Source of the DNA: Jannaschia donghaensis
Lineage (GTDB): Bacteria > Pseudomonadota > Alphaproteobacteria > Rhodobacterales > Rhodobacteraceae
Direction of reading: 5' to 3'
DNA length: 64,000 nucleotides
Assembly (NCBI RefSeq): GCF_001403795.1
Contig: NZ_CXSU01000005.1
Coordinates: 187,244-251,243, forward strand
Of this stretch, positions 1-64,000 are shown piece after piece; position 1 is the first letter of the stretch; each line of letters opens with the position of its first letter. Made by a program: the position numbers and the translations under genes. The notes beneath the pieces are model-generated. The model worked only from the letters and a program-made list of their open reading frames with translations. It ran no database searches and was not told the origin of the DNA.

Positions 1-1136
1 TGCGCCGCGGTCCAGCGGCTGCCGGACACGACAGGGATCTGCGACTTGATGATCTTCTCGATGTCCTTCAGCTCGCCCATCTCGTCGGGCGCGCACAGCG
101 TGATCGCGGCCCCTTCACGGCCCGCCCGCGCCGTCCGCCCGATGCGGTGGACATAGGTTTCGGGCACGTTGGGCAACTCATAGTTATAGACGTGCTTGAC
201 CACCGGAATATCTAGGCCCCGCGCTGCGACATCCGTCGCCACAAGCACATGCGCCTCGCCCTTGGTGAACGCCTCCAGCGCGCGGGTCCGCTGACCCTGG
301 CTGCGGTTGCCGTGGATCGCGACGGCATTCACGCCGGCGGTCGTCAGCTGCTTGGCCAAACGGTCGCTGCCGTGCTTGGTGCGCGCGAAGACCAGCGCCG
401 CCTCGCCGTGATGGTCCTTGAGCAGGTCCAGCAGCAGACCGGGCTTTTCGGTCTTGGCGATGAAGTGGATCGACTGCTCGATCTTGTCCGCCGTCTGGCC
501 GGAGGTGGAGACCTGCACGCGCACCGGCTTCTCCAGATAGGTCGCCGCCAGGCTCTCCATGTCCTTGGGCATCGTCGCCGAGAACATCAGCGACTGACGT
601 TCCTTCGGCAATTTCACCGCGATCTTCTTCAACGCATGGATGAACCCCATGTCCAGCATCTGATCCGCCTCGTCCAGAACCAGGAAATGGCTCTCGGACA
701 GGTCGACGGCCCCACGGTCCATCAGGTCGATCAGGCGACCGGGTGTCGCCACCAACAGGTCGACGCCCCGCTCCAACCGCTTGATCTGCGGGTTGATGCC
801 GACGCCGCCCACCACGCGCGCCACCTTCAGGTGGCTGCCCTTGATGAAGCCGGTCAGGCTGTCGGAGATCTGCGCGACCAATTCGCGCGTCGGGGCCAGG
901 ATCAGCGCGCGCGCCGTCCGGGCACGGGGGCGCACGTCCCCTTCCAGAAGGTGCTGCACCAGCGGCAGGCCGAAGGCCGCCGTCTTGCCGGTTCCGGTCT
1001 GGGCCAGGCCCATGACGTCCCGACCTTCCAGCGCGGGCGGAATCGCCTGTTTCTGGATGGGGGTCGGGTCCTTGATGCCCATCTCGGCCAAAGCCTCGAT
1101 CAGGCGGGGCTTGAGCCCCAGCATGTCAAAATCCAT
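1..1136 (-). CDS. DEAD-box ATP-dependent RNA helicase (RhlE type), 3' end cut by window edge
   Basis: The first 378 residues of a DEAD-box RNA helicase are visible; the C-terminus lies beyond the left edge. Motifs appear in the usual order: Q motif around PTPIQKQAI, Walker A AQTGTGKT, PTREL, the DEAD box in VLDEADQ, motif III SAT, and motif VI HRIGRTARAG. Such enzymes unwind short RNA duplexes in ribosome assembly and mRNA turnover, often in cold adaptation. The ATG at 1136 is preceded by AAGGA at a good distance and gives the short N-terminus MDFDML typical of RhlE-like proteins. The exact subfamily cannot be fixed without the C-terminal tail. Confidence 0.95.
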   Translation of the reverse strand, partial: MDFDMLGLKPRLIEALAEMGIKDPTPIQKQAIPPALEGRDVMGLAQTGTGKTAAFGLPLVQHLLEGDVRPRARTARALILAPTRELVAQISDSLTGFIKGSHLKVARVVGGVGINPQIKRLERGVDLLVATPGRLIDLMDRGAVDLSESHFLVLDEADQMLDMGFIHALKKIAVKLPKERQSLMFSATMPKDMESLAATYLEKPVRVQVSTSGQTADKIEQSIHFIAKTEKPGLLLDLLKDHHGEAALVFARTKHGSDRLAKQLTTAGVNAVAIHGNRSQGQRTRALEAFTKGEAHVLVATDVAARGLDIPVVKHVYNYELPNVPETYVHRIGRTARAGREGAAITLCAPDEMGELKDIEKIIKSQIPVVSGSRWTAA

Positions 1137-1437
1137 GTTTTTTCCTTCGCGCCCCGATGGACGCCAATGGCACGCCATCGGCGCGCGGTGAGGGGTCACG
1201 GGATGCCCATTGGGGTCATTCCGCGCTGCCCTGGCGTGATCCTTGGGGAAGCAAACCCGCCCGTCGCTTTGGCTGTCCATCGTCGGACACCCGGCTCACG
1301 CGGCCCAAGGGGCGGGGTTGAACGCGATCTGGGGCAGCTTGCGCCTCGTGTCAAGCGGGTTGGACCAACGGTCGCAGGCCCCCAACGCAAACGGGCGACC
1401 CCGTGGGCCGCCCGTTCGATCGTCAGATCTCAGAAGA
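1137..1437. other. Intergenic stretch of 301 bases
   Basis: No convincing gene was found here. The helicase-proximal half is the presumed 5' leader and promoter of the minus-strand DEAD-box gene; long leaders are common for cold-responsive helicases, but no specific fold was identified. The far end holds the terminator hairpin at 1390-1416. Open frames crossing the region have no ribosome-binding site and are shadows. Confidence 0.5.
1390..1416 (-). terminator. Hairpin terminator of the small lipoprotein gene
   Basis: AACGGGCG (1390-1397) and CGCCCGTT (1409-1416) form a perfect 8-bp stem about 20 bases beyond the stop of the minus-strand lipoprotein gene. Read on the minus strand the stem ends in TT followed by TGCGTT, so the U tract is weak. 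Confidence 0.5.
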
Positions 1438-1641
1438 TCAGTCTTCGAAATCGTCGTCGTCATCGAAGTCGCTTCCGCCCGCGTTCACGACGGTCGGCTG
1501 CGCGATGACCTGACCATCCTTGGTGAAGATCGGGGTCGGGGCGGGCGCGATGACGACCGGCTCGGGCTCGGCGCGGCCACAGGCGACAAGCAGGGTGGCG
1601 GTTCCAGCCAGAAGGCCCAGGCGAACTGTATTGCGGATCAT
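1438..1641 (-). CDS. Small acidic lipoprotein
   Basis: A 67-residue predicted lipoprotein. The signal peptide ends in the lipobox LVAC with Cys21; the mature part is about 47 residues, rich in proline near the N-terminus and ending in an acidic run (DFDDDDDFED). No function is recognised. The start at 1641 has GGAG in GGAGAAGAACATC just upstream. A sequence resembling a general-stress (EcfG) promoter lies about 35-60 bases upstream of the start, and a hairpin terminator follows, so it looks like a single-gene transcript. The acidic tail could bind cations, but that is only a guess. Confidence 0.75.
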   Translation of the reverse strand: MIRNTVRLGLLAGTATLLVACGRAEPEPVVIAPAPTPIFTKDGQVIAQPTVVNAGGSDFDDDDDFED

Positions 1642-1673
1642 GATGTTCTTCTCCGATTGTGCTTATACGTCCC

Positions 1674-1699
1674 AACAAGCCCCCTGCGACAAAGTTCCG
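1674..1699 (-). promoter_or_regulatory. EcfG-like promoter of the small lipoprotein gene
   Basis: On the minus strand GGAAC (1699-1695) is followed after 17 bases by TGTT (1677-1674). The consensus for the alphaproteobacterial general-stress sigma factor EcfG is GGAAC-N16/17-CGTT, so this differs at one position. Transcription would begin about 25 bases before the lipoprotein start codon. Confidence 0.4.
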
Positions 1700-1821
1700 C
1701 AAATTTTATGGACGCCATGGCCCGTATCCGGCGGTTGACCGCCGTCGCCCTGTCTCGCACCCTGACGCGAACCATGCCGATGGGACGATCCTGTCCCGCC
1801 CGGCACGTCCCGGAGAACATT

Positions 1822-3087
1822 ATGAAAAACACCCTGCTCATCGCCGCCGCGGCCCTCGCCGCCGCCCCCGCCCTGGCCGAGAACCCGATCGACGGCATCC
1901 GCCCCGACGCCCCCGACCTGGCCCCTTACGGCGAACACACGATCGGCGTGCGCACCATGACCTTCACCGATCCGGGCCGCATTGACGTGATCAACAGCAC
2001 GACCGAAATCGTCACCTCCGACCGCGACATCACCGTCGAAGTCTGGTATCCCGCCGCCGCTGGCACCCAGCCGGGCGGCACTTATGACACGGTGTTGCGC
2101 GACGGTGTCACCGCCGTGACCCTGACGGGCCGCGCCGCCCGCGATGCCGCGCCCGCCGACGGCACCTTCCCCCTCGTCCTGATCAGCCACGGCTATCCCG
2201 GCAATCGGTTCCTGATGTCCCACTTGGGCGAAAACCTGGCCAGCAAGGGCTATGTCACCGTTTCCGCCGATCATCCCGAAAGCATCTATTCCGATCAGCA
2301 GGCCTTTATCTCCACCCTGGTGAACCGACCGGTGGATCAAGCGTTTCTGGTCGATGCGATGGCCGATCTGGACGACGATATCGGGGCCATCACCGATGCC
2401 GACCGTACTGCGGTCATCGGCTATTCCATGGGCGGCTACGGCGCGCTCATCTACGGGGGCGCGGGTCTGGGCGACACGGCCGTCACGCGGACCGAACCGG
2501 AGGCTTTCACCCATCCGCTGGGTCTTTTGAACCGCAACGCCGCCGGCTCCGACGACCACGCCGATCTGGTGGACGACCGGGTCAAGGCCATCGTCGCCAT
2601 CGGCCCCTGGGGCCGCAACCGCGACTTCTGGGACGCGGACAGCCTTGCCGGGCTCGAAAAACCTCTGATGCTGATCGCGGGCGGGCAGGACGACGTGTCC
2701 GAATACCCCGCCATGCGCGAAATCTTCGAGCAGACGACCGGCACCACCCGCCACCTGCTCACCTTCCAGGGGGCCAACCACAACGCCGCCGCGCCCATGC
2801 CCGCACCGGGCGAGGCCTGGGCCGTGTCGGAGAAACTGGGCTACGCGCCCTTCGACCACTACGCCGACGCGGTCTGGGACACGACGCGCATGAACAACAT
2901 CACCCAGCATTTCGCGACCGCCTTCCTTGACCTGCATCTCAAGGGCGACGTCGCCAAGGGCGCCTACCTCGACCTGATCGAAGTCGCGGAGGAGGGCGCG
3001 GTCGACGACGACACCCTCCCCTACTGGCCCGGCTTCCCCGACCGCACGGCGAAGGGCCTGACCTGGGAGACGTTGGGCGCGGAATGA
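1822..3087 (+). CDS. Secreted alpha/beta hydrolase (PAF-acetylhydrolase / dienelactone hydrolase-like)
   Basis: A 421-residue exported serine hydrolase. Residues 1-19 are a clear signal peptide ending in ALA. The oxyanion region HGYPG is at about 123-127, the nucleophile elbow GYSMGG places the catalytic Ser at about 202, and candidates for the rest of the triad are Asp in GGQDD (about 290) and His in GANH (about 320). The fold family includes platelet-activating-factor acetylhydrolases and dienelactone hydrolases; the natural substrate, probably an ester in the periplasm, is unknown. The start was chosen because GGAG sits six bases before the ATG and the protein then begins with the signal peptide. 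It stands alone between the lipoprotein and the BRCT gene. Confidence 0.85.
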   Translation: MKNTLLIAAAALAAAPALAENPIDGIRPDAPDLAPYGEHTIGVRTMTFTDPGRIDVINSTTEIVTSDRDITVEVWYPAAAGTQPGGTYDTVLRDGVTAVTLTGRAARDAAPADGTFPLVLISHGYPGNRFLMSHLGENLASKGYVTVSADHPESIYSDQQAFISTLVNRPVDQAFLVDAMADLDDDIGAITDADRTAVIGYSMGGYGALIYGGAGLGDTAVTRTEPEAFTHPLGLLNRNAAGSDDHADLVDDRVKAIVAIGPWGRNRDFWDADSLAGLEKPLMLIAGGQDDVSEYPAMREIFEQTTGTTRHLLTFQGANHNAAAPMPAPGEAWAVSEKLGYAPFDHYADAVWDTTRMNNITQHFATAFLDLHLKGDVAKGAYLDLIEVAEEGAVDDDTLPYWPGFPDRTAKGLTWETLGAE

Positions 3088-3173
3088 GGACAGTTGCCAT
3101 GTTTCCAACCATCTGATTACTCTGGGATATTGGTGCCGCATTCTTGTGGCCAGGTAAGATGGAGAGCGGCGGC

Positions 3174-4067
3174 ATGGCAAAAATCGGCTACGAATCCGAA
3201 GTTCTAGACTCAATTCACGCCAAGGCGAACACGGCCAAGAACGAGTGTTTCTTCGTGGGTTTTCTCGACGGAGTCCTGGCCAATGCGCGTATAGACGAGA
3301 CCGAGCTGGAGCCTCTGCTTGCTGAGTGTGCTTCGATTTGCCGTCTTGCTGGGGATGCTGACGCCGCCGAAATTATCGCCGAGGCATCGGCGGGTCATGT
3401 GGACACGCCCGCAGAACTTCTGGAACTGCTTACACAGATCGCCGAGATCCGCGCCGATAAGATCGACGCGACCTGCCATCGATCATCGGCAAACCGCATC
3501 CTCGGGATTTGCGCGGGGATAAACTGCGATGCCATCATCACAACAGCCGAGGCACGCAAGCTCGCGGTTGTCCTTTCCAGCGATCACGATCTGTCTCACG
3601 ATCCTCGAATTTCGGCCCTTCGTCATGCCGTGCGTGATTCGCTTGAAGATGATAAGATTACCCCTGAGGAAGGGGAGGAGATTAGTCACCTTATCACCCA
3701 GCTCGTCGGCGACAGCTACGCGGAAACCGGCATTCCGAGCAGTGAGGCTGTCCCGGTCATCAACGACCTCGACGCCATCGATGACGCCACCCTCGAAGGG
3801 CGAAAGGTTCTTCTGACCGGTGCCTTCGCCTTCGGCACGCGGCGGGCCGTCTCCGATCGCCTTCAGGAATTCGGTGCCATAATCCAAACTTCGGCGTCGG
3901 CGAAGACCGAAATCGTCATCATCGGATCCGAAGGGTCGCCTAATTGGACTCACATGTCCCATGGCGGCAAGCTCTCGAAGGTTCTCGCCCTGCGCGCCGA
4001 GGCCCCGGCACCACGCATCTACGTTGAGGCACAGCTTTCCGCCGTCCTTGCCGATCGACCGGATTAA
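3174..4067 (+). CDS. BRCT-domain protein with TerB-like helical repeats
   Basis: A 297-residue cytosolic protein with two parts. Residues about 26-180 contain helical segments that repeat a pattern seen in TerB-like or tellurite-resistance modules ([56 protein letters not shown]). Residues about 206-297 form a BRCT domain like the one ending NAD-dependent DNA ligases ([31 protein letters not shown]). No ligase or nuclease core is present. The ATG at 3174 has GGAGAG seven bases upstream; an in-frame start at 3144 lacks this. BRCT domains bind phosphopeptides or DNA ends, so a repair or signalling role is inferred. Base composition looks less GC-biased than lepA next door, suggesting transfer. 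Confidence 0.75.
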
Positions 4068-4168
4068 CGCCCCCCTTTCTCATAAACCACCGCGACACCC
4101 GGCCCCCTTCCACCCGTCCGACCCCCGGTGTATCCCCGGCCAAACCCTTGGATACAGGCCGCCCCATC

Positions 4169-5986
<1,818 letters not shown>

Positions 5987-6124
5987 CCCCTCAGGCGGAT
6001 TGGAGGGATTGGTGGGGGAAAGCGACTTTTGCTTGCAAAATGTCTGCGGCGCCACTCAGTTCAGAATAGGGTGCCGGCAGTGCAATCGGCTTCATACGTA
6101 CGCGCCGAATTATTGGAAAATATC

Positions 6125-6796
6125 TTACCGCGCCCCATTCGCATGTTGATGGGTATTCCTTAGCTGCTCTGCTAGCATCCCTGACATCAGCTCTTCCATT
6201 TTTTCCACGATGTTCTCTGGAAAACTTCCTAGAGCCTCATGACGCCTGTCGGCACCCTCTAGCGCATTGTAGTAAGGTCGCCGGTTAGCAACGATCTGCT
6301 CGGGGATCGACTGACTTCCTGGCAAAAGCATACCAAGCTTTACACATAAGACGAGGTACGAGGTCGCACGTGATGTTCGACCATTTCCGTCAGTGAAAGG
6401 ATGGATCCAGTTAAGGCGCCACATCACAAATGACGCTAGATGGATTGCTGTTCGCTTCTCCCAATTTTCATTAACGTAATCACACAATTCTTCAACAAAT
6501 TCAGGCACCAAATGCCCCTCTGGAGGTATGTGCTTGCTTTCGCCAATTTTTATTCCAGCAGGTCGAAAGTTTCCAGCATATGCGTCAAGCCCGTCGATCG
6601 CGACCCTGTTTAAGTCGAGAATTCTTGACGGACGAAGCTTAAAGGGTTGCCCGTCAAGCGCATCAAGGACGCAATTTCTGACACGTTCTGCTTGGAGAAG
6701 CGAATTTGCGGCTTCTCTTGTAGCCCGCTCCAAATCGGAGTCTACGACCGCGGCCTCTTCCGCTTCGCTATGTCTTACACGTTGCTCGTCAACCAT
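6125..6796 (-). CDS. Fic family protein, AMP-transferase toxin-like
   Basis: A 223-residue Fic protein. The complete catalytic motif HPFTDGNGRTSR (His132 to Arg143) matches HxFx(D/E)GNGRxxR, so the enzyme should be able to transfer AMP from ATP to a target protein hydroxyl. No internal inhibitory helix of the form (S/T)xxxE(G/N) was found at either end, as expected for class I Fic proteins controlled by a separate antitoxin; a suitable small ORF ends three bases before this start. The start at 6796 has no strong Shine-Dalgarno sequence, so translation is probably coupled to that ORF. The patch is visibly AT-rich compared with all neighbours, indicating horizontal transfer. The cellular target cannot be told from the sequence. 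Confidence 0.92.
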   Translation of the reverse strand: MVDEQRVRHSEAEEAAVVDSDLERATREAANSLLQAERVRNCVLDALDGQPFKLRPSRILDLNRVAIDGLDAYAGNFRPAGIKIGESKHIPPEGHLVPEFVEELCDYVNENWEKRTAIHLASFVMWRLNWIHPFTDGNGRTSRATSYLVLCVKLGMLLPGSQSIPEQIVANRRPYYNALEGADRRHEALGSFPENIVEKMEELMSGMLAEQLRNTHQHANGAR

Positions 6797-6799
6797 ACC

Positions 6800-6979
6800 C
6801 TAGAGGCCGAGCCGGTCGGCTTCTTGGTCTATCATGTCCTTCGTTATATTTGGGTTTTCAAACACTGAGTTCCCATATGCAAAACTACGACGCTGCGCCG
6901 TTGTTTCATCTTCTGTCATCTGAATTTTCCGAGCTTCCTCAATAAGATAAGCCAAGGCCTCGTGTTCATTCTTTGTCAT
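6800..6979 (-). CDS. Fic antitoxin-like small protein (VbhA/FicA type)
   Basis: A 59-residue ORF directly upstream of the Fic gene on the same strand, separated by three bases. GGAGA lies about six bases before the ATG at 6979, much better than the site of the Fic gene. The protein begins MTKNEHEALAYLIEEARK and contains RRSFAYGNSVFENPNITKD followed by a helical stretch MIDQEADR. The segment GNSVFEN resembles the class I antitoxin helix (S/T)xxxE(G/N), with Asn at the first motif position if the Glu-Asn is aligned. Antitoxins of this type plug the ATP site of Fic. The order antitoxin-toxin and likely coupling fit such modules. Antitoxin identity is inferred from size, position and this motif. 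Confidence 0.7.
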   Translation of the reverse strand: MTKNEHEALAYLIEEARKIQMTEDETTAQRRSFAYGNSVFENPNITKDMIDQEADRLGL

Positions 6980-7088
6980 GGTTTTCTCCGAGCGTTTCCC
7001 CCATCCCTTGAGTGAGATCTTCTGGGGGGAAGATAGTTATTACTGTCTATTTTCCTTCTGTCATCACTTGCCCGGTCCGCGCAAACAC

Positions 7089-7116
7089 AAAAAAGCCCCC
7101 ACCTCCCGGCAGGGGC
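7089..7116 (-). terminator. Rho-independent terminator of the entericidin-like pair
   Basis: On the minus strand a GC stem (GCCCCT... loop ...GGGGGC, plus-strand 7095-7116) is followed immediately by six T residues (plus-strand A run 7089-7094). It lies about 20 bases beyond the stop of the second entericidin-like gene and is a classic intrinsic terminator. Confidence 0.85.
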
Positions 7117-7137
7117 CTCTCAACCGTATCACATCGC

Positions 7138-7266
7138 TCAATCGTCCAACTCATCCGCAACAGCCGAGCCAACCGCCTGGCTGTCCTGAATAAACCCGCC
7201 CGCCGTCGCGCAGGCACTAAGCCCCGCGACGACGACCAGCAGCGCCGCAATTCGTGCGGCGGCCAT
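7138..7266 (-). CDS. Entericidin EcnA/B-like small lipoprotein (second of pair)
   Basis: A 42-residue predicted lipoprotein with signal peptide and lipobox LSAC (Cys19), followed by ATAGGFIQDSQAVGSAV, which resembles the entericidin pattern of small polar and glycine residues after the lipidated cysteine. Entericidins are tiny cell-envelope lipoproteins induced in stress and stationary phase. The start codon overlaps the stop of the preceding gene by one base (TGATG), so the two are translationally coupled. An intrinsic terminator follows. Confidence in the lipoprotein call is high; the entericidin assignment rests on size and pattern. Confidence 0.75.
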   Translation of the reverse strand: MAAARIAALLVVVAGLSACATAGGFIQDSQAVGSAVADELDD

Positions 7267-7403
7267 CAGAACAGGTTCCCGCCGTTGTCTTCGGCCACTT
7301 CGTCGGCGGCAATCGCGGCACCGGCCCCGACGGCGGCGGCGCATCCCGACACGACGGGCAGCAGCAGCAGGGCGGCGAGGAGGGTCTTCAGGCGAGTGGT
7401 CAT
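7266..7403 (-). CDS. Small lipoprotein, entericidin-like operon partner (first of pair)
   Basis: A 45-residue predicted lipoprotein: signal peptide MTTRLKTLLAALLLLPVVSGC with the lipidated Cys21, then a short alanine- and glycine-rich mature part ending EDNGGNLF. GGAGA lies six bases before the ATG at 7403. It is the first gene of a two-gene unit with the 42-residue lipoprotein and shares its terminator. A GGAAC-N16-GGTT sequence upstream resembles a general-stress promoter. The likely site of action is the inner leaflet of the outer membrane or the periplasm; the role is unknown. Confidence 0.7.
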   Translation of the reverse strand: MTTRLKTLLAALLLLPVVSGCAAAVGAGAAIAADEVAEDNGGNLF

Positions 7404-7437
7404 GGTGGTCTCCGATCTTCAGGGCTGATGACAATAA

Positions 7438-7462
7438 AACCCGCTCCGCGCCCGTCCGTTCC
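7438..7462 (-). promoter_or_regulatory. EcfG-like promoter of the entericidin-like pair
   Basis: On the minus strand GGAAC (7462-7458) is followed after 16 bases by GGTT (7441-7438), one mismatch from the EcfG consensus GGAAC-N16/17-CGTT. The start codon at 7403 lies about 35 bases downstream, a sensible leader length. Confidence 0.4.
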
Positions 7463-7506
7463 CCCAAATCCGCAAGACACTGATCGCAAACCATATCCGC
7501 TCTGCG

Positions 7507-7550
7507 TCACCCGTAGATCACCCGTGGATCACCCGCGGGTCACCCGTCCG
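7507..7550. repeat. Four tandem 11-bp direct repeats (TCACCCGTRGA-like)
   Basis: Four head-to-tail copies: TCACCCGTAGA, TCACCCGTGGA, TCACCCGCGGG, TCACCCGTCCG. All share TCACCCG; the last four positions vary. A period of 11 bp puts each copy on nearly the same face of the helix. The array lies between two divergent stress-type promoters, which suggests cooperative binding of a regulator, but a simple slippage repeat is possible. Confidence 0.7.
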
Positions 7551-7566
7551 ATTTTTGCCCTCCGAT

Positions 7567-7592
7567 GGAACGCCCCGGCCCCCCGCGACGTT
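7567..7592 (+). promoter_or_regulatory. EcfG-type general-stress promoter of the PPOX gene
   Basis: GGAAC (7567-7571), 17 bases, CGTT (7589-7592): an exact match to the alphaproteobacterial EcfG promoter consensus GGAAC-N16/17-CGTT, ending 35 bases before the start codon of a general-stress-type flavin/PPOX protein. The match of motif, spacing, distance and gene type supports the call; many Rhodobacterales lack EcfG, so the sigma factor must exist in this genome for it to hold. Confidence 0.55.
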
Positions 7593-7627
7593 GTAGGGCG
7601 AACTCACAACCCGCGGGAGATACCGTC

Positions 7628-8104
7628 ATGAGCAGCGATCTCGAAACCAAATTCTGGAAGTCCCTGGAAAACGATCTGACCGTTTTCCTCGCCTGCGACG
7701 GTGCCCTTCCGCGCCCCATGGCGGCCAGCGTCGACGGCCATAATGCCCCGATCTGGTTTTTCACCAGCCACGACACCGACATCGGCAAGGCCCTGAAATC
7801 CGGTCCTAAATCCGGCATCATGACATTCTCGTCCAAGGGCAACGACATCTGGGCCAGCGCCTCGGGCGAGCTGGTGATCGACAACGACAAGGCCATGATC
7901 GACAAGCTCTGGAACCCCTTCGTCGCCGCCTGGTACGAAGACGGCAAGGACGACCCCAAGCTGTGCCTCGTGCGCTACGACGCCAAGGACGCGCAGATCT
8001 GGGAAAACGGCTCCTCCATCGTCGCGGGCCTCAAGGCCCTGATGGGACAGGACCCGAAGAAAGACTACGAAGACAAAACCGCCCACGTCCGCCTCGACGC
8101 CTGA
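7628..8104 (+). CDS. Pyridoxamine 5'-phosphate oxidase-family (general stress protein 26-like)
   Basis: A 158-residue protein of the split-barrel flavin-binding fold (PPOX, stress-protein branch). Typical features are the N-terminal helix, GHNAPIWFFTSHDTDIGKALK, the strand IMTFSSKGNDIWASASGELVI, and the WNPFVAAWY segment found in general stress protein 26-like members. The family binds FMN or related cofactors; the substrate is unknown. Start at 7628 is preceded by GGGAGA. It has an EcfG-type promoter 35 bases upstream and diverges from two stress-type lipoproteins. Its end lies seven bases from the convergent VOC gene. Confidence 0.88.
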   Translation: MSSDLETKFWKSLENDLTVFLACDGALPRPMAASVDGHNAPIWFFTSHDTDIGKALKSGPKSGIMTFSSKGNDIWASASGELVIDNDKAMIDKLWNPFVAAWYEDGKDDPKLCLVRYDAKDAQIWENGSSIVAGLKALMGQDPKKDYEDKTAHVRLDA

Positions 8105-8111
8105 TCCGGCG

Positions 8112-8528
8112 TTACAGACGACCGTTGATTTCGATAAGATTGCCTTCCGGGTCAGTGACATACACGTGTCGCAGACCCGGAATGGCGAACTCTCCGGTCA
8201 CCGAATGCGGAATGCCCGCCGCGCGCAGGCGGGCGATCACCGCGTCCAGATCGTCGACCTGAAACGCTACATGGCCGCCAACCGACGGATTGTGGATCAG
8301 GCTATTCTTCGCCGCGAATTCGGCATCCGGCGCAATCAGGTGCAGGCCTGAATGGCTGTCCCGTCCATCACCCATCAACGCCAGCTTGTCGGGATCGCCG
8401 GGCAGATACCCGCGCGTCTGCGGAAACGCCCAAGCTGCTTCCTTCATGCCCAACACATTGGAATAAAACGCTGCCGTCGCGCGGACGTCGCGGGCCTGAA
8501 GGTTCACGTGGTGTATCGACCAAGACAT
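8112..8528 (-). CDS. VOC family protein (glyoxalase/bleomycin-resistance fold)
   Basis: A 138-residue vicinal-oxygen-chelate protein: N-terminal HHVNLQARDVRATAAFYSNVLGM, a central GGHVAFQVDDLDAVIARL and C-terminal YVTDPEGNLIEING, giving the two beta-alpha-beta-beta-beta modules of one chain. Metal ligands are plausible at His8, the His of GGHVAF and the Glu of NLIEING. The family covers glyoxalases, dioxygenases and resistance proteins; this sequence does not decide between them. It stands alone, convergent with the PPOX gene and divergent from the oligopeptidase. Confidence 0.88.
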   Translation of the reverse strand: MSWSIHHVNLQARDVRATAAFYSNVLGMKEAAWAFPQTRGYLPGDPDKLALMGDGRDSHSGLHLIAPDAEFAAKNSLIHNPSVGGHVAFQVDDLDAVIARLRAAGIPHSVTGEFAIPGLRHVYVTDPEGNLIEINGRL

Positions 8529-8602
8529 TTTTGGTCCTCCCTGACGGCGACCCTAGCAACGTCGCATCCCCCGGCCTAGCGTGCCCTTTAAAGGAGACTT
8601 CG

Positions 8603-10621
8603 ATGACAAACCCCCTGTTGACCGACTGGTCCGGCCCCTTCGCCCTTCCGCCCTTCGCCGCGCTGGAGGACGAGCATTTCGCCCCCGCGCTGGACAAGGG
8701 CATGGAGGAGGGCCGCGCCGCCATCACCGCGATCGCGGAGTCGGAGGATGCTCCGACGTTCGAAAACACGGTCGAGGCATTGGAACGCGCCGATGCCCTG
8801 CTCGACCGCGTCGCGGGGGTCTTTTACAATCTTGCCGGCGCCGACAGCACAGAGGCCCGCGAGGCGCTGATGCGCGACCTGGCGCCGAAGCTGTCGGCCT
8901 ACAGTTCCGAAATCACCAATAACACCAAGCTCTTCGAGCGGGTGAAGCACCTGTGGGATCGCCGCGAGAAGTTGGACCTGACCGAGGAGCAGGCGCGGGT
9001 CCTGATGCTGACGCACCGGGGGTTCGTCCGGTCGGGTGCCGGGTTGGAAGGCATCGCCGCCGACCGGCTGACGGACATCAAGGCACGGCTCGCGACGCTG
9101 GGAACGGAGTTCGGGCAGAACCTTCTGGCGGACGAACGCGACTGGTACATGGATCTGACCGAAGATGATCTGGACGGCCTGCCTGACTTCGTGAAGGACG
9201 CGGCGCGCGCCGCTGGTACGGAACGGGACCGGCCCGGTCCGATCATAACGCTGAACCGGTCGCTGATCGTACCGTTCCTGCAATTCTCGCCGCGCCGCGA
9301 CTTGCGCGAAAAGGCCTATGAGGCGTGGACCGCGCGCGGTGCCAACGGTGGGGCGACCGACAACCGGGCCCACGCCGCCGAAATCCTCAAACTGCGGGAG
9401 GAGCGGGCGGGCCTGCTGGGCTACGACAGTTTCGCCGACTACAAGCTGGAAACGGAAATGGCCAAGACGCCCGAAGCCGTTCGCGACCTGCTGATGAAGG
9501 TCTGGGAGCCGGCGCGCGATGCGGCGGTGGCCGATGCTGAACATCTGGAGCGTATGGCCCGGACCGATGGCGTCACCGGGCCGCTGGAGCCGTGGGACTG
9601 GCGCTACTACGCTGAAAAGCGCCGGTTGGAACTGCACGATCTGGACGAGGCGGAATTGAAACCGTTCTTCCAGCTCGACCGCATGATCGAAGCGGCCTTT
9701 GCCTGTGCGACCCGTCTTTTCAAATTGGACTTCAAGCCGATCGATGGTCCGTTCTACCACGAAGACGTTCGGGGCTGGGAGGTGACACGCGACGGCGAAC
9801 ACGTCGCGGTTTTCCTGGGCGATTACTTCGCACGCCCCTCCAAACGTTCGGGTGCCTGGTGCAGCGCGATGCGGTCGCAGTCCAAGGTGGACGGCGATGT
9901 CCGCCCCATCGTCGTAAACGTCTGCAACTTCGCGCACAGCGATCCGGCGTTGCTGTCTTATGACGACGCGCGCACGCTGTTCCACGAATTCGGCCATGCC
10001 CTGCATCAGATGCTGTCGGACGTGACGTATCAGAGCATCTCGGGCACCTCCGTCGCGCGCGATTTCGTCGAACTGCCGTCGCAACTCTACGAACACTGGC
10101 TCGACGTACCAGGTGTGCTGTCGGAATTCGCCACCCACGCCGACACCGGCGCGGCGATCCCGGACGATCTGCGCGACCGTCTGCTGGCGGCATCGACCTA
10201 TGACATGGGGTTCGCGACCGTCGAATATGTGGCCAGCGCCCTTGTGGATCTGGAGTTCCACGGAGAGGAGCCGCCCGCGGATCCGATGCAGCGGCAGGCC
10301 GAGGTGCTGGAGGATCTGGGGATGCCCCGCGCCATCCGCATGCGCCACGCAACGCCGCATTTCGCGCATATCTTCTCGGGCGATGGATATTCGGCTGGCT
10401 ACTACAGCTACATGTGGTCGGAGGTGATGGATGCCGACGCCTTCGCCGCCTTCGAGGAGGCGGGCGATCCCTTCGACCCTGCCCTGGCCGAGAGCTTGCG
10501 CGCCAACATCCTGTCGACCGGCGGATCGGTCGATGCCGCAGATCTCTATACCCGGTTCCGGGGGCGGTTGCCTGGGGTGGAGGCGTTGCTGAAGGGGCGC
10601 GGTCTGGACACGGCCGCCTGA
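8603..10621 (+). CDS. M3 family zinc oligopeptidase (Dcp-like)
   Basis: A 672-residue cytosolic metallopeptidase of the thimet oligopeptidase family. The zinc motif HEFGH is at residues 461-465 (HEFGHALHQML) and the downstream glutamate lies in ARDFVELPSQLYEHW. The SGTSVARDFVELPSQ segment resembles peptidyl-dipeptidase Dcp more than oligopeptidase A. Length fits the family (about 680). AAGGAG precedes the ATG at 8603. The enzyme degrades short peptides, including signal-peptide fragments and proteasome-like products. The stop overlaps the start of the inositol-phosphatase-like gene by one base, so the two form an operon. Confidence 0.95.
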   Translation: MTNPLLTDWSGPFALPPFAALEDEHFAPALDKGMEEGRAAITAIAESEDAPTFENTVEALERADALLDRVAGVFYNLAGADSTEAREALMRDLAPKLSAYSSEITNNTKLFERVKHLWDRREKLDLTEEQARVLMLTHRGFVRSGAGLEGIAADRLTDIKARLATLGTEFGQNLLADERDWYMDLTEDDLDGLPDFVKDAARAAGTERDRPGPIITLNRSLIVPFLQFSPRRDLREKAYEAWTARGANGGATDNRAHAAEILKLREERAGLLGYDSFADYKLETEMAKTPEAVRDLLMKVWEPARDAAVADAEHLERMARTDGVTGPLEPWDWRYYAEKRRLELHDLDEAELKPFFQLDRMIEAAFACATRLFKLDFKPIDGPFYHEDVRGWEVTRDGEHVAVFLGDYFARPSKRSGAWCSAMRSQSKVDGDVRPIVVNVCNFAHSDPALLSYDDARTLFHEFGHALHQMLSDVTYQSISGTSVARDFVELPSQLYEHWLDVPGVLSEFATHADTGAAIPDDLRDRLLAASTYDMGFATVEYVASALVDLEFHGEEPPADPMQRQAEVLEDLGMPRAIRMRHATPHFAHIFSGDGYSAGYYSYMWSEVMDADAFAAFEEAGDPFDPALAESLRANILSTGGSVDAADLYTRFRGRLPGVEALLKGRGLDTAA

Positions 10622-11457
10622 TGCCGCTGACGCAAGATCAGACGGATGCGATCATCGCCGCCGTTCGCGACGTGGCGGCGGCGGAGATCCTGCCGCGGTT
10701 TCGCAATCTTGGCGCGGATCAGATCGACGCCAAAGGGACGTTCGACGATCTGGTCACCGTCGCCGATACGGCGGCCGAAATCGCGCTGACCGCACGCATC
10801 CATGCCATTCTTCCCGGCGATACCGTCGTCGGGGAGGAGGCCGTGTCGATGGATCGAAGCCTGCTGGACAAGGTGGGGCAGGGGCGTGTGACGATCATCG
10901 ATCCGATCGACGGCACCTGGAATTTCGCCCACGGCATTGCCAACTACGGCGTCATCGTCGCGGTGATCGAAGATGGCGTGACGGTCTTCGGCCTGCTCTA
11001 CGATCCAAGTTTCGACGATTGGATCGTGGCGCGGCGCGGGCAGGGCGCGCAGTACCATAAGGGCGGAACCGTTCGGCCGCTGACCACAGACCCCGAGGAT
11101 GCCGCCTTCGACCGGCTGCGCGGCAACACCGGCGGATATCTTTATCCCGCCGACGCGCAACCGGCGCTTGCGGCGACGATCCCGCTGTTCCGGCGGGCCA
11201 ATTCGATGGGTGCGTCGCTGCACGAATACCGGATGCTGGCGCTGGGCGGGTCGGACTTCTGCCTCAACGGCATGCTGAATGTCTGGGACCACGCGGCGGG
11301 CGTCCTCATCCTGTCGGAAGCGGGCGGCGTGTCGCGGTTGTTGGACGGTACGGCATATCATCCGACGATGACCAATGGCCGACTGCTGAACGCGCGCAAC
11401 GATCGCTTGTGGGACCGGCTGGCCGAGACGTTCAACGCCGCCCTGGGTCAGCACTGA
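10621..11457 (+). CDS. Inositol monophosphatase family protein
   Basis: A 278-residue Mg-dependent phosphatase of the IMPase/FBPase superfamily. Metal and phosphate ligands appear as VGEEA (Glu pair), DPIDGTWNFAHG (the family signature) and WDHAAG near the C-terminus, with the DDLVTVAD lead-in. Substrates in the family include inositol phosphates, fructose bisphosphate and PAP; this branch in Rhodobacteraceae is not assigned to one. The ATG overlaps the stop of the oligopeptidase gene (TGATG). Its end is 12 bases from the convergent SH3 gene. Confidence 0.93.
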   Translation: MPLTQDQTDAIIAAVRDVAAAEILPRFRNLGADQIDAKGTFDDLVTVADTAAEIALTARIHAILPGDTVVGEEAVSMDRSLLDKVGQGRVTIIDPIDGTWNFAHGIANYGVIVAVIEDGVTVFGLLYDPSFDDWIVARRGQGAQYHKGGTVRPLTTDPEDAAFDRLRGNTGGYLYPADAQPALAATIPLFRRANSMGASLHEYRMLALGGSDFCLNGMLNVWDHAAGVLILSEAGGVSRLLDGTAYHPTMTNGRLLNARNDRLWDRLAETFNAALGQH

Positions 11458-11469
11458 CGCGGGCCGATG

Positions 11470-11982
11470 TCAGTCGTCGCCGGTCGGGCTGACACCCCAA
11501 AGCGCGGCCTGCTCGGCCCAGCCTTCGGCCCCCTGAACCTCCAGCGCGCACCAGCCGGCCTTGCACTCGCCCAGCCAGGCGACGACGCCGGTCGCCAGCC
11601 GGGCCGACACGCGCGCGTCCGGTGACGGCCTGCGCCGCAGTTCAAGCTGTTCGGGCTCCACGATGACGCTGCGATTGCCCGACAGCAGGGAATAATGCAT
11701 CCAGCCGCCCGCGCCTTCACGGTCCTGCACGCGGCGCCATTGCCCGTATTCGTCGACCAGCAAAAGCGGCATATTGCGCCGCTTGAACACCCAGTCGATC
11801 CGGTGGGTCGAGGACGGGCCGCGCCGGGCATAGCCTTCGGACGCTTTCATCGACACGAACCGCGGCATCGGCAGACCCGTAATCGGTCCGGTTCCGCCCT
11901 CGTCGGCCATGGCCGGGGCGGCCAGGATCGCTTGCACGAAAAGGCCCGCGGCCAAGGCCGCCGTGATCAGTCGTTTTCTCAT
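11470..11982 (-). CDS. Exported SH3-like domain protein
   Basis: A 170-residue protein with a signal peptide (MRKRLITAALAAGLF...PAMA) and a mature region of two bacterial SH3-like segments (RFVSMKASEGYARRGPSSTHRIDWVF and LELRRRPSPDARVSARL...GWCALEV). These resemble the SH3_4/DUF1058 family, thought to bind cell wall or proteins in the periplasm. The start at 11982 was chosen because it opens the signal peptide; longer in-frame starts would bury it. It diverges from the hydroxyacid dehydrogenase, with about 100 bases between. Confidence 0.85.
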   Translation of the reverse strand: MRKRLITAALAAGLFVQAILAAPAMADEGGTGPITGLPMPRFVSMKASEGYARRGPSSTHRIDWVFKRRNMPLLLVDEYGQWRRVQDREGAGGWMHYSLLSGNRSVIVEPEQLELRRRPSPDARVSARLATGVVAWLGECKAGWCALEVQGAEGWAEQAALWGVSPTGDD

Positions 11983-12082
11983 GTCTGCCCGTCCTGCGTC
12001 TGTGTCCGGGGTCTGATGCCCCTTGCGCGTGGAAGTCATGATGCCATCATGACGCCAGCCCACCAAGGGAGGGATGCGGCCC

Positions 12083-13069
12083 ATGTCACCAAAACGTCTG
12101 AGTGTTGTCGTGACGCGACGCCTTCCGGAACCCGTGGAGGCGCGGATGGCGGAATTGTTCGATGTCACGCTCATCGGTGGCGATACTTCGCCGGACCGGG
12201 CGGCCCTGACGGAGGCGCTGCCGCAGGCGGATATTCTGGTCCCGACGATCACCGACGTTATCGACGCGCCGCTTCTTGCGGGGGCCGGGGATCGGCTGAA
12301 GCTGATCGCGAATTACGGGGCCGGGGTCGACCACATCGATGTGGCGACGGCGCGCCAACGTGGCATCCTGGTGTCGAACACCCCCGGCGTCCTGACCGAA
12401 GATACCGCCGACATGGGGTTGGCCCTGATGCTGGCGGTGCTGCGGCGGATGACGGAAGGCATGGCGCAGATGCAGCAGGGCGTCTGGGAGGGCTGGGCCC
12501 CCGACGCGCTTTTGGGGACGCGGCTGGGCGGCAAGACGCTGGGCATCCTGGGCATGGGGCGCATCGGTCAGGCCATGGCCCGCCGGGCCCGCGCTTTCGG
12601 GATGGACGTGCATTACCACAACCGCCGCCGCCTGCACGCCGGGTTGGAGGAGCCGCTCGGGGCGACCTACCATGAGCGTCTGGACGGGCTGTGCAGCATT
12701 GCCGACGTCATTTCGGTCAACTGTCCGCACACGCCCTCGACCTTCCACCTGCTGAACGCGCGGCGGCTGAAACTGCTCAAGCCGACGGCCGTGGTCGTCA
12801 ATACCTCGCGTGGGGAGGTCATCGACGAGAATGCGCTGACGCGGATGCTGCGCGCGGGGGAATTGGCCGGGGCCGGCCTCGATGTCTATGAGCGGGGGCA
12901 GGGCGTGAACCCGCGCCTTCGCGAATTGCCCAATGTCGTCCTGCTGCCGCACATGGGATCGGCCACGCGGGAGGCGCGGCTGGAGATGGGCGACAAGGTT
13001 CTTGTGAACATGCAGACCTTTGCCGACGGTCATCGCCCGCCGGACCAGGTCGTCCCGTCGATGCTCTGA
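12083..13069 (+). CDS. D-2-hydroxyacid dehydrogenase (glyoxylate/hydroxypyruvate reductase type)
   Basis: A 328-residue NAD(P)H-dependent dehydrogenase. The nucleotide-binding motif GILGMGRIGQAMARRA lies near residue 150; catalytic Arg is in NTSRGEVIDE, Glu in AGLDVYE and His in LLPHMGSAT. This is the D-glycerate dehydrogenase branch, reducing glyoxylate or hydroxypyruvate. An AAGGGAGGG tract ends right at an upstream ATG (12074) and lies about nine bases before the ATG at 12083, which is therefore preferred. No close operon partner; the next gene starts about 50 bases later on the same strand. Confidence 0.93.
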   Translation: MSPKRLSVVVTRRLPEPVEARMAELFDVTLIGGDTSPDRAALTEALPQADILVPTITDVIDAPLLAGAGDRLKLIANYGAGVDHIDVATARQRGILVSNTPGVLTEDTADMGLALMLAVLRRMTEGMAQMQQGVWEGWAPDALLGTRLGGKTLGILGMGRIGQAMARRARAFGMDVHYHNRRRLHAGLEEPLGATYHERLDGLCSIADVISVNCPHTPSTFHLLNARRLKLLKPTAVVVNTSRGEVIDENALTRMLRAGELAGAGLDVYERGQGVNPRLRELPNVVLLPHMGSATREARLEMGDKVLVNMQTFADGHRPPDQVVPSML

Positions 13070-13118
13070 GACGTGGTGTCACGGTGGCCTTCGCCGTCGC
13101 CCGGGATACTTGCCTGAC

Positions 13119-14741
13119 ATGAACGAACCTCATCCCCGAACACGGGTCTTGTTGATCGGTGGCACTGGCGTCTTCGGATCGCGCCTGGCCACGGGTCTGC
13201 GCAAGCAACCGGGCGTCGTGGTACGCGTCGCGGGGCGGGGTGCGGACAACGATGTCCGCCTCGATTGTGATGCCCCGGACCTTGCCGCGCGGATCGCGGC
13301 GGAGGAGCCGGACATCGTGATCGACGCGGCCGGTCCGTTCCAGACCTACGGCGACGATCCCTACCGCGTGGCCCGCGCCGCGATCGGGATCAGGGCGCAT
13401 TACCTCGATCTGTCCGACGATGCCGGGTTCACGACCGGGATCGCCGCATTGGACGGTGCGGCGAAAGACGCCGGCGTCGCGCTTCTCTCTGGCGTGTCGA
13501 CCGTTCCGGCGATTTCGTCTGCGGCCGTCGAGGCGCTGTCCGACGGGCTCGACGACATCCATCTGATCGACAGTTTCATCGTGCCGGGAAACCGCGCGCC
13601 GCGCGGCCTTGCCGTCATGCGCGCGATCCTGGCGCAGGCCGGACAGCGGATGAACGTCTGGCGCGCGGGCCGCGACGAAACGGTGCGCGGCTGGGGCCGT
13701 TTGCGCCGCGTCGACCTGCCCGGTCTGGGCCGCCGATGGGTCAGCGTGATCGGCGCGCCCGACCTGACGCTGTTTCCGACGCGATACCGCGCGCGGTCCG
13801 TCACGTTCGGCGCGGGGCTGGAGTTGTGGTTCATGCATCTGGGCCTTTGGGCGATGGCCCTGCCCGTGCGCTGGGGACTGGTACCGTCGCTGGCCCCCGT
13901 GGCCCGTCCGATGCGATGGGTTGCGGGCCTGTTCGAGCGCATGGGCACCGACCGGGGTGGGATGCGCACGCGGGTCGTGGGGTCCGGTCCGGCGGGGACC
14001 GACATACGCGACTGGACCGTCATTGCGGAGGCGGGCGACGGCCCACACATCCCGGCGTTGCCCGGCCGGGTCATGGTCGCGAAACTAATCGCCGGAGACG
14101 TCGCGCCCGGTGCGCGCGCCTGCGTCGGCGCGTTCACCCTGGCCGAGTTGGAGGCGATGTCGACCGACCTTGCCTTGACCTACGAGCGCAGGGACACCCC
14201 GTTTGTCCCCGTGTTCCGTCAGGCCCTTGGCGCGTCGTTCGATGGCCTGCCCGCTGCCGTGCGGGACCTGCATGATGTTCTGGCGTATCGCCGCTGGTCT
14301 GGCACGGCCCGTGTCGATCGCGGCACGGGTCTGCGGTCGCGTCTTATCTGTGCGATCGTGGGGTTTCCGCACGCCACACCGGACACCGACGTGACCGTGA
14401 CGATGGAGCGTCGGGACGGGACCGAGATCTGGATCCGCGACTTCGGCGGCAAACGCTTCCGGTCCCATCTGCAATCCGTCGGGACGCCGGGTGACGGGGT
14501 CGTCACCGAACGCTTCGGTCCGCTGACCTTCCGGATCGGGCTGACGGTCGTGGACGGCGCGCTGACCTATCCGGTCCTGTCGGGGCGATGCGGTCCGCTG
14601 CCGATCCCGGCCTGGCTGTTGCCGCGCAGCGAAACGACCGAGGCGGCGGACGGCGATGCCGCGACCTTCGACGTCAAGGTCAGTCTGCCGGGTGCGGGGC
14701 TGCTGGTGCGGTACCGTGGCCGTCTGACGCCCGACGGCTGA
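13119..14741 (+). CDS. Saccharopine dehydrogenase-like / DUF4166 fusion protein
   Basis: A 540-residue two-domain protein. Residues 1 to about 330 are a Rossmann-fold region like saccharopine dehydrogenase N-domains: VLLIGGTGVFGSRLATGL near the start, IVIDAAGPFQTYG, and a hydrophobic stretch around LELWFMHLGLWAMALPVRW. Residues from about 380 to the end match DUF4166 in pattern (VFRQALGASFDGLPAAVRDLHD, GFPHATPDTDVTV, WIRDFGGKRFRS). The substrate is unknown; membrane lipid or steroid-like substrates are often guessed for this fusion but not shown here. The stop is three bases from the convergent sulfotransferase gene. Confidence 0.85.
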   Translation: MNEPHPRTRVLLIGGTGVFGSRLATGLRKQPGVVVRVAGRGADNDVRLDCDAPDLAARIAAEEPDIVIDAAGPFQTYGDDPYRVARAAIGIRAHYLDLSDDAGFTTGIAALDGAAKDAGVALLSGVSTVPAISSAAVEALSDGLDDIHLIDSFIVPGNRAPRGLAVMRAILAQAGQRMNVWRAGRDETVRGWGRLRRVDLPGLGRRWVSVIGAPDLTLFPTRYRARSVTFGAGLELWFMHLGLWAMALPVRWGLVPSLAPVARPMRWVAGLFERMGTDRGGMRTRVVGSGPAGTDIRDWTVIAEAGDGPHIPALPGRVMVAKLIAGDVAPGARACVGAFTLAELEAMSTDLALTYERRDTPFVPVFRQALGASFDGLPAAVRDLHDVLAYRRWSGTARVDRGTGLRSRLICAIVGFPHATPDTDVTVTMERRDGTEIWIRDFGGKRFRSHLQSVGTPGDGVVTERFGPLTFRIGLTVVDGALTYPVLSGRCGPLPIPAWLLPRSETTEAADGDAATFDVKVSLPGAGLLVRYRGRLTPDG

Positions 14742-14744
14742 GGG

Positions 14745-15563
14745 TCAGTCGCTCAGCTTGGCGTGAATCTCGTCCAGATCGACCTCGGCCTTGGGCATCT
14801 TGTTGCCCGGATTTTCGAAGTCGTACTGGAACAGTTTGAAATCGCGGTGATAGATTTCCCAGATCAGGTGCATCGACAGATCGTCGAAGAAATCCTCTAC
14901 CGGGTGCAGGCGCTTGGGGCCATGTCCTTCGCTTTCGTTGAAGCGGGGCACCTTGGACAAATCGACGGGCACCGGCGTCTCGATGTTGTCGAGGACGACC
15001 TGCATCCCGTCGTTGAATTTCTCGGTGAAGACGACGTGGTCATAGCGGCCGCCGTTGGCGACGAAGGTGCCGACGTGGCCCGACATGGCGGACCAGTGGA
15101 TGTCCGGATCCATCGGCCGACGGTATTTGATGGTATCGCGCGCGAACAGCAGGAACCGGCGGAACGACGCGACCTGATCGAACTGGAAATCGTCGTCGGG
15201 CGATCCGACATCGACCCCGTATTGCGCGCATAATTTCGGAACCATGTTGCCGCGGTACCGCTTGCCGTTGCGCTGGATGCCCGCGATCTTGTCGAAGAAC
15301 GACGACAGGATGCGGGTGTAGGGATTGCGCACGCAGGTGAAAGCGTAGGATTTGTGCCCCTTGGCATTCGCCTCGATCAAGGGCTGGCTGGCGTCCTGCG
15401 CCCATTTGTGCAGGCCGGTCGTGCTGTCGTGGATGTCACCGTCGAAAAAACGTCCGTGGTCGGAATAGAACAGGATCTGACCGATGGACGAACAGGCGCA
15501 TTTGGGCACCACGCGGTACACGGTGCTTTCGCTTTCGGTCATCCAGGTGCCTGGAAATCCCAT
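14745..15563 (-). CDS. Sulfotransferase family 2 protein
   Basis: A 272-residue cytosolic sulfotransferase. The 5'-phosphosulfate loop appears as VVPKCACSSIGQI and the 3'-phosphate region as CVRNPYTRILSSFFDKI, the hallmarks of carbohydrate sulfotransferases using PAPS. The segment FTEKFNDGMQVVLD is typical of the family. The partner gene, 118 bases away on the other strand, is a branching-type glycosyltransferase, suggesting sulfation of a cell-surface glycan. The start at 15563 was kept; an in-frame ATG seven codons later is possible. Confidence 0.88.
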   Translation of the reverse strand: MGFPGTWMTESESTVYRVVPKCACSSIGQILFYSDHGRFFDGDIHDSTTGLHKWAQDASQPLIEANAKGHKSYAFTCVRNPYTRILSSFFDKIAGIQRNGKRYRGNMVPKLCAQYGVDVGSPDDDFQFDQVASFRRFLLFARDTIKYRRPMDPDIHWSAMSGHVGTFVANGGRYDHVVFTEKFNDGMQVVLDNIETPVPVDLSKVPRFNESEGHGPKRLHPVEDFFDDLSMHLIWEIYHRDFKLFQYDFENPGNKMPKAEVDLDEIHAKLSD

Positions 15564-15681
15564 TTCTCAACCTCGTCCAAACCAACTGCGACGCATCAAA
15601 CGCGCAATCCCCGGTTTCTTCAACGCGTCAGCCCCGCTATTGCAAGGAAACTGTGGCTGAAATTTGATTGACTGACGACCT

Positions 15682-17259
15682 ATGGCGAAGATCGCGTTCA
15701 TTCTGCTGTGTCACAAGGATCCCGGCGCAATCGTGCGGCAGGCCCAGGGGCTGACCGCGACCGGGGATTATGTCGCCATCCATTTCGATGCCTCCGCCCC
15801 CGCCGAAGCCCTGGCCGAAGTCCAGGCCGGCATCCGCGACAATCCCAACGTCGTGCTGGCGCGGCGGCGGGTGAAATGCGGCTGGGGGGAATGGTCGCTG
15901 GTGCGCGCCACGCTCAACGCGATCGAGGCGGCGGTGGACGCGTTTCCGCGCGCGTCGCATTTCTATATGGTCTCGGGCGATTGCCGCCCGGTGAAATCCG
16001 CCGAGCACGCCCACGCCTTTTTGGACGCGCGCGATGTCGACTACATCGAGAGTTTCGATTTCTTCACCTCCGACTGGATCAAGACGGGGATGAAGGAAGA
16101 TCGCCTGATCTACCGCCATCTGGTGAACGAGCGCAGCAACAAGACGCTGTTCTACGGCCTGCTGGAGGCGCAGCGGAAGTTCGGGTTGGAGCGGGCGGTG
16201 CCGCGCGACATCGATGTGATGATCGGGTCGCAATGGTGGTGCCTGCGCCGGGCCACGGTCGAAAAGGTCCTGGCTTTCACCCGCGCGCGCCGCGACGTGA
16301 TGCGGTTCTTTTCGACCACCTGGATCCCGGATGAGACATTCTTTCAGACCCTCGTGCGTCATCTGGTGCCGCGTGCGGAGATCGACACGCGGTCGCTGAC
16401 GTTTCTGATGTTCACCGATTACGGGATGCCGGCGACGTTCTACGACGACCACTTCGATCTGTTGCTCAGTCAGGATTTCCTGTTCGCCCGCAAGATTTCG
16501 CCCGAGGCGCATGAACTTAAGGAACGGCTGGACGATCTTTGGGCGTCCGGGCGGACGGATTTTCCCGTGGCCGGCGACGGGCGCCGGCTGTTTACCTTTC
16601 TGACGCAGCGCGGGCGCACCGGCCGCCGGTTCGCGCCGCGGTTCTGGGAGCGGGAGGCGACGCTGGGCCGCGACCGCGAATTGATCGTGCTGATCTGCAA
16701 GAAGTATCACGTCGCCAAGCGATTGGCGCAGACCCTGCGTGACCATCAGGTTCTGCCGGCGCTGGATTACCTTTTCGACGAGGAGGATACGCCGATGCCC
16801 GACCTCGGCGGCATCGAAAGCACCCTGACCAAGCGGCACCGCCACCGCCGCGCGCTGCTCCGGATGTTGTTCCGGCAGATCGGGGCCGACCGGATGGCGA
16901 TCTGCCTCGATCCGGCGAACTTCGACCTTCTGCAAGACCTTTACGGCGACCGCGCCCGGATCCGCACCCTGCTCCTCGATTGCGACTTCGACGATGCTTA
17001 TCTGGCGGGGCATGCCGCGCGGAACGGCCTGATCGGGGACAAGACGCCCCGAACGACCGTGGACCGACTGTTGCCGACGGTCGCGCAGGACTTTGCCTCC
17101 GAAACGCTGGCAATCCGCGAAAGCGACCTGCCCGATGTCCACCGCATCATCCAGCGTGCACCCGTCGACGCGAATGCCGCCGTCCTGGCCGAGGTTTTCG
17201 ACACCGACGACGCAACGGGTCGTGTGTTGGCCGAAACGCCGTATCTGTTCGACGACTGA
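15682..17259 (+). CDS. Core-2/I-branching-type glycosyltransferase with DUF5928 C-terminus
   Basis: A 525-residue protein. Residues 1 to about 250 follow glycosyltransferase family 14 (beta-1,6-N-acetylglucosaminyltransferase type): AFILLCHKDPGAIVRQ at the start, VSGDCRPVKSAEHAHAF, IGSQWWCLRRATVEKVL, and STTWIPDETFFQTLV, which contains the acceptor-side Asp-Glu. The remaining half matches the DUF5928 region found in Rhodobacteraceae, with LIVLICKKYHVAKRLAQTL resembling a nucleotide-binding strand. It probably extends or branches a surface glycan. It diverges from a sulfotransferase. Confidence 0.85.
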   Translation: MAKIAFILLCHKDPGAIVRQAQGLTATGDYVAIHFDASAPAEALAEVQAGIRDNPNVVLARRRVKCGWGEWSLVRATLNAIEAAVDAFPRASHFYMVSGDCRPVKSAEHAHAFLDARDVDYIESFDFFTSDWIKTGMKEDRLIYRHLVNERSNKTLFYGLLEAQRKFGLERAVPRDIDVMIGSQWWCLRRATVEKVLAFTRARRDVMRFFSTTWIPDETFFQTLVRHLVPRAEIDTRSLTFLMFTDYGMPATFYDDHFDLLLSQDFLFARKISPEAHELKERLDDLWASGRTDFPVAGDGRRLFTFLTQRGRTGRRFAPRFWEREATLGRDRELIVLICKKYHVAKRLAQTLRDHQVLPALDYLFDEEDTPMPDLGGIESTLTKRHRHRRALLRMLFRQIGADRMAICLDPANFDLLQDLYGDRARIRTLLLDCDFDDAYLAGHAARNGLIGDKTPRTTVDRLLPTVAQDFASETLAIRESDLPDVHRIIQRAPVDANAAVLAEVFDTDDATGRVLAETPYLFDD

Positions 17260-17286
17260 TCGGCGTCGTGCCGCCCGCGTCCCGGT

Positions 17287-18174
17287 TCAGGGGGCCTGCA
17301 GAAGGGGGCGGACCACATCCTCCATCGCGCGGACCATCGCATCGACAGATGCCATCCGCGCGCCGTCGAACCGGAAGTAGCCGAACGCGATGGACTGGCT
17401 GCGCCGCCACGGGATCAGGCGCACCCGATCGCGCAATTCAGGGTCGAGGGCCACGGGATCGGCGAAGGTGAACCCCAGGCCTGCGGCCACCAGGCGGTAA
17501 GCGTTTGTTCCGGTCGACACCTCGTGACGCGGCTGAAGCGGCCCGCGTTGTCCGGGCAGCGTCGCATCCAGCAGGCGGCGCACCGCAGTCGTCTCGTCCA
17601 ACGCGATGTAGGGCACGTCCGACAGATCGGACAGGTCGAGCGACGGGCGGTCGGCAAGCGGATGATCGCGGGCCAGCAGGATGCCAAGGCGGACGGTCCC
17701 CAGCGTCACCGCCTCCACTGCCCCCAGTGAAAGCGGCAGGGCGGCAACCGCCAGGTCATAGCGCCCCGCCAGAACGCGCCGGGCCAGTTCGCGTCGGGGT
17801 GCCGTTTCGAACCGGACGCGCAAGTCCGGCTGACGGCGGGCAAGTGTCGCAAATGCGGGGACCACCAGGCCCCCTGCCAAGCGGGGATGGCAGATCACGC
17901 GAAGCGGCGCGCCGGCCCGTTCCGTCGCGGCCACATCGGGCAGGGCGTCCACCTGCGCCAGAATGCGCAGGGCTTCGGGATAAAGCGCTTCGGCCGCTGC
18001 GGTCGGCACCATGCGCCGCCCGTCGCGTGCGAACAATTCCGCCGCCAGGTCGACCTCCAGCAGCGACAACAGGCGGGACGCGGCCGATTGGCTCAGGTTC
18101 ATTCGGGCCGCCGCGCGGGTCAGCGTTTCCTCCTCGATGATGCCGACGAAGACCGACAGGGCGCGCAGGTTCAT
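17287..18174 (-). CDS. LysR family transcriptional regulator
   Basis: A 295-residue LysR-type regulator. The N-terminal helix-turn-helix is clear (LTRAAARMNLSQSAASRLLSLLE, residues about 17-40), followed by the effector-binding domain of periplasmic-binding-protein fold. Start at 18174 gives MNLRALSVFVGI, the normal N-terminus; an upstream in-frame start adds 15 residues without support. It diverges from the tctCBA operon, and a T-N11-A palindrome lies between them, so it most likely controls that transporter in response to the transported carboxylate. Confidence 0.93.
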   Translation of the reverse strand: MNLRALSVFVGIIEEETLTRAAARMNLSQSAASRLLSLLEVDLAAELFARDGRRMVPTAAAEALYPEALRILAQVDALPDVAATERAGAPLRVICHPRLAGGLVVPAFATLARRQPDLRVRFETAPRRELARRVLAGRYDLAVAALPLSLGAVEAVTLGTVRLGILLARDHPLADRPSLDLSDLSDVPYIALDETTAVRRLLDATLPGQRGPLQPRHEVSTGTNAYRLVAAGLGFTFADPVALDPELRDRVRLIPWRRSQSIAFGYFRFDGARMASVDAMVRAMEDVVRPLLQAP

Positions 18175-18207
18175 CGTTCCACTTTCTCGAACGTTGCATC
18201 TGATTAT

Positions 18208-18220
18208 TGTGTTATACACA
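18208..18220. promoter_or_regulatory. Putative LysR operator TGTGTTATACACA
   Basis: A 13-base inverted repeat with five-base arms (TGTGT / ACACA) around TAT, fitting the LysR-type T-N11-A box exactly. It lies 34 bases upstream of the regulator start and about 70 bases upstream of tctC, the usual place for a shared operator of a divergent pair. Confidence 0.6.
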
Positions 18221-18289
18221 TGAATTTCGTCCCGCTAGCCTGGTCTCGGAGGCGTCGTCGGATACGGCGGACGCGACGGGAGGATACGA

Positions 18290-19255
18290 ATGAAACGACG
18301 CACCTTAATCGCTTTGGCGGCGGCCCTGATCTGTCCGTTCGCCCTGACCGGGACTGCGCTGGCCGATTGGGCCCCGAACCGACCCGTGAACGTGATCTTG
18401 CCCTATGCTGCGGGCGGCGGAACGGACGCATTCGCGCGGGCCGTGGCCGCCGCTGCCGAAGCGGAGGGCGTGCTGTCGGTGCCGATGGTCGTGACCAACA
18501 AGCCCGGTGCCGGCGGCATCACGGGGGCCACCGAGGCGGCGGGCGCACGTCCCGACGGGCAGACGATCATGATCACCTCGGCCGGGTCCTTTCTTCTGAC
18601 GTCCGAATTGAAGGACACGCCGGTTCATCCGTTGGAGGATTTCGAGATCGTGGCGCAGGTCGGCGATCTCGATCCCGCGATTCTGGTTCCGATGGACAGT
18701 CCCCACGCCACGCTGTCCGATCTGGTCGCCGCGCTGCAGGCCGACCCCGCGGCCCTGCGCTGGGCGCATAATGGCGTCGGCGGGGCGCATAACGTGGCCG
18801 GTCAGGCCTTCCTCGACGCCAACGATCTGCAGGCGACGGGCGTGCCCTTCAAGGGCGGCGGCCCGACCCGCGCGGCGGTGATCGGGGCGCAGGTCGATTT
18901 CGCCGTCGTCGGCATTCAGCAGGCGGCCGGGTTCGAGAACGAACTGCGTGTCCTCGGGTTGCTGGCCCCCGAACGCGACGGCATCGCGTCGGACGTGCCG
19001 ACCGTGCCCGAGCAGGGATTCGACTATGTCGAAGTGTCCTCTCCGATCGTGGTCTTCGCACCAAAGGGGACGGATCCGGCGATCTTGGCGGACATGCAGG
19101 CCGCTTTTGAACGGATCGCCGCGTCCGACGCCTTTGCGGATGCCATGCGCGACCGGGGCAACGTGCCCGAATACCTGCCCGGGGACGCGGCGCGCGCGCG
19201 GCTGGAAGCGATGCGCGATGCGACGGCCGGCGTGATTGCCGACCTCGGCGGGTGA
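18290..19255 (+). CDS. tctC: Tripartite tricarboxylate transporter substrate-binding protein (TctC/Bug)
   Basis: A 321-residue periplasmic binding protein with signal peptide (cleavage after ALA near residue 25). Family features: NVILPYAAGGGTDAFAR at the start of the mature part, VVTNKPGAGGITGA, and VPTVPEQGFDYVEVSSPIV. Bug proteins bind carboxylates such as citrate, tartrate or aromatic acids; the ligand cannot be read here. GGGAGG precedes the start. The stop overlaps tctB (GTGA), which begins the membrane part of the transporter. Confidence 0.93.
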   Translation: MKRRTLIALAAALICPFALTGTALADWAPNRPVNVILPYAAGGGTDAFARAVAAAAEAEGVLSVPMVVTNKPGAGGITGATEAAGARPDGQTIMITSAGSFLLTSELKDTPVHPLEDFEIVAQVGDLDPAILVPMDSPHATLSDLVAALQADPAALRWAHNGVGGAHNVAGQAFLDANDLQATGVPFKGGGPTRAAVIGAQVDFAVVGIQQAAGFENELRVLGLLAPERDGIASDVPTVPEQGFDYVEVSSPIVVFAPKGTDPAILADMQAAFERIAASDAFADAMRDRGNVPEYLPGDAARARLEAMRDATAGVIADLGG

Positions 19256-19713
19256 GTCCTGCGACCTCTCCGCGACGGCTGGGGGCGGCGCTTGCCGCCC
19301 TCGGCGTCATCGCCTGCGGGGCTGCCCTGACCATCGGACCTGGCGGCGGCGCGTGGGGCGAACGGACGGTACCGCTTTTGGCCGGGGCCATAATGGCGCT
19401 GGGCGGGCTGGCCGTCATGGCCGAACCCGCGACGCAGGACACCACCACCACCCTGCGCGCCGAGATGCGCGCCGCGTCGCTTCTCCTGCTCGGGGCGGCC
19501 TGGACGGTCGCGCTGGGCCTCGTCGGCTTTTTGGTGGCCACGCTCATCGCTGCACCGCTCGCCTTTGCGCTCTTCGGTCAGCGGCGGGCCTCGCCCCTCG
19601 CGCTTTTCGCGCTTCTGGTGCCGGTCGCGCTGCATCTGTTCTTCTTTCATGTCCTCGGCGTTTTTCCGCCCTACGGGCGTTTGTTCGACCTCGCGGATAT
19701 CCGGCTTTTCTGA
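19252..19713 (+). CDS. tctB: Tripartite tricarboxylate transporter small membrane subunit (TctB)
   Basis: A 153-residue membrane protein with about four transmembrane helices (around 10-28, 40-55, 75-98, 118-135). Size, topology and place between tctC and tctA identify it; TctB sequences are otherwise poorly conserved. It starts with GTG at 19252, overlapping the tctC stop by four bases, and its own stop overlaps the tctA start by one base, so the operon is tightly coupled. Confidence 0.88.
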   Translation: MSPATSPRRLGAALAALGVIACGAALTIGPGGGAWGERTVPLLAGAIMALGGLAVMAEPATQDTTTTLRAEMRAASLLLLGAAWTVALGLVGFLVATLIAAPLAFALFGQRRASPLALFALLVPVALHLFFFHVLGVFPPYGRLFDLADIRLF

Positions 19714-21203
19714 TGGACATCTTCCTCGGCCTCGCCACTGTCCTGTCGTCACCGATCCTGCTGGGCTGGATCGTCCTGGCGGCCTTCGTCGGCATGCTCG
19801 TGGGCGCGATCCCGGGCCTGACGGCAAGTGCGGCCATCGCGATGCTTCTGCCCATCACCTTCCAGATGGAGCCGTTGGCCGCGCTGGCGTTCCTGTACGT
19901 GATCGGCAAATCCGGCCGCTACGGCGGCTCCATCGCGGCGATCCTGTTCAATACGCCGGGCACCGCCGCCTCCGCCGCGACGCAGATCGACGGCTATCCG
20001 CTGGCGCGACAGGGCAAGGCCGGCAAGGCGATGAAGGTCGCCACCCTCTCCTCGGTGCTGGGGGATTTCACCGGCGATATCCTTTTGATCGCCTTCGTCG
20101 GCGGCATCGCATGGGTCGCGTTGCGCCTTGGCCCGCCGGAATTATTCGGGATCTATGTCGCGGCCTTCGTGGTGATCGGGTCGGTCATCGGTGCCAGCCC
20201 GGCACGGGGCATCGCCTCGGCCGCCCTGGGCGTTTTGCTGGCGACGGTCGGCTTCGATCCGATCACGGGGACGGCGCGGATGACCTTCGGGCTCTATGAT
20301 CTGACGGGGGGCCTCAACCTGGTGCCGCTGATGATCGGGATGTTCGTCGTCAGCGAGGTCATGGATCAGGTCGCGCGCCCCACGGCGGCCCCCGAAGTGG
20401 TCGAAACCGCACCGGGTCGGGACGGCCTGACCTGGGCTGAATACCGCCCCTGCCTGCCTCATGTCGCCCGGTCGTCCCTGATCGGGGCGTTCATCGGCAT
20501 GTTGCCCGGCCTGGGCAGCGCCATCGCCGCCTTCGTGGCCTACGGCGAGGGCAAGCGCCGCGCCCGCGACCCGGAGGCATGGGGCAAGGGCGCGCTGGAG
20601 GGTATCGCCGCACCCGAAGCGGCGAACAACGCCGTCTCCGGCCCGTCGATGGCCCCGCTGCTGACGCTGGGCATCCCGGGGTCGACCATCGGCGCGATCC
20701 TGGTGGGGGCGTTTCTGGTGCACGGCATCCAGATCGGGCCGACGCTGTTCCTGACCAACCGCGATCTTGTCTATGCGCTGTTCGCCTGCGGTCTGGTCGG
20801 GATCGTCTGCTATGGCATCATCGGCTATTTCGGCGCGGCGTCGCTGGGGCGTGTCGTGGCGCGGGTGCCGGGCACGGTGCTCTATCCGATCGTCTTTCTG
20901 TTGGCGTTGACGGCGGCCTATTCGGCGCGGGGAAACCTGTTCGATGTCTGGGTGGCGCTGGGGGCCGGGGCGGTCGGATACATCATGCGGCGCACCGGTT
21001 TGAACCCGGCCGCCTTCGTCATCGCCTTCGTGCTGACACCCGGCGCGGAACAGGCGCTGCGCCAGTCGCTGCTGCTGTCGGACGCGGGCTGGGGCATCTT
21101 CGCGCAGCGGCCCGTCGCCGCCGGGTTCCTTTTGCTGTCGGTGGCGGTTCTGGTGCTCCGGGTCCGGCGGGTGCGGCGCGCGCGCCGTGGGATCGCGGCA
21201 TGA
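19713..21203 (+). CDS. tctA: Tripartite tricarboxylate transporter large permease (TctA)
   Basis: A 496-residue permease with about 12 membrane segments. Signature glycine-rich loops are VGMLVGAIPGLTASAAIAML near residue 30 and IGMLPGLGSAIAAFVAYGEGK near 260, plus AAPEAANNAVSGPSMAPLLTLGIPGS, all typical of TctA. It forms the channel of the carboxylate:cation symporter with TctB and takes substrate from TctC. The ATG at 19713 overlaps the tctB stop (TGATG), and the stop overlaps the CoA-transferase start (ATGA). The open frame extends far upstream but that part is shadow. Confidence 0.96.
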   Translation: MDIFLGLATVLSSPILLGWIVLAAFVGMLVGAIPGLTASAAIAMLLPITFQMEPLAALAFLYVIGKSGRYGGSIAAILFNTPGTAASAATQIDGYPLARQGKAGKAMKVATLSSVLGDFTGDILLIAFVGGIAWVALRLGPPELFGIYVAAFVVIGSVIGASPARGIASAALGVLLATVGFDPITGTARMTFGLYDLTGGLNLVPLMIGMFVVSEVMDQVARPTAAPEVVETAPGRDGLTWAEYRPCLPHVARSSLIGAFIGMLPGLGSAIAAFVAYGEGKRRARDPEAWGKGALEGIAAPEAANNAVSGPSMAPLLTLGIPGSTIGAILVGAFLVHGIQIGPTLFLTNRDLVYALFACGLVGIVCYGIIGYFGAASLGRVVARVPGTVLYPIVFLLALTAAYSARGNLFDVWVALGAGAVGYIMRRTGLNPAAFVIAFVLTPGAEQALRQSLLLSDAGWGIFAQRPVAAGFLLLSVAVLVLRVRRVRRARRGIAA

Positions 21204-22330
21204 CCGGGCCGCTGGCGGGCCTGCGCGTCATCGACTTCACCCATGTCTTGGCCGGACCGGCCTGCGCCTACCATTTGGGGTTGATGGGGGCGGAGGTCAT
21301 CAAGGTGGAAAGCCCTCGCGGCGACGCCATGCGCCACCGCAGCGGCAGCGACCCGGCCCGCGCAGCACGGGGTATGTCGACCGCCTATGCCACGCAGGCC
21401 GCCGGCAAGCGCGTCGTCGTTCTGGACCTCGATACGCCGGACGGGCGGGCGCAGATGGAGGATCAGTTGGCCTCGGCGGATGTGTTGGTGGAAAATCATC
21501 GCCCTGAAACCCTCGACCGGTTGGGCCTGGGCTGGGACGGGGTGCACAAGCGTCACCCGCACATCGTCCACTGCGCGATGACGGGCTATGGCCGGGGTCA
21601 CCGGCTGGAAAACGCGCCTGCCTACGACGTCAATATCCAGGCCGCCTCGGGCCTGATGGCGATGACCGGCACCGCCGCCACGGGGCCGATGCGGGTCGGC
21701 GCGCCGGTGATCGACTATGCCACGGCATTGGCGGCGGGCTTCGGCATTTGCGCGGCGCTGGTGGAGCGGGCGCGCACCGGACGGGGCCGGCTGGTCGACG
21801 TGGCGATGATGGACGTGGCGCTGACGCTGATGTCCTCCACCATCGTCGATCATGCCCTGACCGGAAACGTCCCCCGCCCGCGCGGCAACGCCGCCAACAG
21901 CCGGTCGCCGTCATCGGGTCTGTTTCCCTGCGCCGAAGGACACCTGAGCCTTGGCGTGAACGAGGCGTCGCAGTTCGCGCGCCTGGCCCGCGTGCTGGGG
22001 CGAGGCGAATGGTTGGAGGATGCGCGCTTCGGCGACCCGAACGCCCGTCAGATCAACGCGGATGCTCTCTCGACGGCGATTGCCGACCGCCTCCTGACGC
22101 GGACCGCTGCTGAATGGGAGGGGGACATGCTGGCCGCCGGGGTGCCCGCGGCGCGCCTTCGGACCCCGGCGGAAGCCGTCGCCGCCGCCCGCGCCGACGA
22201 CCGCCCGTTCCTGATGGACGCGGGCGGTGCGCCGACGCCGGCCCCGCCGTTTCGCATCGGCCCCCTGCCGCAATCGCTCGCCCCGCCCCAAGATCTGCCC
22301 CGGTGGCCCGGACCCGGCGATATCGCCTGA
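21200..22330 (+). CDS. CoA transferase, family III (CaiB/BaiF)
   Basis: A 376-residue family III CoA transferase. Typical features are the N-terminal LAGLRVIDFTHVLAGPACAYHLGLMGAEVIKVE split over residues 5-37, ADVLVENHRP, and the catalytic aspartate in PAYDVNIQA (Asp143), the position that forms the acyl anhydride in this family. The enzyme moves CoA from an acyl-CoA to a carboxylate. As the last gene of the tct operon, overlapping tctA by four bases, it probably activates the acid imported by TctCBA. The substrate is not evident. Confidence 0.93.
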   Translation: MTGPLAGLRVIDFTHVLAGPACAYHLGLMGAEVIKVESPRGDAMRHRSGSDPARAARGMSTAYATQAAGKRVVVLDLDTPDGRAQMEDQLASADVLVENHRPETLDRLGLGWDGVHKRHPHIVHCAMTGYGRGHRLENAPAYDVNIQAASGLMAMTGTAATGPMRVGAPVIDYATALAAGFGICAALVERARTGRGRLVDVAMMDVALTLMSSTIVDHALTGNVPRPRGNAANSRSPSSGLFPCAEGHLSLGVNEASQFARLARVLGRGEWLEDARFGDPNARQINADALSTAIADRLLTRTAAEWEGDMLAAGVPAARLRTPAEAVAAARADDRPFLMDAGGAPTPAPPFRIGPLPQSLAPPQDLPRWPGPGDIA

Positions 22331-22454
22331 TGCTACCAAGCCAGGCCCCCGCGGCCCCCCCCGGTCGCGCTTGGAAAAGATCACGGTGCATTGCCCTTCG
22401 CCGCTGGCCGTGGCGTAGTCGCGGCAATCCTGACTTTCCCCCTGGAGCCGCGCC

Positions 22455-22823
22455 ATGCCCGACTACGACGACCAGAACATCTTCGCCCGCATCCTGCGCG
22501 GTGAGATTCCCAACGATACCGTGGCCGAGACCGACCACACGCTGGCCTTCAATGACATCACCCCGCAGGCCCCGCTGCACGTGCTGGTAATCCCGAAGGG
22601 GGCCTACGTCGATTATGCGGATTTTCACATGAATGCCTCGGACGCCGAAATCGCGGACTTCCACCGCACCGCCGCAGACATCTGTGCCGACCACGGCATC
22701 ACCGACACCGGCTTCCGCACGATCTCCAACGCCGGCGACCACGGCGTGCAGGAGGTGCCGCATTTCCACCTGCACCTTCTGGCGGGGCGCCCCTTGGGCC
22801 GAATGCTGGCCAAAGCCGATTGA
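22455..22823 (+). CDS. HIT family protein (HINT-like nucleotide hydrolase)
   Basis: A 122-residue histidine-triad protein. The catalytic motif is HFHLHLL in VPHFHLHLLAG near the C-terminus, and the N-terminus IFARILRGEIPND and LAFNDITPQAPLHVLVIPK are typical of HINT/YcfF proteins that hydrolyse adenosine phosphoramidates and aminoacyl-AMP. Length fits. GGAG lies a few bases before the ATG. About 115 bases separate it from the DUF3750 gene downstream. Confidence 0.95.
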   Translation: MPDYDDQNIFARILRGEIPNDTVAETDHTLAFNDITPQAPLHVLVIPKGAYVDYADFHMNASDAEIADFHRTAADICADHGITDTGFRTISNAGDHGVQEVPHFHLHLLAGRPLGRMLAKAD

Positions 22824-22937
22824 CGCGAACGTGGCGGTGACGCCTGCGACAACGCGACCCTCGCGGCGGGGGACGGGGCGCCCCATATCGGACATGCTCC
22901 GGGCCGCCGATCCGGTCTCCGTCTATCGACCGTGCCC

Positions 22938-23678
22938 ATGATCCGAACGCTTCTAACCCGCATGCTTCTCGCCTTCGTCCTGTGCTTCCTGCTGCCCCTT
23001 GCGGCCGCCACCGTCTGGTGGACGACGGTGGACCATCCCACATCCTGGCGTGCGGCCGACTGGAACAGCTCGGGGCTGTTGCCGGCGGCCACGGCCGAGC
23101 CTGCGGCGGCGATCCACGTCATGGCCGCGCGCACCGGTGGCCTGAAGGGGGCGGCGTCGGTGCACAGCTGGCTGGTCTGGAAACCGGCCGGCAGCGCCGT
23201 CTGGACACGGGCCGACGTCGTGGGCTGGGGCCGCCCGGTGCGGCGCGACGCCTATGCGCCCGATGCGCGGTGGTATTCCAACGATCCGGTCTTCGTCGGC
23301 TCCGTCACCGGGGCGCGGGCCGCCGACCTCATCCCGCAGGTCGAAGCGGCGGTGGCGGATTATCCCTTCGCCACCCCGGGGGCCTACGTCATCTGGCCCG
23401 GTCCCAATTCCAACACCTTCGTCGGCCACGTCCTGCGCGAAGTGCCGGGCCTGCGCATCGCTTTGCCGCCCCACGCGGTCGGCAAGGATTACCTTGGCCC
23501 CGGCCTGCGCGCGCGCCGCGACGCGGGCGGTGATCTGCACCTGTCGGTGGGTGGTTATGCCGGGCTGTCGGTCGGTCCGCGCACGGGGGTGGAGATCAAT
23601 CTGCTGGGCCAGACCTTCGGCGTCGACCTTCGCCGCCCGGCGCTCAAGCTGCCGGGGATCGGTCGGGTCGGAACCTGA
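22938..23678 (+). CDS. DUF3750 domain protein, membrane-anchored
   Basis: A 246-residue protein with an N-terminal membrane segment or uncleaved signal (residues about 8-28) and a DUF3750 domain recognised by HSWLVWKPAGSAVWTR, the VGWGRPVRRD and YVIWPGPNSNTFVGHVLREVPGL segments. The HSW and NSNTF motifs resemble those of lecithin-retinol-like or NlpC-type cysteine-fold proteins without a clear catalytic set, so no function is stated. The ATG at 22938 was preferred over the GTG six bases upstream. A hairpin (GCCGGGT...ACCCGGC, 23683-23711) follows the stop. Confidence 0.8.
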   Translation: MIRTLLTRMLLAFVLCFLLPLAAATVWWTTVDHPTSWRAADWNSSGLLPAATAEPAAAIHVMAARTGGLKGAASVHSWLVWKPAGSAVWTRADVVGWGRPVRRDAYAPDARWYSNDPVFVGSVTGARAADLIPQVEAAVADYPFATPGAYVIWPGPNSNTFVGHVLREVPGLRIALPPHAVGKDYLGPGLRARRDAGGDLHLSVGGYAGLSVGPRTGVEINLLGQTFGVDLRRPALKLPGIGRVGT

Positions 23679-23734
23679 CCGCGCCGGGTCGGGAATCGCA
23701 TTGCACCCGGCCCGCGCCGCCGCTACCCCTTGCG

Positions 23735-23857
23735 CCAGACGACGCCCCCGACGGGGGCCGGACAGGTGGCTTGATCCGCGCCGACCCGAATTGGGGGCGA
23801 CAGGCAGGCATCGTCTGGAACCCCGGACCGGGGGCCTTCTTTCGTGAAAGGCCCGCC
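23735..23857 (+). promoter_or_regulatory. Structured leader of the corrinoid operon, candidate riboswitch
   Basis: CCAGACGA (23735-23742) pairs perfectly with TCGTCTGG (23811-23818) and encloses hairpins GCCCCC/GGGGGC (23744-23758), CGGA/TCCG (23759-23778) and CGCC..CCC/GGG..GGCG (23779-23799), then a linker ACAGGCAGGCA. Next, CCCC/GGGG (23821-23834) competes with GGGCCTT/AAGGCCC (23832-23854); the latter hides the GAAAGG Shine-Dalgarno of the first gene (start 23859). GCCCCC (23744-23749) can also pair with GGGGGC (23830-23835). This is the architecture of a translational switch. It lacks the canonical cobalamin riboswitch boxes. Pairings are seen by eye; energies were not computed. Confidence 0.5.
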
Positions 23858-23858
23858 C

Positions 23859-24080
23859 ATGCGCTTCCTTCCCCTGTTTCTGCTGGTCTCGTTCGGCGTC
23901 GGCCCGGCGTCCGCCCATACGGGTCACATCGCCGATCTGGGCGGCCACGACCACTGGGTCCTGGGCGTCGGTCTGGGCGTGATCGCCGGTGCCGCCGTGC
24001 TGGGCTGGCTCAAGGGCGGCAAAAAGGACGACCCCGAGGAGGAGGCGTCCGAGGAGAAGACGGAGGAGCAAGGCGCATGA
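23859..24080 (+). CDS. DUF6732-type small membrane protein, first gene of corrinoid operon
   Basis: A 73-residue protein: signal peptide ending in ASA, then a His-containing segment (HTGHIADLGGHDHW), one membrane helix (about 36-53) and a charged tail (KGGKKDDPEEEASEEKTEE). Size, pattern and place beside cbiX match the DUF6732 family of Rhodobacteraceae. The exposed histidines and the gene's position suggest a part in cobalt handling. Start at 23859 has GAAAGG seven bases upstream, the element hidden in the leader hairpin; a GTG at 23844 would lie inside that hairpin. The stop overlaps cbiX by four bases. Confidence 0.72.
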   Translation: MRFLPLFLLVSFGVGPASAHTGHIADLGGHDHWVLGVGLGVIAGAAVLGWLKGGKKDDPEEEASEEKTEEQGA

Positions 24081-25276
24081 CCGCAGCCCCGAAAACCGGC
24101 GTCATGATCTGCGGCCACGGCAGCCGGTCGCAATCCGCCGTCGACGAATTCGCAACGCTGGCCGATCAATTGCCCGCCTATCTGCCGTCCGACTGGATGG
24201 TTGACTATGGCTACCTGGAGTTTGCCAACCCGGTCATCCGCGACGGGCTGGACCGCCTGCGCGAGGCCGGGTGCGACCGTATCCTTGCCGTGCCGGGGAT
24301 GCTGTTCGCGGCGATGCATGCCAAGAACGATATTCCCACGGTGCTGAATACCTATGCTGCCAAACACGGCATCGCCGTTCATTACGGGCGCGAATTGGGC
24401 GTCGACCCCAAGATGATTCACGCCGCCGGTGCCCGTATCGAAGCCGCGGTTGCGCAGGCCGACGCCGACCACGGCCCGGTGGACCGCCACGAGACCTGCC
24501 TCGTCGTCATCGGCCGCGGCGCGTCTGACCCCGACGCCAATGGCAACGTTTCCAAGATCGCGCGGATGCTGCACGAAGGTCTTGGCTTCGGCTGGCTAGA
24601 GGTCGGGTTTTCGGGTGTGACCTTCCCGCTTGTGGAACCGTGCCTAACCCATGCGGCCAAGCTGAGTTACAAGCGGATCATCGTCTTTCCGTATTTTCTC
24701 TTCTCCGGCATCCTGATCGACCGCATCTATGGCTTCACCGACCGCGTCGCGGACGCGCATCCGGGGACGCAATTCGTCAAGGCCGGCTACCTTGGCGATC
24801 ACCCATCGGTTCTGGAGACTTTTGCCGAACGCGTGATTGAACAGACCGGTGCCAACCCGCCCCCCAATTGCGGTCTGTGCGCCTACCGCACGCAAGTTCT
24901 CGCCTCCGACGGCGATCCGGTGACGATCCCGGCCGAGGCACGCAATCACCCCGCCTTTTCCGACACGCCCCCGCCGACCTGCGTGCTGTGCAAATACCGC
25001 ACCGCCGTTCTGGGATTCGAGGGGGAGGTCGGCGCGGTGCAGGAATCGCATCACCACCATGTCGAAGGGCAGGGGGCCTCCGCGCCCGGCTCCAACGTGG
25101 TCGATTGCACGCTTTGCGACACGTTCTGCACGGGGCTTTGCCGGTTGCAGATGCAGGATGCCCACGACCACGCGCACAATCATGCCCATCATCACGATCA
25201 CGATCATCACCACGCGCCGTATCCACACGCCAAACATCCGCACGGCCCGGAATCGGCGCGGAAGGCGAAGGCATGA
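24077..25276 (+). CDS. cbiX: CbiX-type sirohydrochlorin cobaltochelatase with Cys and His-rich tail
   Basis: A 399-residue long-form CbiX, which inserts cobalt into sirohydrochlorin (or a close precursor). The N-terminal ICGHGSR carries the active-site His14; FPYFLFSGILIDRI (about 204-217) is also typical of the fold. The C-terminal part has four CxxC-like pairs (Cys265/268, 302/305, 344/347, 351/355), consistent with an iron-sulfur cluster, and a histidine-rich stretch at about 362-389, as in other long CbiX proteins, probably storing or delivering metal. It overlaps both neighbours by ATGA. Early cobalt insertion by CbiX is usually linked to the oxygen-independent route. Confidence 0.92.
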   Translation: MTAAPKTGVMICGHGSRSQSAVDEFATLADQLPAYLPSDWMVDYGYLEFANPVIRDGLDRLREAGCDRILAVPGMLFAAMHAKNDIPTVLNTYAAKHGIAVHYGRELGVDPKMIHAAGARIEAAVAQADADHGPVDRHETCLVVIGRGASDPDANGNVSKIARMLHEGLGFGWLEVGFSGVTFPLVEPCLTHAAKLSYKRIIVFPYFLFSGILIDRIYGFTDRVADAHPGTQFVKAGYLGDHPSVLETFAERVIEQTGANPPPNCGLCAYRTQVLASDGDPVTIPAEARNHPAFSDTPPPTCVLCKYRTAVLGFEGEVGAVQESHHHHVEGQGASAPGSNVVDCTLCDTFCTGLCRLQMQDAHDHAHNHAHHHDHDHHHAPYPHAKHPHGPESARKAKA

Positions 25277-25902
25277 GGCCTTACGAAAAAGACCCCGCGG
25301 CCATCTACGCCGCCTCCTTCGCCACTGTGCGCAGCGAGGCCCCGCTGACGCGTTTCCCATCTGACATCGCCGAGGTCGCGATCCGCGTCATCCATGCCTG
25401 CGGCATGGTGGAGATTGCGGACCGGCTCGACTATTCCGACGACGTCGCGTCGTCGGCCATCGCCGCGCTCAGGGCCGGTGCGCCCGTCTATGCCGATTGC
25501 GAGATGGTCGCCTCCGGCATCACCCGCCGCCTGCTGCCGGGCACCGATGTCCGCTGCACCCTGAATGACGCGGACGTCCCCGACATGGCAAAGAGCTTGG
25601 GCACCACCCGCTCCGCCGCAGCCGTCGACCTGTGGGACACCGACGGCGCGATCATCGCCATCGGCAACGCCCCAACCGCACTTTTTCGCTTGCTGGAACG
25701 GCTGGAGGACGGGGCCCCGAAACCGGCGGGGATCCTGGGCTTTCCCGTGGGCTTCGTCGGTGCCGCCGAGAGCAAGGCCGAACTCGCGCAGCGACCCCGC
25801 GATACGCCGTTTCTTACCCTGCGCGGACGCAAGGGCGGCAGTGCGATGGCAAGCGCGGCGGTCAACGCGCTGGGCATTCTGGCCGCCGGGGGCCTGCAAT
25901 GA
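25273..25902 (+). CDS. cobH: Precorrin-8X methylmutase
   Basis: A 209-residue CobH/CbiC protein that moves the C11 methyl to C12 to give hydrogenobyrinate (or its cobalt form). Recognised by RVIHACGMVEIADRLDY with the catalytic His40 region, GAPVYADCEMVASGITR, TRSAAAVDLW, IGNAPTALF and GFPVGFVGAAESK. Length matches the family (about 210). ATGA overlap with cbiX upstream; the stop overlaps a 32-codon ORF that leads to cobL. Confidence 0.96.
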   Translation: MRPYEKDPAAIYAASFATVRSEAPLTRFPSDIAEVAIRVIHACGMVEIADRLDYSDDVASSAIAALRAGAPVYADCEMVASGITRRLLPGTDVRCTLNDADVPDMAKSLGTTRSAAAVDLWDTDGAIIAIGNAPTALFRLLERLEDGAPKPAGILGFPVGFVGAAESKAELAQRPRDTPFLTLRGRKGGSAMASAAVNALGILAAGGLQ

Positions 25903-25997
25903 CCGTGTCTCTGTCCTACGAATATCCACGGCCCACGTCCGACGCCGATCAGTCGTGGATCATCCACGCCGCACCCGTAAGATCCGCCCGTGTCTGA
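25899..25997 (+). CDS. Possible 32-residue coupling ORF between cobH and cobL
   Basis: An ATG at 25899 overlaps the cobH stop (ATGA) and opens 32 codons (MTVSLSYEYPRPTSDADQ...) ending in TGA at 25995, six bases into the cobL GTG-initiated frame. All junctions of this operon use such overlaps, and without this ORF an 87-base gap would remain. It may keep ribosomes moving from cobH to cobL, be a real microprotein, or be a remnant of a lost gene. No homolog is recognised. Confidence 0.3.
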   Translation: MTVSLSYEYPRPTSDADQSWIIHAAPVRSARV

Positions 25998-27195
25998 TAC
26001 CCCCTGGCTGCACATCGTCGGCATCGGGGAGGATGGCCTGGAGGGTCTGACGCCCGCCACGCGCACCATCGTCGAGGCCGCCGAGATTATCATCGGCGGC
26101 GACCGTCACCATGTCCTGTCCGGGGCGATCACGGCCAGACGGCTTGCCTGGCCCAGCCCGTTCGACGCGCTGATCGACCAGTTGATTTCCCTGCGCGGAC
26201 AACGGGTCGTCGTTCTGGCCACGGGCGATCCGCTGTGGTTCAGCGTGGGCGCGCGTATCGGCCGTGCCATTCCCGCCGGGCAGATCGTCTATCACCCGCA
26301 ATTGTCGGCCTTCCAACTTGCCGCCGCGCGCATGGGCTGGTCCATGGCGGACGTCGAAACCCTCACCGTCCACGGGCGCCCGGTGGAGCAGATGATCGCC
26401 TTCATCCAGCCCGACGCGCGGCTGCTGATCCTGACCACCGGGGCGCAGACCCCCGCGCAGATCGCGAAATTCCTGACCGATCGCGGCTTTGGCAAATCGG
26501 CCCTGACCGTCCTTGCCAATATGGGCGGCGCGTCCGAGGCGCGGTTCGACGCCACCGCCGAAGACTGGTCGCACGACGTGCCCGCCTTCAACACACTTGC
26601 CGTCGATTGCATCGCGGCCCCCGACGCGGCGTTGCTGCCGCGGATTCCGGGGCTGTCCGACGATTTGTTCCGCTCGGACGGCACGATGACCAAGCGGGAG
26701 GTTCGCGCCGCGACGCTGGCCAAGCTGATGCCCATGCGCGGCGCGCTGTTGTGGGACATCGGCACCGGGTCCGGCTCGGTCGCGATCGAATGGATCCGCG
26801 CCGCCCGCAGTGCCCGCGCCATCGGCATCGAACCCCGTGCCGACCGCCGCGCCATGGCCGCCGAAAACGCACTGGCGCTGGGCGCACCGCGCCTCGACCT
26901 GCGCGACGGTGAAGTACCGGAGGCGCTCCGGGATCTGCCGGCCCCCGATGCCGTCTTCATCGGCGGGGGCCTCTCGGAGGCAACGTTCGATCATGCCTTT
27001 GCGGCCCTGAAACCGCTGGGCCGTCTGGTGGCGAACGCGGTCACTTTGGAATCGGAAACCATCCTGACCCGGCTTCACCAGACGCATGGCGGCGATTTGG
27101 CGCGCATTTCCGTCGACAGGGCCGAACCCGTCGGCGCATATCGCGGCTGGCGTCCGTCGATGGCGGTGACGCAATGGTCGCTGGTCAAGCGATGA
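25990..27195 (+). CDS. cobL: Precorrin-6Y C5,15-methyltransferase / decarboxylase
   Basis: A 401-residue fusion of CbiE-like and CbiT-like domains. Residues 1 to about 205 are the tetrapyrrole methylase (LHIVGIGEDGLEGLTP, GGDRHHVL, LATGDPLWFSVGARI); residues about 235-401 are the SAM-dependent CbiT part (TMTKREVRAATLAKL, LLWDIGTGSGSVAIEWIR). It methylates C5 and C15 and removes the C12 acetate carboxyl. Start is GTG at 25990, with no strong Shine-Dalgarno, consistent with coupling from the small ORF. The stop overlaps cobI by ATGA. Confidence 0.95.
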   Translation: MSDTPWLHIVGIGEDGLEGLTPATRTIVEAAEIIIGGDRHHVLSGAITARRLAWPSPFDALIDQLISLRGQRVVVLATGDPLWFSVGARIGRAIPAGQIVYHPQLSAFQLAAARMGWSMADVETLTVHGRPVEQMIAFIQPDARLLILTTGAQTPAQIAKFLTDRGFGKSALTVLANMGGASEARFDATAEDWSHDVPAFNTLAVDCIAAPDAALLPRIPGLSDDLFRSDGTMTKREVRAATLAKLMPMRGALLWDIGTGSGSVAIEWIRAARSARAIGIEPRADRRAMAAENALALGAPRLDLRDGEVPEALRDLPAPDAVFIGGGLSEATFDHAFAALKPLGRLVANAVTLESETILTRLHQTHGGDLARISVDRAEPVGAYRGWRPSMAVTQWSLVKR

Positions 27196-27887
27196 CCGGC
27201 ACGCTCTTCGGTGTCGGCCTCGGCCCCGGCGATCCGGACCTGATCACGCGCCGCGCCGCCCGGCTGATCGAAGCGGCCACGCATGTTGCCTATCCGTCGC
27301 TGGCCGGGGGAGAGAGTTTCGCGCGGTCCATCGCCGCCGACCTGATCCCGAATGGGGCGACAGAAATCCGCATGGACGTGCCGATGTCCCGCAACCGCGC
27401 GCCGGCGCAGGCGGCCTATGATGCGGGGGCGGCGCAGATCGCCGATGCGTTGACACAAGGCAACGACGTCGTCTGCCTGTGCGAAGGCGATCCGTTCTTC
27501 TACGGCTCCTTCATGTATCTCTTCGCGCGGCTCAAGGGCCGGTTCGCGGTGGAGGTCGTGCCTGGCGTTACGTCCCTGACCGCCTGCGCCGCCGCCGCCG
27601 CGATGCCACTGACCGCGCGCAACGAAGTGATGATTGTTTTGCCCGGACCCTTGCCCGACGATGCGCTGCGCGACCATCTGCGCGCCGCCGACACGCTGGT
27701 GGTGATGAAGGTCGGGCGGCATCTGCCGCGCCTGCGCGCCCTGTTGGAAAGCGAGGGGCTGGCCGGGACTTACATCGAACGGGCCACGCTGGGGTCGCAG
27801 TTGGTTCTTCCGCTGCAAGATGCCCTCGACGATGCGCCCTATTTCTCCATGATCCTCGTCACGAAGGGGGCCGACCCATGGCTCTGA
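27192..27887 (+). CDS. cobI: Precorrin-2 C20-methyltransferase
   Basis: A 231-residue SAM-dependent tetrapyrrole methylase. Signature segments are GVGLGPGDPDLITRRAARLI at the N-terminus, VCLCEGDPFFYGSFMYLFARL and VVPGVTSLTACAAAAAMPL. CobI/CbiL adds the C20 methyl, the first committed methylation of the corrin route. The ATG at 27192 overlaps the cobL stop; the end overlaps the cbiG-cobJ start by ten bases. Confidence 0.95.
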   Translation: MTGTLFGVGLGPGDPDLITRRAARLIEAATHVAYPSLAGGESFARSIAADLIPNGATEIRMDVPMSRNRAPAQAAYDAGAAQIADALTQGNDVVCLCEGDPFFYGSFMYLFARLKGRFAVEVVPGVTSLTACAAAAAMPLTARNEVMIVLPGPLPDDALRDHLRAADTLVVMKVGRHLPRLRALLESEGLAGTYIERATLGSQLVLPLQDALDDAPYFSMILVTKGADPWL

Positions 27888-29674
27888 ACCCGATTGTCCT
27901 GGCCCTCAACGCGGCCGGGGAAGACACGGCGTGGCGCATCGCCGACGCGCTGAACTGTCCACTCCACGGCCGCGAAGATCGTACCACTGCGCAGATCACG
28001 TTCCCCAACGCCCTCGACCACGCGCGCGATCTGTTTGCCGCGGGCCACGCGGTCATCGGGGTCTGTGCCTCCGGCATCCTGATCCGGGCCATCGCTCCGC
28101 TTCTGGCGGATAAGACGGCGGAGCCGCCGGTGATCTCTGTCTCCGACGACGGCAAGGTGGTCGTCCCGCTCCTCGGTGGACATCGCGGGGCCAACCGGTT
28201 GGCGCGGCAGGTGGCCGGGGCATTGGGGGGGACGGCGGCGGTAACGACGGCGGGCGACGTGGCGCTGGGCGTGGCGCTGGATGAGCCTCCCGTGGGGTAC
28301 CGGCTTGCGAACCCCGAGGATGCGAAGGACGTCATGGCGGCACTGCTGTCGGGCGGCGGCGCGACGCAGACGGGGGAGGCGCTGTTCGACCTTCCGACGG
28401 GCGACGCGGTGGAAATCGCGGTGACGGAGGCTCAGGTGACGGGCGGCCCGGCAAAGCTGGTCTATCATTCCCAACGCTTTGCCTTGGGCGTCGGTTGCGC
28501 GCGCGATGCGGACGCCCAGGAACTTTGGGACAACGTGTCGGCCGTGCTGGCCGAGGCGGGCGTGGCACCGGGGGCGGTCGCGTCGGTCAATACGCTGGAC
28601 CTCAAGCTGGACGAACCGGCGATGAACCTGCTGGCCGCCCGATTGGGCGTGCCGCTGCGCGCCTTCACGGCCGCCGACCTGTCCGCGATCGAGGTGCCGA
28701 ACCCATCGGAGGTCGTGCGCGCGGAGGTGGGCACGGCATCGGTGTCGGAGGCGTCGGCCCTTGCCGCGTCGAAGGGTGCCCTCGTGGTCGCAAAGCGCAA
28801 GACGGCCGCGACGACCGCCGCCCTGGCCCGCGCCGCCGATCCCATCACCCGCCACGCGGGACGCGCGCGTGGCCGCTTGTCCATCGTGTCCATCGGCCCG
28901 GGCCAGGCCGCCTGGCGCACACCCGAAGCCAGCCGTCTGGTGCAGGAGGCGGAGGAGCTGGTTGGCTACGGCCTCTACATCGATCTTCTGGGGCCGTTGG
29001 CGGCGGGCAAGCCGCGCGCGGACTTCCCCTTGGGCGGAGAAGAGGCCCGCTGCCGTCACGCGCTGGAACGCGCGGGCGAAGGGCGCAATGTTGCGCTGAT
29101 CTGTTCGGGCGATGCGGGGATCTATGCCATGGGCGCGCTGGTGTTCGAGTTGATGGCGCGCACCGACGACAGCGCCGTCAGCGCCGCCGCGCGCCGGGTC
29201 GAAGTCGTCTGCACCCCCGGTGTCAGCGCGTTGCAGGCCGCCGCCGCCCGGGCCGGTGCGCCGCTGGGGCACGACTTCTGCGCCATCTCTCTCTCGGACC
29301 TGCTGACGCCCCGCGAAGACATCGTGAAGCGTCTGAACGCCGCCGCGCAGGGCGATTTCGTCATCGCTTTCTACAACCCTGTGTCCCGCCGCCGCCGTAC
29401 CCTCCTGGCCGAGGCGCGCGACATCCTGCTGCAGCACCGCCCGGCGGACACGCCGGTCATGCTCGCCTCGTCTTTGGGCCGGCCGGAGGAGCAGTTTCGG
29501 TATCGCAGGCTGGACGCATTGGACGTGGATGAAGTCGACATGCTGACCGTGGTGCTGGTGGGATCAAGCCACACCAGACTGGTCAAGACCGGAGACGGGG
29601 CGCGGATGTTCACGCCGCGCGGCTATGCCCGCAAGATGACCGGCGGCGATCTGGAAACGGGAGAGACGACATGA
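27878..29674 (+). CDS. cobJ: CbiG-CobJ fusion: cobalt-precorrin-5A hydrolase / precorrin-3B C17-methyltransferase
   Basis: A 598-residue fusion. Residues about 45-130 match the CbiG N-domain (VIGVCASGILIRAIAPLL, VVVPLLGGHRGANRLA, TTAGD); about 200-320 match the CbiG C-domain/CobE (LGVGCARDADAQELW, VASVNTLDLKLDEPAMN); about 333-598 are CobJ/CbiH (LSIVSIGPGQAAWRTPEA, ALICSGDAGIYAMGALVFEL, VIAFYNPVSRRR). CobJ methylates C17 with ring contraction; CbiG opens the lactone in the cobalt-early route. A full CbiG with its N-domain, together with cbiX, points toward cobalt-containing intermediates. Neighbours overlap on both sides (10 bp and ATGA). Confidence 0.93.
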   Translation: MALNPIVLALNAAGEDTAWRIADALNCPLHGREDRTTAQITFPNALDHARDLFAAGHAVIGVCASGILIRAIAPLLADKTAEPPVISVSDDGKVVVPLLGGHRGANRLARQVAGALGGTAAVTTAGDVALGVALDEPPVGYRLANPEDAKDVMAALLSGGGATQTGEALFDLPTGDAVEIAVTEAQVTGGPAKLVYHSQRFALGVGCARDADAQELWDNVSAVLAEAGVAPGAVASVNTLDLKLDEPAMNLLAARLGVPLRAFTAADLSAIEVPNPSEVVRAEVGTASVSEASALAASKGALVVAKRKTAATTAALARAADPITRHAGRARGRLSIVSIGPGQAAWRTPEASRLVQEAEELVGYGLYIDLLGPLAAGKPRADFPLGGEEARCRHALERAGEGRNVALICSGDAGIYAMGALVFELMARTDDSAVSAAARRVEVVCTPGVSALQAAAARAGAPLGHDFCAISLSDLLTPREDIVKRLNAAAQGDFVIAFYNPVSRRRRTLLAEARDILLQHRPADTPVMLASSLGRPEEQFRYRRLDALDVDEVDMLTVVLVGSSHTRLVKTGDGARMFTPRGYARKMTGGDLETGETT

Positions 29675-30438
29675 CGGTCCATTTCATCGGTGCCGGACCC
29701 GGCGACCCGGAATTGCTGACGCTGAAGGCGCAGCGCCTGATCCGGGCCTGTCCCGTCTGTCTGTACGCGGGGTCGCTGGTGCCCGAAGCTGTTGTGGCCG
29801 AGGCCGCTGACGGCGCGCGCGTATTGGACACGGCATCGATGACCCTGGACGAGACCCACGCGGAGATCGTGGCGGCCACGGCGCGCGGGCAGGATGTGGC
29901 GCGGGTGCATTCGGGCGATCCATCGCTTTACGGGGCCATCGCGGAGCAGATCCGGCGGCTGCGCGCCGACGGGATCGCGTACGAGATCACGCCCGGCGTG
30001 CCCGCCTATGCCGCCGCCGCCGCCGCCCTTGGGCAGGAATTGACGGTGCCCGAGATCGCGCAATCCATCGTGCTGACCCGCGTGTCGATGAAGTCCACGT
30101 CGATGCCCGAACGCGAGACGCTGGACAATTTCGGTCGCACCGGCGCGACGCTGGCCATCCATCTGGGAATCCGCAACCTGCGGGAGATCGAGCGCGTGCT
30201 GACGCCGCACTACGGGGCGGATTGTCCGGTCGTCGTGGGATACCGCGTGGGCTGGCCCGATCAGATGTTTCTGCGCGGAACGCTTTCGGACATTCACGGT
30301 AAGGTCCGGGCGGCGAAGATCACCCGCACCGCGCTGATCCTGGTCGGCCCGGCATTGGGAGAGGTGGGCGATTTCAAGGATTCCGCGCTCTACGATCCCG
30401 CCATGCCCCACGTCCTGCGGCCCGTGGCGACGGGCTGA
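29671..30438 (+). CDS. cobM: Precorrin-4 C11-methyltransferase
   Basis: A 255-residue tetrapyrrole methylase. Typical segments are VHFIGAGPGDPELLTLKAQRLI, CLYAGSLVPEAVV, VHSGDPSLYGAIAEQIRRL and PGVPAYAAAAAALGQELTVPE. CobM/CbiF methylates C11. It is the last gene of the run, overlapping cbiG-cobJ by ATGA. A weak hairpin (GCGAA/TTCGC, 30460-30476) about 20 bases past the stop may end the transcript. The operon as seen lacks cobG/cobZ, cobK/cbiJ, cobF/cbiD and the late steps, which must lie elsewhere. Confidence 0.95.
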   Translation: MTVHFIGAGPGDPELLTLKAQRLIRACPVCLYAGSLVPEAVVAEAADGARVLDTASMTLDETHAEIVAATARGQDVARVHSGDPSLYGAIAEQIRRLRADGIAYEITPGVPAYAAAAAALGQELTVPEIAQSIVLTRVSMKSTSMPERETLDNFGRTGATLAIHLGIRNLREIERVLTPHYGADCPVVVGYRVGWPDQMFLRGTLSDIHGKVRAAKITRTALILVGPALGEVGDFKDSALYDPAMPHVLRPVATG

Positions 30439-30568
30439 CGTCCCCGTCGCAGACCCGTCGCGAAGGGCCTTTTCGCATTCATTGACTCTTCATGGTTGTC
30501 CGTCAGACTGAACCACGAGGCGGATTTGCGACTCGTGTTGAGTCTGGTCTGTCGTTGCGGAGGGTACA

Positions 30569-30943
30569 ATGTCCGAGTCCGAGCTTTTCCACCTGCCCGC
30601 CGAAGTTCGCGAAGGTCTGGCCCTGGCCCGGGCCCGCGATCGCAAATCCACCGGGGGCCGCCTGCGCGTTCAGATGGGCGAAGCCTGGTATCCCATCATC
30701 ACCTTTGACGAGACGGGTTTCGAAGTGCCGCTGACGGCCTTTGCGGACGCGCCGCACCTGCGGGGTCTTGTTGAAATCCACGACGGGCCACGCATGATCC
30801 GCACCGTTCTGGTCGTCGCGGGTGAGCCGTCGGGCGATACGATGCGCTATGATTTCAAACGCACCACGGCCCCGCGGATGCAGGCACCGGTCGATTACGA
30901 ACGGACGACCGAGGCCCCTGTAGCCTATCTGACGGGCCGCTGA
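30569..30943 (+). CDS. Conserved hypothetical protein, 124 residues
   Basis: A small soluble protein, no signal peptide or membrane segment. It opens MSESELFHLPAEVREGLALARARDRK and has a compact beta-rich middle (RLRVQMGEAWYPIITFDETGFEV; VPLTAFADAPHLRGLVEIHDG) and a hydrophobic strand MIRTVLVVAGEPSG. GCGGAGGG lies just before the ATG, a strong site. The pattern looks like a PilZ-like or small beta-barrel fold, but this is uncertain and no function is claimed. The stop is four bases from the convergent dipeptidase gene. Confidence 0.75.
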   Translation: MSESELFHLPAEVREGLALARARDRKSTGGRLRVQMGEAWYPIITFDETGFEVPLTAFADAPHLRGLVEIHDGPRMIRTVLVVAGEPSGDTMRYDFKRTTAPRMQAPVDYERTTEAPVAYLTGR

Positions 30944-30947
30944 CGGA

Positions 30948-31739
30948 TTAGGGCGTCGGGGCGACCGAGTAATAGGCCGCGGGCGCGCCCGATATCCGGG
31001 CCCACATCTGATCGCCGAGCGAGAAGTGCCACCATTCGGTCGGGTTGTTGACGAACCCTGCGTCGACCATCAACCAATAGAGCAGGCGACGGTTCGCCCG
31101 TGCCTCTCGGTGCGAAAAGGCCAGGCCGGTCGGGTCGGCTTCCAGCGCATCGGTGTTCGACGCTTCCGACACGTCGTCGAAGATCGTTCCCATGAACAGC
31201 TCCGCCCCACCGGTACGACGGATCGTCAGATCGATCGCCCCACCGGTCGCATGTGGTGGGGGCGACAGCGGATCGATCGCGCCATCCGCGCCGCGTGCCC
31301 AGTATTTCTCCGTTTCGGTGGCGATGCGCGCGCTGTCCCAATCGGGATAGGTGGCGCGCAAAGTGGCCGGCATCCAGTGATCGTGAAAGTGGTTCTGGAC
31401 CGCGATGGGCCGCCAGGCGTCGAACACCCACAGCTCCAGATCGTAATCCGCCAGTCGCGCATTCACGCCGGTCAGAAGGTCGATCAGTGGCCGGCGCAGC
31501 AGAAGGTCGGGCGTGCTGCCCTCCACCCGCTCGTGATAGGGGGCGGTCGGCGTGTGATAGGCATTTTCGCCCGCGATGCCGAAGGTGCGCACGTCGGCCA
31601 TCGCATCGGCATTACGCGGGTCCGCCAGATCGACGGCATGATCGCGGTAGCCGGGGCGCAGGGCGGCGGCGCGCGTCACCTGCGTCCCCAGGGGGCGGTC
31701 GCGCAGGGCGGCGAGCGGGCCATGAAGCAAACTGGACAT
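30948..31739 (-). CDS. D-alanyl-D-alanine dipeptidase (M15D, VanX/DdpX-like)
   Basis: A 263-residue zinc dipeptidase. Metal ligands follow the M15D pattern: His and Asp in PHATGGAIDLTIR and the Glu/His pair in TEWWHFSLG; an upstream arginine lies in VFDAWRP, as in VanX. The enzyme cleaves D-Ala-D-Ala. No other vancomycin-resistance genes are nearby and the host is Gram-negative, so peptidoglycan dipeptide salvage is the likely role. The gene diverges from a D-amino-acid transaminase 63 bases away, which would use the product. No signal peptide is evident, pointing to the cytoplasm. Confidence 0.9.
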   Translation of the reverse strand: MSSLLHGPLAALRDRPLGTQVTRAAALRPGYRDHAVDLADPRNADAMADVRTFGIAGENAYHTPTAPYHERVEGSTPDLLLRRPLIDLLTGVNARLADYDLELWVFDAWRPIAVQNHFHDHWMPATLRATYPDWDSARIATETEKYWARGADGAIDPLSPPPHATGGAIDLTIRRTGGAELFMGTIFDDVSEASNTDALEADPTGLAFSHREARANRRLLYWLMVDAGFVNNPTEWWHFSLGDQMWARISGAPAAYYSVAPTP

Positions 31740-31802
31740 GACTGGCAGGCTTGACCGCCGCCGCCCCCTTTCGCAAGAGGGGGATGGCCCGAGGAGAATA
31801 CC

Positions 31803-32657
31803 ATGCGCACAGTCTACGTGAACGGCGACTACCTGCCCGAGGATCAGGCGAAGGTGTCGATCTTCGACCGGGGGTTCCTTTTCGCAGATGGCGTCTACGA
31901 AGTGACCAGCGTCCTAGACGGCAAGTTGATCGATTTTGCCGGGCACGCCAAGCGATTGCAGCGGTCGATGGACGAACTGGACATGACGGCCGCCATCGAC
32001 ATGGACGAATTGCTGGAGATTCACCGCGAACTCGTTCGCGTCAACGATATCACCGACGGGCTGATCTATCTTCAGGTGACGCGCGGCGCGGCGGACCGCG
32101 ATTTTCTCTATCCGGCGGAAGACACGCCGCCGACGGTTGTGCTTTTCACGCAAGCCAAACCCGGTCTGGCGGACAGCCCCATGGCCGAGACGGGCATGAA
32201 GGTCGTCACGATTCCCGATCGCCGCTGGGGACGTCGCGACATCAAGACGGTGCAGCTTCTGTATCCCAGCATGGGCAAGATGGAGGCCAAGGCGCAGGGC
32301 GCGGACGACGCCTGGATGGTGGAGGAGGGCGCCGTGACCGAAGGCACGTCGAACAACGCCTACATCGTCAAGGACGGCGTGATCGTGACGCGGCACCTGG
32401 GCGAGGAAATCCTGCACGGGATCACCCGCAAGGCGGTTCTGGCCTTCGCGCGGGAGGCGCAGATGAAGGTGGATGAGCGGGCGTTCACCGTCGAGGAGGC
32501 GCTTGCGGCAGACGAGGCCTTCGTCACGTCGGCCAGCAGTTTCGTCATGCCGGTGGTGTCCATCGACGGGCAGCAGATCGGCACGGGCACACCCGGCAAG
32601 ACGGTCGCGCGCCTGCGGGAAATCTATCTCGAGGAGATGCGGAAGGCGGCCGTTTAA
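31803..32657 (+). CDS. D-amino-acid transaminase (PLP class IV)
   Basis: A 284-residue class IV aminotransferase. The PLP lysine is in RDIKTVQLLYPSMGK, equivalent to the lysine of Bacillus D-amino-acid transaminase; EGAVTEGTSNNAYIV is the family signature, and the N-terminal VYVNGDYLPEDQAKVSIFDRGFLFADGVYEV is standard. It would move amino groups between D-amino acids and 2-oxo acids, e.g. D-Ala to pyruvate. Pairing with the divergent D-Ala-D-Ala dipeptidase supports the D-specific call over branched-chain aminotransferase. GGAG precedes the ATG. Confidence 0.9.
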   Translation: MRTVYVNGDYLPEDQAKVSIFDRGFLFADGVYEVTSVLDGKLIDFAGHAKRLQRSMDELDMTAAIDMDELLEIHRELVRVNDITDGLIYLQVTRGAADRDFLYPAEDTPPTVVLFTQAKPGLADSPMAETGMKVVTIPDRRWGRRDIKTVQLLYPSMGKMEAKAQGADDAWMVEEGAVTEGTSNNAYIVKDGVIVTRHLGEEILHGITRKAVLAFAREAQMKVDERAFTVEEALAADEAFVTSASSFVMPVVSIDGQQIGTGTPGKTVARLREIYLEEMRKAAV

Positions 32658-32666
32658 GCGCGCGTC

Positions 32667-33707
32667 CTAGCCTGACAGCGGCGCGCCTAGGTCCAGCCAG
32701 ATCGGCCGGTGATCGCTGGGGCGTTTTGCGCGCGGCTCCCCGTCGTTCTCTACCTCCGCCTCGAAAGCATCGTGGCCTATGCCCGCATCCTCCACATGGC
32801 TGCGCAGGGCGGGCGAGACGGCGAAATGATCCAAAAGCAGGGGCCGGTCCAGAACGCCGTCCACGAAATCGTCGAACCGCGCGGTGAACAGCTGTGGTGC
32901 CGGCACACGCGCGATCAGCGGGTGGTGGAAGATCAGCTCGGGGTAGAAGGTGGACCCCAGGACGATGTCGGCCACGTTATGCGTCAGATAGCTGCGTTCG
33001 AACAGGTCGCGGCCGGGCCCGTCGTTGAAATCGCCGGTCACGACGATGCGCGCGTCGCCGTCGGCCTGCACCAGAGTGTCGAGATAGCCGCGCAGACGGA
33101 ACCCTTCGGCCGAGATGCGCCGCCGCGCCTCCAACGCCTGAACCACGAACTCCTGCCGCCGCGCGGGATCTTCCCACTTCGACTGGCCGAATTGGACGTA
33201 TTTCGACTTGGTGTGCAGCACCACTATACGCACCGGGGCCGCGCCCACCGGATCCGCGTCGACGACGAGGGGCAGACGTGTGAAGTCATAGCCCTCCAAA
33301 AGCATATCGCCATTGACGTCCGCATCCCAGATGTCGGCCAGGGCAAGCGTTTCGGGGTCGTCAGCGCGCTGGATCGCGGCGCATCGCCCGCCCTCGCGGC
33401 GCAGCACATAGAGTTTCTGCGCGCCGCCGTCCGTGCCCTGGATCATCTGCCACTGCGCCCCCGTGGCCGGCGTCACGACATCGTCGAGGAAGAGTTGCAT
33501 CTCTTCCACTGCGCTGGGTCCTTCCTGCAGGCACAGCACGTCGGGGGATAAGGTGGCGACGACACGGGCAACGCGGCCCGCCGCCTCCCGGGCGTCATCG
33601 GAGGTGAGGCCTGAACCACGGTCCGGGTCGAAGGTGCCCCACGACGGACTGGCGTTGCCGCGGAACCATCGGTTCATCCACTCGATATTCCAGTTCACGA
33701 CACGCAT
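32667..33707 (-). CDS. Endonuclease/exonuclease/phosphatase family hydrolase
   Basis: A 346-residue protein of the EEP fold (DNase I / AP endonuclease / phosphatase). Motifs in order: VVNWNIEWMN, VLCLQEG with the metal-binding Glu, VVLHTKSK, IVVTGDFNDGPG with the Asp-x-Asn metal/phosphate site, and the terminal SDHRPIWLDL carrying the catalytic Asp-His. No signal peptide. Substrate (nucleic acid, lipid phosphate or other phosphodiester) is not decided by sequence. It converges with the transaminase gene nine bases away. Confidence 0.88.
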   Translation of the reverse strand: MRVVNWNIEWMNRWFRGNASPSWGTFDPDRGSGLTSDDAREAAGRVARVVATLSPDVLCLQEGPSAVEEMQLFLDDVVTPATGAQWQMIQGTDGGAQKLYVLRREGGRCAAIQRADDPETLALADIWDADVNGDMLLEGYDFTRLPLVVDADPVGAAPVRIVVLHTKSKYVQFGQSKWEDPARRQEFVVQALEARRRISAEGFRLRGYLDTLVQADGDARIVVTGDFNDGPGRDLFERSYLTHNVADIVLGSTFYPELIFHHPLIARVPAPQLFTARFDDFVDGVLDRPLLLDHFAVSPALRSHVEDAGIGHDAFEAEVENDGEPRAKRPSDHRPIWLDLGAPLSG

Positions 33708-33767
33708 ACCGGTCCTCCGGTTGGAAATGCCCGGCGCACCCGGGGGCCGGGGTCGATCCGGGGAAAG

Positions 33768-34019
33768 TCAGTCCCAGCCGAGGATGACCTTGACCTGACT
33801 GCGCGCGTTCATCCGCCGGACGCCGCCGAAATCAAGGTTGCGGCCCTGCAACTGCATGTGCAGTGCGGCGATCTGGCGGGTGGTCAGGGTGCGTGCGTCC
33901 ACCCCCCGGAAGCCCAGGTAGTTCAGCCGCTGCTGGACCGATGCGACGAGTTGAGCGTTCGGGGCTGCGACAGCGGGTGTTGCGACAGCAAGGGCGAGCG
34001 CCAGAATGAGGGATCGCAT
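33768..34019 (-). CDS. Small secreted protein, paralog A
   Basis: An 83-residue protein: signal peptide MRSLILALALAVATPAVA, then a 65-residue mature part with VASVQQRLNYLGFRGVDARTLTTRQIAALHMQL. The pattern (LxxLGF..VD...L..RQ.A.LH..L) recurs in the neighbouring gene, so the two are tandem paralogs. AAGGAAC lies just upstream of the ATG. A helix-turn-helix-like fold or peptidoglycan-binding-like helices are conceivable, but no function is known. Confidence 0.72.
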   Translation of the reverse strand: MRSLILALALAVATPAVAAPNAQLVASVQQRLNYLGFRGVDARTLTTRQIAALHMQLQGRNLDFGGVRRMNARSQVKVILGWD

Positions 34020-34020
34020 G

Positions 34021-34335
34021 TCAGTTCCTTTCGATGACGCGCTGCAAAAGGCCTCCGCGCAGGATGGATCGGATGCGGGCTTGTGTCCCGCTGCTCGATC
34101 GTCCTTCGTGCAACGCGACGTCGAGCAGGGAGACCTTGCGGTTCGACAGGCGCGCGACGTCCGTATCGAACCCGTAAAACCGTAATTCGCGCGCGATACG
34201 GCCCCGGCGTCCCGTCAATTCGGCACGCTCCCCGACGATGCCGGGGGGTGGCGGGACGAAGACGCCCTGCGCGGCGGCGGGCGCGGCAAGCGGCATCGCG
34301 GCGGCGAGGGCGAGGATCAGAATGGCACGAGGCAT
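34021..34335 (-). CDS. Small secreted protein, paralog B
   Basis: A 104-residue protein with a signal peptide (cleavage near AAAQG) and a mature segment IARELRFYGFDTDVARLSNRKVSLLDVALHEGR followed by TQARIRSILRG. It aligns by eye with the next gene (FYGF/YLGF, D-x-x-x-L-S/T-x-R, LHxxL, final I-L-x-G). The ATG at 34335 has GGAG eight bases upstream; the longer open frame is shadow. One base separates it from paralog A, so they are co-transcribed. Confidence 0.75.
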   Translation of the reverse strand: MPRAILILALAAAMPLAAPAAAQGVFVPPPPGIVGERAELTGRRGRIARELRFYGFDTDVARLSNRKVSLLDVALHEGRSSSGTQARIRSILRGGLLQRVIERN

Positions 34336-34423
34336 GGGAGAGGCTCCTTCAAGGATATCATAGCAAAACGGGGGCCGGGTTGGACAGTCAGACCTGCGTG
34401 ATCGGCCCGGTCGGCGGCGCGGA

Positions 34424-34735
34424 TCAGTCCTTGCCCACGTTCTCGGCAAAACTCTTGTCGAAGGCGGCGGTCTGGGCCTCGGTCGCATCGGTCTGGTGCA
34501 ACGCCTTCCAATCCGCAAACGGCATGCCGTAGAACGCTTCGCGCGCGTCTTCCTTGGACATCTCGATCCCGTAGTCGGCCGCCGCTTCGCCGTACCAGCG
34601 CGACAGGCAATTGCGACAGAACCCGGCCAGGTTCATCAGGTCGATGTTCTGCGCATCGGGGCGATCCTCCAACAGATGCTGTCGCAGGCGGCGGAAGGCG
34701 GCGGCTTCGATCTGGGTGCGGGTGGCGTCGTCCAT
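34424..34735 (-). CDS. DUF1244 family protein
   Basis: A 103-residue cytosolic alpha-helical protein, recognised as DUF1244 by AAFRRLRQHLLEDRPDAQNIDLMNLAGFCRNCLSRW (split across residues 12-47) and YGIEMSKEDAREAFYGMPFADWK. The FCRNCL cysteine pair could bind metal. The family is conserved across alphaproteobacteria with no known function. It lies upstream of the two small secreted genes on the same strand, 88 bases away, and diverges from pyk. Confidence 0.88.
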   Translation of the reverse strand: MDDATRTQIEAAAFRRLRQHLLEDRPDAQNIDLMNLAGFCRNCLSRWYGEAAADYGIEMSKEDAREAFYGMPFADWKALHQTDATEAQTAAFDKSFAENVGKD

Positions 34736-34953
34736 CGGTCTCTCCGGGGTTGGGTCGGGGTCGGGTCGGGCTTCCTTTCACATGTGGCCCGATTTTGCGG
34801 CGATCAAGCCGCCTTCGCCTCTTGGTTCCCGTGCCGGCGACCCTTAGGATGCAGCCGAGTTGCACAGGCGGTTGCACTGAAATATCCGTCGGGGCAGAGG
34901 TGTGAGCGCTAACAGACGCACGCCAGGAACATCGACCCGAAGGAACGCGACAC

Positions 34954-36399
34954 ATGAGACGCCATCGCAACGTGAAGATTGTCGCAACGCTTGGACCGGC
35001 CTCGGACGACTACGATACGATCCGCGCCTTGTTCGAAGCCGGAGCCGACGTGTTCCGCCTGAACATGAGCCATGGCGACCACGACGGGATCCGGTCGCGC
35101 CACAACATCATCCGCGACATCGAACGCGACACCGGCCGTCCGATCTGCATCCTGGCCGACCTGCAGGGCCCCAAGCTGCGCTGTGGTGTGTTCCAGGGCG
35201 ATTCCGCCGAGATCGAGCAAGGGCAGGCGTTCCGCTTCGATCTGTCGGATGCGCCGGGCGACGCGACGCGGGTGCAATTGCCGCATAAGGAAATCTTCGA
35301 CGCGCTCAAGCCTGGGGGCCATCTGCTGGTCAACGACGGCAAGCTGCGCCTGAAGGTCGAGGAGTGTGGCCCCGATTTCGCGAATTGCACCGTCATCACC
35401 GGCGGGACGATCTCCAACCGCAAGGGCGTGAACGTGCCCGACGTCGTGCTGCCGTTGGCCGCGTTGTCGGAGAAAGATCGCAAGGATCTGGAATTCGTCT
35501 GCGAGCTGGGTGTCGATTGGCTGGCGTTGTCCTTCGTGCAGCGTGCCGCCGACGTGGACGAGGCGCGCGCGCTGGCCAAGGGCCGCGCGGCGATCCTGTC
35601 CAAGATCGAGAAGCCGGCCGCCGTCGATGCCTTCGACAGCATCCTGGAGGCGTCGGACGGCATCATGGTGGCCCGCGGCGATCTGGGCGTGGAATGTCCC
35701 GTCCATGCCGTGCCGCCGATCCAGAAGCGTCTGATCCGCAAGTGCCGCGCCGCCGCCAAGCCGGTGATCGTGGCCACGCAGATGCTGGAGAGCATGATCG
35801 ACAGCCCGATGCCGACCCGCGCCGAGGTGTCCGACGTGGCAACCGCCATCTATGAGGGAACCGATGCGATCATGCTGTCGGCCGAATCCGCCGCCGGATC
35901 CTACCCGATCCAGGCCGTCGAGACGATGAATAACGTCGCGGTGGAAGTCGAAGGCGATGCCACCTATCGCGACATCATCGAGGCCAGCCGCTCGGCCAGC
36001 CTGTCGACGACCGCCGACGCCATCGTCGCCGCCGCGCGCGAGATTGCGGACACGACGGATGTGAAGGCGATCTGCTGTTTCTCGCATTCCGGCTCGACCG
36101 CGTTGAAAGTGTCGCGCGAACGGCCCCGCGTGCCGATCATCGCGCTGACGCCCATCACGTCGACCGCGCGGCGCATGGTCCTGTCCTGGGGCACCCACTG
36201 TGTCGAGACGCAGACGGTGGAACGGTTCAAGCTGGCCGTGGTGTCGGCGGTCCGCGCGGCCAAGGCGTCCGGCTTCGTAGAGACCGAGGATCAGGTCGTG
36301 GTCATGGCCGGCATCCCTTTCAACATGCCCGGATCGACCAACATCCTGCGCATCGCCCCCTGCGACGAGCGATTGATCTTCGGCGCCGAGGCGGATTGA
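34954..36399 (+). CDS. pyk: Pyruvate kinase
   Basis: A 481-residue glycolytic enzyme converting phosphoenolpyruvate and ADP to pyruvate and ATP. Clear motifs are KIVATLGPAS at the N-terminus, RLNMSHGDH, ADLQGPKLRCGVF, the catalytic ILSKIEKPAAVD, MVARGDLGVECP and ATQMLESMIDSPMPTRAEVSDVATAI (active-site region, split). The C-terminal regulatory domain includes ICCFSHSGSTAL. AAGGAACG lies before the ATG. A TTG-started membrane protein gene follows after one base. Confidence 0.98.
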   Translation: MRRHRNVKIVATLGPASDDYDTIRALFEAGADVFRLNMSHGDHDGIRSRHNIIRDIERDTGRPICILADLQGPKLRCGVFQGDSAEIEQGQAFRFDLSDAPGDATRVQLPHKEIFDALKPGGHLLVNDGKLRLKVEECGPDFANCTVITGGTISNRKGVNVPDVVLPLAALSEKDRKDLEFVCELGVDWLALSFVQRAADVDEARALAKGRAAILSKIEKPAAVDAFDSILEASDGIMVARGDLGVECPVHAVPPIQKRLIRKCRAAAKPVIVATQMLESMIDSPMPTRAEVSDVATAIYEGTDAIMLSAESAAGSYPIQAVETMNNVAVEVEGDATYRDIIEASRSASLSTTADAIVAAAREIADTTDVKAICCFSHSGSTALKVSRERPRVPIIALTPITSTARRMVLSWGTHCVETQTVERFKLAVVSAVRAAKASGFVETEDQVVVMAGIPFNMPGSTNILRIAPCDERLIFGAEAD

Positions 36400-36400
36400 T

Positions 36401-36712
36401 TTGGAAGGGCTGGACGGATTTCTGGACAGCCTGGCACGGGCCTGGGCGGGCATCCCGCCGGTTCCTGACCTGGGCTTGCCGGGTCCGCCCGACCCTCCCC
36501 TTCTGATCGTGATCGCGACGCTGGTATCGGCGCTGGGCATCATGGGCCTGGTGACCGGTTGGGTCGAAAAACGATTGTCGGCGATGTCTCTGGGCGCGAC
36601 GGTTTTGGGCATTGCGCTGTTCGTCTGGGTCTGGGAAACGGACCGCGACGGTTTCGGCTGGCTGTCGGTGCCCGAAGCTTTCGTCGAACTGGTCGCGCGG
36701 GTGCTGCGATGA
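36401..36712 (+). CDS. Small membrane protein downstream of pyk
   Basis: A 103-residue protein with two membrane helices (about 34-54 and 61-79) and a proline-rich lead-in (GIPPVPDLGLPGPPDPP). It starts with TTG at 36401, one base after the pyk stop, so it probably relies on coupling to pyk. Its stop overlaps the VOC gene by ATGA. No family recognised. Confidence 0.68.
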   Translation: MEGLDGFLDSLARAWAGIPPVPDLGLPGPPDPPLLIVIATLVSALGIMGLVTGWVEKRLSAMSLGATVLGIALFVWVWETDRDGFGWLSVPEAFVELVARVLR

Positions 36713-37119
36713 CGGTGGGCCAGACGCTGGCCCTCGTGACGATCGTGGTCGAGGATTACGATCCGGCCATCGCATTCTTCACCCGGACCCTCGGGTTCGA
36801 TCTGGTCGAGGATACGTACCAGCCCGAACAGGACAAGCGGTGGGTCGTGGTTCGCCCCTCGGGGGGTGGTGCGGGGCTGTTGCTGGCCCGCGCGACGACG
36901 CCGGATCAGACGGCGACCACGGGCGCGCAGACCGGGGGACGCGTGGCCTTTTTCCTGCGCACTGACGATATCGCACGCGATCACGCGATCTATCTGGCGC
37001 GCGGGGTCGTCTTCGTTCGGCCCCCCGCGACGATGCCTTATGGTACGGTCGCGGTGTTTCGGGACATCTGCGGCAACCTTTGGGATCTGATCGAATACGC
37101 GGACCCCGGAGCGGCCTGA
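36709..37119 (+). CDS. VOC family protein
   Basis: A 136-residue glyoxalase-fold protein: TIVVEDYDPAIAFFTRTLGFDLVEDTY at the start, GGRVAFFLRTDDIARDHAIYLARGV in the middle and DICGNLWDLIEY at the end. This branch is often annotated as a lactoylglutathione-lyase relative, without tested activity. The ATG overlaps the membrane-protein stop (ATGA), making pyk-membrane protein-VOC a likely operon. The stop lies two bases from the convergent msrB-like gene. Confidence 0.87.
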   Translation: MTVGQTLALVTIVVEDYDPAIAFFTRTLGFDLVEDTYQPEQDKRWVVVRPSGGGAGLLLARATTPDQTATTGAQTGGRVAFFLRTDDIARDHAIYLARGVVFVRPPATMPYGTVAVFRDICGNLWDLIEYADPGAA

Positions 37120-37121
37120 CC

Positions 37122-37694
37122 TCAGGCCGTCTCGGGCGTGAAGTTGAGCGCTGTTCCGTTGATGCAGTGCAGAAGTTTCTGCTGAACGAGGAGGATGTGC
37201 CCCAAGTGAGAGGCGCAGCGGCGACAATGCGTCTCGATCAGAAGAAGCGTATCGAGCGCGCGCAGATCGTCCTCGCTCAGACCTTCGGGAACGACAGGCC
37301 CATCATCGCCGGTTCCGCCGCCGAGTTGACCGTAGACGGACCGATCGATGGAGGTCATCACGCTGTCGGGTTCCGCATGGCGGTAAAACAGGAAGCCAAC
37401 GTCGAGGACGACCTTCCAACGGGCATCATAGACGGGCAAGTCGCAGCCCTTGCAGGCATACATGCCCGCTTCGGTGCTGTCCCAAAGGGGATCGCTCTTG
37501 GGACGTTCCGTGCCGCCTTCGCGCAAAATCGCGTATTCATCGTCGCTCAGCAATGCGCGCCATTCGTCGTCGGTACGTATGATCTCGTACTGGAAACCAT
37601 CGCCGTGACCTTCGGCCATCGCGGCGGGGGCCAGCGTTGCGGCGGCTCCGGCAGGCAGCGCGGCAAGAAGGGCTCTTCTGGAAACATCGGTCAT
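37122..37694 (-). CDS. msrB: MsrB-like methionine sulfoxide reductase with Tat-type signal, altered active-site loop
   Basis: A 190-residue protein with a twin-arginine-like leader (SRRALLAALPAGAAATLAPAAMA). The zinc ligands are present (CKGC at 81-84, CRRC at 157-160) and the catalytic cysteine is Cys177 in LLHCINGTALNF, close to the usual RYCINSAALKF. The substrate-binding loop normally reading GWPSF is VGFLFYRH (99-106), losing the tryptophan. It therefore looks like a divergent or altered periplasmic methionine-R-sulfoxide reductase. AAGGA sits six bases before the ATG at 37694; the longer frame is shadow. Its substrate may differ from free or protein Met-R-O. Confidence 0.8.
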   Translation of the reverse strand: MTDVSRRALLAALPAGAAATLAPAAMAEGHGDGFQYEIIRTDDEWRALLSDDEYAILREGGTERPKSDPLWDSTEAGMYACKGCDLPVYDARWKVVLDVGFLFYRHAEPDSVMTSIDRSVYGQLGGGTGDDGPVVPEGLSEDDLRALDTLLLIETHCRRCASHLGHILLVQQKLLHCINGTALNFTPETA

Positions 37695-37705
37695 TTGAAA
37701 TCCTT

Positions 37706-37733
37706 TTGCAGCTGTTATGTCCCGCACTATACG
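37706..37733 (+). promoter_or_regulatory. Possible housekeeping promoter for rpmI-rplT
   Basis: TTGCAG (37706-37711), 16 bases, TATACG (37728-37733). Each element is only a partial match to the sigma-70 consensus, and the transcript would have a 165-base leader before rpmI. Such a leader could host L20 autoregulation, but no fold was identified. Confidence 0.25.
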
Positions 37734-37897
37734 GATGGATGCCCTCACGCGCCACGAAACTGTCCGTGACGGACCGGGGCGGACACACGCTCGTGGCCCC
37801 TTGTCAGTCTGACGCATCCCCGCTATCTGGCGCGCTCGAATACCCGCATGTCCGGCGATTGGGATGCCGCGACGCGCGATGAAGAAGGAGACTTCAA

Positions 37898-38098
37898 ATG
37901 CCCAAGATGAAGACCAAGTCGAGCGCCAAGAAGCGCTTCAAGATCACGGCAGGGGGAAAAGTCCTTGCCGGTCAGGCCGGTAAGCGGCACGGCATGATCA
38001 AGCGATCGACCAAATTCATTCGTGATGCCCGTGGCACCACGACCCTGTCCGCCCCTGACGCCAAAATCGTCAAGGGCTTCATGCCCTACGACCGATAA
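37898..38098 (+). CDS. rpmI: Ribosomal protein bL35
   Basis: A 66-residue basic protein of the large subunit. [16 protein letters not shown] at the N-terminus, [15 protein letters not shown] and the end VKGFMPYDR are diagnostic of L35. GGAG lies upstream of the ATG. rplT follows after 12 bases; infC, often upstream in other bacteria, is not here. Confidence 0.98.
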
Positions 38099-38110
38099 GG
38101 AGGAGCCGAT

Positions 38111-38470
38111 ATGTCCCGAGTTACTTCCGGCAAGGTCACCCACGCCCGTCACAAGAAGATCCTGGATGCAGCGAAAGGCTACTACGGCCGCCGCTCCACG
38201 ACCTTCAGGACCGCCACGCAGGCCGTCGACAAGGCGAACCAATACGCCACCCGCGACCGCAAGAACCGCAAGCGGACGTTCCGCGCGCTGTGGATCCAGC
38301 GGATCAACGCGGCCGTGCGCGCCCACGATGCCGATATGACGTATTCGCGTTTCATCAACGCGCTGGCGAAAGCCGGGATCGAGGTTGACCGCAAGGTTCT
38401 CGCCGATCTGGCCGTGCATGAGCCCGAGGCTTTTGCGGCCATCGTGGATCAGGCCAAGGCCGCCGCGTAA
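38111..38470 (+). CDS. rplT: Ribosomal protein bL20
   Basis: A 119-residue rRNA-binding protein needed for 50S assembly. Diagnostic segments are [28 protein letters not shown] (split), [23 protein letters not shown] and [25 protein letters not shown]. Length is standard. It is the second gene of rpmI-rplT, with an AAGGAGG-type site before the start and a strong intrinsic terminator just after the stop. Confidence 0.99.
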
Positions 38471-38488
38471 GCGAAGCTTCCGATTTCA

Positions 38489-38516
38489 GGGGCCGTCTTT
38501 CGGGGCGGCCCTTTTT
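38489..38516 (+). terminator. Rho-independent terminator of rpmI-rplT
   Basis: GGGCCG (38490-38495) and CGGCCC (38506-38511) form a stem with a ten-base loop, followed at once by TTTTT (38512-38516). It begins 19 bases beyond the rplT stop. Confidence 0.92.
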
Positions 38517-38532
38517 CGTGTCTGCTGCTTGG

Positions 38533-39021
38533 ATGATGATCCGACCCGAACACCGTGACGATGATTCTGCGATCCGTGAACTGACGCGGATCGCCTTCGC
38601 GCCTATGGCATTTTCCGACGGGACGGAGCCTGCGGTGATCGACCGGCTGCGGGCGGACGGCGATCTGCTCGTGTCGCTGGTCGCGGTCGAGGAGGCCCAG
38701 ATCGTCGGACATATCGCCTTTTCGCCCGCAACGCTTTCGGTACCGGGTCGCTGGGTGACGCTTGGTCCCATCTCGGTCACGCCGGAACGGCAGCGACGGG
38801 GCATCGGCAAGGCGCTGATCGCCGCCGGGTTCGCGCGGTTGCGGGCACTGGGCGTCGCAGGCTGCGTGCTTACCGGGAACCCTGCGGTTTATGCCTCCTC
38901 CGGGTTTCGCAACGACCTTGGCCTGACGGCGAGCGACACGCCGAACCGCAACGTCATGGGCCTGTCCTTCGCCGGCCCGCCCCCGACCGGGCCCATCGTC
39001 TTCGCGCGGGCCTTCGGCTGA
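38533..39021 (+). CDS. GNAT family N-acetyltransferase (YhbS-like)
   Basis: A 162-residue acetyltransferase. The acetyl-CoA pyrophosphate loop is VTPERQRRGIGKALI in the middle, followed by GVAGCVLTGNPAVYASSGFRN, typical of the YhbS branch of GNAT proteins. Substrate unknown. The start at 38533 (next ATG 38536) lies just past the rplT terminator; there is no clear Shine-Dalgarno sequence, so the transcript may be nearly leaderless. A GTG at 38518 would sit in the terminator tail and is less likely. Confidence 0.85.
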   Translation: MMIRPEHRDDDSAIRELTRIAFAPMAFSDGTEPAVIDRLRADGDLLVSLVAVEEAQIVGHIAFSPATLSVPGRWVTLGPISVTPERQRRGIGKALIAAGFARLRALGVAGCVLTGNPAVYASSGFRNDLGLTASDTPNRNVMGLSFAGPPPTGPIVFARAFG

Positions 39022-39079
39022 AACTTCCTGTGGTGTTCCGTCGTTCCCTCCACGTGCCCAATCGATGATCGGACCTTCC

Positions 39080-39757
39080 ATGCGCCTTCTCGCTCTCCTT
39101 CCCTTGATCCTGTCCGCCTGTGTCGGCACCGCCGCCCCGCCGTCGGACCGCGCCATCCTTGCCATCGGCGACAGCGTGATGGCCTGGAACGGGGCGCGGG
39201 GCATTCCCGAAACGGCAGGCGCGGCCCTGGGTCGCCCGGTGGTCGACCGCGCGCAATCGGGGGCCCATCTGACCCACCCGAGCGGGGCCGCTGCCGCACT
39301 GGGCTTCGACATAACCCGGCAGTTCCCCGGCGGGACTTGGGACTGGGTCATCCTGACGGGCGGGGGCAACGATTTGCGCGGCGCGTGTCAGACGCCGGAG
39401 GAGGCGGGCATCTTGAACGGGTTGATCGGGCCGGGTCTGACCGGCGACATTCCGACCCTGATCGCGCGTATACGGGCGACCGGTGCCAAGGTCGCCTTCG
39501 TCGGATATTATGACGGGGCCGACGCGGCCCGGACGGGCTTCACACCCTGTCAGGGGGCCTTCGACACGATCAACGCCCGCATGACCCGGTTGGCCGCAAG
39601 GGATGCGGGTCTTCTGTTCTTCGATGCGGGCGACGTCATCGCGCCGTCGGACCGCAGTCTGTATGCCCGCGACCTGATCCATCCCAGCCCGGCGGGCAGC
39701 GCCATCATAGGGCGCGGACTTGCCGACGCGATCCGCGCCTTCGAGCAGCGGTCCTAG
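39080..39757 (+). CDS. SGNH/GDSL-type hydrolase, predicted lipoprotein
   Basis: A 225-residue predicted lipoprotein esterase. The signal peptide ends in the lipobox LSAC ([14 protein letters not shown]). The SGNH blocks are visible: Ser in [10 protein letters not shown] (block I), the GGGND block (III) and Asp-His in [12 protein letters not shown] (block V). Such enzymes cleave esters, including acyl or acetyl groups on cell-wall polymers. The ATG at 39080 places the signal peptide at the N-terminus; a start five codons upstream is possible. Confidence 0.85.
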
Positions 39758-39882
39758 GTCCGACGCAAGCGACGGGCGACCGGAACCCGCGATGCCCCAT
39801 GCCGCTTTGGGTGCGGGGCGACCAACGGTTGCGCGCCTGCGTCGCGCGGGCTATTCCGCGTGCGGTCGAAAAGGGGCATGTC

Positions 39883-40947
39883 ATGGACGATCTACGCGAC
39901 AAATATCTGGGTCAGATCGCCGGCGCCGGTGACGAAGCCGACCTTGAAACCGTTCGCTTGGCGGCGGTCGGCAAGAAGGGCGAGATCGCGCTGAAGATGC
40001 GCGAGCTGGGCAAGATGACGCCCGAGGAACGCCAACAAGTCGGTCCCGCCCTCAATGCCCTGAAGGACGAAATCACGTCGGCGATTTCGGCGCGCAAGGC
40101 CGGCATGGAGGATGCGGCGCTGGATGCGCGGCTTCGGACCGAATGGCTGGACGTGACCCTGCCGACCCGCGCCCGCCGTCGCGGCACGATCCATCCCGTC
40201 AGCCAGGTAACAGAAGAGGTCACGGCTATCTTCGCCGATCTGGGGTTCAGCGTCGCCGAAGGCCCGCAGATCGAGACGGATTGGTATAATTTTGACGCCC
40301 TCAACATCCCCGGTCATCACCCTGCGCGGGCGGAAATGGATACGTTCTATATGGCGCGCGCTGCCGATGACGACCGCCCGCCGCATGTCCTGCGCACCCA
40401 TACCAGCCCGGTTCAGATCCGGTCGCTAGAAAAGACCGGTGCGCCCACGCGCATCATCTGTCCGGGCCGCGTTTACCGCGCCGATTACGATCAGACCCAC
40501 ACGCCGATGTTCCACCAGGTCGAGGGGATGGCGATCGACCGCGACATCTCCATGGCGAACCTTAAATGGGTGCTGGAGGAATTCTGCCGCGCGTTTTTCG
40601 AGATCGACGGAATCGAGCTGCGCTTCCGGGCCTCGCATTTTCCGTTCACCGAACCGTCGGCGGAAGTGGACATCCGCTGTTTCTGGGAAGGCGGGACGCT
40701 GAAACTGGGCGAAGGCGATGACTGGATGGAAATCCTTGGCAGCGGGATGATGCATCCTAAGGTGCTGGCCGCCGGTGGCATCGACCCGGACGTCTGGCAG
40801 GGGTTCGCCTTCGGCATCGGGATCGACCGCCTGGCGATGCTGAAATACGGAATTCCGGATCTGCGGGCCTTCTTCGACAGCGACCTGCGCTGGCTACGGC
40901 ACTATGGGTTCGGCGCATTGCAGGCCCCGACACGGCACGCCGGCTGA
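39883..40947 (+). CDS. pheS: Phenylalanyl-tRNA synthetase alpha subunit
   Basis: A 354-residue class II synthetase subunit. The N-terminal coiled coil ([13 protein letters not shown]...) is followed by catalytic motifs: [76 protein letters not shown] (motif 2, split) and [22 protein letters not shown] (motif 3). AAGGGG lies before the ATG at 39883. Its partner pheT does not follow; the next gene is a convergent transglycosylase four bases away. Confidence 0.98.
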
Positions 40948-40951
40948 CACG

Positions 40952-42187
40952 TCAGGGGCGGTCGCCCTCGGTCTCGTCGCGCAGGCGGTTCAGCAGATCG
41001 GGATCGACGTAGCCGTCGGGCACGAGGTCGAGCGAGACCTGCCAACGCTGGATTGCATCGAGCGTGTCCGGCCCGATCTTTGCGTCGATCTTGAGTGGAT
41101 CGAAGCCCGCGTCGCGCAGGCGCAGCTGCAGCTCGATCCGCTCTTCGTAGCTCAGCGCGCGGTCCTGCCGGGGCCACTCCGATTGCAACGCCGGCCCGCC
41201 CGCAAGACGGTCGCCCAGATGGCCGACCCCGATGACATAGGCGTCGGCGGTGTTGTATGTCTCGATCACCCGGAAATTCGCGAAGGTCATAAATGCCACC
41301 CCTTCGTGCCCCGCCGGCACGCGGATCGACGCGGGGCCGCCGTTGGGCAACGGCGCGCCACCTGGCGTGCGGATGCCAAGGTCGGCCCATTCGGCGGGCG
41401 ACTTTTCCACCCGCTCCCCGGTGAGCAGATAGTCGAATCCGTCAGGCAGGACGACTTCGGTGCCCCAGGGCTGTCCGGTCGTCCAGCCGTTTGCCTTTAG
41501 GTAGGCGGCGGTGGAGGCCAGCGCATCGGTCGGATCGTCGCCCCAAAGGTCGCGCCGGCCGTCGCCGGTGAAATCCACCGCGTGATCGCGGAACGAGGTC
41601 GGCATGAACTGCGTGTGACCCGACGCCCCGGCCCAGCTGCCCGCGAAGGCGGCGCGGGTCGTGTCACCGTCCTGAAGAATGCGCAGGCCTTCGATCAGTT
41701 GTTCCTCGAAGAAGGCGGCGCGGCGCGACCCGGCGGCCAATGTCGCAAGCGCCGAGAGGGTCGAGATGGAGCCGCGGAACGCGCCGTAACTGCTCTCCAA
41801 TCCCCAGATGGCGGCGACGACGTGCTTGTCGACGCCGAAATCCGCTTCGATCCGGGTGAGGGCGTCGGCATGGCGCGCGATCGCCGCGCGACCGTTGGAA
41901 ATGCGCAGGTCGCTGACCGCCGTGTCCAGGTAATCCCAGATCGTCTTGGTGAATTCCGATTGGTTTGCGTCGCGGCGCAGGACGTCCGGCAGCATCTCGA
42001 CCCCCGCCATTGCGGCGTTGAAGGTCGCATCGGTGATCCCTGCGGCCAGTGCGCGGGGTCTGAAATCGCGGACCCAGGTGTCGAAATCGACGGCTGCCGC
42101 GATGACGGGGCGCGCGGGTGGTCGGGAGCTGTCCTGCTGCGCGGCGGCGGGCAGGGTCAGGACGATGAGGGCAAGGATCAGGCGCAT
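40952..42187 (-). CDS. Lytic murein transglycosylase (MltB-like) with peptidoglycan-binding domain
   Basis: A 411-residue exported enzyme that cuts peptidoglycan glycan strands. Signal peptide MRLILALIVLTLPAAAQ; the catalytic Glu is in IWGLESSYGAFRG, and GSWAGASGHTQFMPTSF and DLWGDDPTDALASTAAYLKANGW (split) are typical of family 3 transglycosylases. The last 60 residues (ELQLRLRDAGFDPLKIDAKIGPDTLDAIQRWQ, split) form a peptidoglycan-binding domain. Convergent with pheS. Confidence 0.94.
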   Translation of the reverse strand: MRLILALIVLTLPAAAQQDSSRPPARPVIAAAVDFDTWVRDFRPRALAAGITDATFNAAMAGVEMLPDVLRRDANQSEFTKTIWDYLDTAVSDLRISNGRAAIARHADALTRIEADFGVDKHVVAAIWGLESSYGAFRGSISTLSALATLAAGSRRAAFFEEQLIEGLRILQDGDTTRAAFAGSWAGASGHTQFMPTSFRDHAVDFTGDGRRDLWGDDPTDALASTAAYLKANGWTTGQPWGTEVVLPDGFDYLLTGERVEKSPAEWADLGIRTPGGAPLPNGGPASIRVPAGHEGVAFMTFANFRVIETYNTADAYVIGVGHLGDRLAGGPALQSEWPRQDRALSYEERIELQLRLRDAGFDPLKIDAKIGPDTLDAIQRWQVSLDLVPDGYVDPDLLNRLRDETEGDRP

Positions 42188-42219
42188 GGTCGGACCCTAG
42201 GGCGCGGTGCGCGCAAGGG

Positions 42220-44451
42220 CTAGCGCCGAGAGGGGGCCTTGCGGAATTTGCGCTTCTTGCCGCCCTTGGGACCTGGGCGTGCGCCCCGTTGACGCTTTGC
42301 CTTGCGCGGCTCCCCGTCGATTTCCAACAGCTCCAGGATCAGGCCCCCGGTGACCGGCATCGCCTCGGCCAAACGCACCGTGACCCGTTGGCCCAGCCCG
42401 ATCTGCGTGCCGGTGTCGGTCCCGGTCAGGACCTGATCGTCGCGATCGTAGCGGAAATATTCGTCACCCAATGACCGCACGGGGATCAAGCCATCCGCGC
42501 CGGTTTCGTCCAGTCGCACGAAGACGCCGAAACTCTGCACGCCCGAGATGCGGCCGGTGAAATCGGCGCCGATCTTCTCGGACAGAAAGGCGGCGAGATA
42601 GCGGTCGTTGGTGTCGCGTTCGGCCACCATGGAGCGGCGCTCGGCCTCCGAGATGTGCTTGGCGGTCGCCTCGAGCCGTTCGATATCCGATGGCGTCAAC
42701 CCGTCGTCACCCCATTCGTGCGCGGTAATCAGCGCGCGGTGGACGATCAGGTCGGCATAGCGACGGATCGGCGACGTGAAATGGGCGTAGGACCGCAGCG
42801 CCAGGCCGAAATGGCCCATGTTCGCCGGACCATAGTAGGCTTGCGACATCGCGCGCAGGGTCGATATGGAGATCAGTTCCGACAGTTCCGTGCCGGCGGC
42901 GGCATGCAACAGATCGTTGAGCATCGCGGTGCGCAGAACCTGACCCTTCGGCAGGGAAAACCCGCTGGCCTTGGCGGTTTCGCGCAAACTCTCGATCCGG
43001 TCGTCTTCGGGCTGTTCGTGGACGCGGAACAGAAGCGGCGTGCGCCGCCGCTCCAACTCCTCGGCAGCGGCGACGTTGGCGAGGACCATGAACTCTTCGA
43101 TCAAACGGTGCGCATCCATCCGGTCGCGGAACGCGACGGAGGTGACCTCGCCTTCTTCTGACAGCAGGATCTTGCGCTCTGGCAGGTCGAGGTCCAGCGG
43201 CTGGCGCCTGTCCCGCGCGCTTTTCAACGCTTCATAGGCGGCATAGAGCGGTTTGAGCACGGTCTCCAGATAGGGGGCGGTCCTGTCGGTCGGCGCGCCG
43301 TCGATCGCCGCCTGCACTTCCTCATAGTGGAGCGCCGCGGGCGAATTCATCAAACCGCGGACAAACCGCTGATTGATCTTCAATCCGTCGGCATCGATGA
43401 CCATGCGCACCGCGATGCAGGCCCGGTCCACCCCTTCGTGCAGCGAACACAGATCGCCCGAAAGGGCATCGGGCAACATGGGAACGACCCGGTCAGGGAA
43501 GTAGGTGGAATTGCCGCGCTCCCGCGCCTCCGCATCCAATGCGGATCCGGGCGTGACATAGGCGGCAACGTCCGCGATGGCGACCCAAAGAATGTGGCCG
43601 CCGGCGTTGGCGGGGTCGGCGTCGGCCTCAGCGAAACAGGCGTCATCGTGGTCGCGCGCGTCCGATGGGTCGATGGTGATCAGCGGCAGATGGCGCAAAT
43701 CCTCCCGCCCGGCCAAAGTCGGGGGTAGGGCGTTCTCCGCCTCCTGAATCGCTTCTGGGGGGAACTCATCGCGGATGCCGTGCTGATGGATCGCGATGAG
43801 AGAGACGGCCTTTGCCGCGCCCGGATCGCCCAGCCGCGTGACGATCTTCGCCTGCTGCAGACCCATGCGGCTCTTGGGTCCTGCCTGTTCCGCTTCGACC
43901 AGTTCACCGTCACGCGCGCCGTCGGTCGCCCCGGCGGGGACGATCCATTCGGTCGAAGCCCCCTTGTCGACCGGCAGGATGCGCCCGCCTTCGGACGATG
44001 CGCGAAACACGCCGACGATCTTGCGCGGGCCGGTGGACAGCCGCCGGATCAACCGGCCTTCGTGGCTATGATCCTCGTCCTTCACCTGGGTCAGGCGCAT
44101 CAGGACGCGGTCGCCAGCGGCCAGGGCCGGGTCGTCCTTCGCCGGGATGTGCAGGATGCGCGGCTCGGCCCCGTCCCCGCGCCAGTCGTGCGGGGCGAGG
44201 TAGAGATCGCCGTCGGCATCCGGGCCGGTCACCTTGAGGACGGCGACGGGCGGCAGGCGGTTTGGGTCGTCATATGTCTTTTTCCGCTTGGTCAGATGCC
44301 CCTCGGCCTCCAACTCCCGCAGGATACGTTTCAGGTCGATGCGGTCCGCACCCTTGATCCCGAAGGCCTTGGCGATGTCGCGCTTGGACGTCAGGGCGGG
44401 ATTGTCTTCGATCCATTGCAGGATCTGCGGCTTTGTCGGGATCTGGCTCAT
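42220..44451 (-). CDS. rnr: Ribonuclease R
   Basis: A 743-residue 3'-5' exoribonuclease. An N-terminal winged helix (ILQWIEDNPALTSKRDIAKAFGI) precedes cold-shock domains, the RNB catalytic core with LITIDPSDARDHDDACFAE (metal-binding Asp cluster), RFVRGLMNSPAALHYEEVQ, FTSPIRRYADLIVHRAL and an S1 domain (FTGRISGVQSFGVFVRLDE); a basic tail KRQRGARPGPKGGKKRKFRK ends the protein. It degrades structured RNA. The start at 44451 (MSQIPTKPQIL) is normal; the upstream frame is shadow. 29 bases downstream of rmuC on the same strand. Confidence 0.97.
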   Translation of the reverse strand: MSQIPTKPQILQWIEDNPALTSKRDIAKAFGIKGADRIDLKRILRELEAEGHLTKRKKTYDDPNRLPPVAVLKVTGPDADGDLYLAPHDWRGDGAEPRILHIPAKDDPALAAGDRVLMRLTQVKDEDHSHEGRLIRRLSTGPRKIVGVFRASSEGGRILPVDKGASTEWIVPAGATDGARDGELVEAEQAGPKSRMGLQQAKIVTRLGDPGAAKAVSLIAIHQHGIRDEFPPEAIQEAENALPPTLAGREDLRHLPLITIDPSDARDHDDACFAEADADPANAGGHILWVAIADVAAYVTPGSALDAEARERGNSTYFPDRVVPMLPDALSGDLCSLHEGVDRACIAVRMVIDADGLKINQRFVRGLMNSPAALHYEEVQAAIDGAPTDRTAPYLETVLKPLYAAYEALKSARDRRQPLDLDLPERKILLSEEGEVTSVAFRDRMDAHRLIEEFMVLANVAAAEELERRRTPLLFRVHEQPEDDRIESLRETAKASGFSLPKGQVLRTAMLNDLLHAAAGTELSELISISTLRAMSQAYYGPANMGHFGLALRSYAHFTSPIRRYADLIVHRALITAHEWGDDGLTPSDIERLEATAKHISEAERRSMVAERDTNDRYLAAFLSEKIGADFTGRISGVQSFGVFVRLDETGADGLIPVRSLGDEYFRYDRDDQVLTGTDTGTQIGLGQRVTVRLAEAMPVTGGLILELLEIDGEPRKAKRQRGARPGPKGGKKRKFRKAPSRR

Positions 44452-44480
44452 GGCGGTGCAGCTAGCACGCAGGTCGGGGG

Positions 44481-45509
44481 TTAGCCACGTCGGATGACGG
44501 GGGCGAGGCGCGGCTTGGGTGCCTCTTCCTCGAAGTCGAAGGCATCCAGGCGTTCGGCCCGCTTTCCCGCGCGTTCCGCCGCCGTGGTCAACCCTTCGAC
44601 ATCGCGGCGGGCCTGGTCGAAGTGCGTCTCCAGCTTGCCGGCACGTTCCACGATCAGTTCGACATCCCGGCCAAGGGCCGCCAGCGCACGGCGGATGTCG
44701 CCCGCCTGTTCGCGCATGCGGTGATCCTTCAGAATTGCGCGCAGGGTGTTGAGGGTGGCCATGCATGTGGTGGGCGAGACGATCCAGACGCGGGCGGCGA
44801 ACCCTTCGCGCACCAGTTCGGAATGATGCGCGTGCAGATCGGCATAGATCGCCTCGGACGGCAGGAACAGGCAGGCGCCGTCGGCGGTTTCACCCGGCAG
44901 AATATATTTGTCGGAAATGGCGCGAATATGGGTGCGGACGCTGGCACGGAACGCGGTGATGCGCGCCTTGTCCTTGGGGTCCTCCAGAAGGGCGGTCCAT
45001 GCTTCGAGCGGGAATTTCGCATCGATGACCAGCGGTCCGGGCGGGTCGGGCATGTGGACCAGGCAATCGGCGCGTCGGCCGTTCGACAGTTGCGCCTGCC
45101 AAGTGAAGCTGCCCGGTGGCAGGGCCTTGGCGACCAGATCGTGTAATTGGATTTCACCGAAGGCGCCGCGGGTCTGCTTGTTCGACAGGATGTCCTGCAG
45201 CCCGAGCACGTCGCCGGACAGCTTTTCGATGTTCGTCTGCGCCGCGTCGATGGCGGTCAGCCGGGCCTGCAGCGCGCCCAGGGTCTGTGCCGTCCGCGTG
45301 GCGCTTTCGCCCAGGGCCGCGCCAACCTGCGCTTCGGACCGGCGCTGCGCGTCCGTCAACGCCGAGAGGCCGCCCGTCAGATGCGATTGCGTGTGGGTCA
45401 GGTCGCGCAGGCGGGACAGCATCATCAAGATCAGAACGATCAAGGCCAGGACGATCGCCCCACCAAAAATCGCGGCCAGAACGACCGGATTGGCCAAGTC
45501 CAGCGTCAT
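44481..45509 (-). CDS. rmuC: DNA recombination protein RmuC
   Basis: A 342-residue protein: one N-terminal membrane helix (about 10-33), a coiled-coil region with repeated Ala/Gln/Leu heptads, and the RmuC nuclease-like core with NKQTRGAFGEIQLHDLV, ADCLVHMP, VIDAKFPLEAW and LFLPSEAIYADLH. RmuC limits inversions and has restriction-endonuclease-like fold. The ATG overlaps the mutL stop by ATGA, so mutL-rmuC are coupled, a sensible pairing of DNA repair genes. Confidence 0.95.
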   Translation of the reverse strand: MTLDLANPVVLAAIFGGAIVLALIVLILMMLSRLRDLTHTQSHLTGGLSALTDAQRRSEAQVGAALGESATRTAQTLGALQARLTAIDAAQTNIEKLSGDVLGLQDILSNKQTRGAFGEIQLHDLVAKALPPGSFTWQAQLSNGRRADCLVHMPDPPGPLVIDAKFPLEAWTALLEDPKDKARITAFRASVRTHIRAISDKYILPGETADGACLFLPSEAIYADLHAHHSELVREGFAARVWIVSPTTCMATLNTLRAILKDHRMREQAGDIRRALAALGRDVELIVERAGKLETHFDQARRDVEGLTTAAERAGKRAERLDAFDFEEEAPKPRLAPVIRRG

Positions 45510-47290
45510 GAGCGACCGAACAGCCGTTCGATATCGGTCATCTTCAGTTCCACATACGTGGGACGACCGTGATTGCACTGACCGGAGTGGGGTGTCGCCT
45601 CCATTTCGCGCAGCAGGGCGTTCATCTCGGGGGCGGACATGCGGCGGCCCGTGCGGACCGATCCATGGCAGGCCATGCGCGACAGGATCGCGTCAAGCTT
45701 CGACTGCAACGACAGCGGCTCTGCATGATCGTCATCCTCCAGTTCTTCGACCAGATCGCGGATGAGGGCCTTGGCCGAACAATTGCCAAGGATCGCCGGC
45801 GTCTCGCGCACTGCGATCGTGCCGGGGCCGAAGGCGTCGAGGGCAAGGCCCAGCTTCGTCAGGTCAAGCTCCAGCAGGCGGTCGGCCACCGCTCCCACTT
45901 CGATAACCTCGGGGATCAGCAGCGCCTGCGCCCGGATCCCATGGTCGCGCATCTGCGCTTTGAGCTTTTCGTAAACCAGCCGTTCGTGCGCGGCGTGGGC
46001 GTCGACGATGATCATGCCGGTTTCGGTCTGCGACAGAATCCAGTTTTCATGCATCTGCGCGCGCGCGGCCCCCAGCGGCAACGTCTCGGGCGGGGTGCCG
46101 GATGTCTCCTCGACGGCGTCGTCCAGCCTGGCGGAGGGGGCTTCGGCGAAGCCGGGCATCTGCGCCGTATAGGCCGCGCCACGCGCGCCAATGCTGGCAT
46201 GATCCATCTGGTACACGGGGGCCGCGGGACGTTCGGGCGTCATCGCCCCCAAGGTCGCGTCCGCGACGGTGGTCGAGGCACGGTGGCCCGCCTGCGCAAG
46301 CGCGTGACGCAAGCCGCTGACGATCAACCCGCGAACGAGTCCCGGATCACGGAAACGCACCTCGGTCTTGGCGGGGTGGACGTTGCAATCGACCAAGGTC
46401 GGATCGCAGGTCACGAACAGGGCCGCCACCGCGTGCCGGTTCTTGGACAGCACGTCCATATACGCGCCACGCAAGGCCCCCGTCAGCATCCGGTCGCGCA
46501 CCGGGCGTCCGTTGACGAACAGATATTGGTGAACCGCGTTGCCGCGCGAAAATGTCGGCAGACCCGCCTGACCCGTCAGACGGACCCCGTCTCGTTCCGC
46601 GTCGATGGGAAGGCAGTTCGCCCCGAAATCACGGCCAAGAACATTTGTCAGACGGTCCGACAACGATGCGGCGGTGTCCGCGCGGAACAGGACGCGATCG
46701 CCACCCTGGGATGTGTCGCACAGCGTGAAGGCGACGCCAGGTTCGGCCATCGCCAGGCGTTTGATCGCGTCGGTGACGGCCATCGTTTCGGAACGTTCGG
46801 TCTTGAGAAACTTCAGCCGTGCGGGCGTGGCGTGGAACAGGTCGCACAATTCGACCACCGTGCCGCCGCGCAGGGCAGCGGGCTTCACCGCGTCGATGCG
46901 CCCGCCGGACACATGGATCGTGGCGGCCCCGTCACTGCCCGCTGCGCGCGACGAAATGGTCAACCGCCCGACCGCGCCCAGCGACGGAAGCGCCTCGCCG
47001 CGAAATCCGAAGGAATGGATGTTGAGCAGGTCGCTTCCGTCGATCTTGCTAGTCGCGTGGCGACACAGCGCCAGCGGCAGGTCGCCCGCGTCGATCCCGT
47101 GGCCGTCGTCGGTCACCCGAATCAAGGTTCTGCCACCATCCGCGATATCGATGCGAATGCGGGTCGCCTGCGCATCGAGCGCGTTCTCGACCAACTCCTT
47201 CACGGCCGACGCCGGGCGTTCGACCACCTCGCCGGCGGCGATGCGGTTGACGGCCCCTTCATCCAATTGCCGGATGCGGGGAAGGATCAT
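45506..47290 (-). CDS. mutL: DNA mismatch repair protein MutL
   Basis: A 594-residue GHKL ATPase of mismatch repair. N-terminal motifs: IRQLDEGAVNRIAAGEVVERPASAVKELVENALDA (split; motif I with the catalytic Glu), VTDDGHGIDAGDLPLALCRHATSK and SFGFRGEALPSLGAVG. The C-terminal dimer domain includes VDAHAAHERLVYEKLK and the CPHGRP-like end CNHGRPTYVELK, without an obvious endonuclease DQHA metal motif beyond VDAHAAHER. The start at 47290 (MILPRIRQL) is preferred over one seven codons upstream. Confidence 0.97.
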   Translation of the reverse strand: MILPRIRQLDEGAVNRIAAGEVVERPASAVKELVENALDAQATRIRIDIADGGRTLIRVTDDGHGIDAGDLPLALCRHATSKIDGSDLLNIHSFGFRGEALPSLGAVGRLTISSRAAGSDGAATIHVSGGRIDAVKPAALRGGTVVELCDLFHATPARLKFLKTERSETMAVTDAIKRLAMAEPGVAFTLCDTSQGGDRVLFRADTAASLSDRLTNVLGRDFGANCLPIDAERDGVRLTGQAGLPTFSRGNAVHQYLFVNGRPVRDRMLTGALRGAYMDVLSKNRHAVAALFVTCDPTLVDCNVHPAKTEVRFRDPGLVRGLIVSGLRHALAQAGHRASTTVADATLGAMTPERPAAPVYQMDHASIGARGAAYTAQMPGFAEAPSARLDDAVEETSGTPPETLPLGAARAQMHENWILSQTETGMIIVDAHAAHERLVYEKLKAQMRDHGIRAQALLIPEVIEVGAVADRLLELDLTKLGLALDAFGPGTIAVRETPAILGNCSAKALIRDLVEELEDDDHAEPLSLQSKLDAILSRMACHGSVRTGRRMSAPEMNALLREMEATPHSGQCNHGRPTYVELKMTDIERLFGRS

Positions 47291-47350
47291 GTTGTGGTCA
47301 GCGGCACCCATGCCCCAATCGGTAGCACGGGTGCCGCGGATTCGGAAAGA

Positions 47351-48664
47351 TCAGAAGCTGCCGGTTTCCAGGCCCTCGGGTTGGCCCACGACGACGAAAT
47401 GCAGATCTTCGGGATCGAGCAGGCGCGCCGCAACACGCTTCACATCTTCCAGCGTCACGGCCTCCACCCGGTCGTTGCGGGTCGGGATATAGTCGATGGG
47501 CAGACCGATGGATTGCATTCCCACCAAAATGCCCGCGATGCGCGAATTGCCGTCGAACCGCAGGGGGTAGGCCCCGGTCAGATAGGTCTTGGCGGCGTCC
47601 AACTCCTCCTTGGTGATGCCGTTCTCGGCCAGGCGGGCCCATTCGGCGCGCACGATCTCGATCGCGTCGGCGGCCTTGTCGTTGGACGATGCGAACTGCC
47701 CCAGAAGCTGTGCCGTCTTGTCGCGCGGTGCGAGGTAGGTTCCGATGCCGTAGGTCAGGCCCCGCTTTTCGCGCACCTCGGTCATGAGGCGACTGTCGAA
47801 GCCGCTGCCGCCGAGAACCTGGTTGAGAACGAAGGCGGGAAAATAGTCCGGATCGTCGAATTCGACGCCTTCGTGCCCGAAAAGAACAACCGATTGCGGC
47901 GTGGGATAGTCGACGACCGTCACGCCCCCGTCCAACACGGTTTCCACCTGCGGTACGTCCGCGGAGTCGCTTTCGGGCAGATCGCCCAAAAGTCGGTCCA
48001 GCAGGGGGGCGAGGTCTTCGGCGGTGATGTCGCCGGCAACGCCGACATGCACCCTGTCGCGGGTCAGGGCGCGGCCGTGGGCGCGGCGCAGGTCGTCGAT
48101 GGATAGGGCGGCCACCGTTTCGGGGGTGCCCTTCATGGCGGTGCCGTAGGGGTGGCTTGGAAAGCTGAGCGCACTGAACGTGCGGCTTGCGATTTCATTG
48201 GGATCGCGCGCGTCGGAGGCCAGGCCGGCCAGCACCTGTTCGCGGACCCGCTCCACCGCGTCGGGGTCGAAGGTCGGGTCGGTCAGGGCGGCGCGCATGA
48301 GGTCGACGCTTTCGTCGCGGTACTCCGTCAGGAAGCTCAGACCGACTGTGACACTGTCGTTCGAGGCATCGAAGCTGAGACGCGCGGCCAGAGATTCCTC
48401 TGCTTCGGCAAAGGCCCGGGCGTCCATGTCGCCGGCTCCTTCCTCCAGCAGCCCCATCATCAGATAGGTCGCGCCGCGGCTTTCGGGCGTATCCTCATTG
48501 GCCCCTCCGTCAAACTGGATCTCGATGGAGGTGAAGGGGATGGAATGTTCCTCGACCAGCCACGCAGTGATGCCACCGGGGGTGACGACCTCCTGAATTT
48601 CGACCGCGGCCAAGGCGGGCAGGGGCAGAAGGAACGCCAGAGGCGCGATCAGGCGCGGGATCAT
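47351..48664 (-). CDS. M16 peptidase homolog lacking the zinc motif (non-catalytic partner)
   Basis: A 437-residue exported M16-fold protein with signal peptide (PALA). Where active M16 enzymes carry HxxEH it has YLMMGLLEEGAG, so it cannot bind zinc the usual way. The C-terminal half keeps FVLNQVLGGSGFDSRLMTEVREKRGLTYGI (split). In such pairs the second subunit builds the peptide chamber with the active one encoded upstream; here they overlap by four bases (ATGA), supporting a heterodimer in the periplasm. Confidence 0.9.
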   Translation of the reverse strand: MIPRLIAPLAFLLPLPALAAVEIQEVVTPGGITAWLVEEHSIPFTSIEIQFDGGANEDTPESRGATYLMMGLLEEGAGDMDARAFAEAEESLAARLSFDASNDSVTVGLSFLTEYRDESVDLMRAALTDPTFDPDAVERVREQVLAGLASDARDPNEIASRTFSALSFPSHPYGTAMKGTPETVAALSIDDLRRAHGRALTRDRVHVGVAGDITAEDLAPLLDRLLGDLPESDSADVPQVETVLDGGVTVVDYPTPQSVVLFGHEGVEFDDPDYFPAFVLNQVLGGSGFDSRLMTEVREKRGLTYGIGTYLAPRDKTAQLLGQFASSNDKAADAIEIVRAEWARLAENGITKEELDAAKTYLTGAYPLRFDGNSRIAGILVGMQSIGLPIDYIPTRNDRVEAVTLEDVKRVAARLLDPEDLHFVVVGQPEGLETGSF

Positions 48665-50076
48665 TGGCCCACCTCCGTAGTTGTTTCGCCGTCGGTATCG
48701 GTGTCGGTGGCAGCGTCGGCGCTGATCTCGACTGGCGCGGGGGGCTTCGACAGATAGCCCGTGACGGAATTGTTGAGTTTGAAAACATCACGCGCGGCGG
48801 CGATGATGTCGTCTTCGGTAACGGCGGCCAGGATATCGGGCCAGTCCAGCACATCCTGCACCGTCAGGCCGGTGGTGATCGCCGTGCCGAATTCACGGGC
48901 GCGGCCCTGAAGGCTGTCGCGCTCATAGATCGAGGCGGCGCGGATCTGGGTGCGGATCCGCTCCAGCTGGGCGGGATCGACACCTTCCTCAATCACGCGC
49001 GCCAGCATTCGGTCCATGTCCGCCTCTGCCTGTTCCAGCGTGCGGTCGGGCGTGGGCATCACGACGACACCGAACTGCGTGTCGTCGTAGCGCGTGCCCT
49101 GGTAAAAGGCGGAGGTATAGAGCGCAACGCCCTCCTCCTGCTCCAACGTACGACCCATGAGCGACGTGGCCGATGACCCGCCCAAAATCTCCGCCAGGAT
49201 CGTCAGCGCGGCGGCCGTTTCCTGATCGCCGGCGTCCCGTTCGGGGGCAAGGTAGGTGCGCATCACGTAAGGGTTGGACACGCGCTCATCCTCGAACGTG
49301 AGGCGGCGGGGGGCCAGCTGCGGCGGCTCGGACGGGCGGACGCGGTCCTGCAGGTCGGGCGTGGGTGCGACGGGGCCGTAATGCTTGAGCGCGAGCGCTT
49401 CGACTTCCGCCGGATCGACATCGCCCGCCACGATCAGCGTCGCGTTGTTGGGCGCGTAGAAGACTTCGTAGAAATCGAGCGCGTCCTGAAGGGTCAGCGC
49501 CTCCGCCTCGTGCTTCCAGCCAATGATCGGGATGCCGTAGGGGTGGTTCATGTATTGCGTGGCGTTGCGCATTTCCCCGAACAGGGCCCCGGGGTTGGAA
49601 TCGGTCCGCTGCGCGCGTTCCTCCAGCACCACATCACGCTCGGTCAGCATATCCTCGTCGTCGAGGATCAGATCGCGCATCCGGTCCGCCTCCATTTCCA
49701 TCATCAACTCCAGCCGGTCGGCGGCCACGCGCTGAAAATAACCGGTATAATCGTCGGAGGTGAAGGCGTTGTCCGACCCGCCCTGCGCGGCGACGGTCTG
49801 ACTGAATTCGCCGGGGGCCAACTCGTCCGTGCCCTTGAACATCAGATGCTCCAGGAAATGGGCGATGCCGGACTTGCCTGCCGGCTCATCTGCCGACCCG
49901 ACGTTGTACCAGACCATGTGGACGACGACAGGCGCGCGGTGATCCTCGATCACGATGGCGTCCATGCCGTTGGGCAGGGTGAAGGTCGTGACGGTGTCAT
50001 CCATCGCCTGCGCGGGGACCTGGCTGGCCAGGGCAAGCGGCAGGACGGCGGCGGCGATAAGGGGGCGGATGCGCAA
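48661..50076 (-). CDS. M16 family zinc metallopeptidase, active subunit
   Basis: A 471-residue exported protease with signal peptide (PAQA). The inverted zinc motif HFLEH is at residues about 73-77 (GIAHFLEHLMFKG), and the distal ligand lies in ERDVVLEERAQR. The C-terminal domain includes LTILAEILGGSSATSLMGRTL and FGVVVMPTPDRTLEQAE. The protein ends in a Thr/Asp/Glu-rich tail. It likely degrades peptides in the periplasm with the adjacent inactive homolog. Confidence 0.94.
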   Translation of the reverse strand: MRIRPLIAAAVLPLALASQVPAQAMDDTVTTFTLPNGMDAIVIEDHRAPVVVHMVWYNVGSADEPAGKSGIAHFLEHLMFKGTDELAPGEFSQTVAAQGGSDNAFTSDDYTGYFQRVAADRLELMMEMEADRMRDLILDDEDMLTERDVVLEERAQRTDSNPGALFGEMRNATQYMNHPYGIPIIGWKHEAEALTLQDALDFYEVFYAPNNATLIVAGDVDPAEVEALALKHYGPVAPTPDLQDRVRPSEPPQLAPRRLTFEDERVSNPYVMRTYLAPERDAGDQETAAALTILAEILGGSSATSLMGRTLEQEEGVALYTSAFYQGTRYDDTQFGVVVMPTPDRTLEQAEADMDRMLARVIEEGVDPAQLERIRTQIRAASIYERDSLQGRAREFGTAITTGLTVQDVLDWPDILAAVTEDDIIAAARDVFKLNNSVTGYLSKPPAPVEISADAATDTDTDGETTTEVGQ

Positions 50077-50271
50077 GGCTCTCTCCTTGGGTGGACGGTC
50101 TTCGATGCTCCCCAGCTATGCGATGCGGCATCGCTTTCAAAGGTCGATGACGCGCCTGTGAAACGGATCGACCGCGACAGGCCGTCACATCGATCCATCC
50201 CGGCGCAACATTGGCCAAACGTTGACCCGGAAGTGGGACCAAGTGGGCCCCGCGACCGCCGCGGACATCGA

Positions 50272-50784
50272 TCAGTCGGTCGTGGCGGGATCGGGCGGGG
50301 CGGCGACGGTGCGCACCCCGGCGCGCCGCAGGCGGTAAAGCTCCGCGTATTGGTCAAGCGACTGGCTGCGGTACGCCTTGAAGTAGGTCGAGACGTTGAA
50401 CACCCGTTCCAGCAGGCGGGCATCGTTGGCCCGGCGGAAATCAAGATCCTCGGCCGCGAGTTGACCGCGAATGCCGGGGTTCACGCCGTAGCGCTGAACG
50501 CTGGCCAGAAGGCCGCGATCGGCACCGACACCGCGATCGACGTTGCCGCCGAGCGCCAGCACCGCCTCGGCCTGGGGTGCGCGGTCGACGCGGTTGCCGG
50601 CCCCGGGCGTCGGCGTCGGCAGGGCCGCAGTGTCAGGCGGTGTCTGAAGAGGGCGCGTCGGCAGGATCGAGAATTCGTCCGGCGTGCGGTCCGCCTTGCG
50701 GATGTTGAACAGGGTGGGGTCGTCGCGGGCGCATGCGCCCAACGTCACCACCACAAGTCCCGTCATTGCAAGCCGTGCGAACAT
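50272..50784 (-). CDS. DUF3035 lipoprotein
   Basis: A 170-residue predicted lipoprotein (lipobox LGAC, MFARLAMTGLVVVTLGAC). The mature part RDDPTLFNIRKADRTPDEFSILPTRPLQTPP is the DUF3035 hallmark, and PGIRGQLAAEDLDFRRANDARLLERVFNVSTYFKAYRSQSLD (split) follows. The family is typical of Rhodobacteraceae beside lspA, as here. Function unknown; envelope location likely. The start at 50784 opens the signal peptide. Confidence 0.88.
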   Translation of the reverse strand: MFARLAMTGLVVVTLGACARDDPTLFNIRKADRTPDEFSILPTRPLQTPPDTAALPTPTPGAGNRVDRAPQAEAVLALGGNVDRGVGADRGLLASVQRYGVNPGIRGQLAAEDLDFRRANDARLLERVFNVSTYFKAYRSQSLDQYAELYRLRRAGVRTVAAPPDPATTD

Positions 50785-50840
50785 CGACGCCGCTCCTTTT
50801 CCTGCCCGTTGGGCGTTCCTACCCCATGGGATTGGCCCCG

Positions 50841-51317
50841 TCACGGGGTCTTTGCGCCCTTGGACTTGCCGTCTTCGCCGAACATCACAAGGCCGAAGGC
50901 CCCGGCGAAGATAAAGACATCCGCCAGATTGAAGGCATACGGATTGGCGATCCCGCAGCACGACATATTCAGAAAGTCGGCGACCGCGCCATAGATCAGC
51001 CGGTCCAGCGCATTTGCCAGTGCGCCACCGACGATCAGGCCGGCGGACACGAAGCCCATGGGCCGTGTGAAGGTGCGGGCCCAGCGGATCAGAACGGCGC
51101 TGACCACCACGGCCACTGCGATCAGGATCCACCGCGCCCCGGCGCCGGACAAAAGACCGAAGTTGATGCCCGTGTTCCAGCCCATCAGGAATGTCAGATA
51201 GGGCGGCAAGACCTCGATCACGCCAATGGATTTCAGATCCATCAGATGCACGATCACGATCTTGGAAAGTTGGTCGATGCCAAACGCGGCCAGGGCGGAA
51301 AACCAGAGCGCGCGCAT
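50841..51317 (-). CDS. lspA: Lipoprotein signal peptidase (signal peptidase II)
   Basis: A 158-residue inner-membrane aspartic protease with four helices. The catalytic aspartates are in GGALANALDRLIYGAVADFL and NPYAFNLADVFIF, and the helix-1 motif DQLSK is present. It cleaves prolipoproteins after lipid transfer, and would process the several lipoproteins in this window. Its ATG overlaps the purH stop by one base (TGATG). Confidence 0.96.
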   Translation of the reverse strand: MRALWFSALAAFGIDQLSKIVIVHLMDLKSIGVIEVLPPYLTFLMGWNTGINFGLLSGAGARWILIAVAVVVSAVLIRWARTFTRPMGFVSAGLIVGGALANALDRLIYGAVADFLNMSCCGIANPYAFNLADVFIFAGAFGLVMFGEDGKSKGAKTP

Positions 51318-52891
51318 CAGTGACGGAAGTGCCGCTGGCCGGTGAACACCATCGCCAGACCGGCGGCGTCGGCGGCGGCGATGACGTCGTCGTCGCGCAT
51401 CGATCCGCCCGGTTGGATCACAGCCGTTGCCCCCGCCTCGGCGGCCGCCAGAAGACCGTCGGCGAAGGGAAAGAACGCGTCGGAGGCCACGACGGACCCG
51501 ACGGCGGCGCTTTGCGGCAGGCCCAGGGCCTCCGCCACGTCCTGGGCCTTGCGCGCTGCGATGCGGGAGCTGTCGAGGCGGCTCATCTGTCCCGCGCCCA
51601 CGCCGACGGTCGCGCCATCCTTGACGTAGATGATCGCGTTGGATTTCACATGTTTCGCCACGGTCCAGGCGAACATCAGATCTGCCATCTGCGCGTCCGT
51701 CGGCGCGCGCTTCGTGACGACCCTCAGATCGTCGGGCGACACATGTCCGGTGTCCTTGTCCTGCACCAGCCAGCCGCCTGCGACCTGCTTCATCGCCCGG
51801 ATCGGCAACCGTGGATCGGGAAGGCTGCCGGTGGTCAGCAGGCGCAGGTTCTTCTTGGCGGCAAACACCGCCTTGGCGTCGTCGGTGGCGTCCGGCGCGA
51901 TGACGACTTCGGTAAAGATGCCCGCCATCGCCTCGGCCGTTTCGGCGTCCAGCGTGCCGTTGAGCGCGACGATCCCCCCGAAGGCCGATGTGCGGTCGCA
52001 ATCGAAGGCACGACGGTAGGCTTCGACCAGGGTGTCGCCCGTGGCCACGCCGCAGGGATTGGCATGTTTGATGATCGCAACGGCCGGTCTGTCGGTGAAT
52101 TCGGCAACCAGTTCGATCGCGGCGTCGGTGTCGTTTATATTGTTATAGCTCAGATCCTTGCCCTGATGCTGCGTCGCGGTCGCCACGCCGGGCCGGGCGC
52201 TTCCGTCGGTATAGAAGGCCGCCGATTGGTGCGGGTTCTCGCCATAGCGCAGGGTCTGCGTCAGCGTCGCGGCGGCGGCGATGCGGCGCGGCGTTTCCTC
52301 GAAACGGGCCATCCAGGTGGCGACGGCGGCGTCGTATGCGGCGGTGCGACCATAGGCGATGGCCGACTGGCGTTGACGGAACGGCAGGGTGGTCGCCCCG
52401 TCGTGGGCCTCCAGTTCGGCCAGCAGGGCGTCGTAATCCTGCGGATCGGTCACGACGCAGGTATAGCCCTGATTCTTGGCCCCCGCGCGGATCATCGCGG
52501 GCCCGCCGATGTCGATGTTCTCGATGCAGGTCGCCTCATCCGCGCCCGAGGCCACGGTCGCCTCGAACGGATAGAGGTTCACCACCAGCAGGTCGATGCC
52601 GCCGATCCCGTGATCCTCCATTGCCTTGGCGTGATCGGGAGTGTCGCGCAGCGCCAGCAAGCCGCCGTGGACGGCCGGATGCAGTGTCTTGACGCGACCG
52701 TCCATCATTTCGGGGAAACCGGTGACATCGGCCACGTCCTTCACGGTCAGACCGGCATCGCGCAATGCCTTGGCCGACCCGCCGGTGGACAACAGTTCGA
52801 CCCCCCGCGCGGCCAGGGCCTGTCCCAGATCGACCAGTCCTTCTTTGTCGGAAACGGAAATCAGCGCGCGTTTCAGCGGTCGGTCGGTCAT
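51317..52891 (-). CDS. purH: AICAR formyltransferase / IMP cyclohydrolase
   Basis: A 524-residue bifunctional enzyme for the last two steps of IMP synthesis. N-terminal cyclohydrolase: [49 protein letters not shown]-terminal formyltransferase: [41 protein letters not shown] and [10 protein letters not shown] near the end. Start at 52891 is standard. Followed by lspA with overlap; the heparinase-like gene lies upstream by ten bases on the same strand. Confidence 0.98.
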
Positions 52892-52901
52892 GTCGTGTCC
52901 T

Positions 52902-54620
52902 TCAAAGGCCTTCGGCGTCGGTCGGCGGCAGTTCCGTCGCCTCCTGCGCGCGGGTCAGGGTCCAGTCGATGGTCGCGGCATAGGACACAAGCGCGTCGGA
53001 TAAAACCACCTGTTGCGCGGGGCGCGGCTTCAACCGGCCCGGCTCCAGATGAACCGACGGCTCCAGCGACAGCTTCATCTCCCGGCCCGGGCGGAACACC
53101 CAGACCTCTCCGGACGGCAGGGCAAGCGAGACGGCGCGCCCGCCCATGTCGATCTGCGCGTCGGCATCGGGGTGCAGATGGAACCGGATCGCAAACGGCA
53201 GGCCACGGGGCCGCAGATCCATGCGGACGTCGTCCAACCGTTCCTTGTCGGTATTGGTCATGGCGCGCAGGCTGTCCTCTCCGTCCAGCCTGCGTCCGTC
53301 GGTCGACAGAACCAAGCGGCGCAGATGCGTCAGACCGTGGGTTTCGCCGTATCCGTCATGGGACAGGACGATCGTGGACGCGCGGCGCGATGCGCTGCGC
53401 TGCCACTGCACGCGTTTGGGCGGCGTGATCATCGGCGCGATCTGCCGCTTGCCCACCGCCATCAGCGGGCCGACCCGCGCCGTGGACCAGCCCGTCACTT
53501 CCAGTGTCGAATGGGATGCGGTGGCGCGACCCGCACGGTGCCAGTCGGGCCCGAACGCGCCGCCGGGACCGCAGTTCACGATGACCGGGCAGTTTCCGGA
53601 CGTCATCTCGAAGGCAAGGGTCGACGCATGGGCCGATCCGCTGTTCGGGCCGGTCGCGGGTGGGGCGGCATCGGCGATCAGCGTCGTGCGGCCGTGGGCG
53701 ATGGGCGCGAAACCCATGGCCAGCCCGCTGTCGTTGCGCGCCCGGATGCCGGATGTCGCCAGCACCCGGTCCAGTCGCCCCGGACGACCCCGGCTGCCGC
53801 CGTGAAACCGGGCCAGGCCGCCGTCCGCGTGACGCAACGCGCGCAGCGTCGGCACGATGCGCGCCTGTGCGGACAACAGATCCGCGGGCACATCGCCGTT
53901 CGCGCGGATCGCCTCGATTGCCCAGCCCAGCAGCATTGCGACCTCCAGCAACGCTTCGGGGTTGCGCGACACGAGGCCGCCATCCTCGCCGATGTCGTCG
54001 GCGGCCGCGCCGGCCAGGGCCCGTGTCGCGATCGGGGCGACATCGGCCATCCCTTCCAGCGTCAGCCCGGCATAGAGAAGACCGGTCAGCGCCTCCATCC
54101 GCGCCAGTCCGCCGGGCGCTTCGGTCCATTCCCCGGCAAGATATCCCGCCTGACGGTAGAGCAGGTCGAAATAGATCTTCTGATCCGCAGGCTCCATTCC
54201 GGAAAGAAGCGTCGGCGCATGGCTGATCTGGCGCAGCAGACGGCGCCCCGTCAGCGCCGCGTCCCAGCCCGGCCCCTTGCCGGTCCCGAACCGTTTGCCC
54301 CAGTCGACGACCCAGGTCTGCGCCGCGGTCCGCGCCGCGCGCCCCCCGGTCGCCATCACATCGTCCAGCCATCCCATGCCATGAAGCTGCATCTGAAAGG
54401 GCGTGGACGGCGTGTCGATCTGCCAGGGCGTGCGTCCCGGCGCTTCCACCACTTGTCCGGCAAGGTGCCACAGGCCGGACAGCATCTGCTGGCCACGGCG
54501 CACCGATCCGGTGCCGCGCGGCTCGGGTTGCCAGATCAGGGCGCGGGGGCCGCGGGGCGGGCGCGCAAGACCCAGACGCAACCCGGTGCGCATTCTTTCG
54601 GTGAAACTCTGACCGCTCAT
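52902..54620 (-). CDS. Heparinase II/III-like protein
   Basis: A 572-residue protein with an all-alpha N-terminal toroid ([44 protein letters not shown]) and a heparinase II/III C-terminal beta region ([39 protein letters not shown]). The His-Ser-Thr segment is characteristic of the family. In Rhodobacteraceae it regularly sits between rsmB and purH. The polysaccharide substrate is unknown. The N-terminus is uncertain: ATG 54620 ([10 protein letters not shown]) is used; a GTG at 54692 would add 24 residues. Confidence 0.85.
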
Positions 54621-54713
54621 CCAAACACGCCCGACTGCGGACCTGTCCCGGTCCTTCGGCAGCAGATTACGCGTTCGGATCTCATCTGTCACGCAAGGCC
54701 GGACGCGCCCCGG

Positions 54714-55982
54714 TCACGCGCGTTTCAGAACCGACATGAAGAACCCGTCCATCCCGCCACGGTCGGGCCAGAGATCGGGCAGCAGGCGCAGACCCAAGGC
54801 CGATGCGGCGATTTCCGGCAGGCCAAAGGCCGCGGGATCCAGAGGTTCAACCGTCAGCCCGTCGTGGCGCTTGAGCGCGGCGGCGACCTGGTTTTCGCCT
54901 TCGACCGGCAACAGAGAACAGGTGCAATAGACGACCCGCCCGCCGGGGCGCACAAACGCCAGGGCGCGGTCCAGAAGCTGATATTGCAGCTTGGTCAAAG
55001 CCTCCACGTCGCGGCTGGTCCGAAGGTGGGGCAGGTCGGGATGCCGACGGATGGTGCCGGTGGCGGTGCAGGGCGCATCTAGAAGCACGGCATCGAACGG
55101 CTCCTCGGGCGACCATTCCAGCGCATCTGCCTCGATCACCTCGGCCTGCAGGCCCGTCCGCTCGAGGTTTTGGTGAACACGGCGCAACCGCTTGCCCGAT
55201 ACGTCGAGCGCGGTGACATTTGCCCCGCCGGCGGCCAGTTGCATCGTCTTGCCGCCCGGTGCCGCGCACAGATCCAGCACCCGCAAACCGGTCACATCGC
55301 CCAGAAGGCGCGCGGGCATGGCGGCGGCGGCGTCCTGCACCCACCAATCCCCCGACTCAAACCCCGGCAGGGTCGAGACCTGACCGCCCGACAGACGCAA
55401 CGACCCGGTCGGCAGCACCGTAGCGCCGTCGATCTCGGTCGGGCGCTGCGGCGTCAGGTCCAGCGGGGCACCGGCCAGATGCGCCGCTTCGATCCCGACG
55501 ATCCGATCCTTGCCGAAGGCCTTGGCCACCGGCCCGCGCAGCCATCCCGGCAGGGCGGGGGCCGGCAGCGCGTCCCAAGCGCTGCGGTCGTCCACCATCT
55601 TGCGCAGCACGGCGTTGACCAGACCTGATTGCTTGACCGTGCGCGGCGACATCCGCGCCATGGCGACGGCATCGTTCACGACGCCATGCGCGGCGGCCCC
55701 GTCCACGAACACCTCCACCAGCGCCAGCCGCAGGATATCGCGCACCTTGGCGGCGGGCTGGCGGTCCATGTGGACCTTCATCATCGCGTCGGCCTGTCCC
55801 ATGTGGCGCAGCACCAGACCCGCCAGCCGAAGCGCGCGGGCCGCCGCCGGGCCGGTCAGACCGCTGGCCCCGTCGCCCAGCATCCGACCGTCGCGCAGGA
55901 CGTGGGACAGCAGGCGGATCGCCCCCATCCGCGCCGACAGGCTTTCGGGTATTTCGCGTCTGGCGGCGGGCGGCTGCGACAT
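54714..55982 (-). CDS. rsmB: 16S rRNA (cytosine-C5)-methyltransferase RsmB
   Basis: A 422-residue enzyme with an N-terminal NusB-like RNA-binding domain (LRLALVEVFVDGAAAHGVVNDAV) and a Rossmann methyltransferase domain: VLDLCAAPGGKTMQLA (SAM site), LLDAPCTATGTIRRHPD with the first catalytic Cys and YCTCSLLPVEGENQV with the nucleophile Cys. It methylates C967 of 16S rRNA. The ATG at 55982 has GGAAG at good spacing. Divergent from the SDHAF4-like gene with 66 bases between. Confidence 0.96.
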   Translation of the reverse strand: MSQPPAARREIPESLSARMGAIRLLSHVLRDGRMLGDGASGLTGPAAARALRLAGLVLRHMGQADAMMKVHMDRQPAAKVRDILRLALVEVFVDGAAAHGVVNDAVAMARMSPRTVKQSGLVNAVLRKMVDDRSAWDALPAPALPGWLRGPVAKAFGKDRIVGIEAAHLAGAPLDLTPQRPTEIDGATVLPTGSLRLSGGQVSTLPGFESGDWWVQDAAAAMPARLLGDVTGLRVLDLCAAPGGKTMQLAAGGANVTALDVSGKRLRRVHQNLERTGLQAEVIEADALEWSPEEPFDAVLLDAPCTATGTIRRHPDLPHLRTSRDVEALTKLQYQLLDRALAFVRPGGRVVYCTCSLLPVEGENQVAAALKRHDGLTVEPLDPAAFGLPEIAASALGLRLLPDLWPDRGGMDGFFMSVLKRA

Positions 55983-56048
55983 CGGGCTTCCTTGCAGATA
56001 AGGATCCGGGGGGTATATCCATTCCCTGTCCCCGGCAAGGAGAGCCCG

Positions 56049-56345
56049 ATGACCCAGCCGACCCGCATGTCCGTCGACGCCGACGCCATTCCGCAAGCCG
56101 CCGATGATGCGCCAGCCTGTCCGACAACGCCGCGCGATCGCGGTATCGACCTGACCCCACTTGACGCCACCGCCGAAGCCGCACGTCGCGCCGCCCTGCC
56201 GGACGTCGCACGGCGCGCGTTGGAGGAGGCGGAGGCCCGCAAGCAAGCGGACCTTGACCTGCCCGTCGAACTTGGCGGGCGCAAAGGGCCAGAGCCGGTG
56301 CGCTATGGCGATTGGGAACTTAAGGGCATCGCAATCGATTTCTGA
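56049..56345 (+). CDS. DUF1674 / SDHAF4-like protein
   Basis: A 98-residue protein whose C-terminus, LGGRKGPEPVRYGDWELKG followed by IAIDF, is the signature of DUF1674, the bacterial counterpart of succinate dehydrogenase assembly factor 4, which protects flavinated SdhA before assembly. The N-terminal 60 residues are low-complexity and poorly conserved, as in the family. AAGGAGAG precedes the start. Its end lies 13 bases from the convergent small secreted gene. Confidence 0.92.
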   Translation: MTQPTRMSVDADAIPQAADDAPACPTTPRDRGIDLTPLDATAEAARRAALPDVARRALEEAEARKQADLDLPVELGGRKGPEPVRYGDWELKGIAIDF

Positions 56346-56358
56346 CGCGACGCGCGCC

Positions 56359-56700
56359 TCAACGCAGCGTCAGGTCCGCCACATCGCCCGTGCCCTGGTC
56401 GGCCTGAAACCGGACCACGTCGCCCTGCACGGCGACGGTCTGGCAATTGCGCGGAAAGCTCCGGATCGCCGAATCCAAGGTGCGGCAAAAGAACGGCCCT
56501 TCCCACGTCCAGCCGCCGGTCACCTTGAAGCCAAAGGCCCGACCGGTGATCGCGCCGCCATCGCTGACGATCAGGCCCACGCCGTTGCCGGTCAGGCGCT
56601 TGCCGGTCACGATGGCAAGAAACGTGTCGCGGTCGGTGACCGGTTCAAATGCGAAGGCGGCGGTGGGAAAGAACAGGGCGAGAAGCAGGGCGCGCATCAT
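56359..56700 (-). CDS. Small secreted protein next to dapB
   Basis: A 113-residue exported protein: signal peptide MMRALLLALFFPTAAFA, then FEPVTDRDTFLAIVTGKRLT, a WTWEGPFFCRTLD segment, NCQTV and VRFQADQGTGDVADLTLR. The two cysteines could form a disulfide. Such proteins next to dapB are sometimes labelled dihydrodipicolinate reductase by position; nothing in the sequence supports that activity. Two adjacent ATGs (56700, 56697) are possible starts. It lies 39 bases downstream of dapB on the same strand order. Confidence 0.75.
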   Translation of the reverse strand: MMRALLLALFFPTAAFAFEPVTDRDTFLAIVTGKRLTGNGVGLIVSDGGAITGRAFGFKVTGGWTWEGPFFCRTLDSAIRSFPRNCQTVAVQGDVVRFQADQGTGDVADLTLR

Positions 56701-56739
56701 GGGAACTCCGATTGGGTTAGTCGAGGACCTAGCCCGGTG

Positions 56740-57546
56740 TCACTTCAGGCCCAGCACATCCAGCATGTCATAGGCCCCCGGTGGGCGGCCCGCCGCCCAG
56801 CTTGCGGCCTTGAGCGCGCCACGCGCGAAGACGCTGCGATCGGACGCCTGATGGCGCAGGGTGATCCGCTCCCCGTCGGCTATGAACATCACGTCGTGGT
56901 CGCCGATCACATCGCCGCCACGGATCGCATGAAAGCCGATGGTGCCGCGCCCGCGCGCGCCCGTGATGCCGTCGCGGCCCCGGTCGGCCACGGCGTCCAG
57001 CGTCACACCCCGCCCAGCCGCGGCCGCTTCGCCCAGCATCAGTGCCGTGCCCGAGGGCGCGTCGACTTTGTGCCGGTGATGCGCCTCGACGATTTCGATG
57101 TCGTAATCGGCGTCAAGGCTGGCGGCGACCCGTTCCACCAGTTGCGTCAGAAGGTTCACGCCCAGCGACATGTTGCCCGCCCGCACGATGGCCGTCCGGT
57201 CGGCGCAGGCGTCAATCGCGTCGATGTCGTCGCCCGTCAGGCCGGTCGTTCCGATGACATGGGCCGTGCCGTGATCCGCACACAGCCGCGCCATGGCGAC
57301 CGTGGCGGCGGGCGTGGTGAAGTCGATCACCGCATCCGTAGTTGGCAGCACACTTGCCGCATCGTCGGTCACCGGCACACCCGATGGCGCGCCGCCCATG
57401 GCTGCGCCAAGATCCTGACCGACCCAATCGTGGCCCGGCGCTTCGGTCACGGCGACGAGGTGCAGGTCATCGGATCCTTCGATCAGCGAACACAGCATCC
57501 GGCCCATGCGCCCTGACCCGCCCATCACCACCAGTCCCGTGCCCAT
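56740..57546 (-). CDS. dapB: 4-hydroxy-tetrahydrodipicolinate reductase
   Basis: A 268-residue enzyme of lysine and diaminopimelate synthesis. The nucleotide loop is [47 protein letters not shown] and the signature [16 protein letters not shown] (catalytic His and Lys) follow; the end is [12 protein letters not shown]. The ATG at 57546 is the normal start; the longer frame is shadow. rbfA diverges from it 110 bases away. Confidence 0.98.
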
Positions 57547-57656
57547 CGCGCGTCTCCTTGCCGTTTCGTCCGGTTTGCGGGAACCCGCGTCCCCATGCAA
57601 CGCTTGCACTCGGGCGATGGCGCAAATATCTGCCACCCCCTTGAGGAGATCGATCC

Positions 57657-58091
57657 ATGGCACGACACCCCAGAGAGAACCGCGGCCCGTCGCAGCGCCA
57701 GCTGCGCGTCGGCGAATTGATCCGGCGCAAGCTTTCCGAGATCCTGATGCGCGGCGAGGTGCATGACGAGGAGCTCAATAGTCTGATGATCACCGTGAAC
57801 GAGGTAACGGTCAGTGCCGACCTGAAGATCGCGACCGCCTGGGTCCTGCCGTTGGGCGGCGACCGCAAGGAGGAGGCGATTGCCGCGCTCAAGCGGTGCA
57901 AGGGGCAATTGCGCCACCTGACGGGCAAGGACATGACCCTGCGCCATTCGCCCGACCTGCGGTTCCGCATCGACGAGACGTTCGACCGGATGGACGCCAC
58001 ACGCGCGCTCTTCGCCGACGAGACCGTCGCACGGGACGTCGCCGCCACGGACGATGGCGAGGGGGACGCGGACGGGGACGGCGGGGAATGA
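57657..58091 (+). CDS. rbfA: Ribosome-binding factor A
   Basis: A 144-residue KH-fold protein for 30S maturation. [42 protein letters not shown] and [18 protein letters not shown] are typical; the C-terminal tail is acidic ([13 protein letters not shown]). AGGAG lies upstream of the ATG. The stop overlaps the glycosidase-like gene by ATGA, and truB follows, so this is a translation-linked operon with an envelope-type gene inserted. Confidence 0.96.
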
Positions 58092-58801
58092 TCCGCCTTT
58101 CGGCCCTGATCCTGATGCTTGCGACCGGGGCCGCGGCCGCCTGCGAGGCGGTGCGCCACCGCGACCGCGCTTTCACCGTCTGCACCGCCGATCTTGCCTC
58201 GCAATCGATCGAGTTGGAGCTGTTGGGCGACGACGGCGCACCGCTGGGCAGTTTCGTGGCGCTGGACCGTGCCGTCGACGCTCCGATCGCCTTTGCCATG
58301 AATGCCGGGATGTACCACGCCGACCGCCGCCCCGTCGGCCTGTATATTCAGGACGGCGTGCAATCGAAATCCATCGTGACACGCGAGGGGCCGGGCAACT
58401 TCGGCCTGCTGCCGAATGGCGTGTTCTGCGTGCGCGGCGACCGCGCCGACGTCATCGAGAGCCGCACCTTCGCCGCCGATCCGCCCGCCTGCGATCAGGC
58501 CACGCAATCCGGCCCCATGTTGGTCATCGACGGCGCGCTGCACCCGCGCTTCCTGCCCGAGTCCCCATCGGCCAAAGTGCGCAACGGGGTCGGCGCGACG
58601 CCGGACGGACGGACGGTGCATTTCGTCATCTCGGACCAACTGGTGACATTTCACGAGATGGCGACCCTATACCGCGACGTGCTTGGGGTCCGAAATGCGC
58701 TGTTCCTCGATGGCTCCGTCTCGCGCCTGTTCCACCCGGCCAGCGGACGCAGCGATGGCGGTCGGCAGATGGGCCCGATCGTCGTCGTGACGGGGCGCTG
58801 A
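58088..58801 (+). CDS. Phosphodiester glycosidase-family exported protein (NAGPA/DUF2233)
   Basis: A 237-residue exported protein with signal peptide (GAAAA). The fold is marked by [76 protein letters not shown] and [19 protein letters not shown]. Relatives cleave phosphodiester-linked sugars (uncovering enzyme domain). Located between rbfA and truB, overlapping rbfA by ATGA; the grouping with truB looks positional rather than functional. Confidence 0.88.
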
Positions 58802-58802
58802 C

Positions 58803-59702
58803 ATGGGGCGTCGCAAGAAGGGAAACCCGGTCCACGGTTGGATGATCGTGGACAAGCCGGCGGGCGTGACCTCGACCCAGGTCGTGGGCAAGGTCCGCTG
58901 GGCGCTGGACGCGCAGAAGGCGGGCCATGCCGGAACCCTGGACCCGGACGCGACGGGCGTGCTGGCGGTCGCGCTGGGCGAGGCGACGAAGACGGTGCCC
59001 TTCGTGACCGATGCGCTCAAATGCTACCGCTTCCGCGTGGTCTGGGGGGCGGAAACTTCTACCGACGACGCCTCTGGGACGGTGACGACGACATCGGACG
59101 TCCGCCCCGACGCGGACGCGTTGAGCGCCGCGCTGCCCGCGTTCCGCGGTGACATCCGGCAGGTGCCGCCGCAGGTGTCCGCCGTGAAGGTGGAGGGAGA
59201 GCGCGCCTACGATCTGGCCCGCGAGGGGGTGGAAATGGACCTGGCCGCGCGCGACCTGTTTGTCGAACGGCTGGAGCTGATCTCGCAGGACGGCACGGGG
59301 GTCGAGTTGGAGATGGTCTGCGGCAAGGGCGGCTATGTCCGCGCCATCGCCCGCGATCTGGGTCGCGCGCTGGGCTGTCTGGGCCACGTCGCCTGGCTGC
59401 GTCGCACCTGGTCCGGCCCGTTCGAAGCCGACGCCGGTCTGTCGTTGGAGGAGGTGGAGGCCATGGCCCGCACGCCCGATCTGCACGCCCGGCTGTTGCC
59501 GCTGGAACTGGGCCTGCACGGCCTGACTGAAATTGCCGTGAACGAGATATCTGCCACGCGCCTGCGCCACGGCAACCCCGGCGATGCGTTGCAAGGTGCG
59601 AACTACGGCGAGACCTGTTGGGCGTCGCATCAGGGTCGCGCCGTGGCCGTCGGAACGTACCGCGCCGGGGCGGTGCATCCGTCGAAGGTCTTCCAGACCT
59701 GA
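58803..59702 (+). CDS. truB: tRNA pseudouridine(55) synthase
   Basis: A 299-residue enzyme forming pseudouridine 55 in the T loop of tRNAs. [22 protein letters not shown], the catalytic Asp in [37 protein letters not shown] and [17 protein letters not shown] are diagnostic. Length is standard. The start follows one base after the glycosidase-like stop. rpsO, often next to truB, lies about 3.6 kb away here. Confidence 0.97.
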
Positions 59703-59894
59703 AACATCCGGCGCGTCGTCGGCGGGCCTTTTGCCATGATTGTTTCAGCGGATCACGCGATTTGGGGTGTGGCGGTCGCGGCGGGTGAAGTGCGCGTGAG
59801 GGGGGCTGCCACCAATGGGGTTTGGGGGGCTAGACCGAGTCCAACCCTGCGTCGGCGAACCGCCGATGCGCCGACAGCCAAAAGGAAAAACCCC

Positions 59895-60389
59895 ATGACA
59901 TCCGCCCGCTCCTTATCCGACACCGCCTGGACGATCCTGATCGCCGGGGCGCTTGCCACGATCGCCTTCGACTTCTTCGGCAAGGGTCTCTCGCCGCTTC
60001 TGGGGTTCGCCAAGCTGGCCCCGGTGCCGCTGGCGCAATCGACGCTTAAGGTGGTCTTCGGATCCGTTCCCGCCGGGGCCGCCGATGCGCTGCACATCAT
60101 CACCGGTTTGATCTTCTATCCTTTGGGATACCTCCTCGTGGCGCGCCCCGTCGCCGCCAAAGTGACGCCCTGGCTGCATTGGTCGGTCGTCGCGACGGCC
60201 TATGGCATCGGCCTGTGGATCTTCGCACTCTACGTCATGGCGCATCTGGTCGCCGGTAATCCAGCGTTCCTGGGCTTCACCGGGATCACCTGGGTCGCTT
60301 TGTGGGGCCATGTCCTGTTCGGTCTGGTTGCCGCCGCGGTGATCGAACGCCGCCTGCCGAAACCCGGCGCCGCCCCGGCGCTGGCCTGA
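59895..60389 (+). CDS. Four-helix membrane protein, unknown function
   Basis: A 164-residue protein with four predicted membrane helices (about 11-28, 59-82, 92-118, 128-149), opening MTSARSLSDTAWTILIAGALATIAFDFFGK. The AFDFFGK and WGHVLFGLVAAAVIER segments are conserved-looking, as in small membrane proteins of Rhodobacteraceae. AAAGGA precedes the ATG at 59895. The 190 bases between truB and this gene show no other feature. No function is claimed. Confidence 0.75.
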   Translation: MTSARSLSDTAWTILIAGALATIAFDFFGKGLSPLLGFAKLAPVPLAQSTLKVVFGSVPAGAADALHIITGLIFYPLGYLLVARPVAAKVTPWLHWSVVATAYGIGLWIFALYVMAHLVAGNPAFLGFTGITWVALWGHVLFGLVAAAVIERRLPKPGAAPALA

Positions 60390-60442
60390 TCCACGCGGCC
60401 AGCCCCTTGCCACCGGGGGCACGGGGCTGGCACATCCGGTGA

Positions 60443-60964
60443 ATGATTACCCGAACCCACACAAAGGGGGACGCCCCCTCCACCGCGACCTATTCGGACG
60501 ATGAGAGTTATCGCTACGTCCTGACCCGAACCTGGGACGGTGCGGGGGACAGGGTCGCCTTCGTCATGCTGAACCCCTCCACCGCGACCGAATTTCAGAA
60601 TGATCCCACGGTCGAGCGGTGCGAGCGGCGCGCCCGCGCCCTGGGGTTCGGGGCCTTCCGCGTCGTGAATATCTTCGCCTATCGCGCCACCGATCCGCGC
60701 GACATGCGGGCGCAGTCCGATCCCGTCGGCGGGCCGGCGAACGACGACGCCATCCGCGAGGCGGCGCTTTGGGCGGATACGACCATCTGTGCCTGGGGCA
60801 CCCACGGGGCCTATCTGGATCGGGGGCCACGGGTCGAGGCACTGCTGCGCGCGACGGGCAAGCCGCTTGCCACGCTGGGCCTGTCCAAGGATGGCCACCC
60901 AAAACATCCGCTCTATATCGCCTATTCCGTGCAGCCGACTCCCTGGGAGGTTGCATGGATCTGA
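60443..60964 (+). CDS. DUF1643 domain protein
   Basis: A 173-residue protein recognised as DUF1643 by YRYVLTRTWDGAGDRVAFVMLNPSTATEFQNDPTVERC (split), FRVVNIFAYRATDP and the CAWGTHG plus LSKDGHPKHPLYI segments. Function unknown; the NPSTA and KHPL motifs are conserved in the family. The start codon lies in a weak Shine-Dalgarno context. Its stop overlaps the dehalogenase-like gene by ten bases, suggesting co-translation. Confidence 0.92.
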   Translation: MITRTHTKGDAPSTATYSDDESYRYVLTRTWDGAGDRVAFVMLNPSTATEFQNDPTVERCERRARALGFGAFRVVNIFAYRATDPRDMRAQSDPVGGPANDDAIREAALWADTTICAWGTHGAYLDRGPRVEALLRATGKPLATLGLSKDGHPKHPLYIAYSVQPTPWEVAWI

Positions 60965-61836
60965 CGCGCCACAGCGTCACCGTCGATGACGGCACGACCC
61001 TCGCCGTGTACGAGGCGGGGCAGGGCGCACCGCTGATCCTGTTGCATGGGTTTCCGCAGAACCATCGCTGCTGGTTGCCGGTCCTTCCCGAGTTGGCGCG
61101 CACCCATCGGTGCATCCTGATCGATCTGCGCGGCTACGGCGACAGCGATGCGCCTGCGGATGATGCGGGCCACACGACGTATTCCAAACGACGGATGGGG
61201 CGTGATGTTCTTGCCGTCCTCGATGCGCTTGGCATCGACCGGGCCGATGTGGCTGGCCACGACCGGGGCGCGCGGGTGGCATACCGTTTCGCGCTGGACC
61301 ATCCCAACCGCCTGCACCGCCTTGCCATTCTGGAGGTCATTCCCACGGTCGCCTTCTGGGATGCGTGGAATGCGGATCTGGCGCAGACGGCCTATCATTG
61401 GAATTTCCTCGCGCAGCCCGCGCCATTTCCAGAACGTCTTATCGCCGCCGACCCAAAGTTCTGGGTGGATTGGACGCTCTCGGCCTGGACGCTGGCGAAA
61501 TCTCTTGCCCCCTTTTCGGATGACGCCCTCCAAAGTTATCGGTCGCAGGCCGCCGATCCGATGCGCGTCGCCGCGATGTGTGCCGACTATCGCGCGGGCT
61601 TTCACACCGACCGTGCGATCGACGCAGCCGACCGCGCCGCCGGTCGTCGGATCGCCGCGCCGCTTCACTTCATCTGGGGGGAGCATGGTTTTCCGGCCTC
61701 CACCGGCGATCCGGCCGCCGTCTGGCGCGACTGGGCCGACACGGTTACGGACACATCCGTCCCGTCAGGCCATTTCGCCATGGAGGAGGTTCCACGCGCC
61801 GTCGGCCGCGCGCTGGCCAGGTTCTTCGCTGATTGA
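60955..61836 (+). CDS. Alpha/beta hydrolase, fluoroacetate dehalogenase-like
   Basis: A 293-residue hydrolase matching fluoroacetate dehalogenases: nucleophile Asp103 with Arg104 and Arg107 in GHDRGARVAYRFALDHP (carboxylate binding), His148-Trp149 in TAYHWNFLAQPAPFPE (halide pocket), Tyr212 in DYRAGFHTD and catalytic His273 in SGHFAMEEVP. The usual triad Asp in the LAVLDI-type strand is Glu127 here (LAILEVIPT). Substrate could be a haloacetate or another 2-substituted acid or epoxide. GGGAGG precedes the ATG; it overlaps the DUF1643 gene. Confidence 0.88.
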   Translation: MDLTRHSVTVDDGTTLAVYEAGQGAPLILLHGFPQNHRCWLPVLPELARTHRCILIDLRGYGDSDAPADDAGHTTYSKRRMGRDVLAVLDALGIDRADVAGHDRGARVAYRFALDHPNRLHRLAILEVIPTVAFWDAWNADLAQTAYHWNFLAQPAPFPERLIAADPKFWVDWTLSAWTLAKSLAPFSDDALQSYRSQAADPMRVAAMCADYRAGFHTDRAIDAADRAAGRRIAAPLHFIWGEHGFPASTGDPAAVWRDWADTVTDTSVPSGHFAMEEVPRAVGRALARFFAD

Positions 61837-61900
61837 CCGATGGCCCTTGGCCAAGTGGACGCGGGCACCGCGTCAAAAACTGATATTGATGTCCCCGTGA

Positions 61901-63019
61901 TCACGCCTGTCGGATCAGTAGGATGTCCGTAGGCTCGATCCCGGTGCTGTCCGCCAGTCTGATGACGGTCACGCCATCGAGCGCGATATCGGTTCCGCCA
62001 TCACGCTCGAATATGCCGAGTTGCGGTACATCCTGGCCGCTGTAGTCAATCTCGATCGCGTCTTCGGTCGGATCGAAATCTTCGATCACGGAGATATCGT
62101 ATGCTTGGGTGTTCGCCTGATATGCAGCGGCGGACGGGGCCCGAAACAGAAAAAGGTCCGACCCGTCGCCACCGACAAGGGTATCCGCGGCACCGCCTGC
62201 AAGCGTGTCGTCCCCCATGCCTCCGATCAGGCTGTCGCCGTCGTCACGATCCTGTCCACCATCGTCCATAACCGTCCCATCGAGCAGGTCGTCACCCTCG
62301 CCGCCAACACCGATATCCCGGCCCTCGCCGCCGATCAGCCGGTCTGCACCATTGCCGCCCGTCAGTGTGTCATCGCCATCGCCACCCGAAATCAGATCGT
62401 CGCCGTCATCACCGGTCAGACGATCGTTTCCGGCGTCGCCGTGAAGCATGTCGTCATCGCCGCCGCCCGAAACGCTGTCGTCACCATCACCGCCCATCAG
62501 AACGTCGCGGCCGGCGAGGCCCGACAGGGTGTCGTCGCCGCCGTTTCCGATCATCAGATCGCTCGATCCCGTGCCCTCGATCCGGTCCGCGTCGTCGTTC
62601 CCCAGGATCGCATCGTTTGGCAAGGCGACGGGGGCGGCGGACGTGTCCACAATCCGATCCGTCAAATGATCGCCACCGATTTGATCGCGAACGGGAAGGT
62701 CCGAACGATCGCCGTGGTCTTCGGGACGGGTTGCGTCGGACGCGGCTGGGACCTCGTCAGCACTCGTCGTGGCCCGGTCGTCGGCCGGCACAAGCGACGA
62801 TATTGGGTCATCGCCCATATCGTGCCGGTCGATACTGGCTTCGGTCCTGGCGGTATCGTCCAGCTCCCCATCCAGCAGATCACCTGACGGCGTGTCGGCT
62901 TCGGGGGGGCGCTCCGTCTCCTCGGTCAAGGGATCGGTTTCGTCGTCTTCATCGCCCATGGGAAGCGCGACCATCAGCCCGGACACGAACAACCCTGCAA
63001 GACCCGCGATCAACAGCAT
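61901..63019 (-). CDS. RTX-type calcium-binding repeat protein with N-terminal membrane segment
   Basis: A 372-residue protein. Residues 1-20 ([20 protein letters not shown]) are a membrane segment or signal; 21-130 is acidic and Pro/Thr-rich; about 137-290 contains a dozen or more GGxGxDxLx nonapeptides (e.g. [19 protein letters not shown]), which fold into calcium-filled beta rolls; 305-372 is a serralysin-like end finishing [11 protein letters not shown] proteins are usually type I-secreted via a C-terminal signal and lack an N-terminal one, so the combination is odd. The start at 63019 is the best in-frame ATG; no transporter genes are adjacent. Confidence 0.8.
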
Positions 63020-63302
63020 TGGACACGCCACACGATGCGAAGCAGAGAAGCGTTCATGGTTTGTTCGACCCAACGGTTGCGCGCCAAAATCGTTGAAGAG
63101 GACAAGGTCATTCCAATCCGGTAGCACGTCCGGCCGATTCCGCCCAAATGGCAAACGTTTAAAAGGCGCGCGATCTTGCTCGTGTGCTTTCGCGTCAGGG
63201 CTTTTCAACGGGATGGAATCGTTGTACGCGCAGCGCTCTCCAAGGGCCTTGCTGGACGACATCCCGGCCTGCGCCATCACACCAACTCTCAAGGAGCCCC
63301 CG

Positions 63303-63572
63303 ATGTCGATTACCGTCGAAGAGAAGAACCGCCTGATGAAGGAATTCGCGACCAAGGAAGGCGACACCGGTTCGCCCGAGGTGCAGATCGCGATCCTGAC
63401 CAGCCGGATCACCACCCTGACCGAGCATTTCAAGACCCACAAGAAGGACAACCACTCCCGTCGTGGCCTTCTGATGATGGTTGCGCAGCGTCGCAAGCTG
63501 CTGGATTACGCCCGCGGCAAGAGCGAGGAGCGCTATCAGGATCTGATCAAGCGCCTGGGCATCCGCCGCTGA
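63303..63572 (+). CDS. rpsO: Ribosomal protein uS15
   Basis: An 89-residue small-subunit protein binding 16S rRNA and needed for early 30S assembly. [39 protein letters not shown] and [10 protein letters not shown] are diagnostic; length is exactly typical. AAGGAG precedes the ATG. A strong terminator follows. The 283 bases upstream, shared with the divergent RTX gene, hold no other gene; an obvious promoter was not identified. Confidence 0.99.
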
Positions 63573-63596
63573 TATCGCGCAGACGATCGAACGCAA

Positions 63597-63621
63597 AAAA
63601 GGGGCCTCGCGGGCCCCTTTT
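63597..63621. terminator. Bidirectional terminator between rpsO and the SbtA-like gene
   Basis: AAAAGGGGCC (63597-63606) and GGCCCCTTTT (63612-63621) form a 10-bp stem with a five-base loop; A-rich and T-rich flanks on both sides allow function in both directions. It lies 24 bases past the rpsO stop and 20 bases past the convergent permease stop. Confidence 0.9.
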
Positions 63622-63641
63622 CCTTGTTCTGGACGCGCCGG

Positions 63642-64000
63642 TCAAAGCCCGATTGTCGCCTCCACCAGCGCCATCCAAAGCGGTATCGCCAAAATCGCCA
63701 CAGGCGTTCCCAGACCGGTTGACGTGCCGACGTAAGCCGAGGGGTTCGCCTCGGGTAGGGCACCGCGCATGGTCGGCGGCCCGGAAATGTCCGAACTGGA
63801 CGCCGCCATCACCGACAGAAGAACCACCCCGCCGGCCGAGAAGCCGGTCATCTGGTGGATCACCAGGCCCGCGCCTAAACCGATAAGGCCGTGGACGAGG
63901 GGCCCCGCCAATCCATACAAAATATAGGCGTGCGCGACCTTGCGCATCTCGGACAGCCGGGCCCAGGCCTCCATCCCCATGATGAGCATGAGGATCGACA
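63642..64000 (-). CDS. SbtA-like sodium-dependent bicarbonate permease, 5' end cut by window edge
   Basis: The last ~119 residues of a membrane protein are visible; the gene continues past the right edge. Several hydrophobic helices and the segment VVLLSVMAASSSDISGPPTMRGALPEANPSAYVGTSTGLGTP (split) match the C-terminal repeat of SbtA-type bicarbonate/sodium symporters, in which a Ser-rich loop precedes PPxxRxALPEANPS. Substrate specificity for bicarbonate is inferred from the family. Convergent with rpsO. Confidence 0.82.
   Translation of the reverse strand, partial: SILMLIMGMEAWARLSEMRKVAHAYILYGLAGPLVHGLIGLGAGLVIHQMTGFSAGGVVLLSVMAASSSDISGPPTMRGALPEANPSAYVGTSTGLGTPVAILAIPLWMALVEATIGL

Follow-up and report, generated by a model that had tools for sequence, protein, structure and literature searches.

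A 180-nt gap separates the DUF3750 gene (end 23678) from the DUF6732 gene (ATG at 23859) in the window, as the whole 64,000-nt stretch of Jannaschia donghaensis DNA analysed is called here, and it raises the question of whether a corrin-ring operon is led by a regulatory RNA of its own and, if so, what this RNA senses. The first-pass annotation, made from the sequence alone, had proposed an undescribed cis-regulatory RNA of a cobalamin operon at this site, possibly an aptamer for cobalt or a corrin intermediate. Its claim of novelty is supported: the Rfam covariance models, NiCo included, gave no match to the element in the copies scanned, the scans otherwise producing the canonical cobalamin riboswitches of L032 and L159 and chance matches, and the element is apparently undescribed in the sources searched, among them the accessible parts of PMC8632094, PMC3766115, PMC10653944 and PMC9600662, with most subscription journals and bioRxiv outside the scope. 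The features of the locus are collected in Table 1.

Table 1. Features of the element and its operon in the window
Feature	Position	Strand	Remarks
Putative promoter	23701..23729	+	TTGCAC 23701-23706, 17 nt spacer, TACCCC 23724-23729; predicted transcription start near 23736
Conserved RNA element, aptamer-like domain	23735..23818	+	R1 89 bits, R2 75.4 bits (this copy is among the sequences used to build both models)
P1 5' strand GACGA	23738..23742	+	pairs with 23811-23815
P2 hairpin GCCCCC-GAC-GGGGGC	23744..23758	+	covariation in relatives
J2/3 CGGACAGGTG, consensus CrGAxyGGU(U)G	23759..23768	+	with P2 3' strand, downstream leader pairing possible in many copies
P3 5' strand GCTTG	23769..23773	+	partner CAGGC 23805-23809
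P4	23779..23799	+	23779-23782/23796-23799; GA bulge 23783-23784; CCC/GGG 23785-23787/23793-23795; loop 23788-23792
P3 3' strand 23805-23809, junction A23810, P1 3' strand TCGTC 23811-23815	23805..23815	+	
Hairpin CCCCG-GAC-CGGGG	23821..23833	+	between P1 and Shine-Dalgarno region
Sequestering hairpin GGGCCTT 23832-23838 / AAGGCCC 23848-23854	23832..23854	+	over Shine-Dalgarno GAAAGG 23846-23851
DUF6732 gene (PF20506)	23859..24080	+	first operon gene in the window's genome
cbiX (PF01903)	24077..25276	+	constant partner gene; His-rich C-terminal tail
CbiC (PF02570) 25273-25902, then TP_methylase- and CbiG-domain genes	25273..30438	+	remainder of corrin-ring operon

Folded on its own, the stretch 23735-23818 reaches -48.1 kcal/mol compared to -34.2 +/- 3.2 for shuffled versions (z -4.3, with 0 of 200 shuffles as good), and the folding excess is smaller once the leader is extended to 23862 (z -2.3, 4 of 200 shuffles as good). 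The minimum-energy fold of the window copy alone is one long irregular hairpin, unlike the fold supported by covariation. The 8-bp closing stem described earlier (CCAGACGA/TCGTCTGG, 23735-23742 with 23811-23818) was found in the sequence; relatives keep only 5 bp of it as P1, which is lengthened by 23735-23737 in the window's species. The same description had placed three hairpins within this stem, a count that relatives reduce to two, P2 and P3-P4, and a purine-rich linker (ACAGGCAGGCA, 23800-23810), which is present, but half of which is the P3 3' strand and the sequence of which is not conserved. Further downstream, the two overlapping hairpins, one of them covering the Shine-Dalgarno, could both be located (CCCCG/CGGGG at 23821-23833, and GGGCCTT/AAGGCCC over the Shine-Dalgarno of ATG-23859), as could a possible pairing of 23744-23749 with 23830-23835.

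Relatives of the element were sought in 394 genomes of the family, mostly one per genus. A DNA search left 377 of them with some match at E up to 1, from which ten rows (the window and nine relatives) were judged real by eye, and these ten sequences gave a covariance model, R1, that was run with strict filters. R1 matches 108 of the 394 genomes at E 0.01, with one match per genome and nearly all in different genera. CbiX (E 1e-40 or better) is encoded in 119 of the 394, and 107 of these 119 carry the element by R1; all 107 copies lie on the same contig and strand as cbiX, 49-367 nt upstream of the aligned CbiX start, to which the distances were measured. Only one match falls in a genome not counted among the 119 with cbiX; it is a weak one in G044 (L135, E 0.0015) and was treated as false given its score and a fetched stretch holding no tested cob gene. 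Among the 12 cbiX genomes missed by R1, switching the filters off reveals a divergent copy upstream of cbiX in eight, and four of the 119 (L147, L150, L151 and L152) have no clear copy. A canonical RF00174 riboswitch taking the place of the element was also considered for these genomes, but at E up to 0.1 not one of the 12 leaders contains it.

A separate strict-pattern scan of named genomes, some of them the same records as in the sample of 394, returned 65 stretches, 60 of which are confirmed by a second model, R2. The locus includes cbiX in 58 of them; of the two confirmed stretches without it, L247 is cut by the end of the stretch and L250 lies near one. Confirmed carriers include Yoonia, Loktanella, Maritimibacter, Litoreibacter, Amylibacter, Jannaschia, Thalassobacter and Roseovarius salinarum. 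The other five pattern matches, from Haloarcula, Actinobacteria, Acidocella, Hyphomonadaceae and Chloroflexi, score at most 15.7 bits with R2 and are not copies. At class level, R2 matched in 10 of 385 genomes. The element precedes cbiX in G471, G588, G680 and G420, which represent three other alphaproteobacterial families, and a weaker copy (24.5 bits) occurs in G474, of the family of G588 and G680. The other class-level matches comprise two in the window's own family, one (L159) that is a canonical cobalamin riboswitch, and three in genomes with no tested cob gene; L160-L163 were dropped, since not one of the five genes tested for lies within 1.5 kb.

The element thus tracks the cbiX-cob operon, not DUF6732. 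It had been described as the leader of a DUF6732-cbiX-cob operon, of which the cbiX part holds for 107 of 108 copies and the DUF6732 part does not: 26 of the 107 copies lie less than 150 nt from cbiX, which leaves no space for DUF6732, and the link to that gene was therefore dropped. In L115, L116, L128 and L131 the DUF6732 profile found no match; each has a small ORF with His-rich residues 5' of cbiX, possibly a diverged DUF6732. In G420, a full HupE gene (L158 1705-2322) stands between the element and cbiX, in the place of DUF6732. The DUF6732 protein itself carries AHxGH...GHDHW and one apparent membrane stretch, no paper on it was found in the literature searched, and it may be a reduced cobalt-handling partner. 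The CbiX C-terminus is strongly His-rich (HDHAHNHAHHHDHDHHH, window 25150-25275) and is likely a metal store or delivery segment. The genes at 25273-30438 presumably include cobL, cobI, cobJ and cobM, in what we take to be a single operon; 3' of the last corrin methyltransferase gene, a 124-residue ORF (30569-30943) gave no Pfam match at E 0.001.

Conservation of the fold was assessed in an alignment, A2, of 100 of the 108 copies, leaving out the 8 weakest (L133-L140). The fold consists of P1 (GACGA/UCGUC), the P2 hairpin, J2/3 and P3, then an internal loop leading into P4, which has an unpaired GA, a CCC/GGG step and a short loop; copies are about 75-92 nt long, and 75-86 nt among the 100 aligned. 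Since the structure to which A2 was fitted came initially from ten sequences, the pair counts of A2 lean toward it, and slid structures, shuffles and unfitted divergent copies served as controls. Standard pairs fill 96.2% of the pair cells, compared to 81.5% in shuffles and 33-52% for slid versions. Compensatory changes in relatives, on which the earlier proposal had been made to depend, are abundant, with 308 double-change cells compared to 92 in shuffles (0 of 500 shuffles as good) spread over 18 of 22 pairs. By helix, the paired cells and the pairs with double changes amount to 99.0% and 3 of 5 for P1, 95.8% and 4 of 5 for P2, 90.9% and 5 of 5 for P3, and 98.2% and 6 of 7 for P4. The highest mutual-information z scores fall in P3 (23.7, columns 52-96), P4 (17.7) and P2 (16.8), followed by P3 again (14.4, 14.1 and 13.7), and no prominent pseudoknot within the element appears in the mutual information of A2. 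Furthermore, P1 is re-paired in copies outside the models, as AACAG/CUGUU in L146, GACGG/CCGUC in L149 and GAUAG/CUGUC in L156; in L142 and L145 the models recover P1 partly or not at all. The most constrained unpaired parts are the purine-rich J2/3 and the GA bulge. Columns 9 and 99 (window 23743 and 23810) co-vary as A.G, C.A and U.A (z 6.5), which suggests a non-standard junction pair stacked on P1.

Taken together, the element is almost certainly a structured cis-acting RNA and, as far as sequence comparison can tell, it has what is expected of a riboswitch, namely a conserved structured 5'-leader domain with covariation. Its 5' edge agrees with this position in a leader. A TTG...TA pattern stands at a fixed distance 5' of the element in 91 of 100 copies and in only 2-4 of 100 at positions displaced by 9-18 nt, although a generic sigma-70 scan reported no promoter at 23701-23729. 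With such a promoter-like pattern at a fixed distance, the RNA is expected to start at P1. A start downstream of 23742 had been named as fatal to the proposal; by prediction, the promoter-like sequence puts it near 23736.

The J2/3 joint occurs as GAGG, AAGG, ACGG, GCGG, CAGG and some rarer variants. Along with it, the sequence of the leader 3' of P1 varies. The exact complement of the J2/3 xyGG word is present in the copy's own leader in 58 of 100 cases compared to 34.9 expected, a number reached in 0 of 20000 leader permutations. By variant, an exact partner exists for GAGG in 28 of 43, AAGG in 10 of 15, ACGG in 5 of 11 and CCGG in 1 of 1, the remainder being rarer forms; for GCGG it exists in 6 of 9, yet the same word occurs in 54 of 91 other leaders, and for CAGG in 2 of 8, with the word in 23 of 92 other leaders. 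When 150 windows were scanned along the element, the eleven strongest for downstream complementarity all fell in columns 33-42. Duplex energy between columns 33-44 and the copy's own leader gives z -8.9, compared to +0.3 to -1.6 for six other segments, and because these segments have the same kinship and base composition, such factors alone cannot explain the J2/3 signal. This signal persists when either column-36 class is taken alone (z -3.8 and -5.1), and 47 loci whose elements differ in sequence show it too (z -5.6). The duplex extends to 13-14 bp in L041 and L043, absorbing part of the P2 3' strand; taking these bases excludes P2, so that the two folds are mutually exclusive. The window copy, a CAGG variant, has no exact downstream partner for J2/3 and its best duplex has a long bulge, but it retains the sequestering hairpin. 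Complementarity between the P4 loop and the downstream leader gave no signal in a permutation test to which an invariant partner is invisible (z -0.1).

The consequence for translation was modelled in 70 copies, with start codons picked by a script rule at 89 loci. The mean unpaired probability of the Shine-Dalgarno window is 0.36 with the aptamer fold imposed and 0.56 with the alternative duplex imposed (0.22 and 0.52 for the window copy), and the two folds are close in modelled energy, at -55.0 and -53.3 kcal/mol. In six swaps of leaders between genomes, the energy gap widened to 3.5-4.6 kcal/mol compared to 1.7 for own leaders, and the Shine-Dalgarno was unpaired at 0.48-0.51 in the alternative fold compared to 0.56. 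It was more open in that fold in 49-57 of 70 copies with swapped leaders compared to 57 of 70 with their own. As the alternative fold opens the Shine-Dalgarno even with swapped leaders, only part of the effect is specific. The complementarity between leader and Shine-Dalgarno is itself weak (z -1.8, p 0.04). The modelling thus suggests a Shine-Dalgarno hidden in the aptamer fold, and its coupling to the alternative pairing is, in these models, only moderately specific. Mutually exclusive structures in the leader, an early suggestion, find support in the J2/3:leader pairing as a likely expression platform. A two-state leader is well supported by comparison, and element and leader probably form a two-state switch.

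The genes of the operon make the cobalamin riboswitch the natural comparison, and an early remark held that the element is no canonical B12 aptamer. RF00174 has no match in the window at the gathering score (31.5 bits); with E relaxed to 10 it still misses 23640-23900, and with E up to 5 it misses the elements of L155-L158, L033, L043, L078 and L036. The element is about 80 nt long, compared to 189 positions in the cobalamin riboswitch family model, and it is without the P6 side, the GCnACUGU segment (J6/3) and anything like P7-P11. P1 follows directly after P3 in the 100 aligned copies, whereas canonical copies have a GC..CCCCGC.ACUGU segment after P4. By model score and core features, as read from the sequence, the element is not an RF00174 member. 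It is not wholly unlike one either, because the P4-P5/L5 section of some canonical copies appears to recur in the element, and on this point the remark needed qualification. Both RNAs precede B12 genes and appear to share the order P1, P2 hairpin and purine-rich joint; P4 of the riboswitch resembles P3 of the element, and its P5/L5, with a two-base bulge and a CC...GG loop, resembles P4. In L293, for example, the riboswitch L5 (GACCCAAACAGG; GGUGACCCAAACAGGGGCC) is almost identical to the element P4.

The likeness is also seen by the model. R2 matches a canonical cobalamin riboswitch in G717 (RF00174 121.7 bits), of which the stretch P2, AAAAGGGAA, P4 and P5/L5 can be aligned with the element as far as its P3 ends. 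In the 80 kb surrounding the 25 canonical riboswitches that score best in element-bearing genomes, six of the seven best R2 matches are on their P4-P5 (L292 18.6, L296 17.4, L300 16.2, L293 15.5, L294 15.4 and L297 15.2 bits). Around 31 canonical copies (29 from the class, with L032 and L159), only L159 (27.9) and L189 (22.5) exceed 15 bits on the riboswitch, and background matches above 15 bits are L166 (21.0), L177 (18.4), L179 (17.9) and L172 (15.3). With both surveys pooled, 8 of 13 R2 matches above 15 bits lie on the P4-P5 arm, an estimated 1% or so of the searched DNA; leaving out L159, itself selected by R2, the count is 7 of 12. For the canonical copy of the window genome the score is no more than 12.7 bits (E 0.57), and a regular expression for L5 was found in 9 of 26 canonical copies. 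Such likeness is compatible with descent or with a reused hairpin module, and we lean slightly towards descent from the cobalamin riboswitch. The element looks like a translational riboswitch, with about half of the cobalamin riboswitch layout apparently shared with some members of that family. The switching parts seem to agree only in part. In the accessible parts of two accounts, cobalamin riboswitches are described as steering a Shine-Dalgarno or terminator hairpin by L5-L13 kissing, with mutually exclusive pairings as the switch (PMC10653944, PMC9600662). The element, too, has mutually exclusive pairings; the permutation test of its P4 loop detected no L13 partner of such a kissing loop, and its switching strand is the P2 3' strand with J2/3, unlike that of the cobalamin riboswitch.

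Overall, the best explanation is a miniaturised corrinoid-type switch, for and against which we judge the case evenly balanced. The element would act as a switch in the 5' leader of the cbiX-cob operon and would be a reduced relative of the cobalamin riboswitch that retains P1, P2, the purine-rich joint and, as its own P3-P4, the P4-P5/L5 arm. In the modelled aptamer fold, the downstream strand, the often pyrimidine-rich stretch from P1 to the start codon, would be free to cover the Shine-Dalgarno; in the alternative fold, the P2 3' strand and J2/3 take up this strand, a pairing supported by comparison, and in the models the Shine-Dalgarno is then more open. Translation would be turned off, as in feedback, by a ligand that binds in J2/3 and stabilises P1-P4, and we hold this OFF sign to be somewhat more likely than not. 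An aptamer fold with a hidden Shine-Dalgarno is easier to reconcile with a corrinoid end product than with cobalt, activation by which would need the opposite sign. The most likely ligand would be a corrinoid, either cobalamin or a late intermediate, a candidate to which we give an even chance. J6/3 and P6 form the known cobalamin core, and with this core absent intact cobalamin may not bind. A more specific form of the idea is offered tentatively: an undescribed riboswitch class of about 80 nt, in which a cobalamin riboswitch stripped to its P1-P2-P4-P5 half would have gained a new site at the three-way junction and J2/3, sensing a corrin-pathway compound beside the full-size riboswitch.

The same two-state switch could instead bind something other than a corrinoid, such as Co2+, Ni2+, S-adenosylmethionine or an early tetrapyrrole like sirohydrochlorin, with P4/L5 as a reused module. 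The nearest genes are plausibly cobalt-handling (the CbiX tail, DUF6732, and in G420 the HupE that stands where DUF6732 would). The element has no J6/3 core, and only some canonical copies resemble it; moreover, all 76 of the element-bearing genomes tested (of 108) also hold a canonical cobalamin riboswitch, beside which a second B12 sensor looks redundant. We nevertheless regard this reading as unlikely, as the element appears to keep the arrangement of the cobalamin riboswitch as far as P4-P5, control of a chelatase and corrin operon in the OFF direction by free cobalt would make little sense, and neither NiCo nor another Rfam class matches. The NiCo riboswitch resembles the element in a gene context touching cobalt, but it is built on a four-way junction and the element on a three-way one. 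The first-pass annotation had set NiCo aside, rightly so given the lack of a covariance-model match, and had called its junction different, which holds in that the element has three arms, although the junction it drew had to be corrected to P1/P2/P3-P4.

Readings in which no metabolite is bound fare worse. A structured leader toggling the same folds through a regulatory protein, a small RNA site or a thermosensor is improbable; the support covers only the fold and the alternative pairing, and J2/3 and the GA bulge, the parts under most constraint outside the helices, are readable by proteins, but the junction bases are near-invariant in about 100 genera, with one copy per genome and at one operon, and conservation of this kind is what metabolite aptamers of biosynthesis operons usually show. 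A ribosome-mediated attenuator or leader-peptide element is scarcely credible, common as these are in the leaders of biosynthesis operons. A terminator scan did flag the hairpin at 23821-23833, with tail GCCTTCTTTC, as the one hit against 0.3 expected by chance. However, the length of the 100 aligned copies varies by single nucleotides between 75 and 86 nt, which argues against a shared reading frame, and covariation together with a promoter-like sequence at the 5' edge leaves little room for an upstream coding region.

The element would matter in several ways. In the sampled part of the family, which has many marine members, about one genus in four (107/393) appears to control corrin-ring synthesis by an RNA missed by Rfam, and the element may be a new kind of B12-pathway sensor. 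A reduced cobalamin riboswitch would show how small such a sensor can get and would offer a compact B12-sensing part, and should an intermediate or a metal prove to be the ligand, the class of ligand would be new. In both cases, more than 100 natural copies and exactly defined base pairs are available for mutation. Other structured leaders limited to Rhodobacterales are HRC-8-4 and uORFC-8-2, which differ from the element in their genes, cco and cysS, according to the part of PMC8632094 available; the main text of that paper, as far as accessible, contains no cobalamin, cob or B12, and AdoCbl once, for another motif.

The window genome also has its canonical riboswitch, L032 1501-1717 (- strand; G000:C12:47879-48095, 121.5 bits), which precedes a HupE-type transporter gene (PF04955), and the gene after that hupE is CobW-like by eye. 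With a canonical riboswitch at hupE and the element at cbiX, this genome has two leader RNAs on B12/cobalt genes, and a pathway sensed twice could have a separate threshold or a separate ligand for each sensor. In G351, G171, G260, G237 and G132, about 8-9 kb separate the element from the canonical riboswitch; the two are on opposite strands and point apart.
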